This document shows positions 1-64,000 of a stretch of 64,000 bases of DNA, piece after piece. The number at the start of each line of letters is the position of its first letter. Within the stretch, counting starts at the first letter, position 1. The DNA is taken from contig NZ_JAIVAI010000001.1 in the NCBI RefSeq assembly GCF_020171525.1, positions 310,001 to 374,000 of the forward strand, given 5' to 3'. The translations under genes were made by a program, and so were the position numbers. Source of the stretch: Halobacillus yeomjeoni. Lineage in GTDB: Bacteria; Bacillota; Bacilli; Bacillales; Halobacillaceae. The notes beneath the pieces are model-generated. The model did not search any database. It saw only the letters and a program-made list of their open reading frames with translations, and was not told the DNA's origin.

Positions 1-566
1 GCACAAATCCCTATATAGGCCAAGCAGGTGAGTTGGAAAAGGTTTCTGAGAAAAGAGTGGAAACCATTGTTCCAAAGGCAAAGTTATCAGTTGTGTTACA
101 AGCTATGGAGAATGCGCATCCTTATGAAGAAGTGGCATACGATTTGTATCCTTTATTGAATGAAGGGGAGTCTCAAGGTGTCGGTCGTATAGGATTACTG
201 CCAAATTCAGTAACGTTAAAAGAGTTATGTGAGCATGTAAAAGAAGAATACTCTGTTCCATCCTTGAGGTTTGTGGGAGATGAAAACAAGAAAGTGCAAA
301 AAGTCGCTTTGCTCGGTGGAAGTGGAGAAAAGTATATCCATCAGGCGAAACGCAACGGTGCAGATGTATATATTACAGGGGACATGACATTCCATATGGC
401 TCAAGATGCATACGAAATGGGTTTGAGCGTTATCGATCCCGGACACCACGTAGAGAAGCTTGTATGCCCGGTCATTGGTGAATTTATTGAAAGAGAGTGC
501 AACCAGGACCAGCAATTGAAAGTTTTCATTTCTGAAGCTGATACTGAACCATTTAAATTTGTTTGA
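1..566 (+). CDS. yqfO: Nif3-like dinuclear metal-centre protein YqfO, C-terminal part
   Basis: The reading frame is open from the window edge (frame 3) and starts with a NPYIGQAGELEK segment, so the true start lies upstream; about 188 codons remain. The family (Nif3/YqfO, often named GTP cyclohydrolase 1 type 2 homolog) forms rings with a two-metal site; its cellular role is not settled. The fragment contains the PII/CutA-like insert seen in Gram-positive members, with its AHPYEE motif, then the returning Nif3 half with DVYITGDMTFH and DPGHHVEK, where His and Glu metal ligands are expected. It ends just before a bidirectional terminator shared with ispH. In B. subtilis yqfO likewise precedes ispH and cshB. 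Confidence 0.93.
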   Translation, partial: TNPYIGQAGELEKVSEKRVETIVPKAKLSVVLQAMENAHPYEEVAYDLYPLLNEGESQGVGRIGLLPNSVTLKELCEHVKEEYSVPSLRFVGDENKKVQKVALLGGSGEKYIHQAKRNGADVYITGDMTFHMAQDAYEMGLSVIDPGHHVEKLVCPVIGEFIERECNQDQQLKVFISEADTEPFKFV

Positions 567-580
567 TGTTCATTCATGAA

Positions 581-614
581 AAAGGTGCTGGACCTTCGGG
601 GCCAGCACCTTTTA
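581..614. terminator. Bidirectional intrinsic terminator between yqfO and ispH
   Basis: An 11-bp stem AAAGGTGCTGG / CCAGCACCTTT with two further C:G pairs around a TTCG loop is flanked by A and T tracts, so it can stop transcription from both convergent genes. Confidence 0.85.
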
Positions 615-617
615 GTG

Positions 618-1574
618 TTATTTTTTAGCTTTCTTTTTAGCTTTGACACGAGGCAGAATTTTCTTTTGTTCTACTTTGGATTCACGGATCCAGGTATCTT
701 CATCCTCGTGATCAAATTGTTCGATGAATTTAATCACTTCTTTTGTAATCGGCGTCGGGGTAGATGCGCCTGCTGTGACTGCCACTTTTTCTACACCTTC
801 AAGCCATTCCAGTTGAATTTCAGTGACATCAGAAATACGGTAGGCTTCTGTTCCTGCTTTTTCTTTAGAAACTTGTGCGAGGCGGTTGGAGTTGTTACTC
901 ATAGGATCTCCTACAACCAAGGTTAGGTCAGCTTCTTTTGCTTGTTCAGAAACAGCTTCTTGACGGACTTGTGTAGCCATGCAGATTTCCTGCTGTTTTT
1001 CCAACTGTGGGAACTTTTCTCTTGCTTTCTCCATGACGTCATAGACATCCCATTGACTCATGGTTGTTTGGTTTGTAATCATCAGTTTGTCATGATTCAA
1101 TTCCAAGTTTTCAACATCTTCTTCAGTCTGCACTAAGTGGACTTTTCCTGGTGCAACTCCCATGGCCCCTTCAGGTTCAGGGTGACCCTTCTTTCCTACA
1201 TAAATGATTTCAAAGCCTTCTGCAACTTTTTTACGAATCAAGTTGTGGGTGTTGGTCACATCCGGGCAAGTAGCATCCAGCGTCATAAGACCTTTTGCTT
1301 TTGCACGTTCTTTTACCTCCGGCGATACGCCGTGGGCGGTGAAAATGACTGTCCCGTCATTGATTCCCTCCAACATATCGCTGCGATTCTTACCATCTAC
1401 AGTAATTATACCTTCATCTTCAAAAGCTTTTGTTACATGAGCGTTGTGAACAATCATGCCCAGGATATATATCGGTCGTGGTAAATTCGGGTCTTTGGCT
1501 GCGTTTTGTGCGATGACCATAGCATCTACTACGCCGTAACAATAACCGCGAGGTGCGATTTTGATGACTTCCAT
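618..1574 (-). CDS. ispH: 4-hydroxy-3-methylbut-2-enyl diphosphate reductase (LytB/IspH)
   Basis: Last enzyme of the MEP isoprenoid pathway: a [4Fe-4S] enzyme reducing HMBPP to IPP and DMAPP. The 318-residue protein shows the three cluster cysteines in [15 protein letters not shown] and EICMATQ, the conserved TAHGVSP and SNNSNRL segments, and a basic Lys-rich tail. The frame is open further upstream to 1697, but ATG at 1574 sits 7 bases after a good GAGGAGG and gives the family-typical [14 protein letters not shown] start; the extension has no family character. IspG, the preceding enzyme of the same pathway, is encoded about 5 kb away. Order yqfO-ispH-cshB-nfo matches B. subtilis. Confidence 0.95.
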
Positions 1575-1755
1575 GCTATTACGTCCTCCTCTTTTGTACA
1601 TCCCCATCAGGATCTCTATTCCAATTCCATTTCCCATTATAAAGCCTAAACTACCATATGACAAAGATTCTTCATCTCTCTTCATCGTTTCGTGCATTTC
1701 TCTTTAACCTCTATTATAATAAGATAGGGACAATATACATTAAAGGGGTACAATT

Positions 1756-3075
1756 ATGAGTAAACATACATTTGAACAATTCGCTATCACTCCTGTAGTC
1801 AGTGAGATGGTAGAGGGTCTTGGGTTCCAAGATCCTACACCGATCCAACAACAAGTCATTCCAGCGGCTCTTCGAGGAGAGAGCCTGATTGGACAATCTC
1901 ACACAGGATCAGGAAAAACCCACGCTTATTTGCTTTCTCTGTTTTGCCAGCTGGAGGAAGATGCAGATCATGTACAATTTGTCATCACTGCTCCGACTAG
2001 AGAGTTGGCCATACAAATACACGAGGAAGTTAAAAAAGCTATTCAGTTTGCTGGAAAAGATCAAATATGGCGTTCGAAGCTTCTTATTGGAGGCACGGAT
2101 AAGCAAAAAATGGTTGATAAACTATCCGCCAACCCTCCACATATCGTTGTGGGCACTCCAGGACGGATCCTGGATATGGTTAAAGAAGAAGCGATCGACT
2201 TGTATCAAGCGAAGAGCTTCGTGTTGGATGAAGCAGATTTGATGCTTGATTTGGGCTTTATCGAAGAAGTTGACCAAATTTTAGTCCGTATGGATCAGGA
2301 AGTACAAATCATGGTCTTCTCTGCAACGATTCCTGAACGCCTGAAGCCGTTTTTAAATAAATATTTGACGAATCCGACACAGATTCAAATTGAGGATAAT
2401 AAACCGTCTCCTGAATCGATGGAGCACCGTTTGATACCGCTGCGTCATAAAGATTATGCAGACGTGATTATGGATATAACAAAAGCGATTCAACCTTACT
2501 TGGCCATCATCTTTACGAATGGGAAAGATTTAGCTGATGAGTTGGCAAATGATTTGATCAGCCGAGGGTTGAAAGTAGGCGTTTTACATGGCGGCCTTTC
2601 CCCGCGAGAACGTAAACGGATGCTTAAAGAGCTGCAAAATTTACGTTACCAGTATATTGTGGCTACAGACCTTGCCTCACGAGGTATTGATATTCAAGGA
2701 GTCAGTCACGTCATCAATGCTCAAATGCCGAAGGAAGAAGAATTTTATATCCACCGAGTAGGACGTACTGCTCGAGCGGGTATGGAAGGAACAGCAATCA
2801 ACCTTTACTCCGATCAGGATTTGCCATTGATTCAAAAACTCGAGAAAAAAGGTTTAACGTTCAACTTCTATGAAGTGAAGAATGGAGAATGGAAAGAGGT
2901 CAAATCCTATAATGAACGTCAGAACAGAGAGCGTACAACATCAGATTTAGAGAAAAAAGCGAAGCAGATGGTCAGGAAACCTAAAAAAGTTAAGCCGGGC
3001 TATAAGAAGAAAATGAAGCAAGAAGCAGATAAAAATTTGAAAAAATTGAAGCGGAACAGCTACAGAAAGAAATAA
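1756..3075 (+). CDS. cshB: DEAD-box ATP-dependent RNA helicase CshB
   Basis: A 439-residue DEAD-box helicase, expected to remodel structured RNA during ribosome assembly, RNA decay or cold adaptation. Visible motifs in order are the Q-motif region ([13 protein letters not shown]), motif I SHTGSGKT near residue 52, [13 protein letters not shown], motif [10 protein letters not shown], motif III SATIP, and motif [12 protein letters not shown] near residue 330. The C-terminus (last 45 residues) is very rich in lysine and arginine, a likely RNA-binding tail. It is divergent from ispH and followed by nfo after 13 bases, so the two are probably co-transcribed. Position and size fit YqfR/CshB rather than CshA. 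Confidence 0.93.
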
Positions 3076-3088
3076 GGAAGGGAATTTC

Positions 3089-3982
3089 ATGGTCAAAATA
3101 GGGTCGCACGTATCAATGAAAGGCAAAAAAATGTTGTTAGGAGCGAGCGAAGAAGCGGCAGCATACGGATCCAACACCTTTATGATTTATACTGGAGCTC
3201 CTCAAAACACGAGAAGAAAGCCCATCGAGGAATTAAATATTGAAGCGGGCTTAGAGCACATGAAAGAGCACGGGATGGAAGACATCGTGGTCCATGCTCC
3301 ATATATCATTAATGTCGGAAATACTACGAAGCCGGAAACGTTCCAGCTCGGGGTTGATTTTCTCAGAAGTGAAATTGAGCGTACAGAGGCTCTTGGGGCG
3401 AAACAGATTGTTCTGCATCCTGGTTCTCACGTAGGTCAAGGCGTAGATAAAGGACTACCGAAGATCATTGAGGGACTGAACGAAGTGCTCAATAAAGATC
3501 AGAATGTCCAAATTGCATTGGAAACAATGGCAGGGAAAGGCTCTGAAATCGGTAGAAGCTTTGATGAGCTTGCACAAATTATAGACGGAGTTACAATGAA
3601 TGAAAAGCTTTCAGTCTGCATGGATACCTGTCACATCCATGATGCAGGTTACAATGTGAGGGAAGACTTTGATGGAGTCCTTGAGGAGTTCGACCGAATC
3701 GTTGGTCTTGATCGCTTGAAAGTCATTCACGTTAACGATAGTAAGAATGAACAAGGAGCTCAAAAGGACCGCCATGAAAACATAGGTTTTGGGCACATCG
3801 GATTTGAGGCTCTGCATAAGGTGATCCACCATCCGCAATTGAAAGAACTGCCTAAAATCCTTGAAACTCCATATGTTGGAGAGGATAAGAAGAATAAAAA
3901 ACCTCCATATCGTTTTGAAATTGACATGATAAAAGAGGGGACATTTGATAACGAATTAAAAGAAAAAATTATGGAACAGTAA
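3089..3982 (+). CDS. nfo: Endonuclease IV, AP-site repair nuclease
   Basis: Zn-dependent class II AP endonuclease of base-excision repair, 297 residues, the normal family length. Metal-binding segments of the TIM barrel are all present: [57 protein letters not shown] and the final ETPY. GAAGGGAA lies just before the ATG. It follows cshB at 13 bases and ends 1 base before a strong terminator. Known in B. subtilis as YqfS/Nfo, where it also acts in germinating spores. Confidence 0.96.
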
Positions 3983-4014
3983 AAAGAAGGGTGCTTTGCA
4001 TCCTTCTTTTTTTA
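3983..4014 (+). terminator. Intrinsic terminator after nfo
   Basis: Stem AAAGAAGGGTGC / GCATCCTTCTTT (one G:T pair) with a short TTT loop runs into seven T residues. Confidence 0.85.
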
Positions 4015-4135
4015 TGGGGAAAGCTTTTGCTTTCTTTCATGGAAAACAACAGGGGTGAGAGTGAAATTTTTTTGGGAGGGGATTACAAAATTCTACTTCA
4101 TGGACTTACCCGGCTCTTTTTTTGCTGGGGGACCA

Positions 4136-4420
4136 TTATTCCAACCAATGGTCTACACCATATTCTTTAGCTAATTTGATGAGTATTTTATTTACAGCTC
4201 TTGCGGTGTCTTTAGAAGTGATCGAAGCAAGTTTTCCTAACATCCGCTTCCTTCCATCTGAGTCAAATGGATTTTCTTTGTTTTTTTTCAATGCACGAAT
4301 AATCGCTTCAGCTTCGGCTTTTGAGATGGGGATATTATACTTTTTACTATAATAAATGATGTCTGAGGTGGTTAGCTGTTTTAATTTTTGGGTAATAAGT
4401 TGTTGTGCCACATTTTTCAT
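4136..4420 (-). CDS. yqfT: YqfT-type small protein (DUF2624)
   Basis: A 94-residue soluble, basic protein beginning MKNVAQQLITQKL, with a predicted all-helical fold and an acidic/basic mix (SKAEAEAIIRALKKNKENPF). It resembles the YqfT family of unknown function, which occupies the same place near nfo in B. subtilis. A GTG start at 4432 is possible, but it abuts its only Shine-Dalgarno-like sequence (GGGAAAGG); the ATG at 4420 is 11 bases from AAAGGG and is preferred. It is convergent with nfo. No function can be assigned. Confidence 0.75.
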   Translation of the reverse strand: MKNVAQQLITQKLKQLTTSDIIYYSKKYNIPISKAEAEAIIRALKKNKENPFDSDGRKRMLGKLASITSKDTARAVNKILIKLAKEYGVDHWLE

Positions 4421-4613
4421 TGTCTTATGCACCCTTTCCCGATGTCATCTGTACACCATATGATAATTAAGAAACATATGTGTTTTCTCAATATTTATAC
4501 ATAGAGTTTTTCGATTGCAATGGCGAAGGTGTTGGGTTAATATAAGCCAATGGGTCCAGAGGCATATTGGTCGAAAGTATCATTTCGATTCAAAAAGCAA
4601 AGGAGTGAGTAGA

Positions 4614-5342
4614 ATGAAATACACCAATTCGTATTTACAAGCGTTTATAGCGTTGATGCTTGTGGTTGTTACTTTTTTCACTGTGGACCAGTTAAAAGAA
4701 GAGGACCAGCAAACGCTCGCTGATCGAAATCAGCAACTGAAGGATAAGAATGCGGAGCTGAAGGCTGAGAAAAACCAGTTGGAATCGCAGTACAGCTATA
4801 TAAAAAAAGAAACGGCTGAGGAAAGTAAGAAGAATGGCTTCTACACGTGGCCGAAAGTGGAAAAGAAAGCCGATCGTCTCGTTCAGGAAAGTGATGGAAA
4901 GTTTAAGAAATCGTGGGCTTTATATTTAGTTAAAGAGTCCAAGCGATATGAAATTGATCCATTCCTCGTATACGAACTGTTAAAGGTAGAGACGGGCGGG
5001 ACTTTCGATCCTGAATTAGTCGGACCAGAGACGAAATATGGCCATGCCTATGGAATGTCTCAGTTTATGAAAAATACTGCCCCGTGGATTGCGGACATGG
5101 CCGGTTTACCATATGAAGATGAACTTTTATTTGATCCTTATTATTCCATGCAATTATCTTTAGTTTATTTAGATTTTCTTCATCATGAATATGGTAACTG
5201 GGATGAAGCGTTGACAGCCTATCACAGAGGTATGGGCGGATTAGAACAATATAAACAGGAAAATGGTCACGCCAAAAGCTGGTATGCTAAAGAAATTCAA
5301 AACAAAGCTGAAACGCATCCAACAGTCGCATTCGTAAACTAG
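4614..5342 (+). CDS. Membrane-anchored transglycosylase (SLT/lysozyme-like) domain protein
   Basis: A 242-residue protein with an N-terminal membrane segment (about residues 8-24), a charged coiled-coil stalk (about 28-65, repeated Glu/Lys/Gln), and a C-terminal lysozyme-like domain. The presumed catalytic Glu is in LLKVETGG, followed by GHAYGMSQFM and later ALTAYHRGMGGL, the classic SLT pattern. It is expected to cleave peptidoglycan glycan strands outside the membrane. ATG at 4614 lies after AAAGGAGTGAGTAGA; the frame extends upstream without a supporting start. It has its own strong terminator and is not part of an evident operon. It has no counterpart I recognise at this position in B. 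subtilis. Confidence 0.85.
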   Translation: MKYTNSYLQAFIALMLVVVTFFTVDQLKEEDQQTLADRNQQLKDKNAELKAEKNQLESQYSYIKKETAEESKKNGFYTWPKVEKKADRLVQESDGKFKKSWALYLVKESKRYEIDPFLVYELLKVETGGTFDPELVGPETKYGHAYGMSQFMKNTAPWIADMAGLPYEDELLFDPYYSMQLSLVYLDFLHHEYGNWDEALTAYHRGMGGLEQYKQENGHAKSWYAKEIQNKAETHPTVAFVN

Positions 5343-5359
5343 CTCATATTCTTCACAGA

Positions 5360-5397
5360 GCCCCCATCGTTCAATTAGAACGATGGGGGCTTTTTTG
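5360..5397 (+). terminator. Intrinsic terminator after the transglycosylase gene
   Basis: Perfect 13-bp stem GCCCCCATCGTTC / GAACGATGGGGGC with a 5-base loop and six T residues. Confidence 0.92.
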
Positions 5398-5537
5398 TAA
5401 GTATAATGTAACCGTTTATGGGAGTTTAGTCGGGATTAATCCAAGTATCGTATAGCCTGCCATCAAATGGCACTTTAAAAAAAGGAATTACTCATATACT
5501 AATCATGATTCTCCAAACAGAAAGTGAGGGAATTCTT

Positions 5538-5969
5538 ATGTATGAACCAGAAAATCCTGTTGAGAATCAGGAAACAGAAAAAGCTCCAGAACATGGAGAT
5601 GAGCTTGAACAAGTAGCAGAAGAAGTTGATGATCATGGGCGTGGCCCGAATCAACCCGTTTATGGCGAAAGTTACGAAGAAGAGTTTGCTCAAGAAGCAG
5701 CAGTAACTCCAATTCATGAGCCGATTAAATCGGAAGAACAAGAAACCACGATGGAAGATGATGTGAAAGTGGGTATGGGGTGGTTAGGACTTACTGCAGC
5801 CATTCTATCCTTTTTCTTTGCTCCGTTGATTTTGGGAGCAGCGGGAATCATCTTAGGAATCGTAGGTAAACGACGTGGGGCAGATACATTAGGGAATATG
5901 GCGATCATCATTAGTGTGATCTCTATAGCATTTTCTTTATTCTTCGCCCCGATCTATAACTTGATTTAA
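5538..5969 (+). CDS. Small membrane protein with acidic N-terminus and two TM segments
   Basis: A 143-residue protein. Residues 1-75 are hydrophilic and strongly acidic, with many Glu and Pro; residues 80-143 hold two glycine-rich hydrophobic helices (GWLGLTAAILSFFFAPLILG and NMAIIISVISIAFSLFFAP) around a GKRRGA turn, the arrangement of DUF4190-type proteins. Its place just before ispG matches B. subtilis yqfX. ATG at 5538 follows AGTGAGGGA; an upstream ATG at 5505 lacks a ribosome site. A GTTTAT-N12-GGGATT pair at 5414-5437 could be a sigma-B-type promoter, with one mismatch. Function unknown. Confidence 0.75.
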   Translation: MYEPENPVENQETEKAPEHGDELEQVAEEVDDHGRGPNQPVYGESYEEEFAQEAAVTPIHEPIKSEEQETTMEDDVKVGMGWLGLTAAILSFFFAPLILGAAGIILGIVGKRRGADTLGNMAIIISVISIAFSLFFAPIYNLI

Positions 5970-5990
5970 CCATTCTGTTTCAAACAAAAT

Positions 5991-6020
5991 AAAAGTGGAC
6001 CTTTAAAAGGTCCACTTTTT
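5991..6020. terminator. Bidirectional intrinsic terminator between convergent genes
   Basis: Stem AAAAGTGGACCTTT / AAAGGTCCACTTTT flanked by A and T tracts serves the small membrane protein gene on one side and ispG on the other. Confidence 0.85.
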
Positions 6021-7135
6021 TATGCGTTTTGCTGTTGTTCTTCTTTTTCTTTACGCTCTTTTTCATAATGTTCCTCAGCCAATTTGTCGACTTCTTTTTT
6101 CAGTTCTTCAACCATGATGTCTTCAGGAACTTTACGAATGATTTCTCCGTGGCGGAAAAGTAGTCCTTCGCCTCTCGCACCTGCAATTCCGATGTCAGCT
6201 TCACGAGCCTCACCAGGACCGTTAACTGCACATCCTAGTACGGCTACTTTAATTGGAGCTTTGATCGTTTGGATATATTCTTCAACTTCGTTTGCAATTG
6301 AAATCAAATCGATTTCAATACGTCCGCAAGTCGGACATGAGATCAGTGTCGCTGCATTAGATGCAAGGCCGAACGATTTCAATAATTCTTTAGCCACTTT
6401 GACTTCTTCAACGGGATCGGCACTCAAGCTGATTCGTACCGTACTTCCGATACCCTTACTTAAGATAGCCCCGAGGCCTGCCGCACTCTTTACAGTACCA
6501 GCAAATAAAGTACCTGATTCAGTGATCCCCAGGTGGATTGGATAATCGAATGCTTCAGCCGCTTTCTCGTATGCTTCGATTGCCAATTTAACATCAGACG
6601 CTTTAAGCGATACGATGATATCGTGGAAATCCAAATCTTCGAGTATCTTGATATGGTGCAGGGCACTTTCAACCATGCCATCAGCCGTTGGATAGCCGTA
6701 TTTTTCTAGAATATGACGTTCGAGGGAACCAGCGTTAACTCCGATACGAATCGGAATTCCTTTTGCTTTCGCTGCTTTGACCACAGCCTCAACTTTTTCC
6801 CTTTTACCAATATTCCCAGGGTTGATTCTGATTTTATCAGCTCCACCCTCGATGGCTTTCAATGCTTTCTTATAATCGAAGTGAATGTCAACAACCAATG
6901 GGATGTTGATACGTTTTTTAATTTCAGGAATTGCATCAGCTGCACGGTCATCAGGACATGCTACACGTACGATCTGGCAGCCTGCTTCTTCAAGCCGCTT
7001 AATTTCAGCCACTGTAGCTTCCACATCGTGTGTTTTTGTAGTTGTCATGGATTGGATGACGACTTCATCAGCGCCACCTATAGTAACGTCACCGACCCTT
7101 ACAGGACGAGTATCTTTTCTGTGAGTAATTGCCAT
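6020..7135 (-). CDS. ispG: (E)-4-hydroxy-3-methylbut-2-enyl-diphosphate synthase (flavodoxin)
   Basis: Penultimate enzyme of the MEP pathway, converting MEcPP to HMBPP with a [4Fe-4S] cluster. The 371-residue protein has the TIM-barrel start ([17 protein letters not shown]), RINPGNIG, and the cluster cysteines in SCPTCGR and [12 protein letters not shown]. The last 30 residues are a Lys/Glu/Gln-rich extension. The start is supported by AAAGGAG six bases before the ATG. Its product feeds IspH, encoded at 618-1574. It is transcribed opposite to its neighbours, ending in a shared terminator. Confidence 0.96.
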
Positions 7136-7468
7136 TAGTAATCGCTCCTTTATCTATCCATAAAAAAAAGGGTTCTTTATGAATTGCCAATCTTCATTAT
7201 AAGGGCTTTTGCATGAAATGAGAAGTCAAGTGTATTGAAGTGAGCCCATTTCATATATATTTTGCATCCATTAAAGCTTATCAAATTATATCATGGTCAT
7301 ACAATTTTAAGAAGTCTTTCAAATGAAGGGCTTGTGAAACATTGAACTGACAGTGGGTTGAATGAAGTGAGACATGTATATTAAAGTATTTTTATTATTA
7401 AAAACGAAACCGGTGACTATCTAAATACGTACATATAACAGGAATGGATTAGAGAGGGTGATTAATAC
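7136..7468. other. Divergent intergenic region, ispG / NfeD-like gene
   Basis: This 333-base AT-rich stretch should hold promoters for both neighbours. On the minus strand a TATAAT lies at about 7196-7201, upstream of ispG, but the nearest TTGACT is 22 bases away, too far for a standard pair. I see no convincing promoter for the plus-strand gene and no small gene. Confidence 0.4.
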
Positions 7469-8095
7469 GTGCTTTCATATGATTGGATGGCTTTCATCAT
7501 CACATTTTTAGGGACGATGTTCCTGATCGGTGAACTATTGGTGAATATGAGGGGGATTTTTGCTGTACTTGGATTAGGTTTCATCACTGTATTTTTTTCT
7601 ACCTATCTGGAACCACAAATGATTATTCTGATGATGCTCGTGTACTTCTTTGGTCTTCTGCTCATAGTGATTGATGGTAAAGTGGTCAATGATGGGACTC
7701 TTGCAACTATAGGTGCAACGGTCATGATCATAGCAGTAGGGTTCAGCGCACCTAACTGGGTGGCGGGCCTGTACAGTGTCATCGGTGTTGTCTTTGGAGG
7801 TTTTTCTTCATTAATATTTTTAAAGGTATTCGAGAAGCGGGATGTTTGGTCGAAGATTACGCTCATGGATCAGTTATCATCTGAAATGGGATATAACTCC
7901 ATGAAAGATACCTATCAAGAGCTTGTAAATAAGAAAGGGAAAGCACTGACAGATATGAGGCCTGTCGGTACGGTGCAGATTGATAGGGAAGAGTACAGCG
8001 CGGTTTCCAATGGCCAATGGATTAAGAAAGAAGATGAAGTCCAGGTCGTGTCTGTTGACGGCACGAAGATTTTAGTAAAGAAACTTTCAAAATAA
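7469..8095 (+). CDS. NfeD-type membrane protein with C-terminal OB fold
   Basis: A 208-residue protein starting at GTG after AGAGAGGGTG. About five hydrophobic segments fill residues 8-125 (ITFLGTMFLIGELLV, LGFITVFFST, MMLVYFFGLLLIVIDG, TIGATVMIIAVGFS, GVVFGGFSSLIFL). The C-terminal 55 residues (GKALTDMRPVGTVQ to GTKILVKKL) have the pattern of the NfeD soluble OB-fold domain. NfeD proteins usually pair with flotillin/SPFH proteins in membrane microdomains; no SPFH gene is adjacent here, so the partner must be elsewhere. It ends at its own terminator. Confidence 0.8.
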   Translation: MLSYDWMAFIITFLGTMFLIGELLVNMRGIFAVLGLGFITVFFSTYLEPQMIILMMLVYFFGLLLIVIDGKVVNDGTLATIGATVMIIAVGFSAPNWVAGLYSVIGVVFGGFSSLIFLKVFEKRDVWSKITLMDQLSSEMGYNSMKDTYQELVNKKGKALTDMRPVGTVQIDREEYSAVSNGQWIKKEDEVQVVSVDGTKILVKKLSK

Positions 8096-8113
8096 AAGAA
8101 TGACAGCAACAGA

Positions 8114-8145
8114 AAGCAGGTGCCTGAATAGGTACTTGCTTTTTT
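8114..8145 (+). terminator. Intrinsic terminator after the NfeD-like gene
   Basis: Stem AAGCAGGTGCCT / AGGTACTTGCTT with G:U pairs, then a T run. Confidence 0.75.
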
Positions 8146-8187
8146 GTTGTTCAATAACAAAAGGATTTTACCGCAGTATGTAGTAAG

Positions 8188-8225
8188 TGTAAATTTATTG
8201 TAAAGTTCAGATCTATATCTTTACA
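8188..8225. promoter_or_regulatory. TGTAAA-N5-TGTAAA direct repeat upstream of Na/Pi cotransporter gene
   Basis: TGTAAA at 8188-8193 and 8199-8204 have the 11-base spacing of a WalR (YycF) box; read on the other strand they are TTTACA-N5-TTTACA, a PhoP-like arrangement. A single TTTACA follows at 8220-8225. Whether either regulator binds cannot be decided from sequence alone. Confidence 0.4.
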
Positions 8226-8308
8226 AAATAAAACTGTTTCGTTAATAATAGGTAAGTGTTTGAATAAAGAGAGAAGAGAAACTTGGATGAAGAAAGGGTG
8301 TACATTTT

Positions 8309-9946
8309 TTGGATATTAATGTTCAACAAATGATTTTTGAATTTATTGGAGGATTGGGGATCTTCCTTTTTGGTATCAAGTACATGGGAGACGGCTTGCA
8401 GAAAGTAGCTGGCGATCGATTAAGAGAGATGCTTGACCGTTTCACAAGCAACCCATTAATGGGAGTCATCGCTGGTGCTGTCGTCACTATGCTTGTACAA
8501 AGTAGTTCAACGACTACCGTATTAACAGTAGGTTTGGTGAATGCTGGATTCATGACCTTCCGTCAGGCGATCGGTGTCATTATGGGAGCGAACATCGGGA
8601 CCACTATGACGGCATTTATTATTGGTATTGATATTAAAGAATATGGTCTACCTATCTTGGCAATCGGTGCCTTTTTAATATTCTTCTTTAAGAACAAGCA
8701 GGCAACGAATTTCGGGCAGACGCTATTTGGCCTTGGGGCGTTGTTCTTCGGTTTAGAAACGATGAGTGGCGGAATGAAACCTCTTCGTTCTTTGGAAGCT
8801 TTCCAAGAATTAACGGTGAGCATGAGTGAAAACCCGATTTTGGGTGTGGTGATCGGAACATTATTTACGGTCATTGTCCAAAGTTCCAGTGCTACAATCG
8901 GTATTTTGCAAGGGTTATTCGGTGAAGGGCTTGTGAATTTGGATGCTGCTTTGCCTGTATTATTCGGTGACAATATCGGTACAACAATTACAGCTGTATT
9001 GGCGGCTATCGGTGCAAGTGTAGGAGCGAAGCGGGCAGCTTTTGTTCACGTCATTTTCAACGTGTTAGGAGCTACTGTTTTCCTTTTACTTCTAAAACCA
9101 TTCACGGCATATGTGAGCTGGCTTCAGGGGCAAATGGATCTTGGGCCGGAGATGACCATAGCGTTTGCTCACGGCTCATTCAACATTGCGAATACGATTG
9201 TTCAATTCCCGTTCGTAGCTGTTTTAGCGTGGATTGTTGTTAAACTTGTACCAGGAGATGACTCTTTGATTGAGTTTAAGCCTAAACACTTGGATCCAAT
9301 CTTTATCCAACAGTCTCCTTCCCTTGCCCTGGATCAAGCGAAAGAAGAAGTGGTACGTATGGGTGAATATGCTTATAAAGGATTAGAAGAAACGAGCCTT
9401 TATCTTAACAACAAACAACAAAAACATTCTGAAATTGCATTGCAGATTGAGGATGCTTTAAATAACTTAGATAGAAAAATTACAGATTATCTTATAGAAC
9501 TATCCCAAGCGTCACTTTCTGATGAAGAAAGTCAAAAGCATACCGCATTGATGGATTCCGTACGTGATTTAGAGCGTATTGGTGACCACTTTGAAAATAT
9601 TGTAGAATTGATCGATTATAGAAATTCCAATAAAGTACACCTGACGGACCAAGCGACAAATGATTTGAATGAAATGTTCAACTTGACGTTAATGACCGTT
9701 AAGCAAGCGACCAGAGCCCTTCAAACCATGGATCGGGAAGAAGCCCTTTCTGTTGTCCAAAAAGAGAATGAACTGGACCGAATGGAGCGCACTTTCCGTA
9801 AAAAACACATCATTCGTTTGAATGAAGGGGTATGTACTGGACAGGCTGGTATTGTTTTCGTTGATATGTTGAGCAACTTGGAACGTATCGGTGATCATGC
9901 TGTAAACATTGCTGAAGAAGTTCTAGGTGAAAAAGAAAGTTTATAA
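8309..9946 (+). CDS. Na/Pi cotransporter family protein with PhoU-like tail
   Basis: A 545-residue protein with two inverted membrane repeats, each carrying the signature QSSS (VTMLVQSSSTTTV near residue 62 and VIVQSSSATIG near 193) plus GANIGTT and GDNIGTT. These are hallmarks of sodium-dependent phosphate symporters of the NptA/PNaS family. Residues from about 345 form a cytoplasmic helical bundle with two PhoU motifs, DLERIGDHFENI and NLERIGDHAVNI. The start is a TTG after GAAAGGGTG. It probably imports phosphate driven by sodium, fitting a salt-adapted cell, and complements the Pst system 6 kb away. B. subtilis YqeW is a relative. Confidence 0.9.
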   Translation: MDINVQQMIFEFIGGLGIFLFGIKYMGDGLQKVAGDRLREMLDRFTSNPLMGVIAGAVVTMLVQSSSTTTVLTVGLVNAGFMTFRQAIGVIMGANIGTTMTAFIIGIDIKEYGLPILAIGAFLIFFFKNKQATNFGQTLFGLGALFFGLETMSGGMKPLRSLEAFQELTVSMSENPILGVVIGTLFTVIVQSSSATIGILQGLFGEGLVNLDAALPVLFGDNIGTTITAVLAAIGASVGAKRAAFVHVIFNVLGATVFLLLLKPFTAYVSWLQGQMDLGPEMTIAFAHGSFNIANTIVQFPFVAVLAWIVVKLVPGDDSLIEFKPKHLDPIFIQQSPSLALDQAKEEVVRMGEYAYKGLEETSLYLNNKQQKHSEIALQIEDALNNLDRKITDYLIELSQASLSDEESQKHTALMDSVRDLERIGDHFENIVELIDYRNSNKVHLTDQATNDLNEMFNLTLMTVKQATRALQTMDREEALSVVQKENELDRMERTFRKKHIIRLNEGVCTGQAGIVFVDMLSNLERIGDHAVNIAEEVLGEKESL

Positions 9947-9952
9947 ATAGAT

Positions 9953-9986
9953 GAGCAGTTGCTGGCAAGCAACTGCTCTTTTTTTA
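9953..9986 (+). terminator. Intrinsic terminator after Na/Pi cotransporter gene
   Basis: Perfect 11-bp stem GAGCAGTTGCT / AGCAACTGCTC, GGCA loop, eight T residues. Confidence 0.92.
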
Positions 9987-10124
9987 ACCACTATCTATGA
10001 ATAGATAACAGGTGGCGAGGATGCAAAAAACAAACTAAGAAAAAGATAGGTCTTGTTATATGAAGTAAAAGATTACGTGATACTTGTATATGTACATTTA
10101 TTCGAAAATAATTGGCAAAAGTCC

Positions 10125-10153
10125 TTGAAAGGTGTCCTGGTCCATGCTATATT
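10125..10153 (+). promoter_or_regulatory. Distal sigma-A promoter of the tRNA cluster
   Basis: TTGAAA (10125-10130) and TATATT (10148-10153) are separated by 17 bases. It lies 64 bases upstream of a second, similar promoter, the tandem layout usual for stable RNA operons. Confidence 0.7.
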
Positions 10154-10188
10154 ATTTTTGTCGCAAAAAAACGGCTCAAAAAAAGCTG

Positions 10189-10217
10189 TTGACGGAAAAA
10201 GGATACCATGGTATATT
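10189..10217 (+). promoter_or_regulatory. Proximal sigma-A promoter of the tRNA cluster
   Basis: TTGACG (10189-10194) and TATATT (10212-10217) with a 17-base spacer place the start site about 30 bases before the first tRNA. Confidence 0.8.
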
Positions 10218-10253
10218 ATTAATTGTCGCTTCAACGCGACACATACTTAATTC

Positions 10254-10330
10254 GGCGGTGTAGCTCAGCTGGCTAGAGCGTACGGTTCATACCCGTGAGG
10301 TCGGGGGTTCGATCCCCTCCGCCGCCACCA
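10254..10330 (+). tRNA. tRNA-Met (CAT), elongator
   Basis: A 77-nt cloverleaf with encoded CCA. The anticodon loop reads TTCATAC (anticodon CAT). The G1:C72 pair argues against initiator tRNA, which has a C1xA72 mismatch in bacteria; the sequence is close to the Bacillus elongator Met tRNA as I remember it. First gene of a five-tRNA cluster. Confidence 0.9.
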
Positions 10331-10354
10331 TATACATACCTAAACATAAATCAT

Positions 10355-10431
10355 GGCGGTTGTGGCGAAGTGGTTAACGCACCGGATTGTGGTTCCGGCA
10401 TTCGTGGGTTCGATTCCCATCAGCCGCCCCA
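10355..10431 (+). tRNA. tRNA-His (GTG)
   Basis: Acceptor GCGGTTG pairs with CAGCCGC; an extra 5' G at 10355 faces C73, the G-1 identity element of histidine tRNA. The anticodon loop reads TTGTGGT (anticodon GTG). CCA is encoded. Confidence 0.93.
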
Positions 10432-10434
10432 TGT

Positions 10435-10511
10435 GGACCCTTAGCTCAGCTGGTTAGAGCTATCGGCTCATAACCGATCGGTCGCAGGTTCGAGTCCTGC
10501 AGGGTCCACCA
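10435..10511 (+). tRNA. tRNA-Ile (CAT, lysidine-modified type)
   Basis: A 77-nt cloverleaf with acceptor GGACCCT / AGGGTCC, anticodon loop CTCATAA and encoded CCA. The anticodon reads as Met, but the GGACC acceptor and the GGCTCATAACC anticodon arm match bacterial Ile2 tRNAs whose C34 is converted to lysidine by TilS to read AUA. The Ile assignment is inference from sequence type. Confidence 0.8.
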
Positions 10512-10524
10512 CTTATATGTCTAC

Positions 10525-10617
10525 GGAGGAGTACCCAAGTCTGGCTGAAGGGAGCGGTCTTGAAAACCGCCAGGGGGTTAACGCCCCGCGGGGGTTCGAA
10601 TCCCTCCTCCTCCGCCA
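10525..10617 (+). tRNA. tRNA-Ser (TGA)
   Basis: A 93-nt class II tRNA with a long variable arm (AGGGGGTTAACGCCCC region), acceptor GGAGGAG / CTCCTCC, anticodon loop CTTGAAA (anticodon TGA) and encoded CCA. Confidence 0.93.
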
Positions 10618-10645
10618 CTTTCATTATAAGTGAACAAATCAATAA

Positions 10646-10721
10646 GGCTCGGTAGCTCAGTTGGTAGAGCAACGGATTGAAGCTCCGTGTGTCGGCGGTT
10701 CGACTCCGTCCCGAGCCACCA
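10646..10721 (+). tRNA. tRNA-Phe (GAA)
   Basis: A 76-nt cloverleaf with acceptor GGCTCGG / CCGAGCC, anticodon loop TTGAAGC (anticodon GAA) and encoded CCA. Last gene of the cluster, followed at once by a terminator. Confidence 0.93.
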
Positions 10722-10728
10722 TTTAAGT

Positions 10729-10757
10729 ATAACAAGCAGAGGCTTGTTATTTTTTTA
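10729..10757 (+). terminator. Intrinsic terminator of the tRNA cluster
   Basis: Stem ATAACAAGC / GCTTGTTAT, 4-base loop, seven T residues. Confidence 0.9.
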
Positions 10758-10818
10758 TGTTTGAAATTCACTAACAAGGGAATTCTTAATAGCGGGAGTT
10801 AAAGAAACTTCTTTATTC

Positions 10819-10860
10819 ACTTGCAAATAATTTGCAAGTATTAAGGTCGTTTGATAATGT
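10819..10860 (+). promoter_or_regulatory. sodA promoter region with a perfect 21-bp palindrome
   Basis: ACTTGCAAAT-A-ATTTGCAAGT (10819-10839) is a perfect dyad. Its right half supplies a TTGCAA (10832-10837) in the place of a -35 box; TAATGT (10855-10860) is 17 bases on, with GATAAT overlapping it. An operator overlapping the promoter is the natural reading. A second short dyad, TCATGG-AAA-CCATGA (10873-10887), follows in the likely leader. Confidence 0.55.
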
Positions 10861-10928
10861 AAAATTGAGAAGTCATGGAAACCATGATTTACTAGTTTTA
10901 CATATAACTTTAAAGGAGGAGTTTTACA

Positions 10929-11543
10929 ATGGCTAAATTTGAACTACCAGAATTACCTTACGCTTATGATGCACTTGAACCAACTATCGACAAGGAAACA
11001 ATGAACATCCACCATACGAAGCACCACAATGGCTATGTAACGAAGCTGAACAATGCTCTTGAAGGACATGCTGACCTTCAAGACAAATCATTAGAGGAGC
11101 TTCTTGCAAACAACATTTCTGTTGTACCGGAAGATATCCGTACAGCAGTTCGCCGTAACGGTGGCGGTCACGCGAACCACAGCTTGTTCTGGACAATCAT
11201 GTCCCCGAACGGCGGCGGTGAGCCGACAGGTGATTTGGCTACTCAAATTAACGATGCGTTCGGCAGCTTTGATCAATTCAAAGAGAAATTCGAAACGACT
11301 GCAAAAGGCCGTTTTGGATCTGGCTGGGCTTGGTTAGTCGTAAACAACGGCAACCTTGAAGTCATTGACACGTTGAACCAAGATTCTCCACTGATGGAGG
11401 GCAAAACTCCAATCCTAGGTTTAGATGTTTGGGAGCACGCATACTACCTGAATTATCAAAACCGTCGTCCTGACTACGTTTCTGCATTCTGGAACGTTGT
11501 CAACTGGGACGAAGTAGCAAAGCGCTTCGACGCAGCTAAATAA
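10929..11543 (+). CDS. sodA: Superoxide dismutase, Mn/Fe type
   Basis: Cytoplasmic enzyme dismutating superoxide to H2O2 and O2. The 204-residue protein has the normal family length and all metal ligands: the His in MNIHHTKHH (about 27), the His in [10 protein letters not shown] (about 82), and Asp and His in [11 protein letters not shown] (about 164 and 168). The GSGWAWLV active-site strand is present. Bacillus homologues use Mn; sequence alone does not settle Mn versus Fe. A strong AAAGGAGGAG precedes the ATG. It is monocistronic, with an operator-like palindrome at its promoter and a strong terminator. In B. subtilis sodA holds the same place before yqgE and pbpA. Confidence 0.97.
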
Positions 11544-11555
11544 TCGATTTTACCT

Positions 11556-11590
11556 GAGAGGCATGGATTTAAATCCATGCCTCTCTTTTT
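11556..11590 (+). terminator. Intrinsic terminator after sodA
   Basis: Perfect self-complementary GAGAGGCATGGATTT / AAATCCATGCCTCTC (15 bp) followed by five T residues. Confidence 0.92.
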
Positions 11591-11645
11591 GTATATCTCC
11601 TTTTGTTCTGACAACACTAGGAAAGAACACAAAGGAGACATGGGT

Positions 11646-12881
11646 ATGGTGAGTAAGCTGAGGGCGTGGCTGGGCCACGAAAATGTATCAAAAGATTTGT
11701 TGTTGCTGCTTCTGATAGGAGGCTTATACTCCCTAGGTATATTTTTATCCAGTACATTTGTGAACATCTACTTATGGAAACAATCCAACAGTTATACGGA
11801 CATTGCCCTGTACAATCTAAGCATTTATGTATTGCAGCCATTGACCTTCATTTTTGCAGGAAAATGTGCAAAGAAGATCGACCGGGTAATCGTATTGAGG
11901 ACAGGTGTAACTGTTTTATCCTTGTTTTTTATGACAGTTCTTCTAGTGGGAGAAAGAGCGGCTACGTTTAATATTATGTTAGGTGCATTGTTGGGTGTCG
12001 GATACGGGTTTTATTGGCTTGCTTATAATGTACTGACATTTGAAATTACTGAGCCTGAAACGAGAGATTTTTTCAACGGGTTTTTAGGTGTGCTTCAGTC
12101 CCTGGGGGGGATGAGTGGACCGATATTAGCGGGGTTTATAATCTCGAGGTTGAATAACTTTACTGGTTATACGGTTATTTTTTCAATTTCATTCAGTTTG
12201 TTCATAGTGGCGGTGATTGTGAGCCTTGGCTTATCGAGAAGAAAAGCCAGAGGAAACTTTTCGTTCAGAAGGATTGTCCATGAGCGGAAAAACAACCCGA
12301 ATTGGAAGCGTATCCTGAATGCCCATGTTTCTCAGGGGTTCAGAGAAGGAACATTCCTCTTTGCTGTGTCGATTTGGATCTTTTTGATGACAAAAGATGA
12401 ACTGTCGCTCGGGGTATTCAACCTTGTGTATTCAGGTTTTTCTTTTTTATGTTATTTCTTAGTGAGCAGAATCGTCAAACCAAGGAGAAGAAAGAAAGCA
12501 ATATTCCTGGCAGGACTTTGTCTGTACTTGAATGTGTTGATTTTATTAGTGAGTGATACCATGCCGATGCTGCTCTTGTATGCAGCGATTGCCGGTGTTT
12601 TCTTCCCGATGTTATATGTCCCTTATTTATCATTGACCTATGATGTCATTGGGAAGTCGTGGAATGCTGGAGAAATGCGGATCGAGTATATTGTTGTTCG
12701 TGAATTGTTTTTGAATTTAGGAAGAGTGGTTTCTATAATCGTCTTCCTATTAGCAATCACATGGATCCCTCCGGAAACCGGAATTCCATATATACTGCTT
12801 CTGTTAGGTGGAGGTCACTTCTTGATTTACTTCTTTATCAAGAATGTGGACACTACCCGTATGAATCTTCCTCGTAATTGA
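11646..12881 (+). CDS. yqgE: MFS-type membrane transporter YqgE
   Basis: A 411-residue polytopic membrane protein with about 11-12 hydrophobic segments and an MFS-like central loop rich in Arg/Lys (LSRRKARGNFSFRR, around residue 200-215). It includes GVGYGFYWLAYNVL and a NGFLGVLQSLGGMSGP motif in the fifth helix region. The substrate is unknown. The position between sodA and pbpA and the size match B. subtilis YqgE. ATG at 11646 is chosen over ATG 11640 because AAAGGAG is 8 bases from the former and only 2 from the latter. It is followed by pbpA after a 93-base gap containing a promoter. Confidence 0.85.
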   Translation: MVSKLRAWLGHENVSKDLLLLLLIGGLYSLGIFLSSTFVNIYLWKQSNSYTDIALYNLSIYVLQPLTFIFAGKCAKKIDRVIVLRTGVTVLSLFFMTVLLVGERAATFNIMLGALLGVGYGFYWLAYNVLTFEITEPETRDFFNGFLGVLQSLGGMSGPILAGFIISRLNNFTGYTVIFSISFSLFIVAVIVSLGLSRRKARGNFSFRRIVHERKNNPNWKRILNAHVSQGFREGTFLFAVSIWIFLMTKDELSLGVFNLVYSGFSFLCYFLVSRIVKPRRRKKAIFLAGLCLYLNVLILLVSDTMPMLLLYAAIAGVFFPMLYVPYLSLTYDVIGKSWNAGEMRIEYIVVRELFLNLGRVVSIIVFLLAITWIPPETGIPYILLLLGGGHFLIYFFIKNVDTTRMNLPRN

Positions 12882-12907
12882 AACTTTCTGCTCATGAGCG
12901 TCGTCTA

Positions 12908-12935
12908 TTATGATAGGAGGAAAAGATGCTATAAT
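12908..12935 (+). promoter_or_regulatory. Probable sigma-A promoter of pbpA
   Basis: TTATGA (12908-12913) and a perfect TATAAT (12930-12935) with a 16-base spacer, about 40 bases before the pbpA start. Confidence 0.55.
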
Positions 12936-12974
12936 AGTGTCTGGAATTCTTGTTTATAGAGGGAGAGGAGTTTA

Positions 12975-15128
12975 TTGGGGAAAAAGAAAAAAAGCAGCCT
13001 TAAGAAAAAATCGCATCTTCCTTTCCGTTTGAATGTTGTGTTTTTTGTTGTGTTCCTATTGTTTGCAGCCATCATACTACAACTGGGTGTCGTTCAAATT
13101 CTCAATGGAGAAGAAGCTCAGGACGAAATCGATCGCACAGAGAACACGACCACAAATATACCTGTCCCGCGAGGAGAGATGTATGACCGCTACGGTCGCG
13201 TCGTTGTAGATAATCAGCCCTTATATTCCATTACATATACACCTCCAAAAGGGGTACAGTCAGATGACAAGCTGGAACTTGCTGAACAGCTGGCTGAATA
13301 TATCGACATGGAATATGAAAATAAATTGACGACAAGAGATTTTAAAGAATACTTCTATCTTAAGAATGCGGAAGATGTTAAGGATCGCATCAAATCAGAA
13401 GATACGAAGGATTTAACGAATGGGGAAGTATATCAACTCCAATTGGACAGCATCAAAGAAGATGAAATAGATGGTTATGATAACCAGACGAAAGAAGTCA
13501 TTGCCATTAAGAAAGAGTTGGATAAAGCGTACGCTCTTGCCCCGCATGTTATTAAGAACTCCGATATTACTCAGGAAGAGTATTCGAAGGTGGCTGAGCA
13601 CCTGGCAAACCTTCCGGGGATCAATGTAACTTCTGATTGGGAGCGGCAGTATCCGTATGATAATACGTTCAGAAATTATATAGGAAGTATTACTTCAAGA
13701 GAGCAAGGCGTACCGAGAGAAGACCTGGATTATTATATGTCATTGGATTACAGCAGGAATGATCGTGTAGGAATAAGTGGTCTGGAACAGCAATATGAGA
13801 AAGTTTTAAGGGGAACAAAAGAAAAAGTCCAGTATGAAACGGATAAGAACAACAATGTCGTAAATTCTAAAGTGATCCGTGAAGGGCAGCGGGGGAAAGA
13901 CCTTGTATTGTCGATAGATATCGAGTTACAGAAGAAAGTCGACCAAATCATTCAGGAAGAGTTGCTGAATGCCATAGGCAAAGCACCTTACGACAACCGT
14001 TATTTAGAAAATTCTATTGCAGTCGTCTCCGACCCGAACACAGGTGAAATTTTAGCGATCTCTGGTCAAACATACAACCGCAATACAGAAGATGGGGGTT
14101 CGAAATTCTCTGACACTTCTTATCAGGCTGTATATAACGCATATACTCCTGGTTCTACAGTAAAGGGTGCCACCATTTTGACAGGTTTACATGAAGGAGC
14201 AATAGATACAACTTTCTCCATCAATGATAAGCCACTCACAATTGCAGGTGTTCCTAAAAAATCCTATACACCTAATATAGGATGGGTCAATCCGGAGTCA
14301 GCTTTGCAGCAATCGTCCAACGTTTATATGTTCTTTCTGGCTATGAAATTAGGTGGAGTAACAAGCATGGAATATAACCGAAAAGCGCTCAGCTTAAAAG
14401 ATGGGACTTTCTCTACCTTCATCTATAACTTCAATCAATTCGGTCTCGGAGTGAAGACAGGACTGGATTTTCCTTTTGAAGAAACAGGTTTTCAAGGAGA
14501 CAATCCGAAGCCTGGTAACATTTTAGACTTTGCCATTGGGCAGTTTAGTACTTACACGGCTTTGCAGTTGAATCAATACGTTTCTACCATAGCCAATGGT
14601 GGAGACAGAATCAGACCGCGATTAGTCAAAGAAATCCATGAGCCGTCCAATAGTATCGAAGATTTAGGTCCTGTATCGAAAGATTATGGTCCTGATGTTC
14701 TTAATACGCTTGAGATGGACCCTTCATATATAGATCTTGTTCAAGAAGGTTTCAGGCAGGTATTTCAAACAAGACAAGGGACAGCGAGCAGTGTTTTCTC
14801 TAAAGAACCATACGCGAAATACCGTATGGCGGGAAAAACAGGTACGGCCCAGTCCAAAAAGTACTTACCCAAACCGGATGGCGACGGGTATTATGGTGTA
14901 GACACACTGAATAAAACGTTAATCGGTTATGCACCATATGATGACCCTGAAATAGCATTTTCTGTCATGACCCCATATGTCGGCATTGATGCGACTTCCA
15001 CTTATAATGTAAGTAATAATATAGGTGCTCGGATAGGGAAAGCTTACTTCGAGCTGAAAGAACAACGTGCCAAAGAGGGGATAAAAAAAGATATAACAGA
15101 AGAATCAGAACCATCTTCTCAAGAGTGA
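12975..15128 (+). CDS. pbpA: Penicillin-binding protein 2 (class B transpeptidase)
   Basis: A monofunctional DD-transpeptidase crosslinking peptidoglycan, anchored by one N-terminal membrane helix (about residues 18-40) after a very basic KKKKSSLKKK stretch. The active site shows S-x-x-K in PGSTVKG (Ser about 392), SSN (about 447) and KTG in AGKTGTAQS (about 620). The 717 residues and the VPRGEMYDRYGR dimerisation segment fit class B enzymes of the PBP2A type that act in rod-shape elongation. The start is TTG after GGGAGAGGAG. Same place as B. subtilis pbpA, just before the pst operon. The stop codon lies inside the terminator stem. Confidence 0.94.
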   Translation: MGKKKKSSLKKKSHLPFRLNVVFFVVFLLFAAIILQLGVVQILNGEEAQDEIDRTENTTTNIPVPRGEMYDRYGRVVVDNQPLYSITYTPPKGVQSDDKLELAEQLAEYIDMEYENKLTTRDFKEYFYLKNAEDVKDRIKSEDTKDLTNGEVYQLQLDSIKEDEIDGYDNQTKEVIAIKKELDKAYALAPHVIKNSDITQEEYSKVAEHLANLPGINVTSDWERQYPYDNTFRNYIGSITSREQGVPREDLDYYMSLDYSRNDRVGISGLEQQYEKVLRGTKEKVQYETDKNNNVVNSKVIREGQRGKDLVLSIDIELQKKVDQIIQEELLNAIGKAPYDNRYLENSIAVVSDPNTGEILAISGQTYNRNTEDGGSKFSDTSYQAVYNAYTPGSTVKGATILTGLHEGAIDTTFSINDKPLTIAGVPKKSYTPNIGWVNPESALQQSSNVYMFFLAMKLGGVTSMEYNRKALSLKDGTFSTFIYNFNQFGLGVKTGLDFPFEETGFQGDNPKPGNILDFAIGQFSTYTALQLNQYVSTIANGGDRIRPRLVKEIHEPSNSIEDLGPVSKDYGPDVLNTLEMDPSYIDLVQEGFRQVFQTRQGTASSVFSKEPYAKYRMAGKTGTAQSKKYLPKPDGDGYYGVDTLNKTLIGYAPYDDPEIAFSVMTPYVGIDATSTYNVSNNIGARIGKAYFELKEQRAKEGIKKDITEESEPSSQE

Positions 15129-15152
15129 TACGAAAGTATCCCTCTTTTTTTT
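15122..15152 (+). terminator. Intrinsic terminator overlapping the pbpA stop codon
   Basis: AGAGTGATAC / GTATCCCTCT (one mismatch), GAAA loop, eight T residues. Confidence 0.8.
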
Positions 15153-15168
15153 CGTCTTTTTTCGCCAA

Positions 15169-15225
15169 TTTACAAAACCTTAACATTTCATTCATATGGA
15201 ATTAAAACTTATTGGTTACTATAAA
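15169..15225 (+). promoter_or_regulatory. Pho box array and promoter of the pst operon
   Basis: Four hexamers at strict 11-base steps, TTTACA (15169), TTAACA (15180), TTCATA (15191) and TTAAAA (15202), match the TT(A/C/T)ACA-N5 direct repeats bound by PhoP~P. A -10 element TATAAA (15220-15225) follows without a normal -35 box, as expected for a PhoP-activated promoter. The predicted outcome is induction of pstSCAB-phoU at low phosphate. Confidence 0.85.
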
Positions 15226-15283
15226 AATGTGAGTTGGCCAAGCCGACTAAAACTTTTGAAATAAAGAGTAGGGGGAGAAAGAA

Positions 15284-16270
15284 ATGAAAAACCTTAAGAG
15301 CTTATCTCTTACATTTGCATTTATCCTGATCCTGGGTGTTCTTGCTGCGTGTGGCAATGCGCCTAACGATGCAGAACAAGGTGAAGGAAACGGTGAAGGA
15401 GCTTCTTCAGAAAATGTTTCTGGCGAAGTTGCGATTGACGGTTCTTCCACAGTTTTCCCAATCATGGAAAACCTTACTTATCAATACAGCCAAAAGAACC
15501 CAGATGTTAACGCAACAGTAAACAGTTCTGGTTCTGGCGGTGGATTTAAAAAAGCAACAAAAGGTGAAATCGATCTAAGTAACGCTTCTCGTGAAATCAA
15601 AGAAGAAGAAAAAGCAAAAGCGGAAGAAAACGGCATTCAGCTTGAGCCGTTGTCCCTTGCATACGATGGTTTATCTGTAGTAGTTTCTCAAAAGAACGAT
15701 TTTGTAGACGAGCTTTCTGTTGAACAGCTTCGTCAAATCTTCAAAGCATCATCTGAAGCTAAGAATTGGTCCGACATCAACCCAGAATGGCCGAACGAAC
15801 CAATTGAAATCTTCAGCCCTGGACATGATTCAGGTACATTCGACTACTTCAATGAAGTAATTCTTGAAGAAGAGCCGATGAAAGAAGGTCAAAACACGAC
15901 ACTTTCTGAAGATGACAACGTTCTTGTACGCGGAATTAAAGACAATCCGAACGCAATTGGATTCTTCGGATATGCGTATTACGCAGAAAATAAAGATGCT
16001 CTTAAAGTTCTAGGCATCAAAGACGGTGAAAATGCTGAAGCTATTAAACCGAGTGGAGAAACAATCCAAGACGGTTCTTACACACCGCTTTCTCGCCCGC
16101 TATTCACTTATGTAAACGTGAACGCATATAAAGAGAAGCCACAAGTTCGTGACTTTGTTGAGTTCACATTGAACAATGCTGGTAAAGCTGCAGAAGAAGT
16201 AGGATATGTAGCGCTTCCAGAAGAGAAATATCAAGAGCAGCTTGATAAAGTTAAAGGTTGGACAGAGTGA
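15284..16270 (+). CDS. pstS: Phosphate-binding lipoprotein PstS
   Basis: Extracytoplasmic phosphate receptor of the high-affinity Pst ABC importer. The 328-residue protein has a lipoprotein signal peptide ending in the lipobox LAAC (Cys about 23), then a Gly/Glu-rich linker. Ligand-binding segments are IDGSSTVFPI, SSGSGGGF, SNASREIK and SPGHDSGTFDYF, all typical of PstS. AGGGGGAG precedes the ATG. First gene of the operon behind the Pho box; a hairpin without T run separates it from pstC. Confidence 0.96.
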   Translation: MKNLKSLSLTFAFILILGVLAACGNAPNDAEQGEGNGEGASSENVSGEVAIDGSSTVFPIMENLTYQYSQKNPDVNATVNSSGSGGGFKKATKGEIDLSNASREIKEEEKAKAEENGIQLEPLSLAYDGLSVVVSQKNDFVDELSVEQLRQIFKASSEAKNWSDINPEWPNEPIEIFSPGHDSGTFDYFNEVILEEEPMKEGQNTTLSEDDNVLVRGIKDNPNAIGFFGYAYYAENKDALKVLGIKDGENAEAIKPSGETIQDGSYTPLSRPLFTYVNVNAYKEKPQVRDFVEFTLNNAGKAAEEVGYVALPEEKYQEQLDKVKGWTE

Positions 16271-16294
16271 TTTTTGGATGAAAATCTATCATGG

Positions 16295-16324
16295 AAGGTG
16301 AGACTGTGATTTCAGTCTCACCTT
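16295..16324 (+). promoter_or_regulatory. Intercistronic hairpin between pstS and pstC
   Basis: Perfect 12-bp stem AAGGTGAGACTG / CAGTCTCACCTT with a 6-base loop but no T tract. It is more likely an mRNA-stability or processing element that raises pstS over downstream genes than a full terminator. Confidence 0.65.
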
Positions 16325-16352
16325 GCCGTGTGGATGAAAGGAGTTTTATTGT

Positions 16353-17300
16353 ATGGACAACAGTTTACGTTCAGAGGGAAACCAATTGAATGTCCAGCAA
16401 ATGATTGAAGAGAGAAAACAGAAAAAAAGTATAGGGGAACGAATAGAGAAAATCGTCCCATGGTTTTTACTGCTATGTGCAAGTGTCAGTGTTCTGACCA
16501 CAGTTGGTATTTTATTTACTTTACTTCGCGAATCCATCGGGTTCTTTTCTAATGTTTCTATTTTTGAATTCTATACAGGTACCAGCTGGTCACCGTGGTC
16601 AGGTCATTACGGGGTAGCACCTCTTATTGGCGGAACTTTATTGATTACGGTCATTGCTACGATTGTAGCTGTTCCACTAGGCTTAATGTCAGCCATTTTT
16701 TTGAGTGAATATGCCAGCGATAAAGTAAGACGTACCATTAAGCCTGTTCTGGAAGTTTTGGCAGGTATTCCGACTGTCGTATACGGGTATTTTGCTTTAA
16801 CATTCATTACTCCAATGTTCCAAGCGATCATTCCTGACCTTGGGATCTTCAACGCCTTGAGTGCAGGGTTTGTTGTTGGAATCATGATCATTCCTATGGT
16901 CGCTTCCCTTTCAGAGGATGCGATGAACTCAGTGCCGAACGCATTACGTGAAGGTGCCTTAGGTCTGGGAGCTACTAAGCTTGAGGTTGTATTCAAAGTT
17001 GTACTGCCTGCTGCATTTTCTGGTATTGTCGCTTCCGTCGTGCTGGCGATTTCCCGTGCAATCGGAGAAACGATGATTGTTACAATTGCTGCTGGAGCGA
17101 CGCCGAACTTGACGATGGATGCAACGCAGTCCGTCCAGACGATGACTGCCTTCATCGTACAAGCGGCTACAGGAGACACAACGTTTGGTTCTACAATTTA
17201 TTACAGTTTATATGCAGTAGGAATGACACTATTCGTCTTCACTCTGGTTATGAACTTGATTGCACAGTATATTTCACGTAAGTTCAAGGAGGATTATTAA
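16353..17300 (+). CDS. pstC: Phosphate ABC transporter permease PstC
   Basis: A 315-residue integral membrane subunit with a long basic N-terminus (about 45 residues) followed by six predicted helices. The EAA-type loop contacting PstB is visible as ALREGALGLGATKLEVVFKV, and AISRAIGETM precedes the last helices, both typical of the PstC/PstA family. AAAGGAG lies 10 bases before the ATG. Its stop shares one base with the pstA start, indicating translational coupling. Confidence 0.94.
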   Translation: MDNSLRSEGNQLNVQQMIEERKQKKSIGERIEKIVPWFLLLCASVSVLTTVGILFTLLRESIGFFSNVSIFEFYTGTSWSPWSGHYGVAPLIGGTLLITVIATIVAVPLGLMSAIFLSEYASDKVRRTIKPVLEVLAGIPTVVYGYFALTFITPMFQAIIPDLGIFNALSAGFVVGIMIIPMVASLSEDAMNSVPNALREGALGLGATKLEVVFKVVLPAAFSGIVASVVLAISRAIGETMIVTIAAGATPNLTMDATQSVQTMTAFIVQAATGDTTFGSTIYYSLYAVGMTLFVFTLVMNLIAQYISRKFKEDY

Positions 17301-18178
17301 TGCTTGGACAAAATGAAAATGGGGTAAAGAAACGTATGGAAAGTCGAGTCATGTTGAATAAAGTCATGATGGTTTTATTCTTCCTGGCTACGACTGTAGG
17401 GCTTATATTTTTAGGGCTCTTGTTTTATCGTGTATTGACTCAAGGAATTGGTTATTTAAGCTGGGATTATATCAGAAGCTTTCCAGCACCTTATCCAGAC
17501 AAAGCCGGGATATGGGCTGGTCTGATCGGGTCCATTATGCTTATGGCAATCGTTGCGGTGTTCTCTGTCATTATCGGAGTTTCAACAGCTATTTACTTGG
17601 AAAAGTATGCTTCTAAAAACAAATTTACAGATTTTATTCGAATCAATATTCAGAACCTTGCCGGTGTACCATCCATCGTATTTGGTCTTTTAGGATTGAC
17701 GTTCTTCGTTTATATGTTCCAATTCGGATACACGCTGATGGCTGGTGGCCTTACTATGGCATTGCTTGTACTGCCGGTCATCGTCGTGGCTGCACAGGAA
17801 GCTCTTCGTTCAGTTCCTTCTGAAATAGAACAAGCTTCATATGGGATGGGGGCATCTAAATGGCAGACGATTGCACGTGTCACTCTGCCGGCAGCCATCC
17901 CTGGAATTCTGACAGGAACGATCATTGCGCTATCCCGTGCAATCGGTGAAACAGCTCCGCTGATCATTGTTGGTGCAGCGACTGCCATTTACACGCTTCC
18001 AGACTCTGTACTCGCTAAATATACAGTTATGCCGATTCAGATTTACAACTGGACGGGTCGACCACAGGAAGAATGGCAGTATGTCGCTGGTGCAGGAATC
18101 ATCGTGCTTTTAGCCATCTTATTATTGATGAACTCAATTGCAGTCTTGATCAGAAATAAATTCTCAAGACGTCTTTAA
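17300..18178 (+). CDS. pstA: Phosphate ABC transporter permease PstA
   Basis: Second membrane subunit of the Pst importer, 292 residues, about six helices. The permease loop [20 protein letters not shown] and the following [17 protein letters not shown] are characteristic of PstA. The start overlaps the pstC stop by one base (TAATG) and AAGGAGG lies 9 bases upstream. Internal Met 14 is possible but less well supported. Pairs with PstC to form the phosphate channel energised by PstB. Confidence 0.94.
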
Positions 18179-18201
18179 TCATGGATGAGGAGGGTTTCGT
18201 A

Positions 18202-19041
18202 ATGAGTAACGTTACGAAAGTACAAAAAGAGAAGAATGAAGGTACAGCAGTGCCTAAGGTAAATAAAAAAGAGACAAAGAAAGCAGAAAACAGTGTAATC
18301 AATGTCAATGATTTGAATCTATGGTATGGTTCAAACCAGGCGCTTTATGAAATCAGTATGGATATCCCGGAAGAACGTGTAACTGCGATTATCGGACCAT
18401 CCGGGTGCGGTAAGTCAACATTCCTGAAAACGTTGAATCGTATGGTGGAAATGGTTCCAATCGTTAAAACATCTGGTTCCATCAATTACCGTGGAAATGA
18501 TATCTTCAGCAATAAATATAAGAAAGAATATTTAAGAACGAAGGTAGGAATGGTTTTCCAAAAGCCTAACCCATTCCCTAAATCTGTGTATGACAACGTA
18601 GCTTATGGTCCACGTGTACACGGGATCAAAAAGAAAGAAGTTCTGGATCAAATCGTAGAGAAATCTTTAAAAGATGCTGCGATTTGGGATGAGGTAAAAG
18701 ATCGTCTCCATGAGAATGCTTACGGTCTGTCAGGCGGGCAGCAACAGCGTGTGTGTATCGCTCGTGCCCTTGCCGTTGAACCGGATGTCATCCTAATGGA
18801 CGAACCTACTTCAGCTCTTGACCCGATTTCTACAGCTAAAGTGGAAGAGCTTGTCCAAGAGCTTAAAGAAAAGTATAGTATTGTTATAGTTACTCACAAC
18901 ATGCAGCAAGCAGCTCGTATCTCTGATAAGACGGCTTTCTTCCTAAGTGGAGAGCTGATCGAATTCGCTGAAACAGATGACTTATTCCAAAACCCTCAAG
19001 ACAAGCGAACAGAGGATTATATTACAGGGCGCTTCGGTTAA
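18202..19041 (+). CDS. pstB: Phosphate ABC transporter ATP-binding protein PstB
   Basis: ATPase of the Pst importer, 279 residues. Walker A is GPSGCGKST (about 60), the signature LSGGQQQR, Walker B VILMDEP, and the switch His is in IVTHNM. The first about 30 residues form an extra hydrophilic, Lys/Glu-rich tail before the ABC domain. ATG 18202 is preferred: AGGAGG is 8 bases upstream, whereas the ATG at 18181 has no ribosome site. There is only one pstB here; B. subtilis has two (pstBA, pstBB). Confidence 0.94.
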
Positions 19042-19072
19042 AAGTCTTTTTATTTAAATAGGGGGTAAAAGA

Positions 19073-19732
19073 ATGTCGATTCGTGCACATTTTGAAAGTG
19101 AATTGAAAGATCTGAAACAGCAAATCAAGGATTTGGCGATTGAAACTAAAGAATCGTTGGATACAGCCATTCATGTCCTTTATCAGGGCGATGTTGAAAA
19201 AGCTCGTGAGGTCATGGCGAATGACCAATCCATCGATGATAAAGAAGAGAAAATCAACGAGGACGCTATTCTGATGCTTGCTAAACAGCAGCCGGTGGCT
19301 AGAGACTTGCGTCGTATTATTACTGCGTTGAAGATTTCTTCTGACTTGGAGCGTATGGCCGATCACTCAACGAACATTGCTAAGGCGACTCTTCACTTGG
19401 GAGAGAACCATGGCATTGAAATCGATCCGGATTTACGTGAAATGGCTGTTCGCGCAATGGATATGGTTGACCTTGCAGTAATGGCATTCGAGAATGAAGA
19501 TATCGCTCTTGCTGATAAACTTTCTCAGATGGATGACGAAGTCGATGAAAAATGTGGCAACGTCGTGAAGAGAATGCTTGAACGTACAGCAAACAACCCT
19601 GAACAGATCCAACACATCATGCAGATGGCATATGTAGCTCGTTATATTGAGCGTTATGCTGATCACATCACAAACATCGGTGAAAATATCTTCTATCTTG
19701 TCAAAGGGAAGTCTTATGACTTGAATTCCTGA
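19073..19732 (+). CDS. phoU: Phosphate-signalling protein PhoU
   Basis: A 219-residue all-helical protein with the two PhoU repeats, marked by SDLERMADHSTNIAKA (about 85-100) and RYIERYADHITNIGEN (about 190-205), whose acidic/His residues bind metal. In known systems PhoU connects PstB to the PhoR kinase and restrains the Pho response in high phosphate. It lies 31 bases after pstB with AGGGGGT upstream and ends the operon at a strong terminator. B. subtilis lacks a pst-linked phoU as far as I recall, so this differs from the model. Confidence 0.95.
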   Translation: MSIRAHFESELKDLKQQIKDLAIETKESLDTAIHVLYQGDVEKAREVMANDQSIDDKEEKINEDAILMLAKQQPVARDLRRIITALKISSDLERMADHSTNIAKATLHLGENHGIEIDPDLREMAVRAMDMVDLAVMAFENEDIALADKLSQMDDEVDEKCGNVVKRMLERTANNPEQIQHIMQMAYVARYIERYADHITNIGENIFYLVKGKSYDLNS

Positions 19733-19744
19733 TAGGATACAGAA

Positions 19745-19779
19745 AAGAGGATGCCTCAACTAGAGGCATCCTCTTATTT
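19745..19779. terminator. Terminator between phoU and the yqzC-like gene
   Basis: Perfect 13-bp stem AAGAGGATGCCTC / GAGGCATCCTCTT with a 5-base loop; T and A flanks allow use from both directions. Confidence 0.88.
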
Positions 19780-20271
19780 TGTGCTGATTGCTTCTGCTAA
19801 CTCTTTTTGTGTCATGTCAGAACTGACTTTTACACTTCCGACTAAAATATGCTGTCCGTATTTATTCTCTTTCAAGTATTTAATAAACTTATCAGCATCG
19901 GGGATAATCCCTTCTTTTTCCAGCGCTCTGCTGACTTGAACGGCATTTGTGCCATAGGCGATATCAATTGTGTATGCTTTTGTTTCAAGTTGGTCATTTT
20001 CTTCTCTTTCCTTCTGATCACTTTTTTCATCGGTGGCAGATGGGGTTGTTTTTGCGCTTTCTTGCTGCAATTCGGAAAAAGCTTCTTCATCCAAGACATG
20101 ATACCCCTCTTTTTTCAATGTCTCTTTCATATCAGAAATGCTTAGTTCCTCTTTCGAAGGTTCGGCTTCCGTCTGGATGATGTGTGGTTCTTCAAAATAG
20201 TAATAAGTGAAGCCGATCAGTAAAGTAGCTGTAAGAATTCCTAAAGAGAAAGCTCGAATCCAATGTCTCAC
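19774..20271 (-). CDS. yqzC: YqzC-type membrane-anchored protein with MltG-like N-domain
   Basis: A 165-residue protein with a membrane helix at residues 10-26, an acidic linker (about 30-90), and a C-terminal stretch IDIAYGTNAVQVSRALEKEG...KFIKYLKEN...ILVGSVKVSSDMTQKELAEAIS. That pattern resembles the LysM-like subdomain of MltG/YceG endolytic transglycosylases, but the catalytic domain is missing. It sits after the pst operon, where B. subtilis has yqzC. The start overlaps the preceding gene by 4 bases (ATGA), so the two are coupled. Function unknown. Confidence 0.72.
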   Translation of the reverse strand: MRHWIRAFSLGILTATLLIGFTYYYFEEPHIIQTEAEPSKEELSISDMKETLKKEGYHVLDEEAFSELQQESAKTTPSATDEKSDQKEREENDQLETKAYTIDIAYGTNAVQVSRALEKEGIIPDADKFIKYLKENKYGQHILVGSVKVSSDMTQKELAEAISTK

Positions 20272-20645
20272 CGGATTCCACCTTCTTTATTCCATTGTCT
20301 CACAATGGATTGAATATCATGTTCGCTTAAATCGGTCTGTTTGGCTATGTAATGAGGGGTATATCCTTTTTCATACATGTTTTGAATTGTATGGACTAAA
20401 TTGGGCTTCCTTACAGGTTGATCAGGCTTATAAGGTTGTTTCAATATTTCTTCAGTGAGATCTTCGGCAAGCAGTTCTTCTTCAAGGACTTTCATTTTTT
20501 GTTTGATTTGATAGTTGTTTTGCATCATAGTCATCGTAAGCTGCTCCAGTTGTTCTTCCAATGCTTTAAACCGGTTGCTGACAAAGAACGATAAGATGAA
20601 TAATAATATACTTACAGAAGCGAGCGTAGATAATACATAGAACAT
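20268..20645 (-). CDS. yqzD: YqzD-type small membrane protein with coiled coil and C-terminal helix-turn-helix-like end
   Basis: A 125-residue protein with one membrane helix (residues 3-23), a coiled coil (about 27-65, heptad-like Leu/Glu/Met/Gln) and a C-terminal part NMYEKGYTPHYIAKQTDLSEHDIQSIVRQW that looks like a helix-turn-helix. ATG 20645 lies 8 bases after GGAG; the in-frame GTG at 20654 lies inside that ribosome site. By position it corresponds to B. subtilis yqzD. A membrane-tethered DNA-binding role is conceivable but is inference. Confidence 0.68.
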   Translation of the reverse strand: MFYVLSTLASVSILLFILSFFVSNRFKALEEQLEQLTMTMMQNNYQIKQKMKVLEEELLAEDLTEEILKQPYKPDQPVRKPNLVHTIQNMYEKGYTPHYIAKQTDLSEHDIQSIVRQWNKEGGIR

Positions 20646-20825
20646 TCCAATCACTCCTTACAACATCCTTACTCATTTATATCATACAATGCTGCCAATG
20701 ACTATGTACTTTTCAGCATAGAGTGGAAACTTGGACTTGAAAGAGAGGGTTTCTTTTGTTATTATTGTTAAGTCTGATAATGTAAATAAGACAGTGAAAA
20801 GATTGATGATTTGGAGGGATTACTC

Positions 20826-20975
20826 ATGCGTGTAAACATTACACTTGCTTGCACCGAAACAGGTGACCGCAATTATATTACTACAAAGAATAAGCGTACA
20901 AACCCTGAGCGTCTTGAGCTTATGAAATACAGCCCACGCGTAGGGAAGCACACGCTTCATCGTGAAACGAAGTAA
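20826..20975 (+). CDS. rpmG: 50S ribosomal protein L33
   Basis: A 49-residue basic protein, [20 protein letters not shown], with [16 protein letters not shown] at the end, unmistakably bacterial L33. It has only one cysteine (C9), so it is the zinc-free form. GGAGGGAT precedes the ATG. It has its own terminator directly after the stop. Zinc-free L33 paralogues are often induced at low zinc, but I see no clear Zur site upstream. Confidence 0.95.
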
Positions 20976-21005
20976 AACAGTAGGTTCTTTCCTACTGTTT
21001 TTTTT
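20975..21005 (+). terminator. Intrinsic terminator after rpmG
   Basis: Stem AAACAGTAGG / CCTACTGTTT, 6-base loop, long T run. It separates rpmG from yqgN. Confidence 0.88.
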
Positions 21006-21030
21006 ATACCATTTTATAGGTGGTGGGTTT

Positions 21031-21591
21031 ATGACTAAGAAGAAATTACGTATGCAAGCAAAAGATCGACTGAATAAACTGACAGAAGTTGAAAAAGTAC
21101 AACTAGAAGAAAGCATATATACTCATTTATTCAACAGTACATTGTGGAAAGAGGCAGAAACAGTCGGAGTAACGGTTTCTCAAGACCACGAATGGTCTAC
21201 ATATCCAATCATTGAAAGAGGCTGGAATGAGCAGAAGAACGTCGCTGTACCCAAGTGTGATCCTTCCTCAAAACAAATGGTATTTTATCAGCTGAATGAT
21301 TATGAACAGTTGGAAACCGTCTATTTCGGGCTTAAAGAACCTAAGCCTCAAGCTACGCATCCTGTACATAAAAAACAAGTCGATTTACTCCTCGTACCAG
21401 GACTCATGTTTGATAAAAATGGATATAGAATCGGCTATGGCGGGGGTTTTTATGATCGGTATATCAATGGTTTTGATGGGGTTACTGTCATGATCGCAGG
21501 GGAGCTGCAAAAAATAGATGCTGTCCCTATTGATCAATATGATAAAAAGGTGGATTATATTTTGACTGAAAAGGGTTTTCATAAGACATGA
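21031..21591 (+). CDS. yqgN: 5-formyltetrahydrofolate cyclo-ligase
   Basis: ATP-dependent conversion of 5-formyl-THF to 5,10-methenyl-THF, recycling a dead-end folate. The 186-residue protein shows the N-terminal KKKLRMQAKDRL and the diagnostic block DLLLVPGLMFDKNGYRIGYGGGFYDRY (first part at residues about 116-135). ATG 21031 follows AGGTGG by 7 bases; the frame extends upstream through the rpmG terminator and is not used. Links functionally to folD and the glycine cleavage genes in the window. Same place as B. subtilis yqgN. Confidence 0.93.
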   Translation: MTKKKLRMQAKDRLNKLTEVEKVQLEESIYTHLFNSTLWKEAETVGVTVSQDHEWSTYPIIERGWNEQKNVAVPKCDPSSKQMVFYQLNDYEQLETVYFGLKEPKPQATHPVHKKQVDLLLVPGLMFDKNGYRIGYGGGFYDRYINGFDGVTVMIAGELQKIDAVPIDQYDKKVDYILTEKGFHKT

Positions 21592-21666
21592 GTCATTCTT
21601 GCACATCGAAAAGAACTACTCCATGAAAGTTTGGACAGGGTTATATACAATGAACATGACTACTGA

Positions 21667-22641
<975 letters not shown>

Positions 22642-22698
22642 GATGGAAGGTTCACGTAAAAAATACAGCCTACAATAGATTGAAACGAGGTGGGCTGA

Positions 22699-22884
22699 GT
22701 GCGTAGGATTTTCCAATGGTTTCTTATTATTCTCTCGTTGATTTCCGGTTTATACAAGTATCGGTACAGAGTTCTTGATATCATAACTAAAATACCGGTC
22801 TTGCGTAAGTACTTTGTAAGAATTTCAATGAATATACCCTGGGTTCGTAACCGAATGATGTCAAAGTTGTTCAGAAGCCCGTGA
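22699..22884 (+). CDS. yqgO: Small YqgO-type protein
   Basis: A 61-residue very basic protein with one hydrophobic helix (residues 4-17, FQWFLIILSLISG) followed by an Arg/Lys-rich tail. The start is GTG after GAGGTGGG. Its place before gluP and its size match B. subtilis YqgO, of unknown function. A terminator follows within 8 bases of the stop. Confidence 0.65.
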   Translation: MRRIFQWFLIILSLISGLYKYRYRVLDIITKIPVLRKYFVRISMNIPWVRNRMMSKLFRSP

Positions 22885-22891
22885 CATTTGG

Positions 22892-22917
22892 AGCTGCCAA
22901 ATCTTTGGCAGCTTTTT
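22892..22917 (+). terminator. Intrinsic terminator after yqgO
   Basis: AGCTGCCAAA / TTTGGCAGCT around a 2-base centre, five T residues. Confidence 0.85.
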
Positions 22918-22935
22918 CATCGCTTCACGAATTTG

Positions 22936-22988
22936 TTATGTTGATTGTTACAATACAACATAATAGGTGCCGTGTATCACGCGTGATA
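22936..22988 (+). promoter_or_regulatory. Two dyads upstream of gluP
   Basis: TTATGTTG (22936-22943) and CAACATAA (22956-22963) form a perfect inverted repeat that encloses a second dyad, ATTGT-T-ACAAT (22944-22954). Twelve bases further on is a perfect 14-bp palindrome TATCACGCGTGATA (22975-22988). TTATGT / CATAAT with a 17-base spacer inside the first dyad could be the promoter. These look like operators; the regulator is unknown. Confidence 0.45.
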
Positions 22989-23015
22989 AAATGATGGGAA
23001 GAGGGAGGTGGGGAT

Positions 23016-24536
23016 ATGTTTATCAATCAAGAATATTTCTTTTGGAAACTGACCCATGACTTAATTGTAAATCAAAAATTTCATATACTATATAGTCATA
23101 TGGAAGAAAGAGAAGTATGGCTTGAAAAAGATTTTAAAGGTACTACGCATGTTGTAAGGTTAAAGCATAAAGAAATGAACTGGCGCAATGAATTGAAGCG
23201 TGACCTTGAATTGGTTGATCATCAGCTGAAACAAAATAGAAAACTGTTCCGTGGAGGAAAAGTACAGACTCATGCTCTTTATATATCAGAGTATCCACCA
23301 GTAGATGAATGGGAGGATCTCTTGGGTTCTCGTACGGATGGAATGAAGGTCTACTTCATGCATGATGAAAATAAAGATTCTGAACGTAGTCGTTTTTATA
23401 AAAAATTCAACATAGAAGATCCTATTGTAGATCAGGACATTGCTGAAAATGAAATGGAAGCGATCATCCCCTATTTGAAACAGCAAATTGTAACCATGCA
23501 TCAAAAAAGGAAGAAGGAAGCCGAATCGTTATTCCGATTCGGAAAGCCTTTCATGACTATCTTTCTTCTGATCGTAAATATTTTGTTCTTTTTATACGTG
23601 GAATGGCAGGGGGATACGACTTCGGTTGAAACGTTAATTGAATACGGGGCAAAATATAACCCTGAAATCCTTTCCGGGGAATGGTGGAGAATCGTTACAT
23701 CTATGTTTCTGCATATCGGAGTTGTCCACTTACTGATGAACATGCTTGCTTTATTCTATCTTGGTATGGCAGTTGAGAAGATCTATGGAACATTACGATT
23801 TACAGTGATTTACTTTATGGCAGGTGTGTTTGGCGGGGTAGCCAGTTTCATGCTTAACCCTCAAATCGCTGCTGGCGCTTCAGGCGCAATCTTCGGGTTG
23901 TTCGGTGCCTTGTTGTTTTTTGGTATTCAACACAAACGTTTATTTTTTAGAACAATGGGCTGGAATTTGATCATCGTTATCGGTATAAACATCGCCTTTG
24001 GTATCGTCGTCCCCCAGGTCGACAACGGTGCTCACTTAGGAGGCTTGTTAGGAGGATTTATCGCAACCTCCATTACACATCTTCCAAAGAGGAAGAACGT
24101 CAAACTTCAGGCATTAGCGACTGTATCTTATGTGCTTTTGATTTCTTTGATGGTATTTTTCGGCGTACAGAATATCTTCAATGGTGGGAATTTTACTAAA
24201 GTACAACAAACACAGGAGCTTAACAAGCAAGGAGAATATGATAAAGTCATTCAGATTACCACTGAAGCGTTGGAAGATCCAGGCCGTTTCGAAGCAGAAT
24301 TGCTGTTTAACCGTTCTTTCGCTTATATAAGAGAAGGGGATGAAGAGGAAGCTCTGAAAGACTTGGAAAAAGTTACTGAAATTTCTCCTGATTTAGCGGA
24401 AGCGCATTACAACTTAGCCATTCTGTATCAAAAAAAAGGAAATACAAAAAAAGCAGCTGCTCATGCAAATACAGCTGCCGATTTAAAACCGGATAATGAA
24501 GATTTCCAGAGGCTGAAGGACGAACTGGGTCAGTAA
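23016..24536 (+). CDS. gluP: Rhomboid intramembrane serine protease GluP with TPR tail
   Basis: A 506-residue protein: cytosolic N-domain (1-185), rhomboid core with six or seven helices (about 187-400) and a C-terminal TPR-like region (about 405-506, NLAILYQKKGNTKKAAAHANTA). Rhomboid features are HLLMNM in the second core helix, the nucleophile Ser in GASGAIFG (about 288) and the His in NGAHLGGLLGG (about 339). In B. subtilis YqgP/GluP cleaves the Mg transporter MgtE with the help of FtsH and also takes part in cell division or glucose export phenotypes. GAGGGAGGTGGGG lies before the ATG. Its end overlaps a convergent gene by 7 bases. Confidence 0.93.
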   Translation: MFINQEYFFWKLTHDLIVNQKFHILYSHMEEREVWLEKDFKGTTHVVRLKHKEMNWRNELKRDLELVDHQLKQNRKLFRGGKVQTHALYISEYPPVDEWEDLLGSRTDGMKVYFMHDENKDSERSRFYKKFNIEDPIVDQDIAENEMEAIIPYLKQQIVTMHQKRKKEAESLFRFGKPFMTIFLLIVNILFFLYVEWQGDTTSVETLIEYGAKYNPEILSGEWWRIVTSMFLHIGVVHLLMNMLALFYLGMAVEKIYGTLRFTVIYFMAGVFGGVASFMLNPQIAAGASGAIFGLFGALLFFGIQHKRLFFRTMGWNLIIVIGINIAFGIVVPQVDNGAHLGGLLGGFIATSITHLPKRKNVKLQALATVSYVLLISLMVFFGVQNIFNGGNFTKVQQTQELNKQGEYDKVIQITTEALEDPGRFEAELLFNRSFAYIREGDEEEALKDLEKVTEISPDLAEAHYNLAILYQKKGNTKKAAAHANTAADLKPDNEDFQRLKDELGQ

Positions 24537-25390
24537 TATTGTATCAACTGATGTTTCTTTCCGGTATCATCTTCAAACAAAACCATTAGATGTGTTCCTT
24601 TTTTATCGAATAGGATTAGAGGGATATAACTTTGTATGGGGTGAGAGGATTCTTTATCGGATATACCTAAAATGTAATTGCGGTATAATCCTTCCCATAA
24701 CTGCCCTTTAATCCGTTGAAAGTTCCTTGTTGTGGTGCCTGGAAAAGGTCTGCTTTCATATTCGGACAAATCTGTTAAAGGGATTGGAATATACTGGTCC
24801 GTAGGTATTTGGTAATAATTGAGCAATTCATCCCATTGGGCCTGAATTTGCTGATCTATGCTGTGATTCAATCTCTTTTTCCACTCCTTTTCTTCAGGAG
24901 TGGATGGTTCTTTGAAAGCTGTACGGTCACTAAGTGGAGAATCAATGACATATAATGTGTCTCTGGAAGTAGCTTGTATACTTTTGATCGATTCGTCTTT
25001 TTCATGGATTTCCCCATGATGGAAGCTTATCGCTTCATATTTTTTACTATCCTCGCCGTGAATGATTGTCTCTTTTTTAATAATAGAAGCATTCTGTTCC
25101 CATTTGCTCATGATCCCCTTTAATCGGCCATTAACATAAAGCAGTGAAACATCTTGTCTTAAATACATAGGCTCATCAGTTTCAGAAAACATTCCCCATT
25201 CTACTTCATACTCATCATCGTCTTTGGGTAGAGCCAGCTTTAAGGACGTTTCATAAGTTTTAAACCCTCTTTTGTCATCTAAAGGAAAGTACTTGATCAC
25301 AGCTTCTTCATTCGTATAATTTGTAATGATGGAAATGAAAACAGCTATAACTAATGGGCCTAACACCCAATATAACCAGACTTTTTTCAA
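24530..25390 (-). CDS. Membrane-anchored protein of unknown function
   Basis: A 286-residue protein I do not recognise. It has one N-terminal hydrophobic helix (about residues 5-24, WLYWVLGPLVIAVFISIIT), then an acidic, largely extracytoplasmic domain rich in Asp, Glu and aromatic residues. No cysteine pair, nucleotide motif or protease triad is evident. The start is TTG at 25390, 7 bases after GGGAGG; the frame runs further upstream without support. It overlaps the gluP end by 7 bases, convergently, and is divergent from spoVAF. A sporulation or envelope role would fit the surroundings but is guesswork. Confidence 0.7.
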   Translation of the reverse strand: MKKVWLYWVLGPLVIAVFISIITNYTNEEAVIKYFPLDDKRGFKTYETSLKLALPKDDDEYEVEWGMFSETDEPMYLRQDVSLLYVNGRLKGIMSKWEQNASIIKKETIIHGEDSKKYEAISFHHGEIHEKDESIKSIQATSRDTLYVIDSPLSDRTAFKEPSTPEEKEWKKRLNHSIDQQIQAQWDELLNYYQIPTDQYIPIPLTDLSEYESRPFPGTTTRNFQRIKGQLWEGLYRNYILGISDKESSHPIQSYIPLILFDKKGTHLMVLFEDDTGKKHQLIQYY

Positions 25391-25491
25391 CGAAACACCT
25401 CCCTGCCCATCATTCGCTAACTCGTGATTATATAAAAATAATATGTACAACCTTGATCGGACATGCCTAAAAATATCAGCTCAGACCACCA

Positions 25492-25521
25492 TGCATGTTT
25501 TTATTGAATTGGCAGAAACTA
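25492..25521 (+). promoter_or_regulatory. Possible sigma-G promoter of spoVAF
   Basis: TGCATG (25492-25497) and GAAACTA (25515-25521) with a 17-base spacer resemble the forespore sigma-G pattern TGMATA / CATACTA, with five of seven -10 matches. Confidence 0.4.
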
Positions 25522-25551
25522 ACCTCCAAGAAGCAAAGAGGAGGACCCCGG

Positions 25552-27006
25552 ATGCAGGAGAAGCAACCTCTCTTTCAAGAGTACGAGAAAAATGTAGATT
25601 ATATGTGTAAGCGGCTGGGTGTAGACGAAAGCTTTGATATGGTGCATTTAGATCTTGTTTATGCGGGCAGAGGAATGTCTTTGTTCTTGGTCGACGGTTT
25701 TGTAAAAGATGATATCCTCCATTATTTAATGAAGCTTTTATCTAATCTTCACCCGGATGAACTGGATCCTGACCCATTAATGAAATTGTTAAAAACCCAC
25801 ATCCCATATGTTGAGTTGGATCAAGAGAAAGACTTGAACAAGGCGGCCGATACGGTTTTAGCAGGCCCGACAGCTTTGATTGTGGAAGGTGTCCAGGAAG
25901 TCATCCTTATCGATGCCAGAACCTATCCAGTACGAGGACCTCAAGAACCTGATTTAGAAAGAGTCGTCAGAGGTTCAAGAGACGGTTTTGTAGAAACCAT
26001 TATTTTCAATACTGCGCTTACTAGAAGAAGAGTGCGGGATCGGTCTTTAAGGATGGAATACCTGCAGATCGGAAGAAGGTCTCAAACGGATGTGTGTATT
26101 TGTTACTTAAAAGATATTGCAGATCCTGATCGTATTGAGCATCTTCAAAGGGTGTTGTCAGAAATTGACACTGACGCTTTACCTATGGCAGAAAAAACGA
26201 TTGAAGAATTCATTAGTGGTCAGCATTGGAACCCTTATCCTGTTATCCGCTATACAGAGCGACCGGATACAGCTGCGGCTCATTTGTACGAGGGCCATAT
26301 TTTATTGATTATCGATGGTTCGCCAAGTGTTATGATCACACCTGCAACCTTCTGGCATCATTTGCAGCATGCAGAGGAATATCGTCAAAAACCTTTAGTC
26401 GGCGCTTACTTAAGAGGAGTAAGATTTTTTGCTTTTTTTGCCTCCATATTCATTCTTCCTTTTTATTTCTTAATGTCGATGAAACCAGAATTGTTGCCCG
26501 AATCTCTGGCATTTTTAGGACCGGAGGAATCCGGAGTTCTCCCCCTTCTCGTCCAATTTCTCATTGCTGAGATAGGTATTGATATGCTCCGTATGGCAGC
26601 TATTCATACCCCTTCATCGCTTGGTACAGCTTTAGGGTTGGTCGCCGCCATTTTGATTGGTCAGGTTGCAGTTGATGTAGGGCTCTTTTCAAGTGAAGTA
26701 GTCTTGTATCTGGCACTTGCAGCCATCGGTACTTTTGCAACTCCAAGCTATGAATTGGGGTTGGCAGACCGGATTTCAAGAATAGTACTATTACTTTTAA
26801 CAGGCATTTTCGGCGTAAAGGGATATGTAATTGGAACAACCTTCTGGCTCCTTTATCTCTCCAGGATGCAGACATTCAAAACTGCTTATATGTGGCCGTT
26901 CATGCCTTTCTCATGGAAACCGTTCCGGGATGTGCTGATTCGATCGCCCATCCCTTTAAAAAATCGCAGGCCTGCTTTTTTGCATCCTAAAGACCCTGAT
27001 CGGTGA
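25552..27006 (+). CDS. spoVAF: SpoVAF / GerA-A family spore membrane protein
   Basis: A 484-residue protein with a large cytosolic N-half (to about 285) containing the family segments GPTALIVEG, DARTYPVRGPQEPD and RGSRDGFVETI, followed by about five membrane helices ending with a Pro-rich cytosolic tail. GerA-A family members form germinant receptor subunits or, for SpoVAF, a channel partner in early germination. Length and sequence flavour favour SpoVAF over GerAA. ATG 25552 follows AGAGGAGG. It stands alone here, away from a spoVA operon, where it lies in B. subtilis. The stop codon is within the terminator loop. Confidence 0.85.
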   Translation: MQEKQPLFQEYEKNVDYMCKRLGVDESFDMVHLDLVYAGRGMSLFLVDGFVKDDILHYLMKLLSNLHPDELDPDPLMKLLKTHIPYVELDQEKDLNKAADTVLAGPTALIVEGVQEVILIDARTYPVRGPQEPDLERVVRGSRDGFVETIIFNTALTRRRVRDRSLRMEYLQIGRRSQTDVCICYLKDIADPDRIEHLQRVLSEIDTDALPMAEKTIEEFISGQHWNPYPVIRYTERPDTAAAHLYEGHILLIIDGSPSVMITPATFWHHLQHAEEYRQKPLVGAYLRGVRFFAFFASIFILPFYFLMSMKPELLPESLAFLGPEESGVLPLLVQFLIAEIGIDMLRMAAIHTPSSLGTALGLVAAILIGQVAVDVGLFSSEVVLYLALAAIGTFATPSYELGLADRISRIVLLLLTGIFGVKGYVIGTTFWLLYLSRMQTFKTAYMWPFMPFSWKPFRDVLIRSPIPLKNRRPAFLHPKDPDR

Positions 27007-27020
27007 TTGATCAGGGTTTT
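26993..27020 (+). terminator. Terminator overlapping the spoVAF stop
   Basis: ACCCTGATC / GATCAGGGT with a 7-base loop, only four T residues, so perhaps leaky. Confidence 0.6.
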
Positions 27021-27024
27021 GTCG

Positions 27025-27053
27025 TTTTCATTCCTTTTACCTATTGATATAAT
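27025..27053 (+). promoter_or_regulatory. Sigma-A promoter of yqgQ-glcK
   Basis: TTTTCA, 17-base spacer and extended -10 TGATATAAT (TATAAT 27048-27053), 18 bases before yqgQ; the transcript leader is very short. Confidence 0.65.
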
Positions 27054-27070
27054 AGGAGCGGTGATGAAAA

Positions 27071-27286
27071 ATGAAAACAATTTATGATGTCCAGCAATTG
27101 CTGAAAAAATTCGGAACCTTCATTTATATAGGCGACCGTTTGGCAGACTTGGAAATGATGGAAGATGAGATCAGAGAATTACATAGATCTCAATGCGTAA
27201 CCAACGAAGAATTTCAAATGGCGATTTTATTACTTAGGAGCGAAATCGCTAAACTTAGAGACAAAGAAAAAGGGGAGGAACTCTAA
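27071..27286 (+). CDS. yqgQ: YqgQ family protein (DUF910)
   Basis: A 71-residue soluble helical protein, MKTIYDVQQLLKKFGTFIYI, rich in Glu and Arg, of the YqgQ family. It is almost always next to glcK in Bacillaceae; here its stop codon directly abuts the glcK ATG. A nucleic-acid-binding role has been suggested from structure but is not established. GGAGCGGTG lies before the ATG. Confidence 0.88.
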   Translation: MKTIYDVQQLLKKFGTFIYIGDRLADLEMMEDEIRELHRSQCVTNEEFQMAILLLRSEIAKLRDKEKGEEL

Positions 27287-28246
27287 ATGAAAGAAACATA
27301 CTATTTAGGTGCGGATATTGGTGGCACGACAGTGAAGCTGGCGGTCATCAGTGATAATGGGGAAATAAACAAGAAGTGGGAAATTCCTACCAATATTGAA
27401 AACAGTGGAGAGTCCATCCCTTCTGACATTCATCAGGCTTTTGAAAAAGCACTGGATGAATTACATATAGAAAAAGAACAAATTGCAGGCATCGGAGCTG
27501 GTGCGCCGGGCTTCGTAGATACAGAAACAGGATATATTTTTGAAGCTGTGAACATTGGATGGAAAGACTTCGATTTCGGGAAGAAGCTTAGTGACATGGC
27601 CGGGCTTCCCGTGTGGGTCGATAATGATGCGAACTTAGCTGCATTAGGAGAAAATTGGCTGGGAGCAGGTAAGGGCTCACAAAACTTGATCGCTATTACT
27701 CTTGGTACAGGAGTAGGCGGCGGAATAATTGCCAACGGCGGAATACTGAACGGAGCGAATGGAACAGCCGCTGAAATCGGTCATATGACGGTCATTCCGG
27801 AAGGTGGAGCTCCTTGCAACTGTGGTAAGACAGGATGCTTAGAAACAGAAACTTCTGCTACAGGAATTGTGCGAAAAGCGTCTAACATGCTGAAAAAGTA
27901 TCCAGATACGTCTATGAGCAGCTTAATCGAAGCTGGTAATCTGACCGCGAAAGACGTCTTCCGGGCTGCATCTGAAGATGACCAAGCAGCAAAAGAGGTT
28001 TTAGAGGATGTCTTTGAAGTATTAGGACGTGCGATTGCTAATCTTGCAATTGCCATAAATCCTGAAAAAATTGTAATCGGTGGTGGTGTTTCGCAGGCTG
28101 GTGATCAATTATTGAAGCCGTTGGAAGCCGTATATAGAAAATATGCACTTAGAAGAACAGAAGAAGCGACGAGCTTTGGCATTGCAGAACTCGGGAATGA
28201 TGCAGGCGTCATAGGCGGGGCATTTTTAGTTAAAAAAAACCAATAA
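27287..28246 (+). CDS. glcK: Glucokinase, ROK family
   Basis: Phosphorylates glucose to glucose-6-phosphate with ATP. The 319-residue ROK protein shows the phosphate-binding ADIGGTTVKLAV at the N-terminus, catalytic Asp in WVDNDANLAALGE (about 107), GTGVGGGI, and the zinc-binding signature CNCGKTGCLETETS (about 178-191). AGGGGAGGAAC overlaps the yqgQ end. Same pair order as in B. subtilis. A terminator follows after 4 bases. Confidence 0.95.
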   Translation: MKETYYLGADIGGTTVKLAVISDNGEINKKWEIPTNIENSGESIPSDIHQAFEKALDELHIEKEQIAGIGAGAPGFVDTETGYIFEAVNIGWKDFDFGKKLSDMAGLPVWVDNDANLAALGENWLGAGKGSQNLIAITLGTGVGGGIIANGGILNGANGTAAEIGHMTVIPEGGAPCNCGKTGCLETETSATGIVRKASNMLKKYPDTSMSSLIEAGNLTAKDVFRAASEDDQAAKEVLEDVFEVLGRAIANLAIAINPEKIVIGGGVSQAGDQLLKPLEAVYRKYALRRTEEATSFGIAELGNDAGVIGGAFLVKKNQ

Positions 28247-28250
28247 TGGA

Positions 28251-28280
28251 AAGCGGAGCCTTTAAGGCTCCGCTTCTTTT
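28251..28280 (+). terminator. Intrinsic terminator after glcK
   Basis: AAGCGGAGCC / GGCTCCGCTT with a TTTAA loop and a C-interrupted T run. Confidence 0.78.
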
Positions 28281-28309
28281 ACGCTAGTTTTACGGTTGTT
28301 TTACGCTTG
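28277..28309 (+). repeat. Three tandem 11-bp repeats (TTTTACG type) upstream of ltaS
   Basis: TTTTACGCTAG (28277-28287), TTTTACGGTTG (28288-28298) and TTTTACGCTTG (28299-28309) are head-to-tail. Read as TTTACG-N5 repeats they have the hexamer spacing of a PhoP box. TATAGT (28314-28319) follows 8 bases after the last hexamer. The ltaS start is 230 bases downstream, and the rest of the 262-base gap is AT-rich without a clear gene. Confidence 0.5.
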
Positions 28310-28541
28310 GATGTATAGTCTTTATTTTCTGGGTTTTTTTTATTATGATATAAAAGGCTGTTTTATTTTTTACAATTACTGTATTTTATATATTTCTAGA
28401 AACTTTTGTGGTAAAATTTTCGTCATATATAAAGAGATGGTTTAATATTCATTTTAAGTGGAATTTGTAAAAGGGGATACTTGATCTAATTAATTTTATG
28501 TAAAAGTTAGGTCTAGTACGAGCATTAGAGGAGGAACGATT

Positions 28542-30413
28542 ATGCAAATCAGTAAGCTACGTATGCCGCTATTCATACTTGCAACCTTACTGTTTGGTAT
28601 AAAGACTTATTTTGTATACAGATTCATGTTTGATCTATCGATTGAAAACGCCATGCAAGAATTCATTCTCTTTGTGAACCCTATTGCTAGTGCTTATCTC
28701 ATTTTTGCCATTAGCGTTTGGTTGAAGCCGAAGAAACAAATGAAATACCTGCGGTGGACTTCCTTAATCGGCTCATTAATCCTATTCTTGAACTTGATTT
28801 TTTACCGTAATTTCACAGATTTCATCACGATTCCTGTGCTATTCCAAGGTAACAATGCAGCCGATTTGACTGGAAGCTTCTTGACGTTATTACATTTGGA
28901 AGATGTATTGATCTTCATAGATGTCGCACTGATTTGGTATTTGAGTAAACAAAAGTTCAATTTGGATGTTTCATTACCGAAACGAGGGAAAATCGCAGCT
29001 ACTGCGGTTACTTTCCTGTTACTGGCAGGGAATGTAGTTTTAGCTGAAATGGAACGCCCTATGTTATTTGTAAGAGCATTCGACAGGGAGTACTTGGTCA
29101 AGAACATCGGAATTTATAATTATCATATTTATGACGCAACGATGCAGACGAAAACCAAAGCCCAGCGAGTGTTGGCGGATGGCAGTGAAATTAGTGAAAT
29201 TGAATCATACTTGAAGGAACATTCTCCTGATGGACAACAGAAGTCCTCTGATTTATATGGGGTAGCAGAAGACAAAAATGTGATTTTCGTAAGTGTAGAA
29301 TCGTTTCAGAACTTCTTGTTTGATGCAGAAATCAATGGTACGGAAGCTACGCCATTCTTAAATGATTTAAAGGAAAGAAAAGATACCATTTGGTTCAAAA
29401 ACTTCTATCATCAAACAGCTCAGGGCAAAACATCAGACTCTGAGTTTATTGTAGAGAATTCCTTGTACCCTCTGGGGAGAGGCTCTGTGTATTTTACACA
29501 CGCACAGAATGAATACAATTCATTGCCAGAGGTGTTAAATGAAGATGGATACGAAACGTCCGTATTCCATGCCAATAATAAAAGCTTCTGGAACCGTGAT
29601 GTCATGTACGACAATATAGGCTATGACCAGTTCTATGATGAGCAGTCGTATCAGGTAACCCCGGAAAATTCCTTCGGGTGGGGACTGGAAGATAAAGCGT
29701 TCTTTGAACAATCAATTAAATATTTACAATCACAAAAACAGCCGTTTTATAGTAAATTCATTACTCTGACTCACCATTTCCCATTTGAAATGCCGCAGGA
29801 TAAAGCGAATATCGATCAATACGATTCAGGGTCCAAAACGCTGAATCACTATTTCCAGACAGCACGATACACGGATGAATCTCTGGAACAATTCTTCCAG
29901 CAACTGAAAGATGCTGGTCTTTACGAAGACTCTATTATCGTTTTAATGGGAGACCACTATGGAATCAGCGAATTCCACAATAAAGCGATGAGCCAATTCT
30001 TAGGTAAAGAGGTCGATGGTTACGAACATGTTCAGCTTCAACGCGTACCGTTCATGGTCCATATACCTGGCTATGAAAATGGGGAGATTCGTGAAGAAGT
30101 CGTTGGCCAAATTGATGTGAAACCTACCTTGTTACACTTGCTTGGCATTGATAATAAAAACGATCTGACTTTTGGCGACAATATGTTTGATGAGAATCGG
30201 AGAGATTTCATTGCTATGAGGGATGGAAGTTTTGTGAGCGAAGATTATGTGTTCACAAATGGTACATGTTATGATCGTGAGTCAGGTGAACAAAGAGTGG
30301 AAGAAAAAGCGGAAGCATGTCAGCCAATTAAGGAACGAGTCGATCAAGAACTTAATTATTCAGACAACATCATTTACGGAGACTTATTCAGGTTTTACAA
30401 CTTCAAACAATAA
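28542..30413 (+). CDS. ltaS: Lipoteichoic acid synthase family sulfatase-like protein
   Basis: Polymerises glycerol phosphate from phosphatidylglycerol onto a glycolipid anchor outside the membrane. The 623-residue protein has five N-terminal membrane helices (about residues 8-170) and an extracellular sulfatase-fold domain. The nucleophile is Thr in QGKTSDSEF (about 296), with metal-binding VSVESFQNF, GDHYG and later His residues. AGAGGAGGAAC precedes the ATG. By position it equals B. subtilis YqgS, one of four LtaS paralogues; whether it is the main synthase or a primase/stress paralogue cannot be read from sequence. Confidence 0.92.
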   Translation: MQISKLRMPLFILATLLFGIKTYFVYRFMFDLSIENAMQEFILFVNPIASAYLIFAISVWLKPKKQMKYLRWTSLIGSLILFLNLIFYRNFTDFITIPVLFQGNNAADLTGSFLTLLHLEDVLIFIDVALIWYLSKQKFNLDVSLPKRGKIAATAVTFLLLAGNVVLAEMERPMLFVRAFDREYLVKNIGIYNYHIYDATMQTKTKAQRVLADGSEISEIESYLKEHSPDGQQKSSDLYGVAEDKNVIFVSVESFQNFLFDAEINGTEATPFLNDLKERKDTIWFKNFYHQTAQGKTSDSEFIVENSLYPLGRGSVYFTHAQNEYNSLPEVLNEDGYETSVFHANNKSFWNRDVMYDNIGYDQFYDEQSYQVTPENSFGWGLEDKAFFEQSIKYLQSQKQPFYSKFITLTHHFPFEMPQDKANIDQYDSGSKTLNHYFQTARYTDESLEQFFQQLKDAGLYEDSIIVLMGDHYGISEFHNKAMSQFLGKEVDGYEHVQLQRVPFMVHIPGYENGEIREEVVGQIDVKPTLLHLLGIDNKNDLTFGDNMFDENRRDFIAMRDGSFVSEDYVFTNGTCYDRESGEQRVEEKAEACQPIKERVDQELNYSDNIIYGDLFRFYNFKQ

Positions 30414-30416
30414 AAG

Positions 30417-30453
30417 AAGCCGTCAGGACAGCGCATTGTCTTGACGGCTTTTT
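30417..30453 (+). terminator. Intrinsic terminator after ltaS
   Basis: 14-bp stem AAGCCGTCAGGACA / TGTCTTGACGGCTT with one G:T pair and a short T run. Confidence 0.88.
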
Positions 30454-30528
30454 GTATTCTACACATAAATTTCCTCGGGTGAGGGTAATGATATCTACAT
30501 ACATAAGAAAAAGAAATGAGGTATGTCT

Positions 30529-31215
30529 ATGTTCCGTTTTGAAAATGTCAGTCAAGAACCTTTGAAAGATCTTACTTTTACAATCGAAAAAAATGAAAAG
30601 GTTATCCTATTCGGACCATCTGGAGCGGGAAAGAGTACACTGCTGTATTTATTTAATCGGTTACATGACCCTGAAACAGGACGAATTGAGTATAAGGGGA
30701 AATCGATTCGCGAACATTCAGTTACTAATTTAAGAAAGAATGTAGGTCTTGTCTTACAGGCTCCGAACTTATTTCCTGGTACAGTTCTGGATAATCTAAA
30801 GTATGGCCCATCTTTGTTTGATGAGTGGGACGAGTCGCAGGCAAAAACTCTGCTGGAATATGTGCAGCTGCCAACCTCATACTTGGATAGAGATGTCAAT
30901 CAGCTCTCAGGAGGAGAGAAACAAAGGGTATCCTTAGCCAGGACTCTGGCCAACTCCCCGGAAGTCCTTTTGCTCGATGAACCTACGAGCGCATTGGATT
31001 ATCGAACTGCTGAAGAGATTGAAGAAGTGTTAGAACAGCTGATTGATGAACAGCAGTTGACGATGGTTATGGTCACCCATGATATGAACCAGGCAAAGAG
31101 GCTTGGAGACAGAGGGTTATTTATAATGGATGGGAATTTACAGGAGGACGGTCGAATTCCCGAAATGCTCGAAAATCCAAAAACAAAATTACTGGCAGAC
31201 TTTTTACATGATTAA
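30529..31215 (+). CDS. fetA: ABC transporter ATPase, FetA/YjkB type
   Basis: A 228-residue ABC ATPase with Walker A GPSGAGKST (about 32-40), LSGGEKQRVS signature, Walker B VLLLDEP and VTHDM switch. The following gene encodes a FetB/UPF0014 permease, so the pair matches the E. coli FetAB iron exporter (YjkB-YjkA in B. subtilis). ATG 30529 lies 7 bases after GAGG; the ATG at 30523 is only 1 base from it. Expected to energise export of excess iron or another metal; the substrate is inferred from homology. Confidence 0.85.
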   Translation: MFRFENVSQEPLKDLTFTIEKNEKVILFGPSGAGKSTLLYLFNRLHDPETGRIEYKGKSIREHSVTNLRKNVGLVLQAPNLFPGTVLDNLKYGPSLFDEWDESQAKTLLEYVQLPTSYLDRDVNQLSGGEKQRVSLARTLANSPEVLLLDEPTSALDYRTAEEIEEVLEQLIDEQQLTMVMVTHDMNQAKRLGDRGLFIMDGNLQEDGRIPEMLENPKTKLLADFLHD

Positions 31216-31227
31216 GGATGTGATCTT

Positions 31228-32013
31228 ATGACACCTGAAATATCAAATCAATCGCTGGCCTTTCTGGTCATATTCGTTATCGTTCCATTGACACTTTCCT
31301 ACTATTATCAACTCGGCTTAAGTAAAAGTGTCATATGGTCTACCATTAGAGGTACATTGCAATTATTTGCCATCGGTTATCTTCTTACTTATTTATTCGA
31401 CCTTCCTGCTTTGATCGGTATCCCGATTATGGTGAGTATCATGATCATCGTCGCTACATTTCATGCAAGGCAGAAAGGGAAAGAACTTCCATATGCCTGG
31501 CCTATCATTTTTGTGGGGCTCATCGCTGTGGAAATCAGTGTTCTCAGCTTGTGGTTGATTACTGATATGGTCCAGTTCAGACCATCAGAAGTCATCCCTA
31601 TGAGTGGAATGATCATCGGTAATAGTATGGTGGCAATGGGACTGGCTCTTGAGAGGATGAAGAGCGAGTTCAAAGAAAATAACGGGCGCCTTCTGGCTGC
31701 CCTTTCTTTAGGGGCCGAACCTAAACAAGCCTCTCACCTTATTGTCCAACGAACGCTGAATGCAGCTCTCATCCCTAATATCGACCAGTTGAAAACCATA
31801 GGTCTCGTTAAGCTCCCAGGAATGATGACAGGTCTTATATTAGGCGGTGTGGAACCGGTTATGGCTATCAAATACCAGCTTGTCATCTCTCTGAGTATTT
31901 TTTCTTCCGTATCCTTGAGTGCCATGTTTGTGACATTGGCGATGTACCGATTCTTTTTCAATAAAAACAAACAATTGTTGGAAACCGAAGAAGAAATCCG
32001 CAGCCGCTCTTAA
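31228..32013 (+). CDS. fetB: FetB/UPF0014 family membrane permease
   Basis: A 261-residue protein with about seven hydrophobic segments. Family hallmarks are LGLSKSVIWSTIRGTLQL near the N-terminus, GMIIGNSMVAMGLALERM (about 128-145) and KLPGMMTGLILGGVEP (about 196-211). It follows fetA after 12 bases with AAGGATGTG upstream, so the two form one transporter. It ends at a strong terminator. Not at this place in B. subtilis. Confidence 0.87.
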   Translation: MTPEISNQSLAFLVIFVIVPLTLSYYYQLGLSKSVIWSTIRGTLQLFAIGYLLTYLFDLPALIGIPIMVSIMIIVATFHARQKGKELPYAWPIIFVGLIAVEISVLSLWLITDMVQFRPSEVIPMSGMIIGNSMVAMGLALERMKSEFKENNGRLLAALSLGAEPKQASHLIVQRTLNAALIPNIDQLKTIGLVKLPGMMTGLILGGVEPVMAIKYQLVISLSIFSSVSLSAMFVTLAMYRFFFNKNKQLLETEEEIRSRS

Positions 32014-32023
32014 TATTCATATA

Positions 32024-32058
32024 AAAAAGCTCGCTACTATAGAGTAGCGAGCTTTTTA
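32024..32058. terminator. Bidirectional terminator, fetB / yqgW
   Basis: Perfect 15-bp stem AAAAAGCTCGCTACT / AGTAGCGAGCTTTTT with ATAG loop. Confidence 0.93.
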
Positions 32059-32066
32059 TAGATTTA

Positions 32067-32231
32067 TTAACCGAATAAATTTGAATAAATCGTCATGATG
32101 GAGAACCATCCGAACATCAATGCTGATACTGCAGCAAACATTACGGCAAAGAAGTTTTTAGTTTTCATCTCACGGAAAACGGCAATGACACATAGAATTG
32201 CTACGAACAAAAGAATAATAGCTGTTACCAT
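32067..32231 (-). CDS. yqgW: YqgW-type small membrane protein (DUF2759)
   Basis: A 54-residue protein with two hydrophobic helices, MVTAIILLFVAILCVIAVF and FFAVMFAAVSALMFGWFSI, separated by a short basic EMKTKN turn. GGGGGTG lies 6 bases before the ATG on the minus strand. Position before yqgX and size match B. subtilis YqgW. It uses the terminator shared with fetB. Function unknown. Confidence 0.75.
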   Translation of the reverse strand: MVTAIILLFVAILCVIAVFREMKTKNFFAVMFAAVSALMFGWFSIMTIYSNLFG

Positions 32232-32393
32232 ATTCAGCACCCCCAATATCCCTTTTCTTTATTATCATCCCCCAATTGAGGATGTTATACTGTATGTAGC
32301 GCTTTTCAATCTTTTTTTATTTTATAGCAAAACGCTGAAAATGTCGAGTAATCTATACGTATTTTATAAAATTTGCAAAGAGGTGTCTACTCA

Positions 32394-33017
32394 TTGATTA
32401 AAATTTCACGTCTGCCATTAGGTCCTATGGCTACAAACGCTTATATTGTTTATGAAAATAAAGAAGCCCTTGTCTTCGATCCGGGGGGAGATTTCGACAA
32501 GCTGCAAGCTTTTCTTGAGGAAAGAGAGCTGGACGTAAAAGCTGTTTTACTTACACATGCCCATTTCGATCACATAGGTGCTGTTGATCAAGTCCGGTCA
32601 GCTTATGATGCACCTGTATATTTACACGAGGCTGAAGCGGATTGGCTTGATGACCCATCCAAAAATGGTTCTGGTTTATTTCAAATCGGTCAAATCACTG
32701 CCAACCCAGCTGATCGATTCTTCTCCATCGGTCAAATGGAGATTGGGAATTTCACGTTTGAAGTTCGTCATACCCCTGGACATTCACCGGGAAGTGTTTC
32801 CTTCGTATTCAGGAATCAACGCTTCACCATTGCTGGAGATACCCTGTTTCAAAGAGGGATGGGAAGGACTGACCTGCCTGGAGGCAGTCGGGAACAGTTA
32901 GAAACAAGCATCAGGGAACAGCTGTTCAGCCTGCGAAATGACATGCGTATTTACCCTGGTCATGGACTACCGACGACCATAGAGGAAGAGAAAAACGAAA
33001 ATCCTTTCTTTACTTGA
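32394..33017 (+). CDS. yqgX: MBL-fold metallohydrolase YqgX
   Basis: A 207-residue metallo-beta-lactamase-fold hydrolase with the zinc motif THAHFDHIGA (about 55-64), further His in HTPGHSPGS, Asp in IAGDTLF and the final His in YPGHGLPT. This is the glyoxalase II-like subgroup that hydrolyses thioesters; the exact substrate is uncertain. A TTG start at 32394 is chosen since AGAGGTG lies 10 bases upstream and yields the family-typical N-terminus MIKISRLPLGPMATNAY; no ATG serves. Same place as B. subtilis yqgX. Confidence 0.88.
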   Translation: MIKISRLPLGPMATNAYIVYENKEALVFDPGGDFDKLQAFLEERELDVKAVLLTHAHFDHIGAVDQVRSAYDAPVYLHEAEADWLDDPSKNGSGLFQIGQITANPADRFFSIGQMEIGNFTFEVRHTPGHSPGSVSFVFRNQRFTIAGDTLFQRGMGRTDLPGGSREQLETSIREQLFSLRNDMRIYPGHGLPTTIEEEKNENPFFT

Positions 33018-33030
33018 TTGATTATATAAA

Positions 33031-33069
33031 AAAATCCTGTTATCCATTCGTGGATAACAGGATTTTTTT
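33031..33069. terminator. Bidirectional terminator, yqgX / yqgY
   Basis: Stem AAAATCCTGTTATCCA / TGGATAACAGGATTTT around TTCG, with A and T flanks. Confidence 0.92.
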
Positions 33070-33313
33070 AGTGTCCACCGAAACTCGGTACTAAAATGAA
33101 TGATGAATAATACGTAAATCCAATCATGAAAACTGTCAAGTATGAGAAGAATATGTAAACATACATACGCTCAGACAGTTTAAGGTAACCAATAGTAAGG
33201 AAAAAAGCCGTTTGAACTAAAGATAATAATGCCGCTTCCATCATATCGCCTGTATAAAACATGACAGCGAAAATACCTGTCCAAAAGGCCAGCACTCGAA
33301 ACATACGATCCAT
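33068..33313 (-). CDS. yqgY: YqgY-type membrane protein (DUF2626)
   Basis: An 81-residue protein with two or three hydrophobic helices (residues 6-22, 26-43, 49-72) and the conserved MDRMFRVLAFWTGIFAVMFY start. GAAGGAGGGGG precedes the ATG on the minus strand. Position next to yqgX and before yqgZ/mgsR agrees with B. subtilis YqgY. No function is known. Confidence 0.82.
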   Translation of the reverse strand: MDRMFRVLAFWTGIFAVMFYTGDMMEAALLSLVQTAFFLTIGYLKLSERMYVYIFFSYLTVFMIGFTYYSSFILVPSFGGH

Positions 33314-33484
33314 GCTTTTCCCCCTCCTTCTTCATCGTTAAACTATCATTCATATTATAAACGACCAATAGGTAAATGTAAATAAATCAATGTCTGTTCC
33401 TTATTTTTAAGTATCTGAAGAAAAGGTGGGATTATACATTTATTCTTAATTCAAAATAAAATCTTTGATTTTTTCAAGAAATAG

Positions 33485-33524
33485 GTTTAGAATATTGTAC
33501 AAAGGTTATACAATAACTGTACAA
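33485..33524 (+). promoter_or_regulatory. mgsR promoter region: sigma-B-like promoter and nested dyad
   Basis: GTTTAG (33485-33490), 13-base spacer, GGTTAT (33504-33509) is close to the sigma-B consensus GTTTAA / GGGWAW; B. subtilis mgsR is sigma-B dependent. TTGTACA (33495-33501) and TGTACAA (33518-33524) form a perfect dyad around a second one, GTTAT-ACA-ATAAC (33505-33517), at the presumed start site. Confidence 0.5.
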
Positions 33525-33561
33525 CAAAATTAGACAAAAAAATCATAGAGGAGAGTTAAGC

Positions 33562-33945
33562 ATGGATAAGTTAAAATTCTATAGTTACCCGAGTTGCACA
33601 TCATGCCGTAGGACTAAATCATGGTTAAAAAGCCAAGGGGTAGATTTTAACGAACAGCATTTGTTCCGTGAAACACCTTCTGCAGATGAGTTGAAAGACA
33701 TCCTTGCTCTGACGACTCAAGGAATTGATGAGATTCTGGCTAAACGTAGTAAGGAATATAAAGCTTTAGATATAGATGTCAATGAACTTTCATTGAATGA
33801 GTTTCTTAATCTGGTGATAGAAAAACCGAAACTGCTTCGTCGTCCAATTCTGACCAATGGTGAAAAACTTGTCATTGGATATAACTTAGAAGGGCTGAGA
33901 AGCATTACAGATAACCGGATGGAATACACAGCAAACATCTCATAA
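33562..33945 (+). CDS. mgsR: Spx/MgsR-family transcriptional regulator
   Basis: A 127-residue ArsC-like thioredoxin-fold protein with the redox CxxC switch in YPSCTSCRRTK (Cys 10 and 13 approximately) and the RPIL segment that contacts RNA polymerase alpha. Spx-family proteins alter promoter choice when oxidised. Size, position (yqgZ) and context support MgsR, which in B. subtilis controls part of the sigma-B general stress regulon. GAGGAGAG precedes the ATG. A dyad lies at its promoter. Distinguishing it from Spx rests on synteny. Confidence 0.85.
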   Translation: MDKLKFYSYPSCTSCRRTKSWLKSQGVDFNEQHLFRETPSADELKDILALTTQGIDEILAKRSKEYKALDIDVNELSLNEFLNLVIEKPKLLRRPILTNGEKLVIGYNLEGLRSITDNRMEYTANIS

Positions 33946-33993
33946 TCCTTACTAAAGAATGAGGGATTAAATATGGCTGACTTCGCGATTGAA

Positions 33994-34043
33994 TGACCGC
34001 TCCATTTCCTTATGGTTAAGGATAAGGAGCGGTTATTTTTTAT
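33994..34043. terminator. Bidirectional terminator, mgsR / comG operon
   Basis: ACCGCTCC...GGAGCGGT outer stem with an interrupted inner stem (TTCCTTA / TAAGGA) and a T run; it ends both mgsR and comGG. Confidence 0.75.
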
Positions 34044-34405
34044 GGGGATGAGCTCTGGATCTTATAATAAGCAAATAAGGTTTTGGAAGTTCCTTGAGCA
34101 GGTGCGACTTCCCACTCACATTTCAAATCTCTTTCATTTTCCGTAGTACATTGAGTGCTTGCGCTCCCATCTGGTGTGGTTAAAGAAAAAGGTGAGGAGG
34201 TTCCTGCTTGTGGGTTGTTCAACAGTTCTTTTCGAAAGGCATGGTCTGCTGTATCGAACAGGTTTTGGCGAATCAAGTATGTTTTGTAGGTATCTGTTAA
34301 TAATAGGTGATTTTGATATTGATCAATACTGGATAACAAGATGTATAACATCAGCATAGAGAGCATTCCCGACCAGGGATAGATCACCCCTTTATTGGAA
34401 AACAA
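34040..34405 (-). CDS. comGG: Competence protein ComGG
   Basis: Last gene of comG, 121 residues. The N-terminus NKGVIYPWSGMLSMLMLYILLSS carries one hydrophobic helix and the GxIYP pattern of ComGG minor pseudopilins rather than a classical KGFTL site. The C-part is polar with two cysteines (QCTTENERDLKCEW) that could form a disulfide. Overlaps comGF by 14 bases. A poorly conserved protein; identity rests on operon position and the N-terminus. Confidence 0.82.
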   Translation of the reverse strand: MFSNKGVIYPWSGMLSMLMLYILLSSIDQYQNHLLLTDTYKTYLIRQNLFDTADHAFRKELLNNPQAGTSSPFSLTTPDGSASTQCTTENERDLKCEWEVAPAQGTSKTLFAYYKIQSSSP

Positions 34406-34811
34406 AAGCTTTGCGTAAATGCTTTTGATACACCACCCCTCCTTTCATTGTCACCGATATTATAAAGAAGTGATCCATTTCAGCAATTTCTAAAACTTCT
34501 ACTTCATTCAACAATTCTTCATGACCACTACCGTTCACACGCCTCCTGACCATTCCGCGGTATTTTTCAATTGATGTTGTCCGGTTCAAGGCATCAACAA
34601 TAATGAGTGTATTGGTAGTTTGGTATACGTCTCTTGAGTTATTGACTTCTTCTTGTAGAAAGCTGAAAAACTGTCTTACTTCTAATTCTTGTTCATAACG
34701 TGGAAGTTGCAGGGAAACCAGGAGAGGGTGCGATAAACTGAGGATAATCAGGGTCATGGATAATGTGATGAGTGTTTCTGATAGGGTAAAGCCTTTACTG
34801 TTTGACGGCAT
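34392..34811 (-). CDS. comGF: Competence pseudopilin ComGF
   Basis: A 139-residue protein with a type IV prepilin start, SKGFTLSETLITLSM, where ComC should cleave after Gly. The mature helix runs to about residue 32. Overlaps comGE at its start and comGG at its end, so translation is coupled through the operon. Minor component of the transformation pilus. Confidence 0.87.
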   Translation of the reverse strand: MPSNSKGFTLSETLITLSMTLIILSLSHPLLVSLQLPRYEQELEVRQFFSFLQEEVNNSRDVYQTTNTLIIVDALNRTTSIEKYRGMVRRRVNGSGHEELLNEVEVLEIAEMDHFFIISVTMKGGVVYQKHLRKAFVFQ

Positions 34812-35127
34812 ACATACATATCTCCACTTCAGAAAGATAGGGGTACAATAGCTCTGCGCATCCTTTTATATAGGAGTCTTCTTGGATAAACGTATACAAG
34901 GTGGGAGAAGGCGAACTTTTTTTCATTTCAACAGGAAGGTCTACATCATTTTGGCTTACATATTGCAGTTCATCATGAAGTGTGGAAGCCATAGAACGTT
35001 CTGCTGACAGGTCATCCATGAAGAGGTAAACCTTCAGTAAGGTGGGGAAGATGGATAGCGTCACAATGATTATTATGGAAAAGGAGAAGAGTGCTTCGAT
35101 GAATGTAAAGCCTTTATTGTTTCTCAA
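34795..35127 (-). CDS. comGE: Competence pseudopilin ComGE
   Basis: A 110-residue prepilin with KGFTFIEALFSFSIIIIV at the N-terminus. The start is TTG at 35127, inside the end of comGD (14-base overlap), with no better codon nearby. Two cysteines near the C-terminus (GCAELL, EICMYA). Minor pseudopilin of the DNA-uptake machine. Confidence 0.85.
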   Translation of the reverse strand: MRNNKGFTFIEALFSFSIIIIVTLSIFPTLLKVYLFMDDLSAERSMASTLHDELQYVSQNDVDLPVEMKKSSPSPTLYTFIQEDSYIKGCAELLYPYLSEVEICMYAVKQ

Positions 35128-35551
35128 TGTTCAGCCTGCTGATACCGAATGGGAAGGTGACTTTATACGTATGGTTTGGTGAAAAGATTCTCATTGTCCC
35201 TGGATTTGTAATCATCCCCCTTGAATTGAAACGTATGGTAGCATCCAATGTTAACATTTCCATCCTCCAATTTTTGGGGAGTTTCCTTATTGAAACTGCA
35301 TTTTTATTTTTGGTGTCGTATAGGATATATTGGTTTTTGCTTGGTTGGAACATGATTTGATGATAAAGGTGATTCTGCATCGTCAACTGTTGTATAAGTA
35401 AAACATCGTCTTCAAGCTGCTTAAGTACTGATTCTGTTTGTATGGTGTCAAATGTGCGGTGATGGATAGGTATCAAACAAGCCATCAATACTGACCAGAC
35501 TGTTAACACAATAAGCAATTCTACCATTGTAAAACCATCCTCTGCCTTCAT
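35114..35551 (-). CDS. comGD: Competence pseudopilin ComGD
   Basis: A 145-residue prepilin-like protein, MKAEDGFTMVELLIVLTVWS, with the expected Glu at +5 of the mature chain. ATG 35551 starts 1 base after the comGC stop; the frame extends back to 35605 inside comGC, but the short N-terminus is the one seen in the family. No clear ribosome site, so coupling to comGC translation is likely. Confidence 0.87.
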   Translation of the reverse strand: MKAEDGFTMVELLIVLTVWSVLMACLIPIHHRTFDTIQTESVLKQLEDDVLLIQQLTMQNHLYHQIMFQPSKNQYILYDTKNKNAVSIRKLPKNWRMEMLTLDATIRFNSRGMITNPGTMRIFSPNHTYKVTFPFGISRLNIEKQ

Positions 35552-35552
35552 T

Positions 35553-35864
35553 TTAAGGTGCCGGAGGTGTTTGACTAGAGACGACTCCTGTTTGGGTATC
35601 CACATTAATGGTATCTCCGTTAGGGCAGGTGGAGGTTTTAATGTAGCCCCCGTTCAAAAGTTCTGTAACTGTAGGGAAAGAGTTGTTCTCAAGATAATAA
35701 GACTCAACCTGAGCTTGAGTAGTTACTGTTAAAGCTTCACAACCTTTCTCTCTTACACTCTCGTTATGCTGGGTCAAATTAGGTATCGTGATGATCAAAA
35801 GTACAGAGATGACCAATAGGACGATCAACATTTCAATTAAGGTAAATCCTTTTTGGTTTGTCAT
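35553..35864 (-). CDS. comGC: Major competence pseudopilin ComGC
   Basis: A 103-residue prepilin with KGFTLIEMLIVLLVISVLLI (cleavage after Gly 6) and two cysteines (Cys 42 and 80 approximately) that form the intramolecular disulfide in B. subtilis ComGC. It is the main subunit of the transformation pilus that captures external DNA. An AAGGAG-type site lies before the ATG. It follows comGB after 18 bases. Confidence 0.93.
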   Translation of the reverse strand: MTNQKGFTLIEMLIVLLVISVLLIITIPNLTQHNESVREKGCEALTVTTQAQVESYYLENNSFPTVTELLNGGYIKTSTCPNGDTINVDTQTGVVSSQTPPAP

Positions 35865-35882
35865 TATTGAAACTCCTTGGGA

Positions 35883-36932
35883 TTAAATTTCACTCATCCA
35901 TTGATAGAGGGGAAGCATAATCGAAGCGTATATACTTAGGACAATGAGAGCGATGACAATAAAAAACAATGGTTGAATCCATTGTATCCACTTGTTGATT
36001 TTTTCTTGTACATAGTCCATGAGAAAATCGGTCAACATCTCCAACTCATCCTGCAGGGAATGAAGGTCAAGGGATTGATGGAAGAGGTCGGTCAATTCTT
36101 TTCTGAACAGGGGACATGTATGAATCGCTTGACTCATGCTTTTGCCTGACTCCAATTCAATCAGTATCTTTTTGCTATACACCGACAAGGTCCCGTATTT
36201 GTTATTCTGCTGCATCACTTCCAATGATTGTTTCAACGTCAATCCTGCAGTCAATAAAGAGTGGAGATGTGTGGTGAATAAATAGGATAAGAAGTAGGAT
36301 TGGTATGTTCTTTGCAGAGGCACATTTTCGTGTAGATACAATCTCTTTTGTGTAGAGATTTTAGGAAAGGCTAGTTTGTATAGGAGTAGGAGGGAGGCGA
36401 GTAGTGTGGTTAATAAGAATAATCCGTTGATGAAATAATTGAGGCCTATTAGAAGCCAGAGCGAAGAGTGTTGATCATTGAACAAAAGAATGAAATTAGG
36501 TAGAACGGTTTTTTTTATGATTGTGAAAGCAAGGAAGATGAACAGAAATAAAAACACGGGGTAGCGGAGTACTGAAGCAAGCTTCTTTTTGTAATCTCTT
36601 CTCATTCTCAATAATTTTTCACACTTTAAAAACATGGCTGGCAAATCGTGGTGGATTCTTCCGAAATATAAGAAATTAATCACTAGGGGGGAAAAATTCA
36701 CTTTTCTGAAGGCGTTGTCGATTGTCTCTCCCTTGGTCAGATGACGAGTCAGCTCATCAGCGACATACCTTAACGATTCGTCCCAGCCAATCATTTTCAG
36801 CCCGTCTAATAAAGGGTAGCCTTTTTGCAAGATATGTGACAAACGGTGGAAAAAGGTTATTTGAAGGTTAGTTGGGAGTTGCTTTTCACGAAGTATGGAG
36901 TACTTCATCAGTTGAGATAAAACCGAGAGCAT
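35883..36932 (-). CDS. comGB: Competence pilus platform protein ComGB
   Basis: A 349-residue polytopic protein of the type II secretion/type IV pilus GspF family, with duplicated cytoplasmic helical domains (for example HILQKGYPLLDGL and HSLLTAGLTLKQSLEVM) and three hydrophobic helices (about 128-150, 170-190, 320-340). It anchors pilus assembly at the membrane with ComGA. The ATG follows GAGGAGGAAAGCAT and lies 47 bases inside comGA. Confidence 0.91.
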   Translation of the reverse strand: MLSVLSQLMKYSILREKQLPTNLQITFFHRLSHILQKGYPLLDGLKMIGWDESLRYVADELTRHLTKGETIDNAFRKVNFSPLVINFLYFGRIHHDLPAMFLKCEKLLRMRRDYKKKLASVLRYPVFLFLFIFLAFTIIKKTVLPNFILLFNDQHSSLWLLIGLNYFINGLFLLTTLLASLLLLYKLAFPKISTQKRLYLHENVPLQRTYQSYFLSYLFTTHLHSLLTAGLTLKQSLEVMQQNNKYGTLSVYSKKILIELESGKSMSQAIHTCPLFRKELTDLFHQSLDLHSLQDELEMLTDFLMDYVQEKINKWIQWIQPLFFIVIALIVLSIYASIMLPLYQWMSEI

Positions 36933-37899
36933 ATGCTTTCCTCCTCAGGTCAGAAAAAGAATGAAAGCGGGTGTGGTTGTACGGGGGATGATCTTTGGCC
37001 GCTTGCTGTAATAGGGGTCCATCAAGCAGTTCGAGAATAGCTGCCCTCTTTGGTAGTAAGCCGCTGGTATTTAAAGGAATGAGTTGCTGGGATGCTATGG
37101 CGATCAGAGTTTGTTCAAGGTCAGCTTGAGGAATTTCCATCTCTTTCAGACGGCGGATAGTGCCAAAAGCATCTTTAGCATGAATTGTACTGATTACCAA
37201 GTGTCCGCTTAACGCCGCTCGGAATGCAAATTGAGCGGTTGCCTGATCCCGTATTTCTCCGACCATAAGGAGGTCGGGATCATGTCTTAAAGCAGCTTTC
37301 AAGCCTGCATCATAGGTGACACCTGCTCGTTCATTTACTTGTACCTGAATGATATGGTTCAAGTTCTTTTCAATGGGGTCTTCCAATGTAATGGCCTGAA
37401 AGGATTTTCTTTGCATTAATGCTTGTAGTAAAGCGTACAAGGTAGTTGTTTTTCCACTTCCGGTTGGGCCGGTAAATAGTATCATGCCAGAAGTGTGCTG
37501 GACCCAGCCTTCAATTCGTTTGATTTGTGATGGAAATAAAAAGAGTTGATCAAGTGGAGTTTGGTCCATCGGAGATAAAACACGGATGGCTAAGCTTTCA
37601 GATTCGGTAAGTGGAAGTGTAGAAAGTCGTAAATCGAAGGTTTGGTCCTGCAGCCGGTGCTTTATGGTTCCATTTTGAGGGCGTTTCATTTCACCGATAT
37701 CCATCCCGGATATAAACTTAAAATAAGCAAGAAGTTTTTGATATAGTGGTAGTGGAAGTGAAGCGTGAAAAATTCTTTTTCCGTGGATTCTGAAGTGGAT
37801 GTTGGTATGGTCCGTAAACGGGGTGAAATGGATATCTGAAGCTGTTTGTTGTATAGCTGCGATCAGATACTCACGAGCTAATGTGGCTATCGATTTCAA
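36886..37899 (-). CDS. comGA: Competence pilus assembly ATPase ComGA
   Basis: A 337-residue secretion ATPase that drives pseudopilus assembly. Motifs include ASDIHFTPF near the N-terminus, Walker A GPTGSGKTTT (about 145), LEDPIE (Asp box), Walker B LLMVGEIRD, and the His box STIHAKDA. The frame reaches a GTG at 37909-37911, but that codon is inside the ribosome site; TTG at 37899 is 9 bases after AGAGGTG and gives the same distance to ASDIH as in B. subtilis ComGA. It heads the comG operon and is divergent from aroK across 91 bases. No paired ComK AT-boxes of canonical spacing are visible. Confidence 0.92.
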   Translation of the reverse strand: MKSIATLAREYLIAAIQQTASDIHFTPFTDHTNIHFRIHGKRIFHASLPLPLYQKLLAYFKFISGMDIGEMKRPQNGTIKHRLQDQTFDLRLSTLPLTESESLAIRVLSPMDQTPLDQLFLFPSQIKRIEGWVQHTSGMILFTGPTGSGKTTTLYALLQALMQRKSFQAITLEDPIEKNLNHIIQVQVNERAGVTYDAGLKAALRHDPDLLMVGEIRDQATAQFAFRAALSGHLVISTIHAKDAFGTIRRLKEMEIPQADLEQTLIAIASQQLIPLNTSGLLPKRAAILELLDGPLLQQAAKDHPPYNHTRFHSFSDLRRKAYALGFISTDEVLHTS

Positions 37900-37990
37900 T
37901 AAAGATATCACCTCTTTTCTCTAAGATTACATATTCGACATTATGCGTGGATTCCCTTCTTTTTTAAAAGTTTTGAATGGAGGTTTTTTT

Positions 37991-38473
37991 ATGATTTATC
38001 TAATTGGTTTTATGGGCTGTGGGAAGTCCACTGTAGGAAAATTATTGAGTGAGCGAATGAATATAGTGTACATGGATATGGATGAGACTATCGAAGAAAA
38101 TGAAAAAAAGTCCATTCCCGAAATATTTAAAATTCATGGTGAAAATTACTTTCGTGAATTGGAAACGAATTTGTTGTTAAATATTGATTCAAACATGGTC
38201 GTATCTACCGGAGGCGGTGTCATCCTGTCTGAAAAAAATCGGCAGATATTATCTGAGGGTACAGTAATCTATCTCAAAGCATCATGGGAGACCATTAACG
38301 AGAGGTTGTCATTAGATACAACCCGCCCACTATGGAAAGGCGATTACTCAGAAAAAAAGGAGCGGTTTGAGGGCCGCCTCTCGATGTATGAATCAATTGC
38401 TGACCATATCATACAAGTTGATCACCACACACCTTCAGAGGTGGCAGATGACATCATCGCATGTCTAAAATAA
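37991..38473 (+). CDS. aroK: Shikimate kinase
   Basis: Phosphorylates shikimate in the aromatic amino acid pathway. The 160-residue P-loop kinase shows GFMGCGKST (about 7-15), the substrate Asp in MDMDETIE, FRELE with the shikimate-binding Arg, STGGGV and the lid segment TTRPLW. AATGGAGG lies before the ATG. It is divergent from comGA, a location I do not recall for B. subtilis. AroQ, an earlier step of the same pathway, is encoded at 52940. Confidence 0.93.
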   Translation: MIYLIGFMGCGKSTVGKLLSERMNIVYMDMDETIEENEKKSIPEIFKIHGENYFRELETNLLLNIDSNMVVSTGGGVILSEKNRQILSEGTVIYLKASWETINERLSLDTTRPLWKGDYSEKKERFEGRLSMYESIADHIIQVDHHTPSEVADDIIACLK

Positions 38474-38522
38474 GTCTGCATTGACCATACTATTGTCATC
38501 AGCTATTAAAAGAGGGGATTCC

Positions 38523-38708
38523 ATGAATCGAAATGATTATGTGAAGTTTTTGACTGAAGAAATGGTGAAGTATATGCACTTATCCAAGAAAGAGAAAGAA
38601 GAGAGAAAAGCTTCAAAACCATCAAAAAAATCCTCGAGTTATTGGTTCGGTATGGTACCATTCGCATTGAAAATGTTCAAAAAGAAAATGAAGACAGGCA
38701 ATAGCTAA
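38523..38708 (+). CDS. yqzE: YqzE-type small protein
   Basis: A 61-residue very basic protein, MNRNDYVKFLTEEMVKYMHL, with a Lys/Ser-rich middle and a hydrophobic patch WFGMVPFALKMF. It matches the YqzE family, found near comG in Bacillaceae. AGAGGGGAT precedes the ATG. Here it lies on the aroK side rather than downstream of comGG. Function unknown. Confidence 0.8.
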   Translation: MNRNDYVKFLTEEMVKYMHLSKKEKEERKASKPSKKSSSYWFGMVPFALKMFKKKMKTGNS

Positions 38709-38716
38709 AAAAGCTT

Positions 38717-38750
38717 AACAGCCGTAACCATTTGGTTACGGCTGTTTTTT
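38717..38750. terminator. Bidirectional terminator, yqzE / yqhG
   Basis: Perfect 13-bp stem AACAGCCGTAACC / GGTTACGGCTGTT, ATTT loop, T run. Confidence 0.92.
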
Positions 38751-39545
38751 CATTAAAAGATGCTGACTGGTCTGCTGGGACATGTAAAAAATTCCGCCAT
38801 TGATTACTTCAATAGAGAATCGTGGCCGATACCTTGTATCCAGCTGTTCTCTTTCTTGGGTGAACTGATCCAGACCGATATCTTCTGAAGCATAAAAAGA
38901 GTCAAGAAGGCTTTTCTCTTCTTCTAATTGGTGAAGGGAATCTTTGATCCAGCTATCATCCAATGTCGTTGTGTAGTTCTCAACAAATTTTTCAATTCTT
39001 GAATATGCACTTTTAAGATTAATGACTGGAGTCATTGGGAAGCAATAGTCGGACACTTTCCTGTCAAAATCATGACCATCTAAACATTCCATCATCCCTT
39101 TGATCAATGTTCCATGGATTAAGTTCAAGCCGAAAGATAAGGGTTCATCTTTCGTCTGCTTGCCGCGGTAATGCAAAAGGAGGTTGATAACAAGCCAGGG
39201 AGTCAGAGCTCCATTTTGAATGGGCTGTTGAATGACTTCGTATAAACGGGCTGTTTTCCCCTTTTCCATAGCCGTCTGATAAATGGTGTGAAGCTTTGGT
39301 GTTCCGGCATGCAAAAAGATCCCCCCATCCTGAGCGTGATCTGTATGAGTGAAAGTCAATCGCATGGGGTCACCCGGTCGATTCATTTTTTTCATATAAT
39401 GCCAATAAAATGGCCGGTTCATAATTTCCTCGTCCATTTGGCTTGTCAGTTGTACTTTCAAGTGATGAGAACTTTCTTCAATAACTGGACATTCATAAGA
39501 ATTGAAAAACTGACGAAGGAAATCGAAATGAGGTTTTGTATTCAA
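38736..39545 (-). CDS. yqhG: YqhG family protein
   Basis: A 269-residue soluble, mildly acidic protein of the YqhG family, with no recognisable catalytic motif. The start is TTG after GGAGGGAATCCAG and overlaps the yqhH stop by 4 bases, so it is coupled to the helicase. The constant yqhH-yqhG pairing in Bacillaceae suggests a shared but unknown task. Its 3' end lies in a terminator shared with yqzE. Confidence 0.85.
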   Translation of the reverse strand: MNTKPHFDFLRQFFNSYECPVIEESSHHLKVQLTSQMDEEIMNRPFYWHYMKKMNRPGDPMRLTFTHTDHAQDGGIFLHAGTPKLHTIYQTAMEKGKTARLYEVIQQPIQNGALTPWLVINLLLHYRGKQTKDEPLSFGLNLIHGTLIKGMMECLDGHDFDRKVSDYCFPMTPVINLKSAYSRIEKFVENYTTTLDDSWIKDSLHQLEEEKSLLDSFYASEDIGLDQFTQEREQLDTRYRPRFSIEVINGGIFYMSQQTSQHLLMKKQP

Positions 39546-41185
39546 CTGGATTCCCTCCGTTCGTTGATGGAGTATTCGACATAACTGACCAAGTTGTTCA
39601 TCTTTATTTCTATTTCTCCCTGGCTTTCAGATTGACTCATGATCGATTGTACTTGTTGATCAAAGGATCCGCCGGGTATTTGTTCAAGTATAAGGTCAAG
39701 ATCACCGACGGCATTTTTGAATATTTCTATCTTTTCGTAGAGCATTTTCATGATGTGGTCCTCGATTGTATTTTCAATGGCAAAATTATATATTTTTACG
39801 TTCTTTTCTTGGCCGAAACGATGGATCCTTCCGATTCTCTGCTCTAGGCGCATTGGATTCCAAGGTAGGTCATAATTAATCATCTGGTGACAAAATTGTA
39901 AATTGATCCCTTCGCCGCCAGCTTCGGTTGCGATCATGACTTGTGCTTTATTTTTGAATAGCTGCTTCATCCAATCCCTTTTGCTTTTGTTGAATTTACC
40001 ACTGAATGGGACAGATGAAATGCCGTGCTGTTGTAAATACCACTGCAAATAAAACTGTGTCGCCCTGTATTCAGTGAAGACGATAAACTTTTCACCGGAC
40101 TGCTCAATGATTTCAGCCATTCTTTTAGCTTTGACATGATGAGGTAATTGTCCGATCTTTTCAATGAAGTAGTCATAAATATTTTCAGATTCAGATTCTG
40201 CATTACTCTTCATTTGTTTCAGTGACATGTAACACGCTTCTCTCGATGAACAGAGCTCTTTAGCCAGTGTGAGCCAAGTGAAAGAAGGGTGATTACGTTT
40301 CAGAGTTTCAAGCTCTTGATACAAAGCGGCTTCTTCCTCGGTGAATGTCAGCCTTTCATTGACCACCTCTCGTTTGGAAGCGTCCAGTCCGGTATCTTTC
40401 CTTCTATTTCGTATCATCATCTTACCGACCAGGGAGTGAATGTGCTCGATGTTCCCGTTGTTTTTCGCATGTGTTTGATATTTCTTTTTAAAGTCGGTCA
40501 AATTTCCAAGGTACCCAGGTTTCAGGATGGATATTAAGTTGAAAAGATCGCTTAATTTGTTTTGAATCGGAGTAGCTGTCAGTAACAAGCAGTAGGTTTT
40601 TTTCAAAGATTGCACAAATTGATAGTTTTTTGTCTGGTGATTCTTCAATTTATGTGCTTCATCAATAATGATCAGGTCATATGGAATGGAGAGAATTTCC
40701 TCACGATGAAGTTCCCTTTTCGCCATATCAATGGAAGTAACGGTTACGTCCCAATCCTTCCAAGCAGCTTGTTTTTTTCTCGGAGATGCAGCTTGAATAT
40801 AAAACTTCTCATTCAGCTCCTGCACCCATTGGTTAACAAGAGATGCAGGTGTCAAAATCAAAATTTTTTTAGCGATCCCTCTTATCATATATTCTTTTAA
40901 AATTAATCCGGCTTCTAATGTCTTACCTAAACCGACTTCATCTGCGAGAATGGCACGACCGTTCATCTGGTGGACAACTTTATTGGCCGCATCCACCTGA
41001 TGTTCTAAAAAATCGACGTGGGGGAGGTGGTCGAGAGCCAGCAGTCCATCGAATTGAGGGATAGTGGTGAAAGTTGCAGCTTGATATGCAAGCTTAAACC
41101 CATCCCAATTTGTAAGTTTGTCAGGATGGTCTAAATGATTGGTCAAAGTTTGGATGAATGATTGGTCCTTTTGAATCTCGATCAT
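39542..41185 (-). CDS. yqhH: SNF2-family helicase YqhH
   Basis: A 547-residue SF2 ATPase with the Swi2/Snf2 set: motif I ADEVGLGKTLEAG (about 70), motif Ia LTPASLVNQW, motif II IIDEAHKLKNH, motif III LLTATPIQN, motif V ATEAGGEGINLQF and motif VI DLPWNPMRLEQRIGRIHRFGQ. This is the RapA/HepA-like bacterial group, so remodelling of DNA-protein or RNA polymerase complexes is a reasonable guess. ATG 41185 is 9 bases from GGAGG; ATG 41191 is only 3 bases away. Divergent from the glycine riboswitch. Confidence 0.9.
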   Translation of the reverse strand: MIEIQKDQSFIQTLTNHLDHPDKLTNWDGFKLAYQAATFTTIPQFDGLLALDHLPHVDFLEHQVDAANKVVHQMNGRAILADEVGLGKTLEAGLILKEYMIRGIAKKILILTPASLVNQWVQELNEKFYIQAASPRKKQAAWKDWDVTVTSIDMAKRELHREEILSIPYDLIIIDEAHKLKNHQTKNYQFVQSLKKTYCLLLTATPIQNKLSDLFNLISILKPGYLGNLTDFKKKYQTHAKNNGNIEHIHSLVGKMMIRNRRKDTGLDASKREVVNERLTFTEEEAALYQELETLKRNHPSFTWLTLAKELCSSREACYMSLKQMKSNAESESENIYDYFIEKIGQLPHHVKAKRMAEIIEQSGEKFIVFTEYRATQFYLQWYLQQHGISSVPFSGKFNKSKRDWMKQLFKNKAQVMIATEAGGEGINLQFCHQMINYDLPWNPMRLEQRIGRIHRFGQEKNVKIYNFAIENTIEDHIMKMLYEKIEIFKNAVGDLDLILEQIPGGSFDQQVQSIMSQSESQGEIEIKMNNLVSYVEYSINERRESS

Positions 41186-41269
41186 TTTCATAAGCCTCCA
41201 TCTAATTTGAAACAATGTAAAAAGATTGAGAATAATTGCAGAATTTCCATGTTCTTTGACAGATATTCT

Positions 41270-41278
41270 TGATATAAT
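41270..41278 (+). promoter_or_regulatory. Extended -10 promoter of the gcv operon
   Basis: TGATATAAT with a perfect TATAAT (41273-41278). The -35 region is weak; a TTGACA at 41256-41261 is only 11 bases away and cannot act as its partner. Confidence 0.55.
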
Positions 41279-41359
41279 GGACAAGACTGATAAGAAGTGT
41301 ATCCATACGTTACAGAATAGTATGCCCTACTAAATCTAATAAAATACCAAAGCGAATGA

Positions 41360-41580
41360 CTACAGGGGGAGAGACTACACTTGTAGCGCCGAAGGAGCAA
41401 GCATCGATTGTGAATCTCTCAGGCAAAAGAACCCCTGTAGGACGCGACTCTGGAGAGAGTTTACTACGATGGTAAACCACCCAAGAAGCAAGCGGCAGAT
41501 ATAGAAGGAAGCTTGAAGTCGTGAAACTTTCTGGTGAATGGACAGAGACTCCCGGTAATAACGATGGAGTCTCTTTTTTG
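41360..41580 (+). ncRNA. Tandem glycine riboswitch with expression-platform terminator
   Basis: Aptamer 1 is closed by TACAGGGG (41361-) and CCCCTGTA (-41440) and contains the conserved GCCGAAGGAGCAA and CTCTCAGGCAAAAG. Aptamer 2 (about 41446-41548) has ACCCAAGAAGCAAG and a closing CTCTG / CAGAG. The terminator AGAGACTCC (41544-41552) / GGAGTCTCT (41566-41574) with T run uses the same CAGAG, so aptamer 2 pairing and termination exclude each other. Glycine binding should turn gcvT-gcvPA-gcvPB on, as in B. subtilis. Confidence 0.93.
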
Positions 41581-41612
41581 TGTTTATTTTAAGTCTTTAG
41601 GGAGTGATTGGG

Positions 41613-42713
41613 ATGGCAGAAATAAAACGTACACCACTTTATGAAGAGTACAAAAAACTAGGAGCAAAAACCATTGATTTTGGCGGATGGGATTTGCCTG
41701 TTCATTTTTCGAGTATTAAGGAAGAGCATGCGGCAACACGAACGAAAGCCGGCCTCTTCGACGTTTCCCATATGGGGGAAATTCTTATTGAAGGAAAGGA
41801 CAGTTTAGACTTTCTGCAAAAAATGCTCACAAATGATGCATCCAAGTTAGAACCTGGAAAAGCTCAATACACAATCATGTGTTATGAAGATGGTGGGACG
41901 GTAGATGATTTGATTGTGTACCAATTGGCAGAAAATCGTTATTTGTTGGTCGTTAACGCAGCCAACAGAGAAAAAGACTACCAGTGGCTGAAAGACCATC
42001 AAGAAGGTGACGTTGTAATAACGGATGTCTCAGATGAATATGTCCAGCTGGCACTACAGGGCCCCAAAGCTGAAGAAATTTTACAAACCTTAACAGACAC
42101 CGATCTATCTTCTATTAAATTCTTTCGTTTTGAACAAGACGTGGCTTTCCGCGGGGTAGAAGGAAAAGCGATTGTGTCACGCACAGGTTACACAGGAGAA
42201 GATGGTTTTGAAATCTACCTTCCTAGCTCGTCAGGTGCAGACTTGTGGCAGATGGTATTAGAAGCGGGCGAATCGTCTGGTGTTATGCCTGTGGGGCTTG
42301 GAGCTCGTGATACTTTGCGTTTTGAAGCGAACTTGGCGCTGTACGGTCAGGAGCTCAGCAAAGATATCACTCCGATTGAGGCAGGGCTTAACTTTGCAGT
42401 GAAAGTTAATAAAGAAGAAGACTTCATCGGTAAGGAAGTACTTAAAAAACAGAAAGAAGAAGGACCAGAGAGAAAGCTTGTCGGTATAGAAATGCTGGAT
42501 AAGGGAATTCCTCGCACCCATTACGAAGTCCTGGACGGGGAAAAGGTGATCGGCTTTGTAACCACCGGTACACAATCACCATCCCTCGGTAAAAATGTTG
42601 GGCTGGCCTTGTTGGATGAACCCTATACCAAAGAGGGGACAGAGGTGACTGTTCAGGTCCGTAAAAGAAAGCTGAAAGCAAAAGTGGTATCTACACCTTT
42701 TTATAAACGATAA
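41613..42713 (+). CDS. gcvT: Glycine cleavage system T protein (aminomethyltransferase)
   Basis: Transfers the aminomethyl carbon of glycine from lipoyl-GcvH to tetrahydrofolate, giving methylene-THF and ammonia. The 366-residue protein has [24 protein letters not shown], the catalytic region [19 protein letters not shown] with folate contacts, and [11 protein letters not shown] 41613 follows GGGAGTGATTGGG. First gene of the operon under the glycine riboswitch; 22 bases before gcvPA. The H and L subunits are not in this window. Confidence 0.95.
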
Positions 42714-42735
42714 CAGATTCAAGGGGGATATACGG

Positions 42736-44088
42736 ATGGAATTTCGTTACTTGCCAATGACCGATAGTGACAAGAAAGAAATGCTTGACCGCATCGGTGT
42801 TCAAACATCAGAGGAACTTTTTGCAGATATTCCGGAGAACATAAGATTCAAAGGTGAACTTGATATCAAACCACCGAGGAATGAATACCAGCTGACGAAA
42901 GAATTGACGCAGCTTGCGGACCAAAATGTAACACTGAAATCGCACACTTCATTTTTAGGTGCGGGTGTATATGATCATTACATTCCTTCCATTGTGGACC
43001 ATGTCATCTCACGTTCTGAATTTTATACAGCCTATACGCCGTATCAGCCGGAAATTTCCCAAGGAGAGTTACAGGCGATTTTTGAATTTCAAACGATGAT
43101 TTGTGAACTCACCAGTATGGATGTCGCCAACTCGTCCATGTACGATGGTGGGACAGCCTTAGCGGAAGCGGTCAACTTGTCTGCAGGTCAGACGAAGAAA
43201 AAGAAAGTTTTGGTTTCAAAAGCCATTCATCCAGAATCCTTAGCGGTCATCCATTCTTATGCCAAGGGTCCGGGTGTAGAAGTTGTAGAAATCGATCATA
43301 AAAATGGTCTCACTGATTTAGATCAATTAGAGAGAGAAATTGATGAAAATACAGCTGGGGTAGTCGTACAATATCCTAACTTTTTCGGTCAAATTGAACC
43401 TTTGGCTAAGGTGCGGGAAATTGTGGATACACAAAAGAAAACGATGCTCATTACATCAAGTAATCCCCTTGCATTAGGGTACCTGACTCCTCCTGGTGAA
43501 TTTGGTGCTGATATTGTCGTCGGCGATGCTCAGGTATTTGGTATCCCTGCTCAGTTTGGTGGGCCGCACTGTGGGTACTTTGCCACTACAAAAAAATTGA
43601 TGCGGAAGGTTCCGGGTCGACTAGTGGGGCAGACGGTCGATGAAGAGGGGCGTAGAGGTTTTGTACTGACTCTTCAAGCTCGCGAGCAGCATATCCGGCG
43701 TGATAAAGCCACTTCCAATATTTGTTCCAACCAAGCATTGAATGCATTGGCATCATCAGTGGCCATGTCATCCCTTGGAAAACAAGGACTTAAGAAGATG
43801 TCCTGGATGAACATTCAAAAAGCTGCATATATGAAAAAGCAATTACAAGCCCGTGGCATGAAAGTTGCCTATGAAGGACCGTTCTTCAATGAGCTTGTCG
43901 TTAATGTTGGACAAAATGTGACGGAAGTAAATCAAAAGCTTTTACAGAAAGGGTTCATCGGAGGATATGATTTATCTATGACTGATGAAAAACTGGATGG
44001 TCATATGCTTATCGCAGTCACTGAGGTCAGAACGAAAGATGAGATTGATGATTTTGTTAAGGAATTGGGGGATATCCATGGCCAATAA
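42736..44088 (+). CDS. gcvPA: Glycine dehydrogenase (decarboxylating) subunit 1
   Basis: N-terminal half of the split P protein that decarboxylates glycine with PLP. The 450-residue protein shows [13 protein letters not shown], the [13 protein letters not shown] block and [10 protein letters not shown]. The PLP lysine resides in the partner GcvPB. Two-gene P proteins are typical of Bacillus. CAAGGGGGAT precedes the ATG; its end overlaps gcvPB by 11 bases. Confidence 0.95.
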
Positions 44089-45538
44089 AGATTTTCCACT
44101 CATTTTTGAACTAAGCCAGGAAACGCGGACCGGGTTCAGTCTGCCTGATTTTGATGTACCAGAAGCGGATATCGACGATATGATCGGTGAAAAGTATGTC
44201 CGTTCGAATGACCCGGAACTCCCGGAAGTCAGTGAATTACAAATCATGCGTCATTATACGGCGTTATCTAAACGGAACCATGGGGTGGACTCCGGTTTCT
44301 ATCCATTGGGATCTTGCACTATGAAGTACAATCCTAAAATGAACGAAGATATAGCCCGTTTGACCGGGTTCAGTCATATTCACCCTTACCAATCTCCTGA
44401 AACGGTCCAGGGCGCACTGCATTTGATGTATGACTTGCAAGAGTCTCTGGGAGCGATTACCGGCATGGATACGGTGACTTTGCAACCAGCTGCCGGAGCG
44501 CATGGGGAGTGGACAGGGTTAATGATGATCCGTGCTTACCATGAAGCAAACGGGGATTATAATCGAACGAAAGTGATCGTGCCGGACTCTGCCCATGGAA
44601 CGAACCCGGCTTCTGCTACAGTTGCCGGCTTTGAAGCTGTGACGGTAAAGTCAGACGAGCGCGGATTAGTGGATTTGGAGGATTTGAAACGTGTAGTTGA
44701 CGAACAGACGGCGGCTTTGATGCTTACAAACCCTAATACGCTAGGTTTGTTTGAAGAAGACATTGAAGAGATGGCAGCTATTGTTCACGATGCAGGAGGG
44801 AAGCTTTACTATGATGGAGCCAACCTTAACGCTATACTCGGGTATGCCAGACCTGGAGATATGGGCTTTGATGTCGTTCACTTGAATCTACACAAAACAT
44901 TCACCGGTCCCCATGGCGGTGGAGGTCCTGGATCCGGGCCGGTCGGTGTAACCGCTGAGTTCGAACCATACTTGCCCAAGCCATTATTGAAGAAGAAGGA
45001 CGACCTTTACGTTTTTGATTATGATCGACCAAAATCGATCGGTCGCGTCAAACCTTATTATGGAAACTTCGGAATCAATGTTCGTGCCTATACGTACATT
45101 CGTACAATGGGCCACGAAGGTTTGAAAAAAGTCAGTGAATACGCTGTAATCAATGCAAACTATATGATGAGAAGACTTCAAGAAGAGTTTGATCTCCCAT
45201 TCGATCGTCATTGTAAGCATGAATTCATTCTCTCAGGTAAACGACAGAAGAAGTTAGGCGTCCGTACATTAGACATGGCTAAACGTCTGTTGGATTTCGG
45301 TTATCATCCGCCTACGATTTACTTCCCTATCAACGTAGAGGAAGCATTGATGATCGAGCCTACTGAAACGGAATCGAAAGAAACTTTGGATGCGTTTGTA
45401 GATGCAATGATTCAGATTTCCAATGAAGCGAAAGAAGATCCGGAAATCGTTCAGGAAGCACCTCACACGACAATAGTCAGTCGTATGGATGAAACGCTTG
45501 CTGCTCGTAAACCGGTCCTTAGTTATAGCAAAGAATAA
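44078..45538 (+). CDS. gcvPB: Glycine dehydrogenase (decarboxylating) subunit 2
   Basis: C-terminal half of the P protein, 486 residues. The PLP-binding Lys is in [18 protein letters not shown] (about 273), preceded by [10 protein letters not shown] and [12 protein letters not shown] 44078 is inside the gcvPA end with GGGGGATATCC as ribosome site; an earlier in-frame ATG is buried in gcvPA and not supported. Last gene of the operon, followed by a strong terminator. Confidence 0.95.
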
Positions 45539-45542
45539 TATC

Positions 45543-45586
45543 AAAAGAGCCGAAGCCATTTATCAAAGGCTTCGGCTCTTTTGGTT
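45543..45586 (+). terminator. Intrinsic terminator of the gcv operon
   Basis: Perfect 15-bp stem AAAAGAGCCGAAGCC / GGCTTCGGCTCTTTT with a 10-base loop. Confidence 0.9.
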
Positions 45587-45650
45587 ATCAAGTCAAAATA
45601 ACACCGGAATTTAACTGAGCTTCGTATAAAAAACTGCAGACAAATCCTGT

Positions 45651-46568
45651 TTAATGCAGGCGGATTCTAGGGTCTATCCAGCTGTATAATAAATCAATAA
45701 TCAATATCATAGTTACAAAAGCTACAGAGAGTATCAGTGTAGTAGCCATTATGATAGGGAAGTCATTTGTACTGATTGATTTGACAAATTGATCACCAAT
45801 TCCAGGAACGGCGAAGATCGTTTCAATGACAAACGTTCCGGTCATCAGCCCGACAGCTAGTGGGCCAAGGACAGTAATTACAGGAATCAAGGAGTTCTTA
45901 AATGTATGTTTGAATATGATAATGGAACGATTCAATCCTTTTGCTCTTGCTGTGGTGATGTAGTCAGACCCCAAGACTTCGAGCATCTCCGTACGCATAA
46001 ACCTGGCTGTTATGGCCATTGGGAAAATAGCTAACGCTAACGTAGGAAGAACAGTGTGAGCAAAGGTCCCCCACATGGCTACTGGAAACCAGCCTAGTTG
46101 GACTCCGAGGAAATATTGAAGTAAACCAGCAAAAATAAATCCTGGAATCGATTGGCCGAATACGGCGAATATGGTAGATGAAGTGTCCAGCGCACTATTG
46201 TGAAAGATAGCTGATATCATCCCGAGAGCAAGTCCGATAATTGTACCTAAAACCAGTGCCTGCGTTCCAATCTGAACCGACGGCCCTATCCGTTCGCTGA
46301 TAATGGACGTAACTGCCCGGTTATCAAATTGAAATGATACTCCTAAGTCCCCTGTGGCTAAATCACTCATATACCGGACATATTGTACAGGGACCGGGTC
46401 GTTAAGGTGATACTTATTCAGAACAATCGCTTGTTGTTCCTCTGAGAGCTTATCCGCTGCTGTAAGAGGTGTACCTGGAAGCATTTTCATCAAAAAGAAT
46501 GTGACAGAGGCAATCATAAATACAGTGAGGATTAAATAAAACAATCGCATAGCTATGTATTTCGCCAT
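45651..46568 (-). CDS. Orphan oligopeptide/nickel-type ABC permease (OppB/DppB family)
   Basis: A 305-residue membrane protein with six helices and a long loop after helix 1 (LPGTPLTAADKLSEEQQ), the classic OppB/DppB/NikB topology. The EAA loop is present (MRTEMLEVLGSDYITTARAKGL) along with the terminal DLLYSWIDPRIRLH. ATG 46568 follows AAGGAGG by 6 bases. No partner permease, ATPase or binding protein lies beside it, so it must work with subunits encoded elsewhere or be non-functional as a transporter. It has its own TTGAAA-N17-TAATAT promoter and no frameshift. Confidence 0.9.
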   Translation of the reverse strand: MAKYIAMRLFYLILTVFMIASVTFFLMKMLPGTPLTAADKLSEEQQAIVLNKYHLNDPVPVQYVRYMSDLATGDLGVSFQFDNRAVTSIISERIGPSVQIGTQALVLGTIIGLALGMISAIFHNSALDTSSTIFAVFGQSIPGFIFAGLLQYFLGVQLGWFPVAMWGTFAHTVLPTLALAIFPMAITARFMRTEMLEVLGSDYITTARAKGLNRSIIIFKHTFKNSLIPVITVLGPLAVGLMTGTFVIETIFAVPGIGDQFVKSISTNDFPIIMATTLILSVAFVTMILIIDLLYSWIDPRIRLH

Positions 46569-46596
46569 CAAAGACCTCCTTTTTCTAATAAATACA

Positions 46597-46625
46597 ATAT
46601 TAATAAAAATTGTCTAATTTTTCAA
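46597..46625 (-). promoter_or_regulatory. Sigma-A promoter of the orphan permease gene
   Basis: On the minus strand TTGAAA (46625-46620), 17-base spacer, TAATAT (46602-46597). Confidence 0.65.
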
Positions 46626-46640
46626 ATAATTGTCGTAAAT

Positions 46641-46686
46641 AAAAAGCCGAACGGATGCTGTCGCATATCACCGTCCGGCTTTTTAT
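46641..46686 (-). terminator. Terminator after yqhL
   Basis: On the minus strand AAAAGCCGGACGG... pairs with ...CCGTTCGGCTTTTT (one mismatch), ending in a T run. Confidence 0.75.
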
Positions 46687-47066
46687 TATTTCTTGGATTT
46701 AATTTTGCCTGTCCACTTCTTGAATCCTCCATTAAGAATATTCAAGTCTTCATATCCTTTTTTATGGAGCATCATTGCGGCTCTCGTGGAGCGGGTAGCG
46801 TTTTGACAATACAGATACACGGGCTTGTCTTTACGAATTTCTATTAAGCGGTTGCGCATTTGTGAAAGAGGTATATTTCGAGCCCCTAAAATGTGACCGC
46901 CTTCAAATTCATTCGGTTCACGTACATCAATCAGTTGAGCTTTTCGATACCCTTGACGGAATTCGTCTTCTGTCAGAGTTGTCAGTACTTTTCTTGCTTT
47001 GAAGAATCTATACAAACCGAACGCGATCAAGACAGCGACCGCCGCGATTAAGATCCATAAGTCCAT
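46686..47066 (-). CDS. yqhL: Membrane-anchored rhodanese-like protein YqhL
   Basis: A 126-residue protein with an N-terminal membrane helix (residues 3-20) and a rhodanese domain: LIDVREPNEFEGGHI, then the active-site loop YCQNATRSTRAA (Cys about 86). The Cys suggests sulfurtransferase or persulfide carrier activity at the membrane. GGGGGGAC lies before the ATG. Same size and place as B. subtilis YqhL, near gcv and mntR. Confidence 0.9.
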   Translation of the reverse strand: MDLWILIAAVAVLIAFGLYRFFKARKVLTTLTEDEFRQGYRKAQLIDVREPNEFEGGHILGARNIPLSQMRNRLIEIRKDKPVYLYCQNATRSTRAAMMLHKKGYEDLNILNGGFKKWTGKIKSKK

Positions 47067-47141
47067 GATTGTCCCCCCATTTCTCTTTTCCTCTATCTAT
47101 TATAGGAGGGAATCGCTTCGTTTTCAAAAAAAATTTTTCTT

Positions 47142-47178
47142 TCCATAGGTTACAAATTCCATCATAGAAACCTATGAA
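47142..47178. repeat. Inverted repeat upstream of yqhL / nrdJ
   Basis: CATAGGTT and AACCTATG, perfect 8-base arms about 20 bases apart, in the 373-base gap between divergent yqhL and nrdJ. No T tract follows; role unknown. Confidence 0.4.
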
Positions 47179-47311
47179 AAGTTCTCCGATTTGCAACAGA
47201 TGAAATTGGTCAAAGAGAGTGTATAACGTATTATTTCCTTTATATACCTCTGTGTTTCTCTGATTTACATACAATTATCTGATTGACAAATTTCAACACA
47301 TTCGTTCAAAA

Positions 47312-47358
47312 ACACTATATATAGAAAAATAAAATATAAATAACACAATATATTGATT
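47312..47358 (+). promoter_or_regulatory. Paired NrdR boxes upstream of nrdJ
   Basis: ACACTATATATAGAAA (47312-47327) and ACACAATATATTGATT (47343-47358) resemble the NrdR box ACACWATATATWGTGT and start exactly 31 bases apart, three helical turns, as in known NrdR sites. Box 1 overlaps a possible -10 TATATA (47316-47321) with TTCAAC (47292-47297) upstream. Expected to repress nrdJ when dATP/ATP-loaded NrdR is bound. Confidence 0.75.
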
Positions 47359-47439
47359 AATATTTTGTATATGTGGTATGTTACTAATACAACATATTGA
47401 AACAGCAGTATGGATTCTATTAAGGGGAGAGGTTACAAG

Positions 47440-50013
47440 ATGCAGATAACAAAGACGGATGACGTTCATACAAAGATCAACGTGGAACGGTTGAATAGAG
47501 ACATACGTCAATTCCCACAAGTACATGAAATTACTCCTGAAATGACCATTACACACAAAGGAGTTTCAAGGCTGGTTATGCTTGACCGCTATGCTTTTAA
47601 AGATACGGAAAAGCTGACATTGTCTAAAGGCGACTTTGTAGTATTGACAGTCAAAGATGATCCTAAATTTCCAGCAAGAGGGTTTGGCTTCATTCATGAG
47701 ATGGATTGGGAAAAGCATCAGGCAGTCGTAAAAGTAGAAGATGAATTTTTGAATGTCCTTGATCGTGAAGAGGAAAGAACTACAGGATTGATCACTCGGA
47801 ATTTAGATACTATTGATAAACCTCTTGAAGTTTTTTATGAGCAGATTGCCCTTCGTAATGCAACAGGACTGGCAGAAGTTGAAGTGGATCCTGAGAAGAA
47901 GCAGAAGAGTTTCGAAGAATTTTACGAAGAACTCTCCACATTGAATTTCATACCGGCTGGAAGAGTTTTGTACGGTGCAGGTTCACAGACGGATGTGACC
48001 TATTTCAACTGTTACGTCATGCCATATATCCAGGATTCACGTGAAGGGATATCAGATCACCGAAAACAGGTGATGGAAATCATGTCACGTGGGGGAGGCG
48101 TCGGCACGAATGGATCGACACTACGCCCTCGCAATACGTTAGCTCGTGGTGTCAACGGAAAATCATCAGGGTCTGTATCCTGGTTGGATGACATTGCTAA
48201 ACTGACTCACTTAGTTGAACAAGGTGGATCAAGACGTGGTGCGCAAATGATTATGCTGGCAGACTGGCATCCCGATATCCTTGAGTTCATCATATCGAAA
48301 ATGCAAAATCCCAGAATCCTCCGTTTCTTGATCGAAAATACCGAAGATGAACAAATCAAACAGCTGGCTAAAGATAAACTTAAATTCACACCTCTTACTG
48401 AAACTGAGAAGGATCTGTACCAGGGAATCCTCAATTATAAACACATGCCGGGAATGGGTGGCTTCACTGAACAGGGAATATTAGAAGCGGAAGAAAAACT
48501 CCATACCGGAGGCACATATACGGTTCATAACCCTGATTTTCTTACCGGCGCAAACATCTCTGTCTGCATCACAAAAGAGTTCATGGATGCTGTAGAGAAT
48601 GATGATGAATACGATTTAAGGTTCCCGGATGTAGAAAACTATTCTTCTGAGGAAATGGATACTTATAACGACGAATGGCAGGCGAGTGGAGACGTTCGTG
48701 AGTGGGAAAAAAGAGGTTTTGGTATTCGGACTTACCGCACCGTCAAAGCAAAAGAGCTTTGGAATTTAATTAACATTTGTGCGACCTATTCTGCTGAGCC
48801 GGGAATTTTCTTCATTGATAATGCAAATGAAAAAACGAATGCTACTGCATACGGTCAAAAAGTAGTGGCTACCAATCCTTGTGGTGAACAGCCTCTTGCC
48901 CCATATTCAGTATGCAACCTGGCTGCGGTTAATTTAGCTGCAGTGGCGGATAAAGAGAATAAAACGGTTGACTTCGAAAAACTGAAGCGCACCGTTCAAA
49001 CGGGTGTACGTATGCAGGATAATGTGATCGATGCTACTCCTTATTTCCTGGAAGAAAATAAGGTCCAGGCATTAGGAGAACGACGTGTTGGCCTAGGGGT
49101 AATGGGGCTGCATGATTTGTTGATTTATTGTGAAACTGAATATGGATCCAAACAAGGCAATCAGTTGGTTGATGAAATCTTTGAAACGATCGCTGCGACT
49201 GCTTACCGGGCATCCATTGAACTGGCTAAAGAAAAAGGGAGTTTTCCTTTCCTGGAAGGAGAAAACGAAGAGGAAACTCTAGAATTACGGAAAAAATTCA
49301 TCAACACAGGGTATATGAAAGATATGCCGGAAGATATTCGTGAAGGAGTTATGGAGCACGGAATCCGAAATTCACATCTGTTGACTGTAGCACCGACGGG
49401 AAGTACAGGAACAATGGTCGGGGTAAGTACAGGTTTGGAACCGTACTTCTCGTTCTCTTACTACAGAAGTGGACGCTTAGGCAAGTTCATCGAAGTGAAA
49501 GCAGATATTGTGAAAGAGTATTTAGAGAGAAACCCTGATCAAGACCCGGATAATCTCCCAGAATGGTTTGTTACAGCTATGACGATGAGCCCTGAAGCCC
49601 ATGCTGATACCCAATGTATCATCCAACGCTGGGTCGACAGCTCGATTTCAAAAACGGTCAACGCTCCTCGGGGTTATTCTGTCGAACAGGTGGAAGAAGT
49701 TTATCAAAGGCTGTACCGTGGTGGAGCCAAAGGTGGAACGGTATATGTGGATGGAAGCCGTGACAGTCAGGTCCTTACGCTTAAAGCTGAAGAAAATGAT
49801 TTCACCGGTGAACAGACTGAATTGCAGTTTGAAGAAGACAAAGGACCACGTGTAGTCCTTATGGATACCGTTCATGAGTTAGGTAAGACGAAAGTGACCA
49901 TCGGTTCGGAGGTAGGCGACACCTGCCCGGTCTGTCGTAAAGGTACCGTAGAAGATATAGGCGGATGTAATACATGTACCAACTGTAATGCCCAGTTGAA
50001 ATGTGGGTTGTAA
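47440..50013 (+). CDS. nrdJ: Adenosylcobalamin-dependent ribonucleoside-diphosphate reductase
   Basis: Class II ribonucleotide reductase making deoxyribonucleotides with a B12-derived thiyl radical and no oxygen requirement. The 857-residue protein has FIPAGRVLYGAG, RGGGVGTNGSTLRPR, the active-site NPCGEQPLAPYSVCNLAA (about 478; catalytic Cys and Glu), APTGSTGTM, and a C-terminal tail with CPVC, CNTCTNC and a last Cys, serving redox transfer or zinc binding. An N-terminal ATP-cone-like region is not obvious. ATG 47440 follows GGGGAGAGG; the frame opens 10 codons earlier. It is preceded by two NrdR boxes and inserted between yqhL and mntR relative to B. subtilis. No cobalamin riboswitch is visible. 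Confidence 0.94.
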   Translation: MQITKTDDVHTKINVERLNRDIRQFPQVHEITPEMTITHKGVSRLVMLDRYAFKDTEKLTLSKGDFVVLTVKDDPKFPARGFGFIHEMDWEKHQAVVKVEDEFLNVLDREEERTTGLITRNLDTIDKPLEVFYEQIALRNATGLAEVEVDPEKKQKSFEEFYEELSTLNFIPAGRVLYGAGSQTDVTYFNCYVMPYIQDSREGISDHRKQVMEIMSRGGGVGTNGSTLRPRNTLARGVNGKSSGSVSWLDDIAKLTHLVEQGGSRRGAQMIMLADWHPDILEFIISKMQNPRILRFLIENTEDEQIKQLAKDKLKFTPLTETEKDLYQGILNYKHMPGMGGFTEQGILEAEEKLHTGGTYTVHNPDFLTGANISVCITKEFMDAVENDDEYDLRFPDVENYSSEEMDTYNDEWQASGDVREWEKRGFGIRTYRTVKAKELWNLINICATYSAEPGIFFIDNANEKTNATAYGQKVVATNPCGEQPLAPYSVCNLAAVNLAAVADKENKTVDFEKLKRTVQTGVRMQDNVIDATPYFLEENKVQALGERRVGLGVMGLHDLLIYCETEYGSKQGNQLVDEIFETIAATAYRASIELAKEKGSFPFLEGENEEETLELRKKFINTGYMKDMPEDIREGVMEHGIRNSHLLTVAPTGSTGTMVGVSTGLEPYFSFSYYRSGRLGKFIEVKADIVKEYLERNPDQDPDNLPEWFVTAMTMSPEAHADTQCIIQRWVDSSISKTVNAPRGYSVEQVEEVYQRLYRGGAKGGTVYVDGSRDSQVLTLKAEENDFTGEQTELQFEEDKGPRVVLMDTVHELGKTKVTIGSEVGDTCPVCRKGTVEDIGGCNTCTNCNAQLKCGL

Positions 50014-50018
50014 GTGAT

Positions 50019-50045
50019 AACAAGCGGTTCCAGGGACCGCTTGTT
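50019..50045 (+). terminator. Hairpin after nrdJ
   Basis: AACAAGCGGTTCC / GGGACCGCTTGTT, 13-bp stem with one G:T pair but few Ts, so termination may be weak. Confidence 0.6.
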
Positions 50046-50068
50046 GCATTTCTTTCCATGGCGTTTTC

Positions 50069-50097
50069 TTGTCACGGAGTGAAAACTAGTGTATCAT
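50069..50097 (+). promoter_or_regulatory. Sigma-A promoter of mntR
   Basis: TTGTCA (50069-50074), 17-base spacer, TATCAT (50092-50097), about 44 bases before the ATG. Confidence 0.65.
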
Positions 50098-50140
50098 TCT
50101 TATGAAACACCTACATAAGAATGGTTATTGGGGGTTTATC

Positions 50141-50575
50141 ATGCCAACGCCAAGTATGGAAGATTATATTGAACAAATTTATATGCTTATTGAAGATAAA
50201 GGGTATGCGAGGGTCTCTGATATTGCTGAAAATCTTCAAGTTCACCCCTCCTCTGTAACGAAAATGGTCCAGAAGCTAGATAGGGATCAATATTTGAACT
50301 ATGAAAAGTACAGAGGGTTGATTCTCACACCGAAGGGGAAGAAGGTGGGGAAACGACTCGTATACCGTCATGAACTCCTGGAACAGTTTTTAGAAATCAT
50401 AGGCGTGGATCATGAAAATATTTATGATGATGTGGAAGGTATCGAACATCACTTAAGTTGGAATTCTATTGATCGGATTGGGGATTTGGTCCAATATTTC
50501 GATGAAAAGCCGGAAAGAGTGGACGAATTAAGGGTTGTCCAACGAAATAACGAAGTTCAGAACGAACAAGATTAA
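50141..50575 (+). CDS. mntR: Manganese-responsive transcriptional regulator MntR
   Basis: A DtxR-family repressor of Mn uptake, 144 residues, nearly identical in pattern to B. subtilis MntR. It has [17 protein letters not shown] with Mn ligands Asp 8 and Glu 11, the winged [25 protein letters not shown], and His 77, Glu 99, Glu 102 and His 103 in [11 protein letters not shown] and [14 protein letters not shown] 50141 follows TTGGGGGT. With Mn bound it should repress Mn importers, none of which lie in the window. Same place as in B. subtilis, between yqhL and yqhO. Confidence 0.96.
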
Positions 50576-50607
50576 AGACGCATATAAATTATGCGTCTTT
50601 TGTTTTT
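50574..50607 (+). terminator. Intrinsic terminator after mntR
   Basis: AAAGACGCATA / TATGCGTCTTT, 5-base loop, T-rich tail. Confidence 0.85.
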
Positions 50608-50660
50608 GTTCTAAACTATTCATATCGTTTTTATACTTAATAAAGGTGGGGGTGGGGTAA

Positions 50661-51548
50661 ATGCAAGTCGATGGTGTTTTTTCTGGTGGAGGAATGAAGG
50701 CACTTGCTTTCATTGGTGCACTGGAAGAATTGCAGGAACAAGGGTATACATTCGAAAGAATTGCAGGTACGTCTGCCGGTGCTATTCTAGCGAGTTTGAC
50801 AATTGCCGGTTACTCCGCTAAGGAATTGAAAGAGAAAATCAAAGACATTTCATTTGATGAATTGGTTGACGTTCCGATAACGGATCGTTTGTTTCCATTT
50901 ACAAAATGGCTGCTGCTTTATTTTAAACTCGGGTTGTATAAAGGAAATAAGCTTGAGTGTGTATTGGAAGAATGGCTCCAGGAAAAAGGAGTTCGAACGT
51001 TTGCTCATATCCCTCCAGGTTCATTGAAGGTCATTTGTTCTGATTTGACTCTCGGTCGAATGGTCGTCATTCCTGATGATTTGAAAAAGGTGTATGGAAT
51101 TGATCCAGCTACTTTTTCGGTAGCGAAGGCGGTACGGATGAGTTCAGGCCTTCCTTATTTTTTCATACCTGTAAAGATTCACGGAAAAAAAGGGAAGTCT
51201 GTTATCGTCGATGGAGGAGTGCTCAGTAACTTTCCGATATGGCTCTGGGAAGGTAAAAGTGGAGTACGGAAGCGTCCGATTATAGGTATGAAGTTGACGG
51301 ACCGTCCTGAACGCCTTCCTGAGCGTAAAATTACAAATGCCATTGCCATGTTTCATGCCTTGTTTAAAACGATGCAGCAGGCCCACGACGCCAGGCACAT
51401 CTCTCCTAAAACGAGTAAGGACGTCATCTTCATACCTATGGAAGAGGTGGAAGTAACGAACTTTAATATGAGCGAAGAAGAAAAGGAACGAATCATGAAT
51501 ATAGGAAATGATCGAGCTAGAACGTTTTTGAAGCGTTGGAAGCATTAA
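50661..51548 (+). CDS. yqhO: Patatin-like phospholipase YqhO
   Basis: A 295-residue patatin-fold serine hydrolase with the oxyanion hole GGGMKALAFIGAL (about 8-20), nucleophile elbow GTSAGAI (Ser about 37) and the catalytic Asp in DGGVLSNFP (about 186). Cytoplasmic lipid acyl hydrolase of unknown substrate; the Ser-Asp dyad is intact. AAAGGTGGGGGT precedes the ATG. TTCTAA-N17-TATACT at about 50612-50640 may be its promoter. Matches B. subtilis YqhO in size and place. Confidence 0.9.
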   Translation: MQVDGVFSGGGMKALAFIGALEELQEQGYTFERIAGTSAGAILASLTIAGYSAKELKEKIKDISFDELVDVPITDRLFPFTKWLLLYFKLGLYKGNKLECVLEEWLQEKGVRTFAHIPPGSLKVICSDLTLGRMVVIPDDLKKVYGIDPATFSVAKAVRMSSGLPYFFIPVKIHGKKGKSVIVDGGVLSNFPIWLWEGKSGVRKRPIIGMKLTDRPERLPERKITNAIAMFHALFKTMQQAHDARHISPKTSKDVIFIPMEEVEVTNFNMSEEEKERIMNIGNDRARTFLKRWKH

Positions 51549-51583
51549 AAAAATCGAGCCTTTAAAATGAGGCTCGATTTTTG
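51548..51583. terminator. Bidirectional terminator, yqhO / yqhP
   Basis: 13-bp stem AAAAATCGAGCCT / AGGCTCGATTTTT with A and T flanks; the yqhP stop lies in its loop. Confidence 0.88.
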
Positions 51584-51963
51584 TCTTTGTTTTTGTGGCC
51601 CTCAATCACACGGAGGTGACTGGCGCTGGACCGTTTGCGGGGCTTTCTTCCTAGAGGTGAAGATTTCACGGCTGTTTTAGCTATGTTACTTTTTTTAATT
51701 GTCGGGGTAGGCTGCTTATATTTCTGTTTGGATTGTTTGACTGCTTGTTTGTATTTTTTCATTTCGTTCTTATTCCCACCACCGCCAAAGCCCCGGTTCC
51801 GAAGGAAAAGAAAGTATATAGCACCATATACCAGCACTGCAAATCCGATCATGATCACAATGGAAGTCAGGAAGCTGGAGGTATTGGTAATCAACTGAAA
51901 ACCTACATAAAACACAGCGAGGCCCATCAAGGTATACATGATAGGTGTCATCCAGTTCCGCAT
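51562..51963 (-). CDS. yqhP: YqhP / SA1362-type small membrane protein
   Basis: A 133-residue protein with two membrane helices (about 7-24 and 33-53), a glycine patch RNRGFGGGGN and an extremely basic C-terminal half (many Lys, Arg, Ser). ATG 51963 follows GGGAGG by 7 bases. Position convergent to yqhO matches B. subtilis YqhP. The basic cytoplasmic tail could bind nucleic acid or phospholipid; that is inference. Confidence 0.82.
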   Translation of the reverse strand: MRNWMTPIMYTLMGLAVFYVGFQLITNTSSFLTSIVIMIGFAVLVYGAIYFLFLRNRGFGGGGNKNEMKKYKQAVKQSKQKYKQPTPTIKKSNIAKTAVKSSPLGRKPRKRSSASHLRVIEGHKNKDKNRASF

Positions 51964-52378
51964 TTGTATTCCTCCCTTCTTAAGTATCTTCCACAATTCA
52001 TTTTTTCTTCTATATCAATAGTTTACCCACTTTCTGCCCCTCTTGAACATTATTCTGACAGTACTTGTGTATAAAGATGATTTTGAAGAAAAGTGGGCCC
52101 ATTGGCTGGAAGCTCTATTAAAATTGTCTCCTATTCAACCGGAATTATTCAAGACTATGAGTTGGTGGCATGAGATGCCGTTTTGATTTTACAACTGGTA
52201 GATATCCATTCAGCTATTCAGTAAAAAACGGTTCCTTTTTATTGTATGTCCTAAACCAACCAATGCTCTTTTATATCTTCTATTTTACCTGAAATCCGCA
52301 CTTATCACTAGCGTTTAAATTGTCGAGGGAGGCATGATTTTTGCAAGTTGGTAAAAGATAATCTGTGAGGTGATTATC
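51964..52378. other. 415-base gap where B. subtilis has yqhQ
   Basis: This AT-rich stretch separates divergent yqhP and yqhR. It contains one plausible coding remnant (52043-52186, listed separately). A GATAAT at about 52360 may belong to the yqhR promoter. I see no yqhQ sequence. Confidence 0.5.
52043..52186 (+). pseudogene. Short open frame, possible gene remnant
   Basis: A 47-codon frame from TTG 52043 to TGA 52186 (open back to 52022) encodes a protein-like stretch with KDDFEEKWAHWLEALLKLSP and a tryptophan-rich end (SWWHEMPF). It has no ribosome binding site and no upstream start, so a decayed gene end or a small protein are both possible. I do not recognise a family. Confidence 0.3.
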
Positions 52379-52894
52379 ATGGCAGACAAGCCTAAACAAC
52401 AAAATAAGCAAGAACCACAACAAAGCGTTTTTTTAAAAGCAATGATAACGGGTTTTTTTGGAGGTATCCTATGGAGTGGTGTCGGTGCTGTCGCATATTA
52501 TTTTAATTTTACTGAATTGACAGCAGCATCATTCATGTTCCGATCGTTTTTACAAACAGAATGGACCGGTACATGGCTTGCTGAAATATTGGCGATTCTT
52601 TTAGTGGGCTTATTATCACTGTTAATCGCGATCCTCTACTATATTTTGTTGAAAAATAAGAATGGGATATGGCCGGGCTTGTTTTTCGGTTTAAGTTTAT
52701 GGGGAATCATCTTTTTTGTGTTACGTCCTATTTTTCCTGCCATACCTTCCTTTCTGGAGTTGAATAGTGACACATGGGTGACGAGTGGTTGTTTGTTCAT
52801 TTTATACGGAGTCTTTATCGGATATTCCATCTCCTACGAATACAGGGAATTCAACGACGCAGCGAATTCGTATTCAAAAGAAGGCGGAGTATGA
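52379..52894 (+). CDS. yqhR: YqhR family membrane protein
   Basis: A 171-residue protein with a Gln/Lys-rich N-terminus and four predicted helices (about 20-42, 72-98, 103-121, 136-153), typical of YqhR. ATG 52379 follows GTGAGGTG by 7 bases. It precedes aroQ as in B. subtilis. Function unknown. Confidence 0.85.
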   Translation: MADKPKQQNKQEPQQSVFLKAMITGFFGGILWSGVGAVAYYFNFTELTAASFMFRSFLQTEWTGTWLAEILAILLVGLLSLLIAILYYILLKNKNGIWPGLFFGLSLWGIIFFVLRPIFPAIPSFLELNSDTWVTSGCLFILYGVFIGYSISYEYREFNDAANSYSKEGGV

Positions 52895-52939
52895 TAAACT
52901 TGAAATGTATGAGAATTTAGTTAATGGTGGGATGACCGA

Positions 52940-53395
52940 ATGGGGATGAAACGACTGATATTATTGAATGGTCCTAACTTGAATATGCTCGGAAAGAGGG
53001 AGCCGGAGACTTATGGTCGTAAGACTCTCAAAGATGTTGTCCGTTTAGTAAAGGATACAGCGTGGGAAAAAGGATATGAAGTGGAAGATTATCAATCCAA
53101 TCATGAAGGGGATTTAGTGGATCGTATCCAAATGGCAGAAGATAATGCTGCCGGAATCTTATTCAATCCTGCAGCTTATACGCATACAAGTATTGCGCTT
53201 AGAGATGCGATCAGTTCTATCAATATTCCGGTCATAGAAGTGCACATTTCGAATGTCCACCAAAGAGAAACATTCCGTCACCATTCTATGTTAGCCCCGG
53301 TTTGTGCTGGTCAAATCGTAGGATTTGGCATAGATGGGTATCGATTAGCCACCCTTGGCATGATCGAAAAGATAGAAAATGAAGGGAGAAAATAA
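52940..53395 (+). CDS. aroQ: 3-dehydroquinate dehydratase, type II
   Basis: Third step of the shikimate pathway, a dodecameric type II dehydroquinase. The 151-residue protein has LLNGPNLNMLGKREPETYG with the catalytic Tyr, SNHEGDLVDRI, FNPAAYTHTSIALRDA and VHISNVHQRETFRHHS. ATG 52940 follows GGTGGG by 8 bases; Met 3 is an alternative. It is followed by papA after 3 bases, so the two are one transcript. AroK lies 15 kb upstream. Confidence 0.94.
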   Translation: MGMKRLILLNGPNLNMLGKREPETYGRKTLKDVVRLVKDTAWEKGYEVEDYQSNHEGDLVDRIQMAEDNAAGILFNPAAYTHTSIALRDAISSINIPVIEVHISNVHQRETFRHHSMLAPVCAGQIVGFGIDGYRLATLGMIEKIENEGRK

Positions 53396-53398
53396 TAC

Positions 53399-54460
53399 AT
53401 GACGAAAATAGCGAACTTACGTAAAGCTATCATGACAGAAGAACTTGATGGGCTTTTGATTATGAGCCCTAAAAATAGAAGATACGTTTCAGGCTTCACT
53501 GGTTCATCAGGTGCTCTTCTCATATCTAATACCGATGCTGTCTTAGTCACAGATTTCCGTTACATGGAACAAGCGAATGAACAGGCCTCTGATTTTGAAA
53601 TCGTAGAACATAAAGTGCCGATGCATGAAGAAGTTGCCAAACAGGCGAAGCGCCTGGGACTTGAGAAAATCGGCTTCGAAAAAGATCACGTTACATACAG
53701 CCTTTTTGAAACATACGAGCAGGCTTTAGAAGCTGAACTGGTTCCGACATCAGGACTGGTCGAAAAATTACGCTTGATAAAGACTGATGAGGAGATTAGT
53801 ATATTAAAGGATGCCGTTAAAATTGCTGATGATGCATTTGAGCATATCCTAGGGTACATAAAACCAGGTGTCAAAGAGATTGACATTTCCAATGAGCTGG
53901 AGATGTTCATGAGAAAACAAGGAGCAGCCTCATCAAGCTTCGATATTATTGTCGCATCCGGCTACCGTTCTGCTCTACCGCATGGCGTCGCTTCTGAAAA
54001 GGAGATTCAGTCCGGGGAGTTAGTTACTTTGGATTTCGGTGCAGTTTATAAAGGTTACTGCTCAGATATAACCAGGACAGTTGCAGTCGGAGAGATCAGT
54101 GATGAGCTTAAAAATATTTATAATACCGTCCTTGAAGCTCAATTGAAGGGGATGGAAGGGTTGAAAGCTGGCATTACTGGAAAAGAAGCGGATGCTCTGA
54201 CACGCGATTATATCAAAGAAAAAGGATATGGTGAGTACTTTGGACATTCTACCGGCCACGGAATCGGTCTTGATGTCCACGAAGGTCCGGGTCTATCATT
54301 CCGTTCTGATAAAGTTCTTGAAGAAGGTATGGTAGTTACTGTTGAACCGGGAATTTATGTGCCGAATGTAGGCGGCTGTAGGATCGAAGATGATACAATC
54401 GTCACCAAATCCGGAAATGAGTGTTTAAGCCAGTCTACTAAAGAATTAATTACATTGTAA
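53399..54460 (+). CDS. papA: Xaa-Pro dipeptidase / aminopeptidase P family (YqhT)
   Basis: A 353-residue M24 metallopeptidase with an N-terminal creatinase-like domain and a pita-bread C-domain. Metal ligands are the Asp residues in LDFGAVYKGYCSDITRT, His in GHGIGLDVHE, Glu in VEPGIYVP and Glu in GGCRIEDDT. Cleaves peptides with proline in second position. GGGAGAAAAT precedes the ATG. Directly upstream of efp, a common Bacillaceae pairing that is suggestive given EF-P's role in polyproline translation. Confidence 0.93.
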   Translation: MTKIANLRKAIMTEELDGLLIMSPKNRRYVSGFTGSSGALLISNTDAVLVTDFRYMEQANEQASDFEIVEHKVPMHEEVAKQAKRLGLEKIGFEKDHVTYSLFETYEQALEAELVPTSGLVEKLRLIKTDEEISILKDAVKIADDAFEHILGYIKPGVKEIDISNELEMFMRKQGAASSSFDIIVASGYRSALPHGVASEKEIQSGELVTLDFGAVYKGYCSDITRTVAVGEISDELKNIYNTVLEAQLKGMEGLKAGITGKEADALTRDYIKEKGYGEYFGHSTGHGIGLDVHEGPGLSFRSDKVLEEGMVVTVEPGIYVPNVGGCRIEDDTIVTKSGNECLSQSTKELITL

Positions 54461-54480
54461 GCATATAAGGAGGAAAAACA

Positions 54481-55038
54481 ATGATTTCAGTAAACGATTT
54501 TCGTACAGGTTTGACGATCGAAGTAGATGGAGACATCTGGCAGGTCATGGATTTCCAGCATGTAAAGCCGGGGAAAGGTGCAGCTTTTGTGCGCTCCAAG
54601 CTTCGTAACCTGCGGAATGGTAATATTCAGGAAAAAACATTCCGAGGTGGAGAAAAAGTAGAACGAGCTCACATTGAAAACCGGAAGATGCAGTACTTGT
54701 ATGCCAACGGTGACATGCATGCATTCATGGACACTGAAACATTCGAACAAGTAGAAATACCCGGTGCTCTTATTCAAGAGCAATTGAATTACTTGAAAGA
54801 AAACATGGAAGTTCAAATTCAGTCTTATCAAGCTGAAACCATCGGTGTGGAACTTCCAAAAAACGTTGAGCTGGAAGTTGTTGAAACAGAACCCGGCATT
54901 AAAGGCGACACAGCAAGTGGAGGAACAAAGCCTGCTAAGCTTGAGACAGGTCTTTCTGTCCAAGTGCCTTTCTTCATCAACGAAGGGGAAGTATTGGTCA
55001 TCAGTACGACTGATGGAAAATATGTATCACGTGCATAA
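54481..55038 (+). CDS. efp: Elongation factor P
   Basis: Relieves ribosome stalling at polyproline. The 185-residue protein has the three OB domains, with the modification loop KPGKGAAFV (Lys about 32). The Lys can be 5-aminopentanolylated in Bacillus. AAGGAGGAAAAACA precedes the ATG. It lies 20 bases after papA, so aroQ-papA-efp form one operon ending at the strong terminator. Confidence 0.96.
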
Positions 55039-55056
55039 ATAATAGAATAGCATGAT

Positions 55057-55090
55057 AAAGCCCGTTCCTATATCAGGAACGGGCTTTTTT
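55057..55090 (+). terminator. Intrinsic terminator after efp
   Basis: Perfect 13-bp stem AAAGCCCGTTCCT / AGGAACGGGCTTT, 5-base loop, T run. Confidence 0.92.
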
Positions 55091-55125
55091 AATAGAAGGA
55101 ATTCTAGTTTATCTAGTAAATCGTG

Positions 55126-55154
55126 TCATATAGGCGGAGACTTTACATACATAT
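55126..55154 (+). promoter_or_regulatory. Sigma-E promoter of the spoIIIA operon
   Basis: TCATATA (55126-55132), 13-base spacer, CATACATAT (55146-55154) fit the mother-cell sigma-E pattern KMATATT / CATACA-T. The start site would lie about 25 bases before spoIIIAA. Confidence 0.8.
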
Positions 55155-55181
55155 GAAGTAAACGAATGAAAGGAGTCAGGA

Positions 55182-56162
55182 ATGATGAAGGAAATTATCA
55201 GGTTGTTTCCTGATCACTTTCAGACTCTCTTGTTAAAAGATGTGCGCTGGGGTGAAATACAGGAGATCAGACTGCGGGTGCATAAAAGAATTGAAACCCT
55301 TGGTGCTGACAGTCATAAGGTGTTGAATAGTCCGTTGTTATCTCCTCAAGATTTATCGCATATTTTGAATCAGATCAGTCAATTCTCTCTCTATCGATTC
55401 AAAGATCAACTGAAGGATGGATTTATTACTATTGAAGGAGGGCACAGGGTAGGTCTGGCGGGGAAAGCCAATACCGTCAATGACAGTGTTGAAACGCTTA
55501 AATACATTTCGTTCATGAATATCCGTATCGCCAGGTCGAAACCTGGACAGGTAGAACGATTACTTCCATATTTATATCATAATCATAAATGGACGAGCAC
55601 GTTGATTATTGGTCCTCCACATTCAGGGAAAACGACGATCTTACGAGATCTTGCACGGGCAATCTCATCAGAAAATCAGTTCCATACCTCTTCGAAAGTG
55701 GCGATAGTAGATGAACGATCTGAAATTGCTGCTAGTTTGAGGGGGATTCCTCAACTGGATGTAGGCAGCCGGACAGATGTAATGGATGCATGCCCAAAAG
55801 TGCAGGGGATGATGATGATGATCCGCTCGATGTCTCCAGATATTCTTATCGTAGATGAAATCGGGAGCATTGATGATGCAGAAGCCATAAAAGAAGCCAC
55901 ATTCACAGGGGTGGAAGTCATTTGCAGTGTTCATGGGAAAGACTTTCAATCCGTCCTGAAGCGTCCATCAACGAAAATATTGATGGAGGAAGGCATTTTC
56001 CAGCGTTACGTGATATTAGAAAGGTTAATGCCCTCTCGTCCTCATACGTTGACCATTCTTAATGAGAGAGGAAAGCAATTAGTGCACTTCAAAGGGGAGA
56101 GAGAATATGGAGTGGATAGGCGCTGTGATGATCTTGTCCGTAACGACATGGGTAGGATTTGA
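55182..56162 (+). CDS. spoIIIAA: Stage III sporulation protein AA (secretion-type ATPase)
   Basis: A 326-residue AAA/secretion-like ATPase with Walker A GPPHSGKTTILRDLAR (about 145) and Walker B region DILIVDEIGS. It powers or assembles the SpoIIIA-SpoIIQ channel ('feeding tube') from mother cell to forespore. AAAGGAGTCAGGA precedes ATG 55182; ATG 55185 is equally possible. First gene of an eight-gene operon transcribed by sigma-E. Overlaps spoIIIAB by 56 bases. Confidence 0.94.
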   Translation: MMKEIIRLFPDHFQTLLLKDVRWGEIQEIRLRVHKRIETLGADSHKVLNSPLLSPQDLSHILNQISQFSLYRFKDQLKDGFITIEGGHRVGLAGKANTVNDSVETLKYISFMNIRIARSKPGQVERLLPYLYHNHKWTSTLIIGPPHSGKTTILRDLARAISSENQFHTSSKVAIVDERSEIAASLRGIPQLDVGSRTDVMDACPKVQGMMMMIRSMSPDILIVDEIGSIDDAEAIKEATFTGVEVICSVHGKDFQSVLKRPSTKILMEEGIFQRYVILERLMPSRPHTLTILNERGKQLVHFKGEREYGVDRRCDDLVRNDMGRI

Positions 56163-56616
56163 AGCGGCTTCACGATATAAAAAGAGGCCTGGTCACATTC
56201 GTCAGTGGAAAAACGCTTTGCAAATGATAGAGGCTGAAATGGTTTTTGGTCAATCATCTCTTTGGGAAGTGTGTGAAAACCTTTCGAAGCAATTGCCCAG
56301 ACCCATCAGCCTTTTTTTTGAAAGTGTGTGGAATGAGGAAGAAAGGTGTTCTGACTTTGCTTCTTTATGGAAGGAATCATTGAAAAAACATTGGTCCTCC
56401 AACTCACTGAACAAAAATGAGATGGAAATTTTAATACAATTCGGGCGGACATTAGGCCAGCATGACTTAGAACAGCAGCAAAAACACATCCGCCTAGCTC
56501 TTCACCACCTTGATCGTGAACTCCAAGATGCACTTGAGGTCGGCGAGCAGTATCAAAAGATGGCTCGCGGGATGGGGGTTTTAAGCGGGTTATTAGTCAT
56601 TATTTTAATTTTATAA
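56107..56616 (+). CDS. spoIIIAB: Stage III sporulation protein AB
   Basis: A 169-residue protein with an N-terminal signal/membrane helix, an all-helical domain and a C-terminal membrane helix (MGVLSGLLVIILIL), the SpoIIIAB layout, similar to GspF-type platform proteins. GGGGAGAG lies before the ATG, inside the spoIIIAA end. Confidence 0.92.
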   Translation: MEWIGAVMILSVTTWVGFEAASRYKKRPGHIRQWKNALQMIEAEMVFGQSSLWEVCENLSKQLPRPISLFFESVWNEEERCSDFASLWKESLKKHWSSNSLNKNEMEILIQFGRTLGQHDLEQQQKHIRLALHHLDRELQDALEVGEQYQKMARGMGVLSGLLVIILIL

Positions 56617-56632
56617 AGGAGGCAGGGTCACT

Positions 56633-56839
56633 TTGCTTCAAGATGCAACCATCCTATTTCAAATTGCCGGTATAGGGATCATCGTCGCTATGATACACAG
56701 CATATTAAAACAGATGGGAAAAGAAGAAATCGCACAAGCCGTAACTTTGACAGGTTTTATCATCGTCTTGTTCATCGTACTTTACCGCTTGGCAGATTTA
56801 TTCCAGCAAATCAAATCCGTATTTCTATATCAGGGGTAA
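56633..56839 (+). CDS. spoIIIAC: Stage III sporulation protein AC
   Basis: A 68-residue protein with two helices. It starts at TTG 10 bases after AAAGGAGG and contains IAGIGIIVAMIHSILKQMGKEE, the conserved SpoIIIAC pattern. Small membrane subunit of the channel's base. Confidence 0.93.
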   Translation: MLQDATILFQIAGIGIIVAMIHSILKQMGKEEIAQAVTLTGFIIVLFIVLYRLADLFQQIKSVFLYQG

Positions 56840-56843
56840 GGGT

Positions 56844-57242
56844 ATGGATATTATCCAAATCGTCTCACTTGGGCTTGTAGCGACATTATTGATTGTTTTG
56901 TTGAAAGAGCAAAAATCATCTGTCGCTTTTTTGCTCCTTTTGTTCACCGTAATCATCATATTTTTGGGTGTTTTAGATCATATCAAGTACATTTTCACCC
57001 TGCTTTCTTATATAGCTGGGCAGGCGCAGGTCGAGCCTGTTTATTTTAAAACCATTTTAAAAATCATTGGAATCGCCTACATTGCCGAGTTCGGAGCTCA
57101 ATTGATCCGGGATGCAGGATTGAACGCTCTTGCTTCAAAAGTGGAACTGGCAGGGAAACTGTTTATCCTGATGCTCGCAATTCCGATCGTAACTGCAGTC
57201 ATAGAGACCATAATAAATTTCATACCTGGACATTTGGGCTAA
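56844..57242 (+). CDS. spoIIIAD: Stage III sporulation protein AD
   Basis: A 132-residue membrane protein with three to four helices and the family segment IGIAYIAEFGAQLIRDAGLNALASKVELAGK. GGGGTAAGG lies just before the ATG. It follows spoIIIAC after 4 bases. Confidence 0.94.
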   Translation: MDIIQIVSLGLVATLLIVLLKEQKSSVAFLLLLFTVIIIFLGVLDHIKYIFTLLSYIAGQAQVEPVYFKTILKIIGIAYIAEFGAQLIRDAGLNALASKVELAGKLFILMLAIPIVTAVIETIINFIPGHLG

Positions 57243-57258
57243 GGTCGGGAGGTTCGCA

Positions 57259-58419
57259 ATGAGACATTCATCTTTCATCCTCTTTCTATTTCTAGTCATG
57301 TCTTTAATGCCTGTCCATGCTGCTTTAGCCGCTTCACCGGACACCACATCGATGCTGGACCATGTCTCCACAGAAGAGCTCGAAAAAAACTGGAAAGAGC
57401 TGCATCAGGAGTATGGGGACTACATGCCTACTTTCAATGTAAACAACTTTCGTGAATTTATTCAGTCTGAAAGTTCTCTTGAATCCTCTGATTGGCTGTC
57501 CGGCATCCTGCAATTTTTCTTTCATGAATTGATGGTCAACGGAAAACTTTTAGCATCTCTTTTGTTTTTGACATTATTCAGTACATTACTCCGGTCAATT
57601 CAATCCTCATTTGAAAATTCAGTAGTCAGTAAGATTGCGTATATGGTTGTTTATTTAGTCCTGTTGACGCTGGCTTTAGAGAGTTTCCGTCAAGTCATCG
57701 ATTATACATTGGAAGCGATCGATCGGATGAGCAGTTTTATGATCGGCCTCCTCCCTCTTTTGCTGGGGATCATGGCTTCGTTCAGTCATTTGATGTCGAT
57801 CTCCTTCTTCCATCCGATCATCATCGCGCTTGTACAATCCAGTGGATTGCTCGTCAAGTTCGTATTGATACCTTTATTTGCATCTTCGGCGCTTTTATTA
57901 GTAATTGGCAGTTTGAATGAAACATATAAAGTAGATCAGTTGGCCGAGCTTTTGAGAAAAACCGGGATAGCCATCATGGGGGTTTTCCTAACTATATTTT
58001 TAGGTGTTATTTCAGTTCAGGGGACGGTCACGGCTGTTCAAGACGGCGTAACGATGAAAACGGCCAGGTTCGTAACAGGAAACTTCGTCCCGGTGGTAGG
58101 AAGACTTTTTACTGACGCTACAGACACAATTCTTGGTGCATCTCTTGTGCTGAAGAACACATTAGGAATTGCCGGGGTTGTCGTCTTATTGGGAATAGCT
58201 GTCTTTCCTGCACTGAAAGTCTTCGTCATCGCCTTGATATATAAAATTGCAGCAGCGCTCTTGCAGCCTCTTGGTGATGGACCGATTATTGAAGCGATGT
58301 CTGTGGTGAGCAGGCATATCATGTATGTGTTTGCCGCACTATTTATGGTTTCCATGATGTTTTTTTTAGTGATTGTCATAATGGTGGCTGCAAGCAACAT
58401 TACAATGATGGTGAGGTGA
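57259..58419 (+). CDS. spoIIIAE: Stage III sporulation protein AE
   Basis: A 386-residue protein with a signal peptide (residues 1-24, ending AALAA), a periplasm-like N-domain to about 85 and eight or so membrane helices. The GASLVLKNTLGIAGV segment and multi-spanning C-half are typical of SpoIIIAE. GGTCGGGAGG precedes the ATG. Confidence 0.94.
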   Translation: MRHSSFILFLFLVMSLMPVHAALAASPDTTSMLDHVSTEELEKNWKELHQEYGDYMPTFNVNNFREFIQSESSLESSDWLSGILQFFFHELMVNGKLLASLLFLTLFSTLLRSIQSSFENSVVSKIAYMVVYLVLLTLALESFRQVIDYTLEAIDRMSSFMIGLLPLLLGIMASFSHLMSISFFHPIIIALVQSSGLLVKFVLIPLFASSALLLVIGSLNETYKVDQLAELLRKTGIAIMGVFLTIFLGVISVQGTVTAVQDGVTMKTARFVTGNFVPVVGRLFTDATDTILGASLVLKNTLGIAGVVVLLGIAVFPALKVFVIALIYKIAAALLQPLGDGPIIEAMSVVSRHIMYVFAALFMVSMMFFLVIVIMVAASNITMMVR

Positions 58420-58428
58420 TCCATAAGT

Positions 58429-59031
58429 ATGGAAATGTTCACAGAGTGGATTACGCGTATAGTCTTATTCCTCTTGTTAGCGATGGTGGCAGATGCTTTG
58501 CTCCCATCAGGTCTTATGAAGAAATATGCACGTTTGGTCATGTCTATTTTATTGCTTTTGATATTTTTGGGTCCGCTGCTACAACTATTGAAAATCAATC
58601 CTCACCAGCTTATGAATGCTGCTGAATATCAAATGAATCAACAAATGAATGCCGAAACGATTGAAGAAAATATAGAAAAAAAGAAAAGTGAAATACTCAA
58701 AGGACAGGATGCATATAAATTAGAACAGGTCAGCGAGGCTTTAGTTAATGAAATTAAAGAGCCTTTACTCAAAGAACAACAACTTCTTGTGGTCGGCTTG
58801 GAAATGACTTTCGAAGGTGATTTTATGGATATGGATTCGTTGGACAAGCTTTACTTCACACTCCGACATTCACCAGAAGATACACCTGTAGAAATCGTCG
58901 ACATCTCGATTATGGAAGCACCCGTCAAAGAAGATGATGGATCTGATGAAGAAGTTCGAAAATGGATAGCGGAAAAGTTGGACTTGCAATTCGAACAAAT
59001 CGAAATCCGCTGGGAGGATAAAGATGAGTAA
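58429..59031 (+). CDS. spoIIIAF: Stage III sporulation protein AF
   Basis: A 200-residue protein with two N-terminal membrane helices (about 8-25 and 34-53) and a soluble C-domain with a ring-building-motif-like fold expected for SpoIIIAF (TPVEIVDISI region). It overlaps spoIIIAG by 8 bases. Channel ring component. Confidence 0.92.
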   Translation: MEMFTEWITRIVLFLLLAMVADALLPSGLMKKYARLVMSILLLLIFLGPLLQLLKINPHQLMNAAEYQMNQQMNAETIEENIEKKKSEILKGQDAYKLEQVSEALVNEIKEPLLKEQQLLVVGLEMTFEGDFMDMDSLDKLYFTLRHSPEDTPVEIVDISIMEAPVKEDDGSDEEVRKWIAEKLDLQFEQIEIRWEDKDE

Positions 59032-59641
59032 TTGGTTGAATAAGCTATTCCAACCTTTGTCTGGGAAAGACGGGAGAAAAATAAGCAAAACCAAATACCT
59101 GATCGGATTAGGGGTTCTCGGAGTTCTGATCATGTTGACCAGCAGTTGGTTTCAACCCTCGAGTCAAAGTCCCCCTCCAAACGAAACGATACAAAGCCAG
59201 CCAGGTTCTGAAAAAGAGGTACCTGTTTCTGAGGTGACATCAATTGCTCAGTTGGAATCTGAATACGAAAATCAGCTTAAGCCCTTGTTAGAAAATATTG
59301 ATGGGGTCAGTGATGTAGACATCATGGTCAACTTATCAGCAAGTCATGAAAAGGTGTATGACAAAAATTTAATCATAAGCAAACAAACAACGAAAGAAAA
59401 CGATAAGAATGGAGGGGAAAGAGAGATTGAGGATTATTCGAAGGAACAGCAGTTAGTGTTAGTCCGTCAGGGAGATCGAGAGGTTCCTTTGTTAGTAAAA
59501 ACATCAAAGCCTAAAGTGAGTGGGGTGTTCATAACTGCTAAAGGTGTCAATCAAATAAAAGTGAAAAGCTGGGTAGTTGAAGCTGTGTCCAGTGTCCTCG
59601 ATGTACCAAGTCATCGGATTTCCGTTCTGCCTAAACAATAA
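59024..59641 (+). CDS. spoIIIAG: Stage III sporulation protein AG
   Basis: A 205-residue protein with a membrane helix at about 25-43, a Pro/Gln-rich linker and the extracytoplasmic ring domain (LKPLLENIDGVSDVDIMVNLS). SpoIIIAG forms a large ring in the intermembrane space. GGGAGGATAAAG precedes the ATG. Confidence 0.93.
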   Translation: MSNWLNKLFQPLSGKDGRKISKTKYLIGLGVLGVLIMLTSSWFQPSSQSPPPNETIQSQPGSEKEVPVSEVTSIAQLESEYENQLKPLLENIDGVSDVDIMVNLSASHEKVYDKNLIISKQTTKENDKNGGEREIEDYSKEQQLVLVRQGDREVPLLVKTSKPKVSGVFITAKGVNQIKVKSWVVEAVSSVLDVPSHRISVLPKQ

Positions 59642-59654
59642 GGAGGGTTTTTAC

Positions 59655-60215
59655 ATGATAAAAAAGCAAACCGTATGGTTATTGACGATGTTAAGTCTCC
59701 TGATCGTTTTAAGTGTTTATTACATGACATCACCGGATAATGGGGAAATGGCGTTCATTCAAGATCAGGACTGGGCGGAAGTCACCAAGGATGAAAAAGG
59801 AAATGAAAATGCCGATGGTGTTGTCACAACGGGCGACGGCACTGTGATTTCACAAATTTCGACCGACGAACTGTTCGCCGCTATCAGGTTGGACAAAAGG
59901 AATGAAAGGGATCAATTGCAAGAGCAGCTTTCCGAAATTGTAGCGTCCAGCAATTTTACTACCGAAGAGAAGAATGAAGCATTGAATAGAATAGAGACAT
60001 TGAAGCAGACACAGTCAAAAGAATCCATCTTAGAGAATACGATTCGTGCAAGTGCTCCATATGAAGATGTACTAGTAAGAGCTGAAGAGGACATCGTTCA
60101 TGTTACTGTAAAATCTGATGAACTGTCCAAAGCTGAAACGAATCAGATTATCCAAATGGTTTCAGATGAATTCGGACAAAAACGAGTCCAAGTCCAGTTC
60201 CAGCCTTCTAAATAA
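59655..60215 (+). CDS. spoIIIAH: Stage III sporulation protein AH
   Basis: A 186-residue protein with an N-terminal membrane helix (about 7-26) and a ring-forming domain that binds forespore SpoIIQ, with YEDVLVRAEEDIVHVTVKS near the C-terminus. ATG 59655 follows AAGGAGGG; the frame extends back into spoIIIAG without a start signal. Last gene of the operon. The SpoIIQ partner is not in the window. Confidence 0.94.
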   Translation: MIKKQTVWLLTMLSLLIVLSVYYMTSPDNGEMAFIQDQDWAEVTKDEKGNENADGVVTTGDGTVISQISTDELFAAIRLDKRNERDQLQEQLSEIVASSNFTTEEKNEALNRIETLKQTQSKESILENTIRASAPYEDVLVRAEEDIVHVTVKSDELSKAETNQIIQMVSDEFGQKRVQVQFQPSK

Positions 60216-60218
60216 AAT

Positions 60219-60256
60219 AAACCTCTCCACATATTTGAGATGTGGAGAGGTTTTTT
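60219..60256 (+). terminator. Intrinsic terminator of the spoIIIA operon
   Basis: Perfect 14-bp stem AAACCTCTCCACAT / ATGTGGAGAGGTTT with a 7-base loop and T run. Confidence 0.92.
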
Positions 60257-60431
60257 ATTTTGGTTTTTGCTGGAGAAGGAATGGTTGATTTTGAGGTGAT
60301 ATATTAGAAATGAGAAGCTCATCGTTTCTACAACATACATAAACGGTTTCGGATAAGGGTGAACTTTTCCCGTTAAGGTGGTATGTTTAATAAAACGATT
60401 AATCAGGTTCACTCAGGTGAGATGTTCTATT

Positions 60432-60460
60432 TTGACGTGTAGTTTAAACAGGCAGATAAT
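60432..60460 (+). promoter_or_regulatory. Upstream sigma-A promoter of accB
   Basis: TTGACG (60432-60437), 17-base spacer, GATAAT (60455-60460). It would give a leader of about 145 bases; the 170 bases before it hold nothing I can name. Confidence 0.65.
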
Positions 60461-60523
60461 AACGGTTTTAAACCCAAATCCTGTAACAACAGGGGTGCTG
60501 AGTGATTATGTTTATGTGCCGAG

Positions 60524-60584
60524 TTGCAGGGAAGGGCTAAAATGTCGTAGAATGTTAAGAGGAGTTTTTAGTACCAGTTATTAA
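60524..60584 (+). promoter_or_regulatory. Proximal accB promoter with FapR-like operator
   Basis: TTGCAG (60524-60529), 18-base spacer, TAGAAT (60548-60553). TTAGTACCAGTTATTAA (60568-60584) follows at the presumed start site and matches 14 of 17 positions of the FapR consensus TTAGTACCTGATACTAA, including the whole TTAGTACC half. FapR with malonyl-CoA controls fatty acid synthesis genes in Bacilli. Confidence 0.6.
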
Positions 60585-60612
60585 AAAGTAACTACATAAA
60601 GGAGTGCCAGAC

Positions 60613-61122
60613 ATGCTAAAGGTACAAGAAATTCATGAAATTATTAAACTAATTGACGAATCCAATATTGATGAGTTCTGCTATGAAGCGGGTGGAACGA
60701 AGTTTTCCATGAAAAAAAATAAAGGAGAAGTAGTGGCCGCACAACCAGCTCAGGTTCAGCAGCCTGCTCCTGTTCAACAACCAGCTGCTCCACAACAGCA
60801 AGCTCAAACAGAAGGAAATGAACAAGCGAAAACGACGACTGAGAGCAAAGAAACGTCTGCTCAACAAGGCGGCAGTGATTATGATCAGGAGATTACGTCT
60901 CCAATGGTCGGAACATTTTATAATTCTCCGTCACCTGAGCAGGATGCATACGTGAAAGTCGGGGATCAAGTCAAAGAAGACTCTGTCGTTTGTATTGTTG
61001 AAGCGATGAAATTATTCAATGAAATTGAAGCGGAAGTTTCAGGTGAAATTGTTGAAATTCTTGTCAAAGACGGTGAATTAGTCGAGTATGGCCAACCGTT
61101 GTTCCGCGTCAAATCCAAATAA
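60613..61122 (+). CDS. accB: Biotin carboxyl carrier protein of acetyl-CoA carboxylase
   Basis: Carries CO2 on biotin for malonyl-CoA synthesis. The 169-residue protein has an N-terminal domain, a Gln/Ala/Pro-rich flexible linker (about 45-90, with [13 protein letters not shown]) and the biotinyl domain with EAMKLFNEI (Lys about 135, where biotin is attached). ATG 60613 follows AAGGAGTGCCAGAC. First gene of accB-accC-yqhY; overlaid by a FapR-like site upstream. Confidence 0.96.
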
Positions 61123-61137
61123 CGGGGGGTGTGTCTG

Positions 61138-62493
61138 TTGATAAAAAAAGTATTAGTTGCCAACAGAGGAGAAATTGCAGTCCGTATTATTCGTGCATGT
61201 AAGGAAATAGACATTGCTACTGTAGCTGTGTATTCAGAAGCAGACAAAGAGGCCTTACATGTCCAGCTGGCAGACGAAGCCTATTGTGTCGGACCTACAT
61301 TAAGTAAAGACAGCTATCTCAACTACACAAATATCTTGAGCCTTGCAACATTGACTGAGACTGATGCTATTCATCCGGGTTACGGCTTTCTTTCAGAGAA
61401 TGCTGAATTTGCAGAGATGTGTGAGGAATGTAACATTACGTTCATCGGACCATCCTCTTATGCGATTCAAAAGATGGGTACAAAAGATGTAGCACGTGAA
61501 ACAATGAGGGAAGCGGGTGTGCCGATTGTACCCGGATCCGAAGGAATCATCAAAGATGAGGCAGACGGCATCAAAGTAGCCGAAGAAATCGGCTACCCTG
61601 TCATTATAAAAGCTACTGCGGGCGGTGGCGGAAAAGGAATCCGCGTCGCTCGTAATGAAGAAGATCTTAAAAAAGGGATCCGTATGACGCAGCAAGAAGC
61701 GGAAACCGCGTTTGGTAATCCCGGAGTCTATATTGAAAAATACATTGAAAACTTCCGCCACGTGGAAATTCAAGTATTAGCAGATAACCATGGCAATGCT
61801 GTCCATTTGGGTGAGAGAGACTGTACCATTCAAAGACGTCTGCAAAAGTTGATTGAGGAAACACCTTCTCCTGCCATTGATGAAAAGATGAGAGCCAAAA
61901 TGGGCGATGCTGCCGTCAAAGCTGCACTAGCTGTGAACTATTCTGGTGCAGGAACTGTTGAATTCATTTATGATAAAGAAGAAGATAAGTTTTATTTCAT
62001 GGAAATGAATACAAGGATTCAAGTCGAACATCCGGTCACTGAAATGGTCACAGGAGTCGATCTGATTAAAGAAATGCTTCTGATTGCCAATGATGAAAAG
62101 CTTACTTTCAAACAGGAAGACATCAAATTCGAAGGCTGGTCTATAGAGTGTAGAATCAACGCTGAAGATCCATTCAAGAATTTCATGCCTTCAGCAGGCC
62201 GCATCGATATGTACCTGCCACCTGGTGGTTTCGGCGTTCGTGTTGATTCTGCAGCTTATCCTGGTTATATGATTCCTCCATATTATGATTCTATGGTAGC
62301 CAAGCTCATCACATATGGACGTGATCGCGATGAAGCGATAAAGAGAATGAGAAGAGCCTTAGATGAATTCGTAGTTGAAGGTGTTCATACAACGATTCCA
62401 TTCCATCAACGAATGATGGAGCATGAAATTTTTGTAGGTGGAGATTTCAACACGAAGTTTCTAGAAAAATATTCCATTATGAAAGATGAATAA
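61138..62493 (+). CDS. accC: Biotin carboxylase subunit of acetyl-CoA carboxylase
   Basis: ATP-grasp enzyme carboxylating biotin on AccB. The 451-residue protein shows [41 protein letters not shown], the EVQVLAD-like [12 protein letters not shown], and [15 protein letters not shown]. The start is TTG at 61138 after GGGGGGTG, giving [11 protein letters not shown] as in B. subtilis; an ATG at 61129 precedes the ribosome site. It lies 15 bases after accB. The carboxyltransferase genes accA/accD are elsewhere. Confidence 0.96.
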
Positions 62494-62510
62494 GACAAGG
62501 AGTGGTCGAC

Positions 62511-62912
62511 ATGAGTGAAAAACAATTATTGAATGTAACTGATGGTTCTACTCTTGGAAATATTGAGATTGCTCCTGAAGTTATAGAGGTAATTGCTGGA
62601 ATTGCTGTTTCTGAAGTAGCTGGTGTGGCTGCTATGCGAGGAAATTTTGCATCAGGGGTTGCAGAGCGCTTAGGAAAGAAAGATCACGGCAAGGGCGTTA
62701 AAGTTGAATTGACAGAGCAAGGGATTTTAATCGATGCTTATGTTGTCATGGATTACGGTATCTCTATTCCAGATACCGCTCAAAAGATCCAAGATAATAC
62801 TAGACAAGCTTTGAAAAACATGACTGCTCTTGAAATTAAAGAAATCAACGTCCACATCGTTGGCGTGCAGATGGACGTCAAAGAAGAAGAGTCCGACCTG
62901 GAGGAAATGTAA
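62511..62912 (+). CDS. yqhY: Asp23/Gls24 family protein YqhY
   Basis: A 133-residue protein of the Asp23/Gls24 family, with IAPEVIEVIAGIAVSEVAGVAAM near the N-terminus and INVHIVGVQMDV toward the end. In B. subtilis YqhY is co-transcribed with accBC and its loss causes suppressors in acetyl-CoA carboxylase, suggesting a modulating role. ATG 62511 follows AAGGAGTGGTCGAC. It ends the acc operon at a terminator. Confidence 0.92.
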   Translation: MSEKQLLNVTDGSTLGNIEIAPEVIEVIAGIAVSEVAGVAAMRGNFASGVAERLGKKDHGKGVKVELTEQGILIDAYVVMDYGISIPDTAQKIQDNTRQALKNMTALEIKEINVHIVGVQMDVKEEESDLEEM

Positions 62913-62924
62913 CGGGGAGGTTCA

Positions 62925-62957
62925 GCCGGAAAGGGTTTACACCCTTTCTGGCTTTTT
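62925..62957 (+). terminator. Intrinsic terminator after yqhY
   Basis: GCCGGAAAGGGT / ACCCTTTCTGGC (one G:T pair), 4-base loop, five T residues. Confidence 0.85.
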
Positions 62958-63058
62958 GTTTATCATCAAAACAATAGCATTCTATAAAAGAACGTGAATG
63001 GCTTTTATCCATTTTAAATGTTATTATTCAAACGGATATTACTTAAAGGAGAATGAAG

Positions 63059-63436
63059 ATGAAACGACGAACTGCAAGAGAAAAAGCTTTTCAAGCTCTT
63101 TTCCAAATTAACAACAATGATATAAATACAGATGAAGCGATTCAACACGTGGTGGAGGATGCAGCTGTAGATGAATTTCTGCATCAACTTGTCCACGGGG
63201 TCATTGATCACAGAGACGAACTTGATGAATGGATATCTGACAACCTTGATAACTGGTCGTTCAACCGGTTGCCAAAAGTGGAGAAGACAGTCTTACGTAT
63301 GGCCGCTTACGAGTTTAAGTACAATGATGATGTACCTGGCCAAGTTGCCATCAATGAAGCTGTAGAGCTCGCTAAAATTTTCGGTGAAGAAGACTCCGGA
63401 AAGTTCGTCAATGGTGTTTTGTCAAAAATGATTTAA
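63059..63436 (+). CDS. nusB: Transcription antitermination factor NusB
   Basis: RNA-binding factor that joins NusE at boxA for rRNA antitermination. The 125-residue helical protein starts [16 protein letters not shown] and has [31 protein letters not shown] and the C-terminal [25 protein letters not shown], all family signatures. ATG 63059 is 7 bases after AAAGGAG and matches the family start; ATG 63053 lies inside that spacing. 23 bases before folD. Confidence 0.95.
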
Positions 63437-63459
63437 TTTAAAACGGGGGGATTACGAGA

Positions 63460-64000
63460 ATGTCTGCTGAAGTAATTTACGGGAAACAACTAGCTGAAGA
63501 CTTGAGGCAAGAAATGAAGCAAGAAGTAAGTGAACTGCATAAACAAAATATCTTTCCTAAACTTGTAGTCATTATTATAGGAGAAGATCCTGCTTCTAAG
63601 TCTTATGTGAAAGGGAAGCAGAAAGCTTCTGAGAAGATTGGAATGGATTCCGATTTGGTTGAGTTACCTGAGGAGACTTCTGAGGAGGAACTTCTGAATT
63701 TGATCGACCGTTTTAATCAAGATCGAACCGTTCACGGAATTCTCGTTCAACTTCCTCTGCCTGAACATATTCATGAACAAAAAGTGATTGAAGCTATAGA
63801 CCCTTCTAAAGATGTCGATGGCTTTCATCCTATTAATGTAGGAAAAATGCTTACAGGGCAGGATACTTTTTATCCTTGTACACCTTTCGGCATTTTGGTC
63901 ATGCTCAAGCGTGCTGAAATTGAATTAGAAGGAAAACATGTCGTCATTATTGGCAGAAGTAATTTGGTAGGAAAACCGGTGGGGCAGTTACTCTTAAATG
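63460..64000 (+). CDS. folD: Methylenetetrahydrofolate dehydrogenase/cyclohydrolase FolD, N-terminal part
   Basis: Bifunctional enzyme interconverting methylene-, methenyl- and formyl-THF. The first 180 residues show the catalytic SYVKGKQKASEKIGM (Lys about 54), GILVQLPLPEHI, DVDGFHPINVGK, CTPFGI and the Rossmann IGRSNLVGKPVG; the gene runs off the window. GGGGGGAT lies before ATG 63460. It follows nusB as in B. subtilis and connects with yqgN and gcvT in one-carbon metabolism. Confidence 0.95.
   Translation, partial: MSAEVIYGKQLAEDLRQEMKQEVSELHKQNIFPKLVVIIIGEDPASKSYVKGKQKASEKIGMDSDLVELPEETSEEELLNLIDRFNQDRTVHGILVQLPLPEHIHEQKVIEAIDPSKDVDGFHPINVGKMLTGQDTFYPCTPFGILVMLKRAEIELEGKHVVIIGRSNLVGKPVGQLLLN

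Follow-up and report, generated by a model that had tools for sequence, protein, structure and literature searches.

The window, a stretch of 64,000 nucleotides from Halobacillus yeomjeoni, carries a sodA gene whose product scores 264.9 bits against the model NF008177, a value below the model's own cut-off of 363. Upstream of the gene lies a 21-bp palindrome, ACTTGCAAATAATTTGCAAGT, which consists of the arms ACTTGCAAAT and ATTTGCAAGT around a central A and is separated from the ATG of sodA (10929) by 89 bases. A preliminary description of this DNA had called the palindrome perfect, with 10-bp arms, had taken it to supply the probable -35 hexamer of sodA, and had pointed to a second dyad, TCATGG-AAA-CCATGA, in the leader. 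These observations were confirmed: all 10 pairs are complementary, the palindrome overlaps the probable -35 hexamer, which lies in its right arm, and the second dyad is present at 10873-10887. Further upstream, a tRNA gene (10646-10718) is followed by a terminator-like hairpin with a T-run (10729-10750), which stands directly before the -35 element of a σB-like promoter (Table 1).

Table 1. Coordinates of the sodA region and of the Spx/MgsR-family gene in the window
Feature	Position	Strand	Basis or remark
σB-like promoter: GTTTGA (10759-10764), 13 bp, GGGAAT (10778-10783)	10759-10783	+	10 of 12 matches to the σB consensus
21-bp palindrome	10819-10839		10/10 complementary pairs; symmetry not conserved
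TGCA, -44 element (-45 to -42), proposed Spx contact	10822-10825	+	Position as AGCA of trxB; GC conserved
AATAAT, A/T-rich -41 to -36, proposed α-CTD site	10826-10831	+	Analogy with trxB (PMC2801614, available text)
TTGCAA, -35 hexamer, with GC at -33/-32	10832-10837	+	17-bp spacer to TAATGT
Extended -10, TG-A-TAATGT (TG at 10852-10853, TAATGT at 10855-10860)	10852-10860	+	TGnTAATGT or close variants recur in orthologues
Putative 5'-terminal mRNA stem-loop (stem 10868-10893), holding the second dyad (10873-10887)	10867-10893	+	Fold from the probable +1
TTACATA motif between hairpin and Shine-Dalgarno	10898-10904	+	TACATA conserved
sodA, 204-aa superoxide dismutase (Mn type according to the top model match)	10929-11543	+	Best match NF008177
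Regulator of the Spx/MgsR family, which might read the -44 element in place of Spx	33562-33945	+	TIGR01617, 122.7 bits (cut-off 75.05)

A standard promoter scan proposed the neighbouring register TTTGCA-16-GATAAT, with 1 site found and 1.0 expected in shuffles. We used TTGCAA-17-TAATGT, which is the register that recurs in relatives. The -44/-45 numbering given here holds if the -10 element is that at 10855-10860, and transcription would then start at about 10867.

sodA was found in all 61 genomes searched (22 of the genus, H. yeomjeoni included, 15 of sister genera and 24 of other families), and the upstream DNA of all 61 was used to compare promoters. In the corrected register (see below), GC occupied -44/-43 in 49 of the 61 promoters, distributed as 22/22 in the genus, 11/15 in sister genera and 16/24 in other families. 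At a fixed distance downstream of it a -35 element with TTG recurs, followed by an extended -10. All 22 genus genomes have (T/A)GCA at -45 to -42, and positions -42 to -39 are all A or T in every one of the 37 family genomes; the T rather than A at -45 of the H. yeomjeoni site is shared by 32 of the 37 family members. A second GC, at -33/-32, is present in 22/22 genus and 36/37 family genomes, but in only 3/24 genomes of other families. The upstream GC is absent from 8 of the 24 other families, and in one genus, g6, TC stands at -44/-43 instead (GC in 0/4).

The same position was recovered by a blind promoter picker, which ignores -44 but favours TTG, so that conservation of the TTG of the -35 element is partly built in. 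GC appeared at -44/-43 in 46 of the 61 sodA loci; across the 13 bp that precede the -35 element, every other offset had it in 3 of 61 loci or fewer. For other families alone the picker found it in 15/24 loci, compared with 11/234 control upstream regions (Fisher p = 9e-12, a value that ignores kinship and for which all controls come from one genome). These controls were the regions upstream of predicted H. yeomjeoni genes, taken from the window together with further stretches of 0.4 Mb; those with a promoter score of at least 14 had GC at -44/-43 in 3 of 78 cases. The picker misplaced the H. yeomjeoni locus itself, where it preferred a site in the leader (16 vs 15), as well as L005 and L064. 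For the corrected register, its choice was replaced by hand at L002, L005 and L064.

Mutational analysis of the Spx-activated trxB promoter of B. subtilis, as given in the available text of PMC2801614, showed that AGCA at -45 to -42 is needed, G -44 and C -43 being indispensable, and that the promoter also requires GC at -33/-32 and a run of A at -41 to -36, where the α-CTD is proposed to bind. Because the positions and the spacing of the sodA GC pairs equal those of this mapped promoter, the sodA elements match the Spx promoter architecture. We propose that the sodA promoter is probably of the Spx type, with Spx acting on RNA polymerase to activate the gene. The functional units would be two asymmetric elements, TGCA at -44 and TTGCAA at -35, whose G residues lie 11 bp apart and which enclose an A/T-rich stretch. 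Oxidized Spx, bound to the α-CTD of RNA polymerase, would contact the GC at -44; the α-CTD would sit on the A/T-rich stretch between the -44 and -35 elements; and σA would use the weak TTGCAA together with the extended -10 element TGATAATGT. The expected outcome is activation of sodA under thiol or oxidative stress, to which the σB-like promoter some 80 bp upstream would add a general-stress input.

Not all published data point the same way. In B. subtilis nfrA, altering the leading three letters of the -44 element, the first of them included, lowered promoter activity (PMC2801614, available text); by analogy, the T at -45 of the H. yeomjeoni site would count against the Spx reading. The Spx motif is printed with 12 bases between its tetramers in the accessible part of PMC11481553, while the positions given in PMC2801614 imply 7, and the sodA site fits only the latter spacing. 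As for sodA itself, the available text of a B. anthracis Spx study mentions it once, in the title of a reference (PMC3831629). Among the B. subtilis proteins reported as changed in PMC7549824, members of the Spx regulon are named in the part of the paper at hand; SodA changed as well but is not named there.

The distribution of the -44 element over other genes known as Spx targets in B. subtilis was mixed. A directed pattern, AGCA-N6-TGGACG-17-TANNNT, was found at all 22 trxB loci of the genus, and the blind picker placed GC at -44/-43 in 17 of them. At trxA, blind picking gave GC in 3 of 21 loci, all of them terminator sequence when judged by eye; the promoter that recurs at trxA carries ACA where GCA would stand. 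(The trxA set left out L132, from G021 and below the cut-off, and the two second copies L133 and L134.) At msrA the layout occurred in none of 14 loci, a set taken from 14 of the 40 matches listed that mixes paralogues and has uncertain starts. With trxB carrying the element and trxA and msrA lacking it, the element is not found at every expected target, and the claim made for sodA is tempered accordingly.

A pattern search for sodA-type sites in the H. yeomjeoni genome returned 6 matches, vs 2 for the reversed control. Judged by eye, the five matches outside sodA lie, one each, inside a coding frame, before a tRNA, before a zinc-type ABC transporter gene, before a flavin oxidoreductase gene, and before short frames only. 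The flavin oxidoreductase site (L179, C2:187376-187414) has AGCA-N6-TTG with a fitting -10 and precedes a gene of the old-yellow-enzyme type by eye; it is a further candidate Spx-type promoter.

Three genes of the genome score above the Spx/MgsR cut-off. Spx proteins carry their switch in the C10xxC13 motif. One of the three genes encodes a canonical Spx, which scores 239.3 bits against NF002459 (cut-off 123) and matches PDB Spx chains, such as 3gfk and 7f75, over the full length; its ORF (L106) has C10/C13, G52, R60 and K62. The roles assigned to G52, R60 and K62, and in part to the cysteines, follow the available text of PMC2801614.

All 22 genus genomes agree with the σB consensus at 9/12 positions or more between -134 and -170 relative to the sodA ATG. 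This consensus is GTTTAA-N12-15-GGGTAT. When the match was allowed anywhere in the stretch, 34 of the 37 family genomes had one, three of them (all g6) elsewhere, near -65, as did 11 of the 24 genomes of other families, several of these close to the ATG; of 167 control regions, 26 satisfied the same rule at some point within 230 nt. In families f7 (L109) and f25 (L070) a 12/12 σB match puts GTTT at -45 or -44, where other families have GC, and in f15 (L060) and f17 (L110) a 10/12 match has GTTT at -44/-45. In all four the σB-like promoter overlaps the σA promoter. This exchange of GC for the σB GTTT is a post hoc observation from four genomes.

One gene of the Spx/MgsR family lies in the same window as sodA and falls just under the cut-off of the Spx subfamily model NF002459 (120.6 vs 123). 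Its presence there, the σB-like promoter upstream of sodA, and the placement of B. subtilis sodA in the σB regulon (PMC8957991, in the part available) are consistent with a different reading, in which this paralogue rather than Spx is the main reader of the -44 element and sodA is coupled to σB general stress. We regard this as unlikely, given that the -44 element is conserved far beyond the genus.

What remains is the palindrome as such. From the base composition, 0.08 perfect palindromes of the same form would be expected in the window, and three were seen (5995, 10819 and 28253); the form is thus rare but not unique there. The other two 21-bp palindromes, 5995-6015 and 28253-28273, also have one central base and are possibly terminators. 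A genome-wide search with the 21-mer had been suggested in the preliminary description as a means of defining a regulon; run on the H. yeomjeoni genome with up to three mismatches, it returned the sodA site only. The core pattern, searched with one mismatch, gave no clear excess over its reversed control (4+9 vs 5+5 strand matches). Exact copies of the 21-mer in contigs of other genomes amounted to three stretches, all clostridial, in a search whose reach may not have included records close to the H. yeomjeoni genome; by eye all three sit inside longer inverted repeats, and no neighbouring ORF listed for them is sodA.

The same description had made its case depend on conservation of the palindrome upstream of sodA in close relatives, and the congeners do not keep the symmetry. 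Of the 10 pairs, a mean of 6.4 are complementary in the 21 other congeners, 5.5 in the 15 sister-genus genomes and 3.0 in the 24 genomes of other families. Among those congeners, complementarity at the three outermost pairs holds in just 4, 3 and 9 of 21; none of the other 60 genomes reaches 10/10, the best being L006 with 9/10. Across the 27 distinct family sequences, none of the pairs exceeds the complementarity obtained by shuffling, and the outer pairs vary across orthologues with no covariation, so that dyad symmetry is neither maintained nor covarying. In other families, A at -32 in 21/24 genomes (a TTGAAA-like -35 element) destroys the palindrome, and AGC or TGC often stays, as in AGCAAATCGATTGAAA of L056, which has lost the palindrome and kept the -44 element. 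Since the two elements recur and the pairing is variable and uncorrelated, we conclude that the elements, not the symmetry, are under selection. Most likely, the palindrome represents two asymmetric promoter elements that mirror each other by chance in this species: their letters are similar, and a few chance matches at the outer positions would complete the mirror image. Column-wise letter draws from the genus set of 16 distinct 21-mers gave 10/10 symmetry in about 1% of cases, and the same draws put the chance of at least one perfect palindrome among 22 genomes at 0.16-0.23.

That last figure also counts against the view that the palindrome is a true operator, at which a dimeric repressor (a MarR-, TetR- or Fur-class protein, for instance) blocks the sodA -35 element. 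Such an operator would account for perfect 10-bp arms over the -35 element, and also for L006, where 9 of 10 pairs remain and the second is formed by other letters. The low and declining mean symmetry and the variable, non-covarying pairs argue otherwise, as do the lack of a second site at up to three mismatches and of a clear excess of the core, a picture that a regulator with a single site would also give. On the comparison of orthologues we rejected the palindromic operator as quite improbable. By general shape, MntR, PerR, Fur and Zur boxes were set aside as well. Of the repressor or activator that the preliminary description had implied, an activator remains the likeliest reading, and the symmetric site for an unnamed regulator is not supported, the conserved parts fitting the Spx/α-CTD architecture. 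A striking palindrome can arise from two adjacent asymmetric promoter elements, which is a trap for operator prediction. Least probable, in our view, is that the conserved GC at -44 simply belongs to an ordinary strong promoter, as an UP-like element or an extended -35 and with no regulator: σA consensus parts are present and B. subtilis sodA is expressed in normal growth, but GC at -44 is rare in the control regions, high-scoring ones included.

Under the Spx-type promoter, the second dyad would form part of a stem-loop at the very start of the sodA transcript. A longer stretch, starting at 10859, folds at -19.4 kcal/mol (z = -4.5), its outer arm lying partly upstream of +1. We counted a 5' stem if it began within +1 to +6, with single-base shuffles as the null. 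Such stems were found in 21/22 genomes of the genus (shuffles: mean 10.3, maximum 16), 14/15 sister-genus leaders (mean 4.4, maximum 9) and 18/24 leaders of other families (mean 10.9, maximum 17); among 37 control leaders there were 12 (mean 8.2, maximum 15). The hairpin is kept in structure across genera while its sequence differs. The second dyad thus fits better as the top of a 5' mRNA hairpin than as a second operator, and the most likely role of this hairpin is protection of the 5' end of sodA mRNA. No leader match to Rfam reached the gathering score, either for the window stretch or for 16 of the other 60 sodA loci.

Downstream of the hairpin, TACATA occurs no more than 45 nt from the ATG in 37/37 family genomes and 17/24 genomes of other families, and at 8 of 168 other H. 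yeomjeoni start sites (sodA set aside). Tentatively, these features could belong to an order-wide sodA module of three layers: an Spx-type -44 promoter, a 5' hairpin whose sequence is free to vary, and, before the Shine-Dalgarno sequence, a conserved UUACAUA that may bind an RNA or protein partner. In f7 and f25, and probably in f15 and f17, the -44 promoter of such a module would have been replaced by a σB promoter with GTTT at -44/-45.

Parts of this arrangement have counterparts in known systems. 5'-terminal stem-loops of the aprE and ermC type stabilize Bacillus mRNAs. Like these, the sodA stem begins at or near the probable +1; a stabilizing effect here is putative, and the stem sequence differs between genera.

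The closest likeness is to B. subtilis trxB, with which sodA shares (A/T)GCA at -45 to -42, an A/T-rich stretch at -41 to -36, GC at -33/-32, a G-to-G distance of 11 bp and a weak -35 element, as far as the trxB promoter is described in the available text of PMC2801614. The two differ in the target gene, in the base at -45 (T in sodA, A in trxB), in the extended -10 element TGnTAATGT of sodA, and in the -35 region, where TTGCAA is closer to the consensus than the trxB AGCG region. Another B. subtilis gene, nfrA, which is Spx-activated and has AGCA at -45 to -42, resembles sodA in having a -44 element; according to the same text (PMC2801614) it has no second GC element, as in 21 of the 24 sodA promoters of other families. 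It differs in the gene and the flanking letters, and the likeness is drawn from the published description rather than from a comparison of sequences.

For control of sodA itself, the parallel is with streptococci, where the gene stands under an Spx regulator, SpxA1: in the available parts of the two reports, in vitro activation is shown for genes other than sodA, and sodA expression falls in the spxA1 mutants of S. mutans (PMC4408037) and of group A Streptococcus (-3.74-fold; PMC13307992, a preprint). If the Spx reading is right, Spx-type control of sodA could be read from the DNA, and Spx control of superoxide dismutase, as reported in streptococci, would be old and widespread in this order too.
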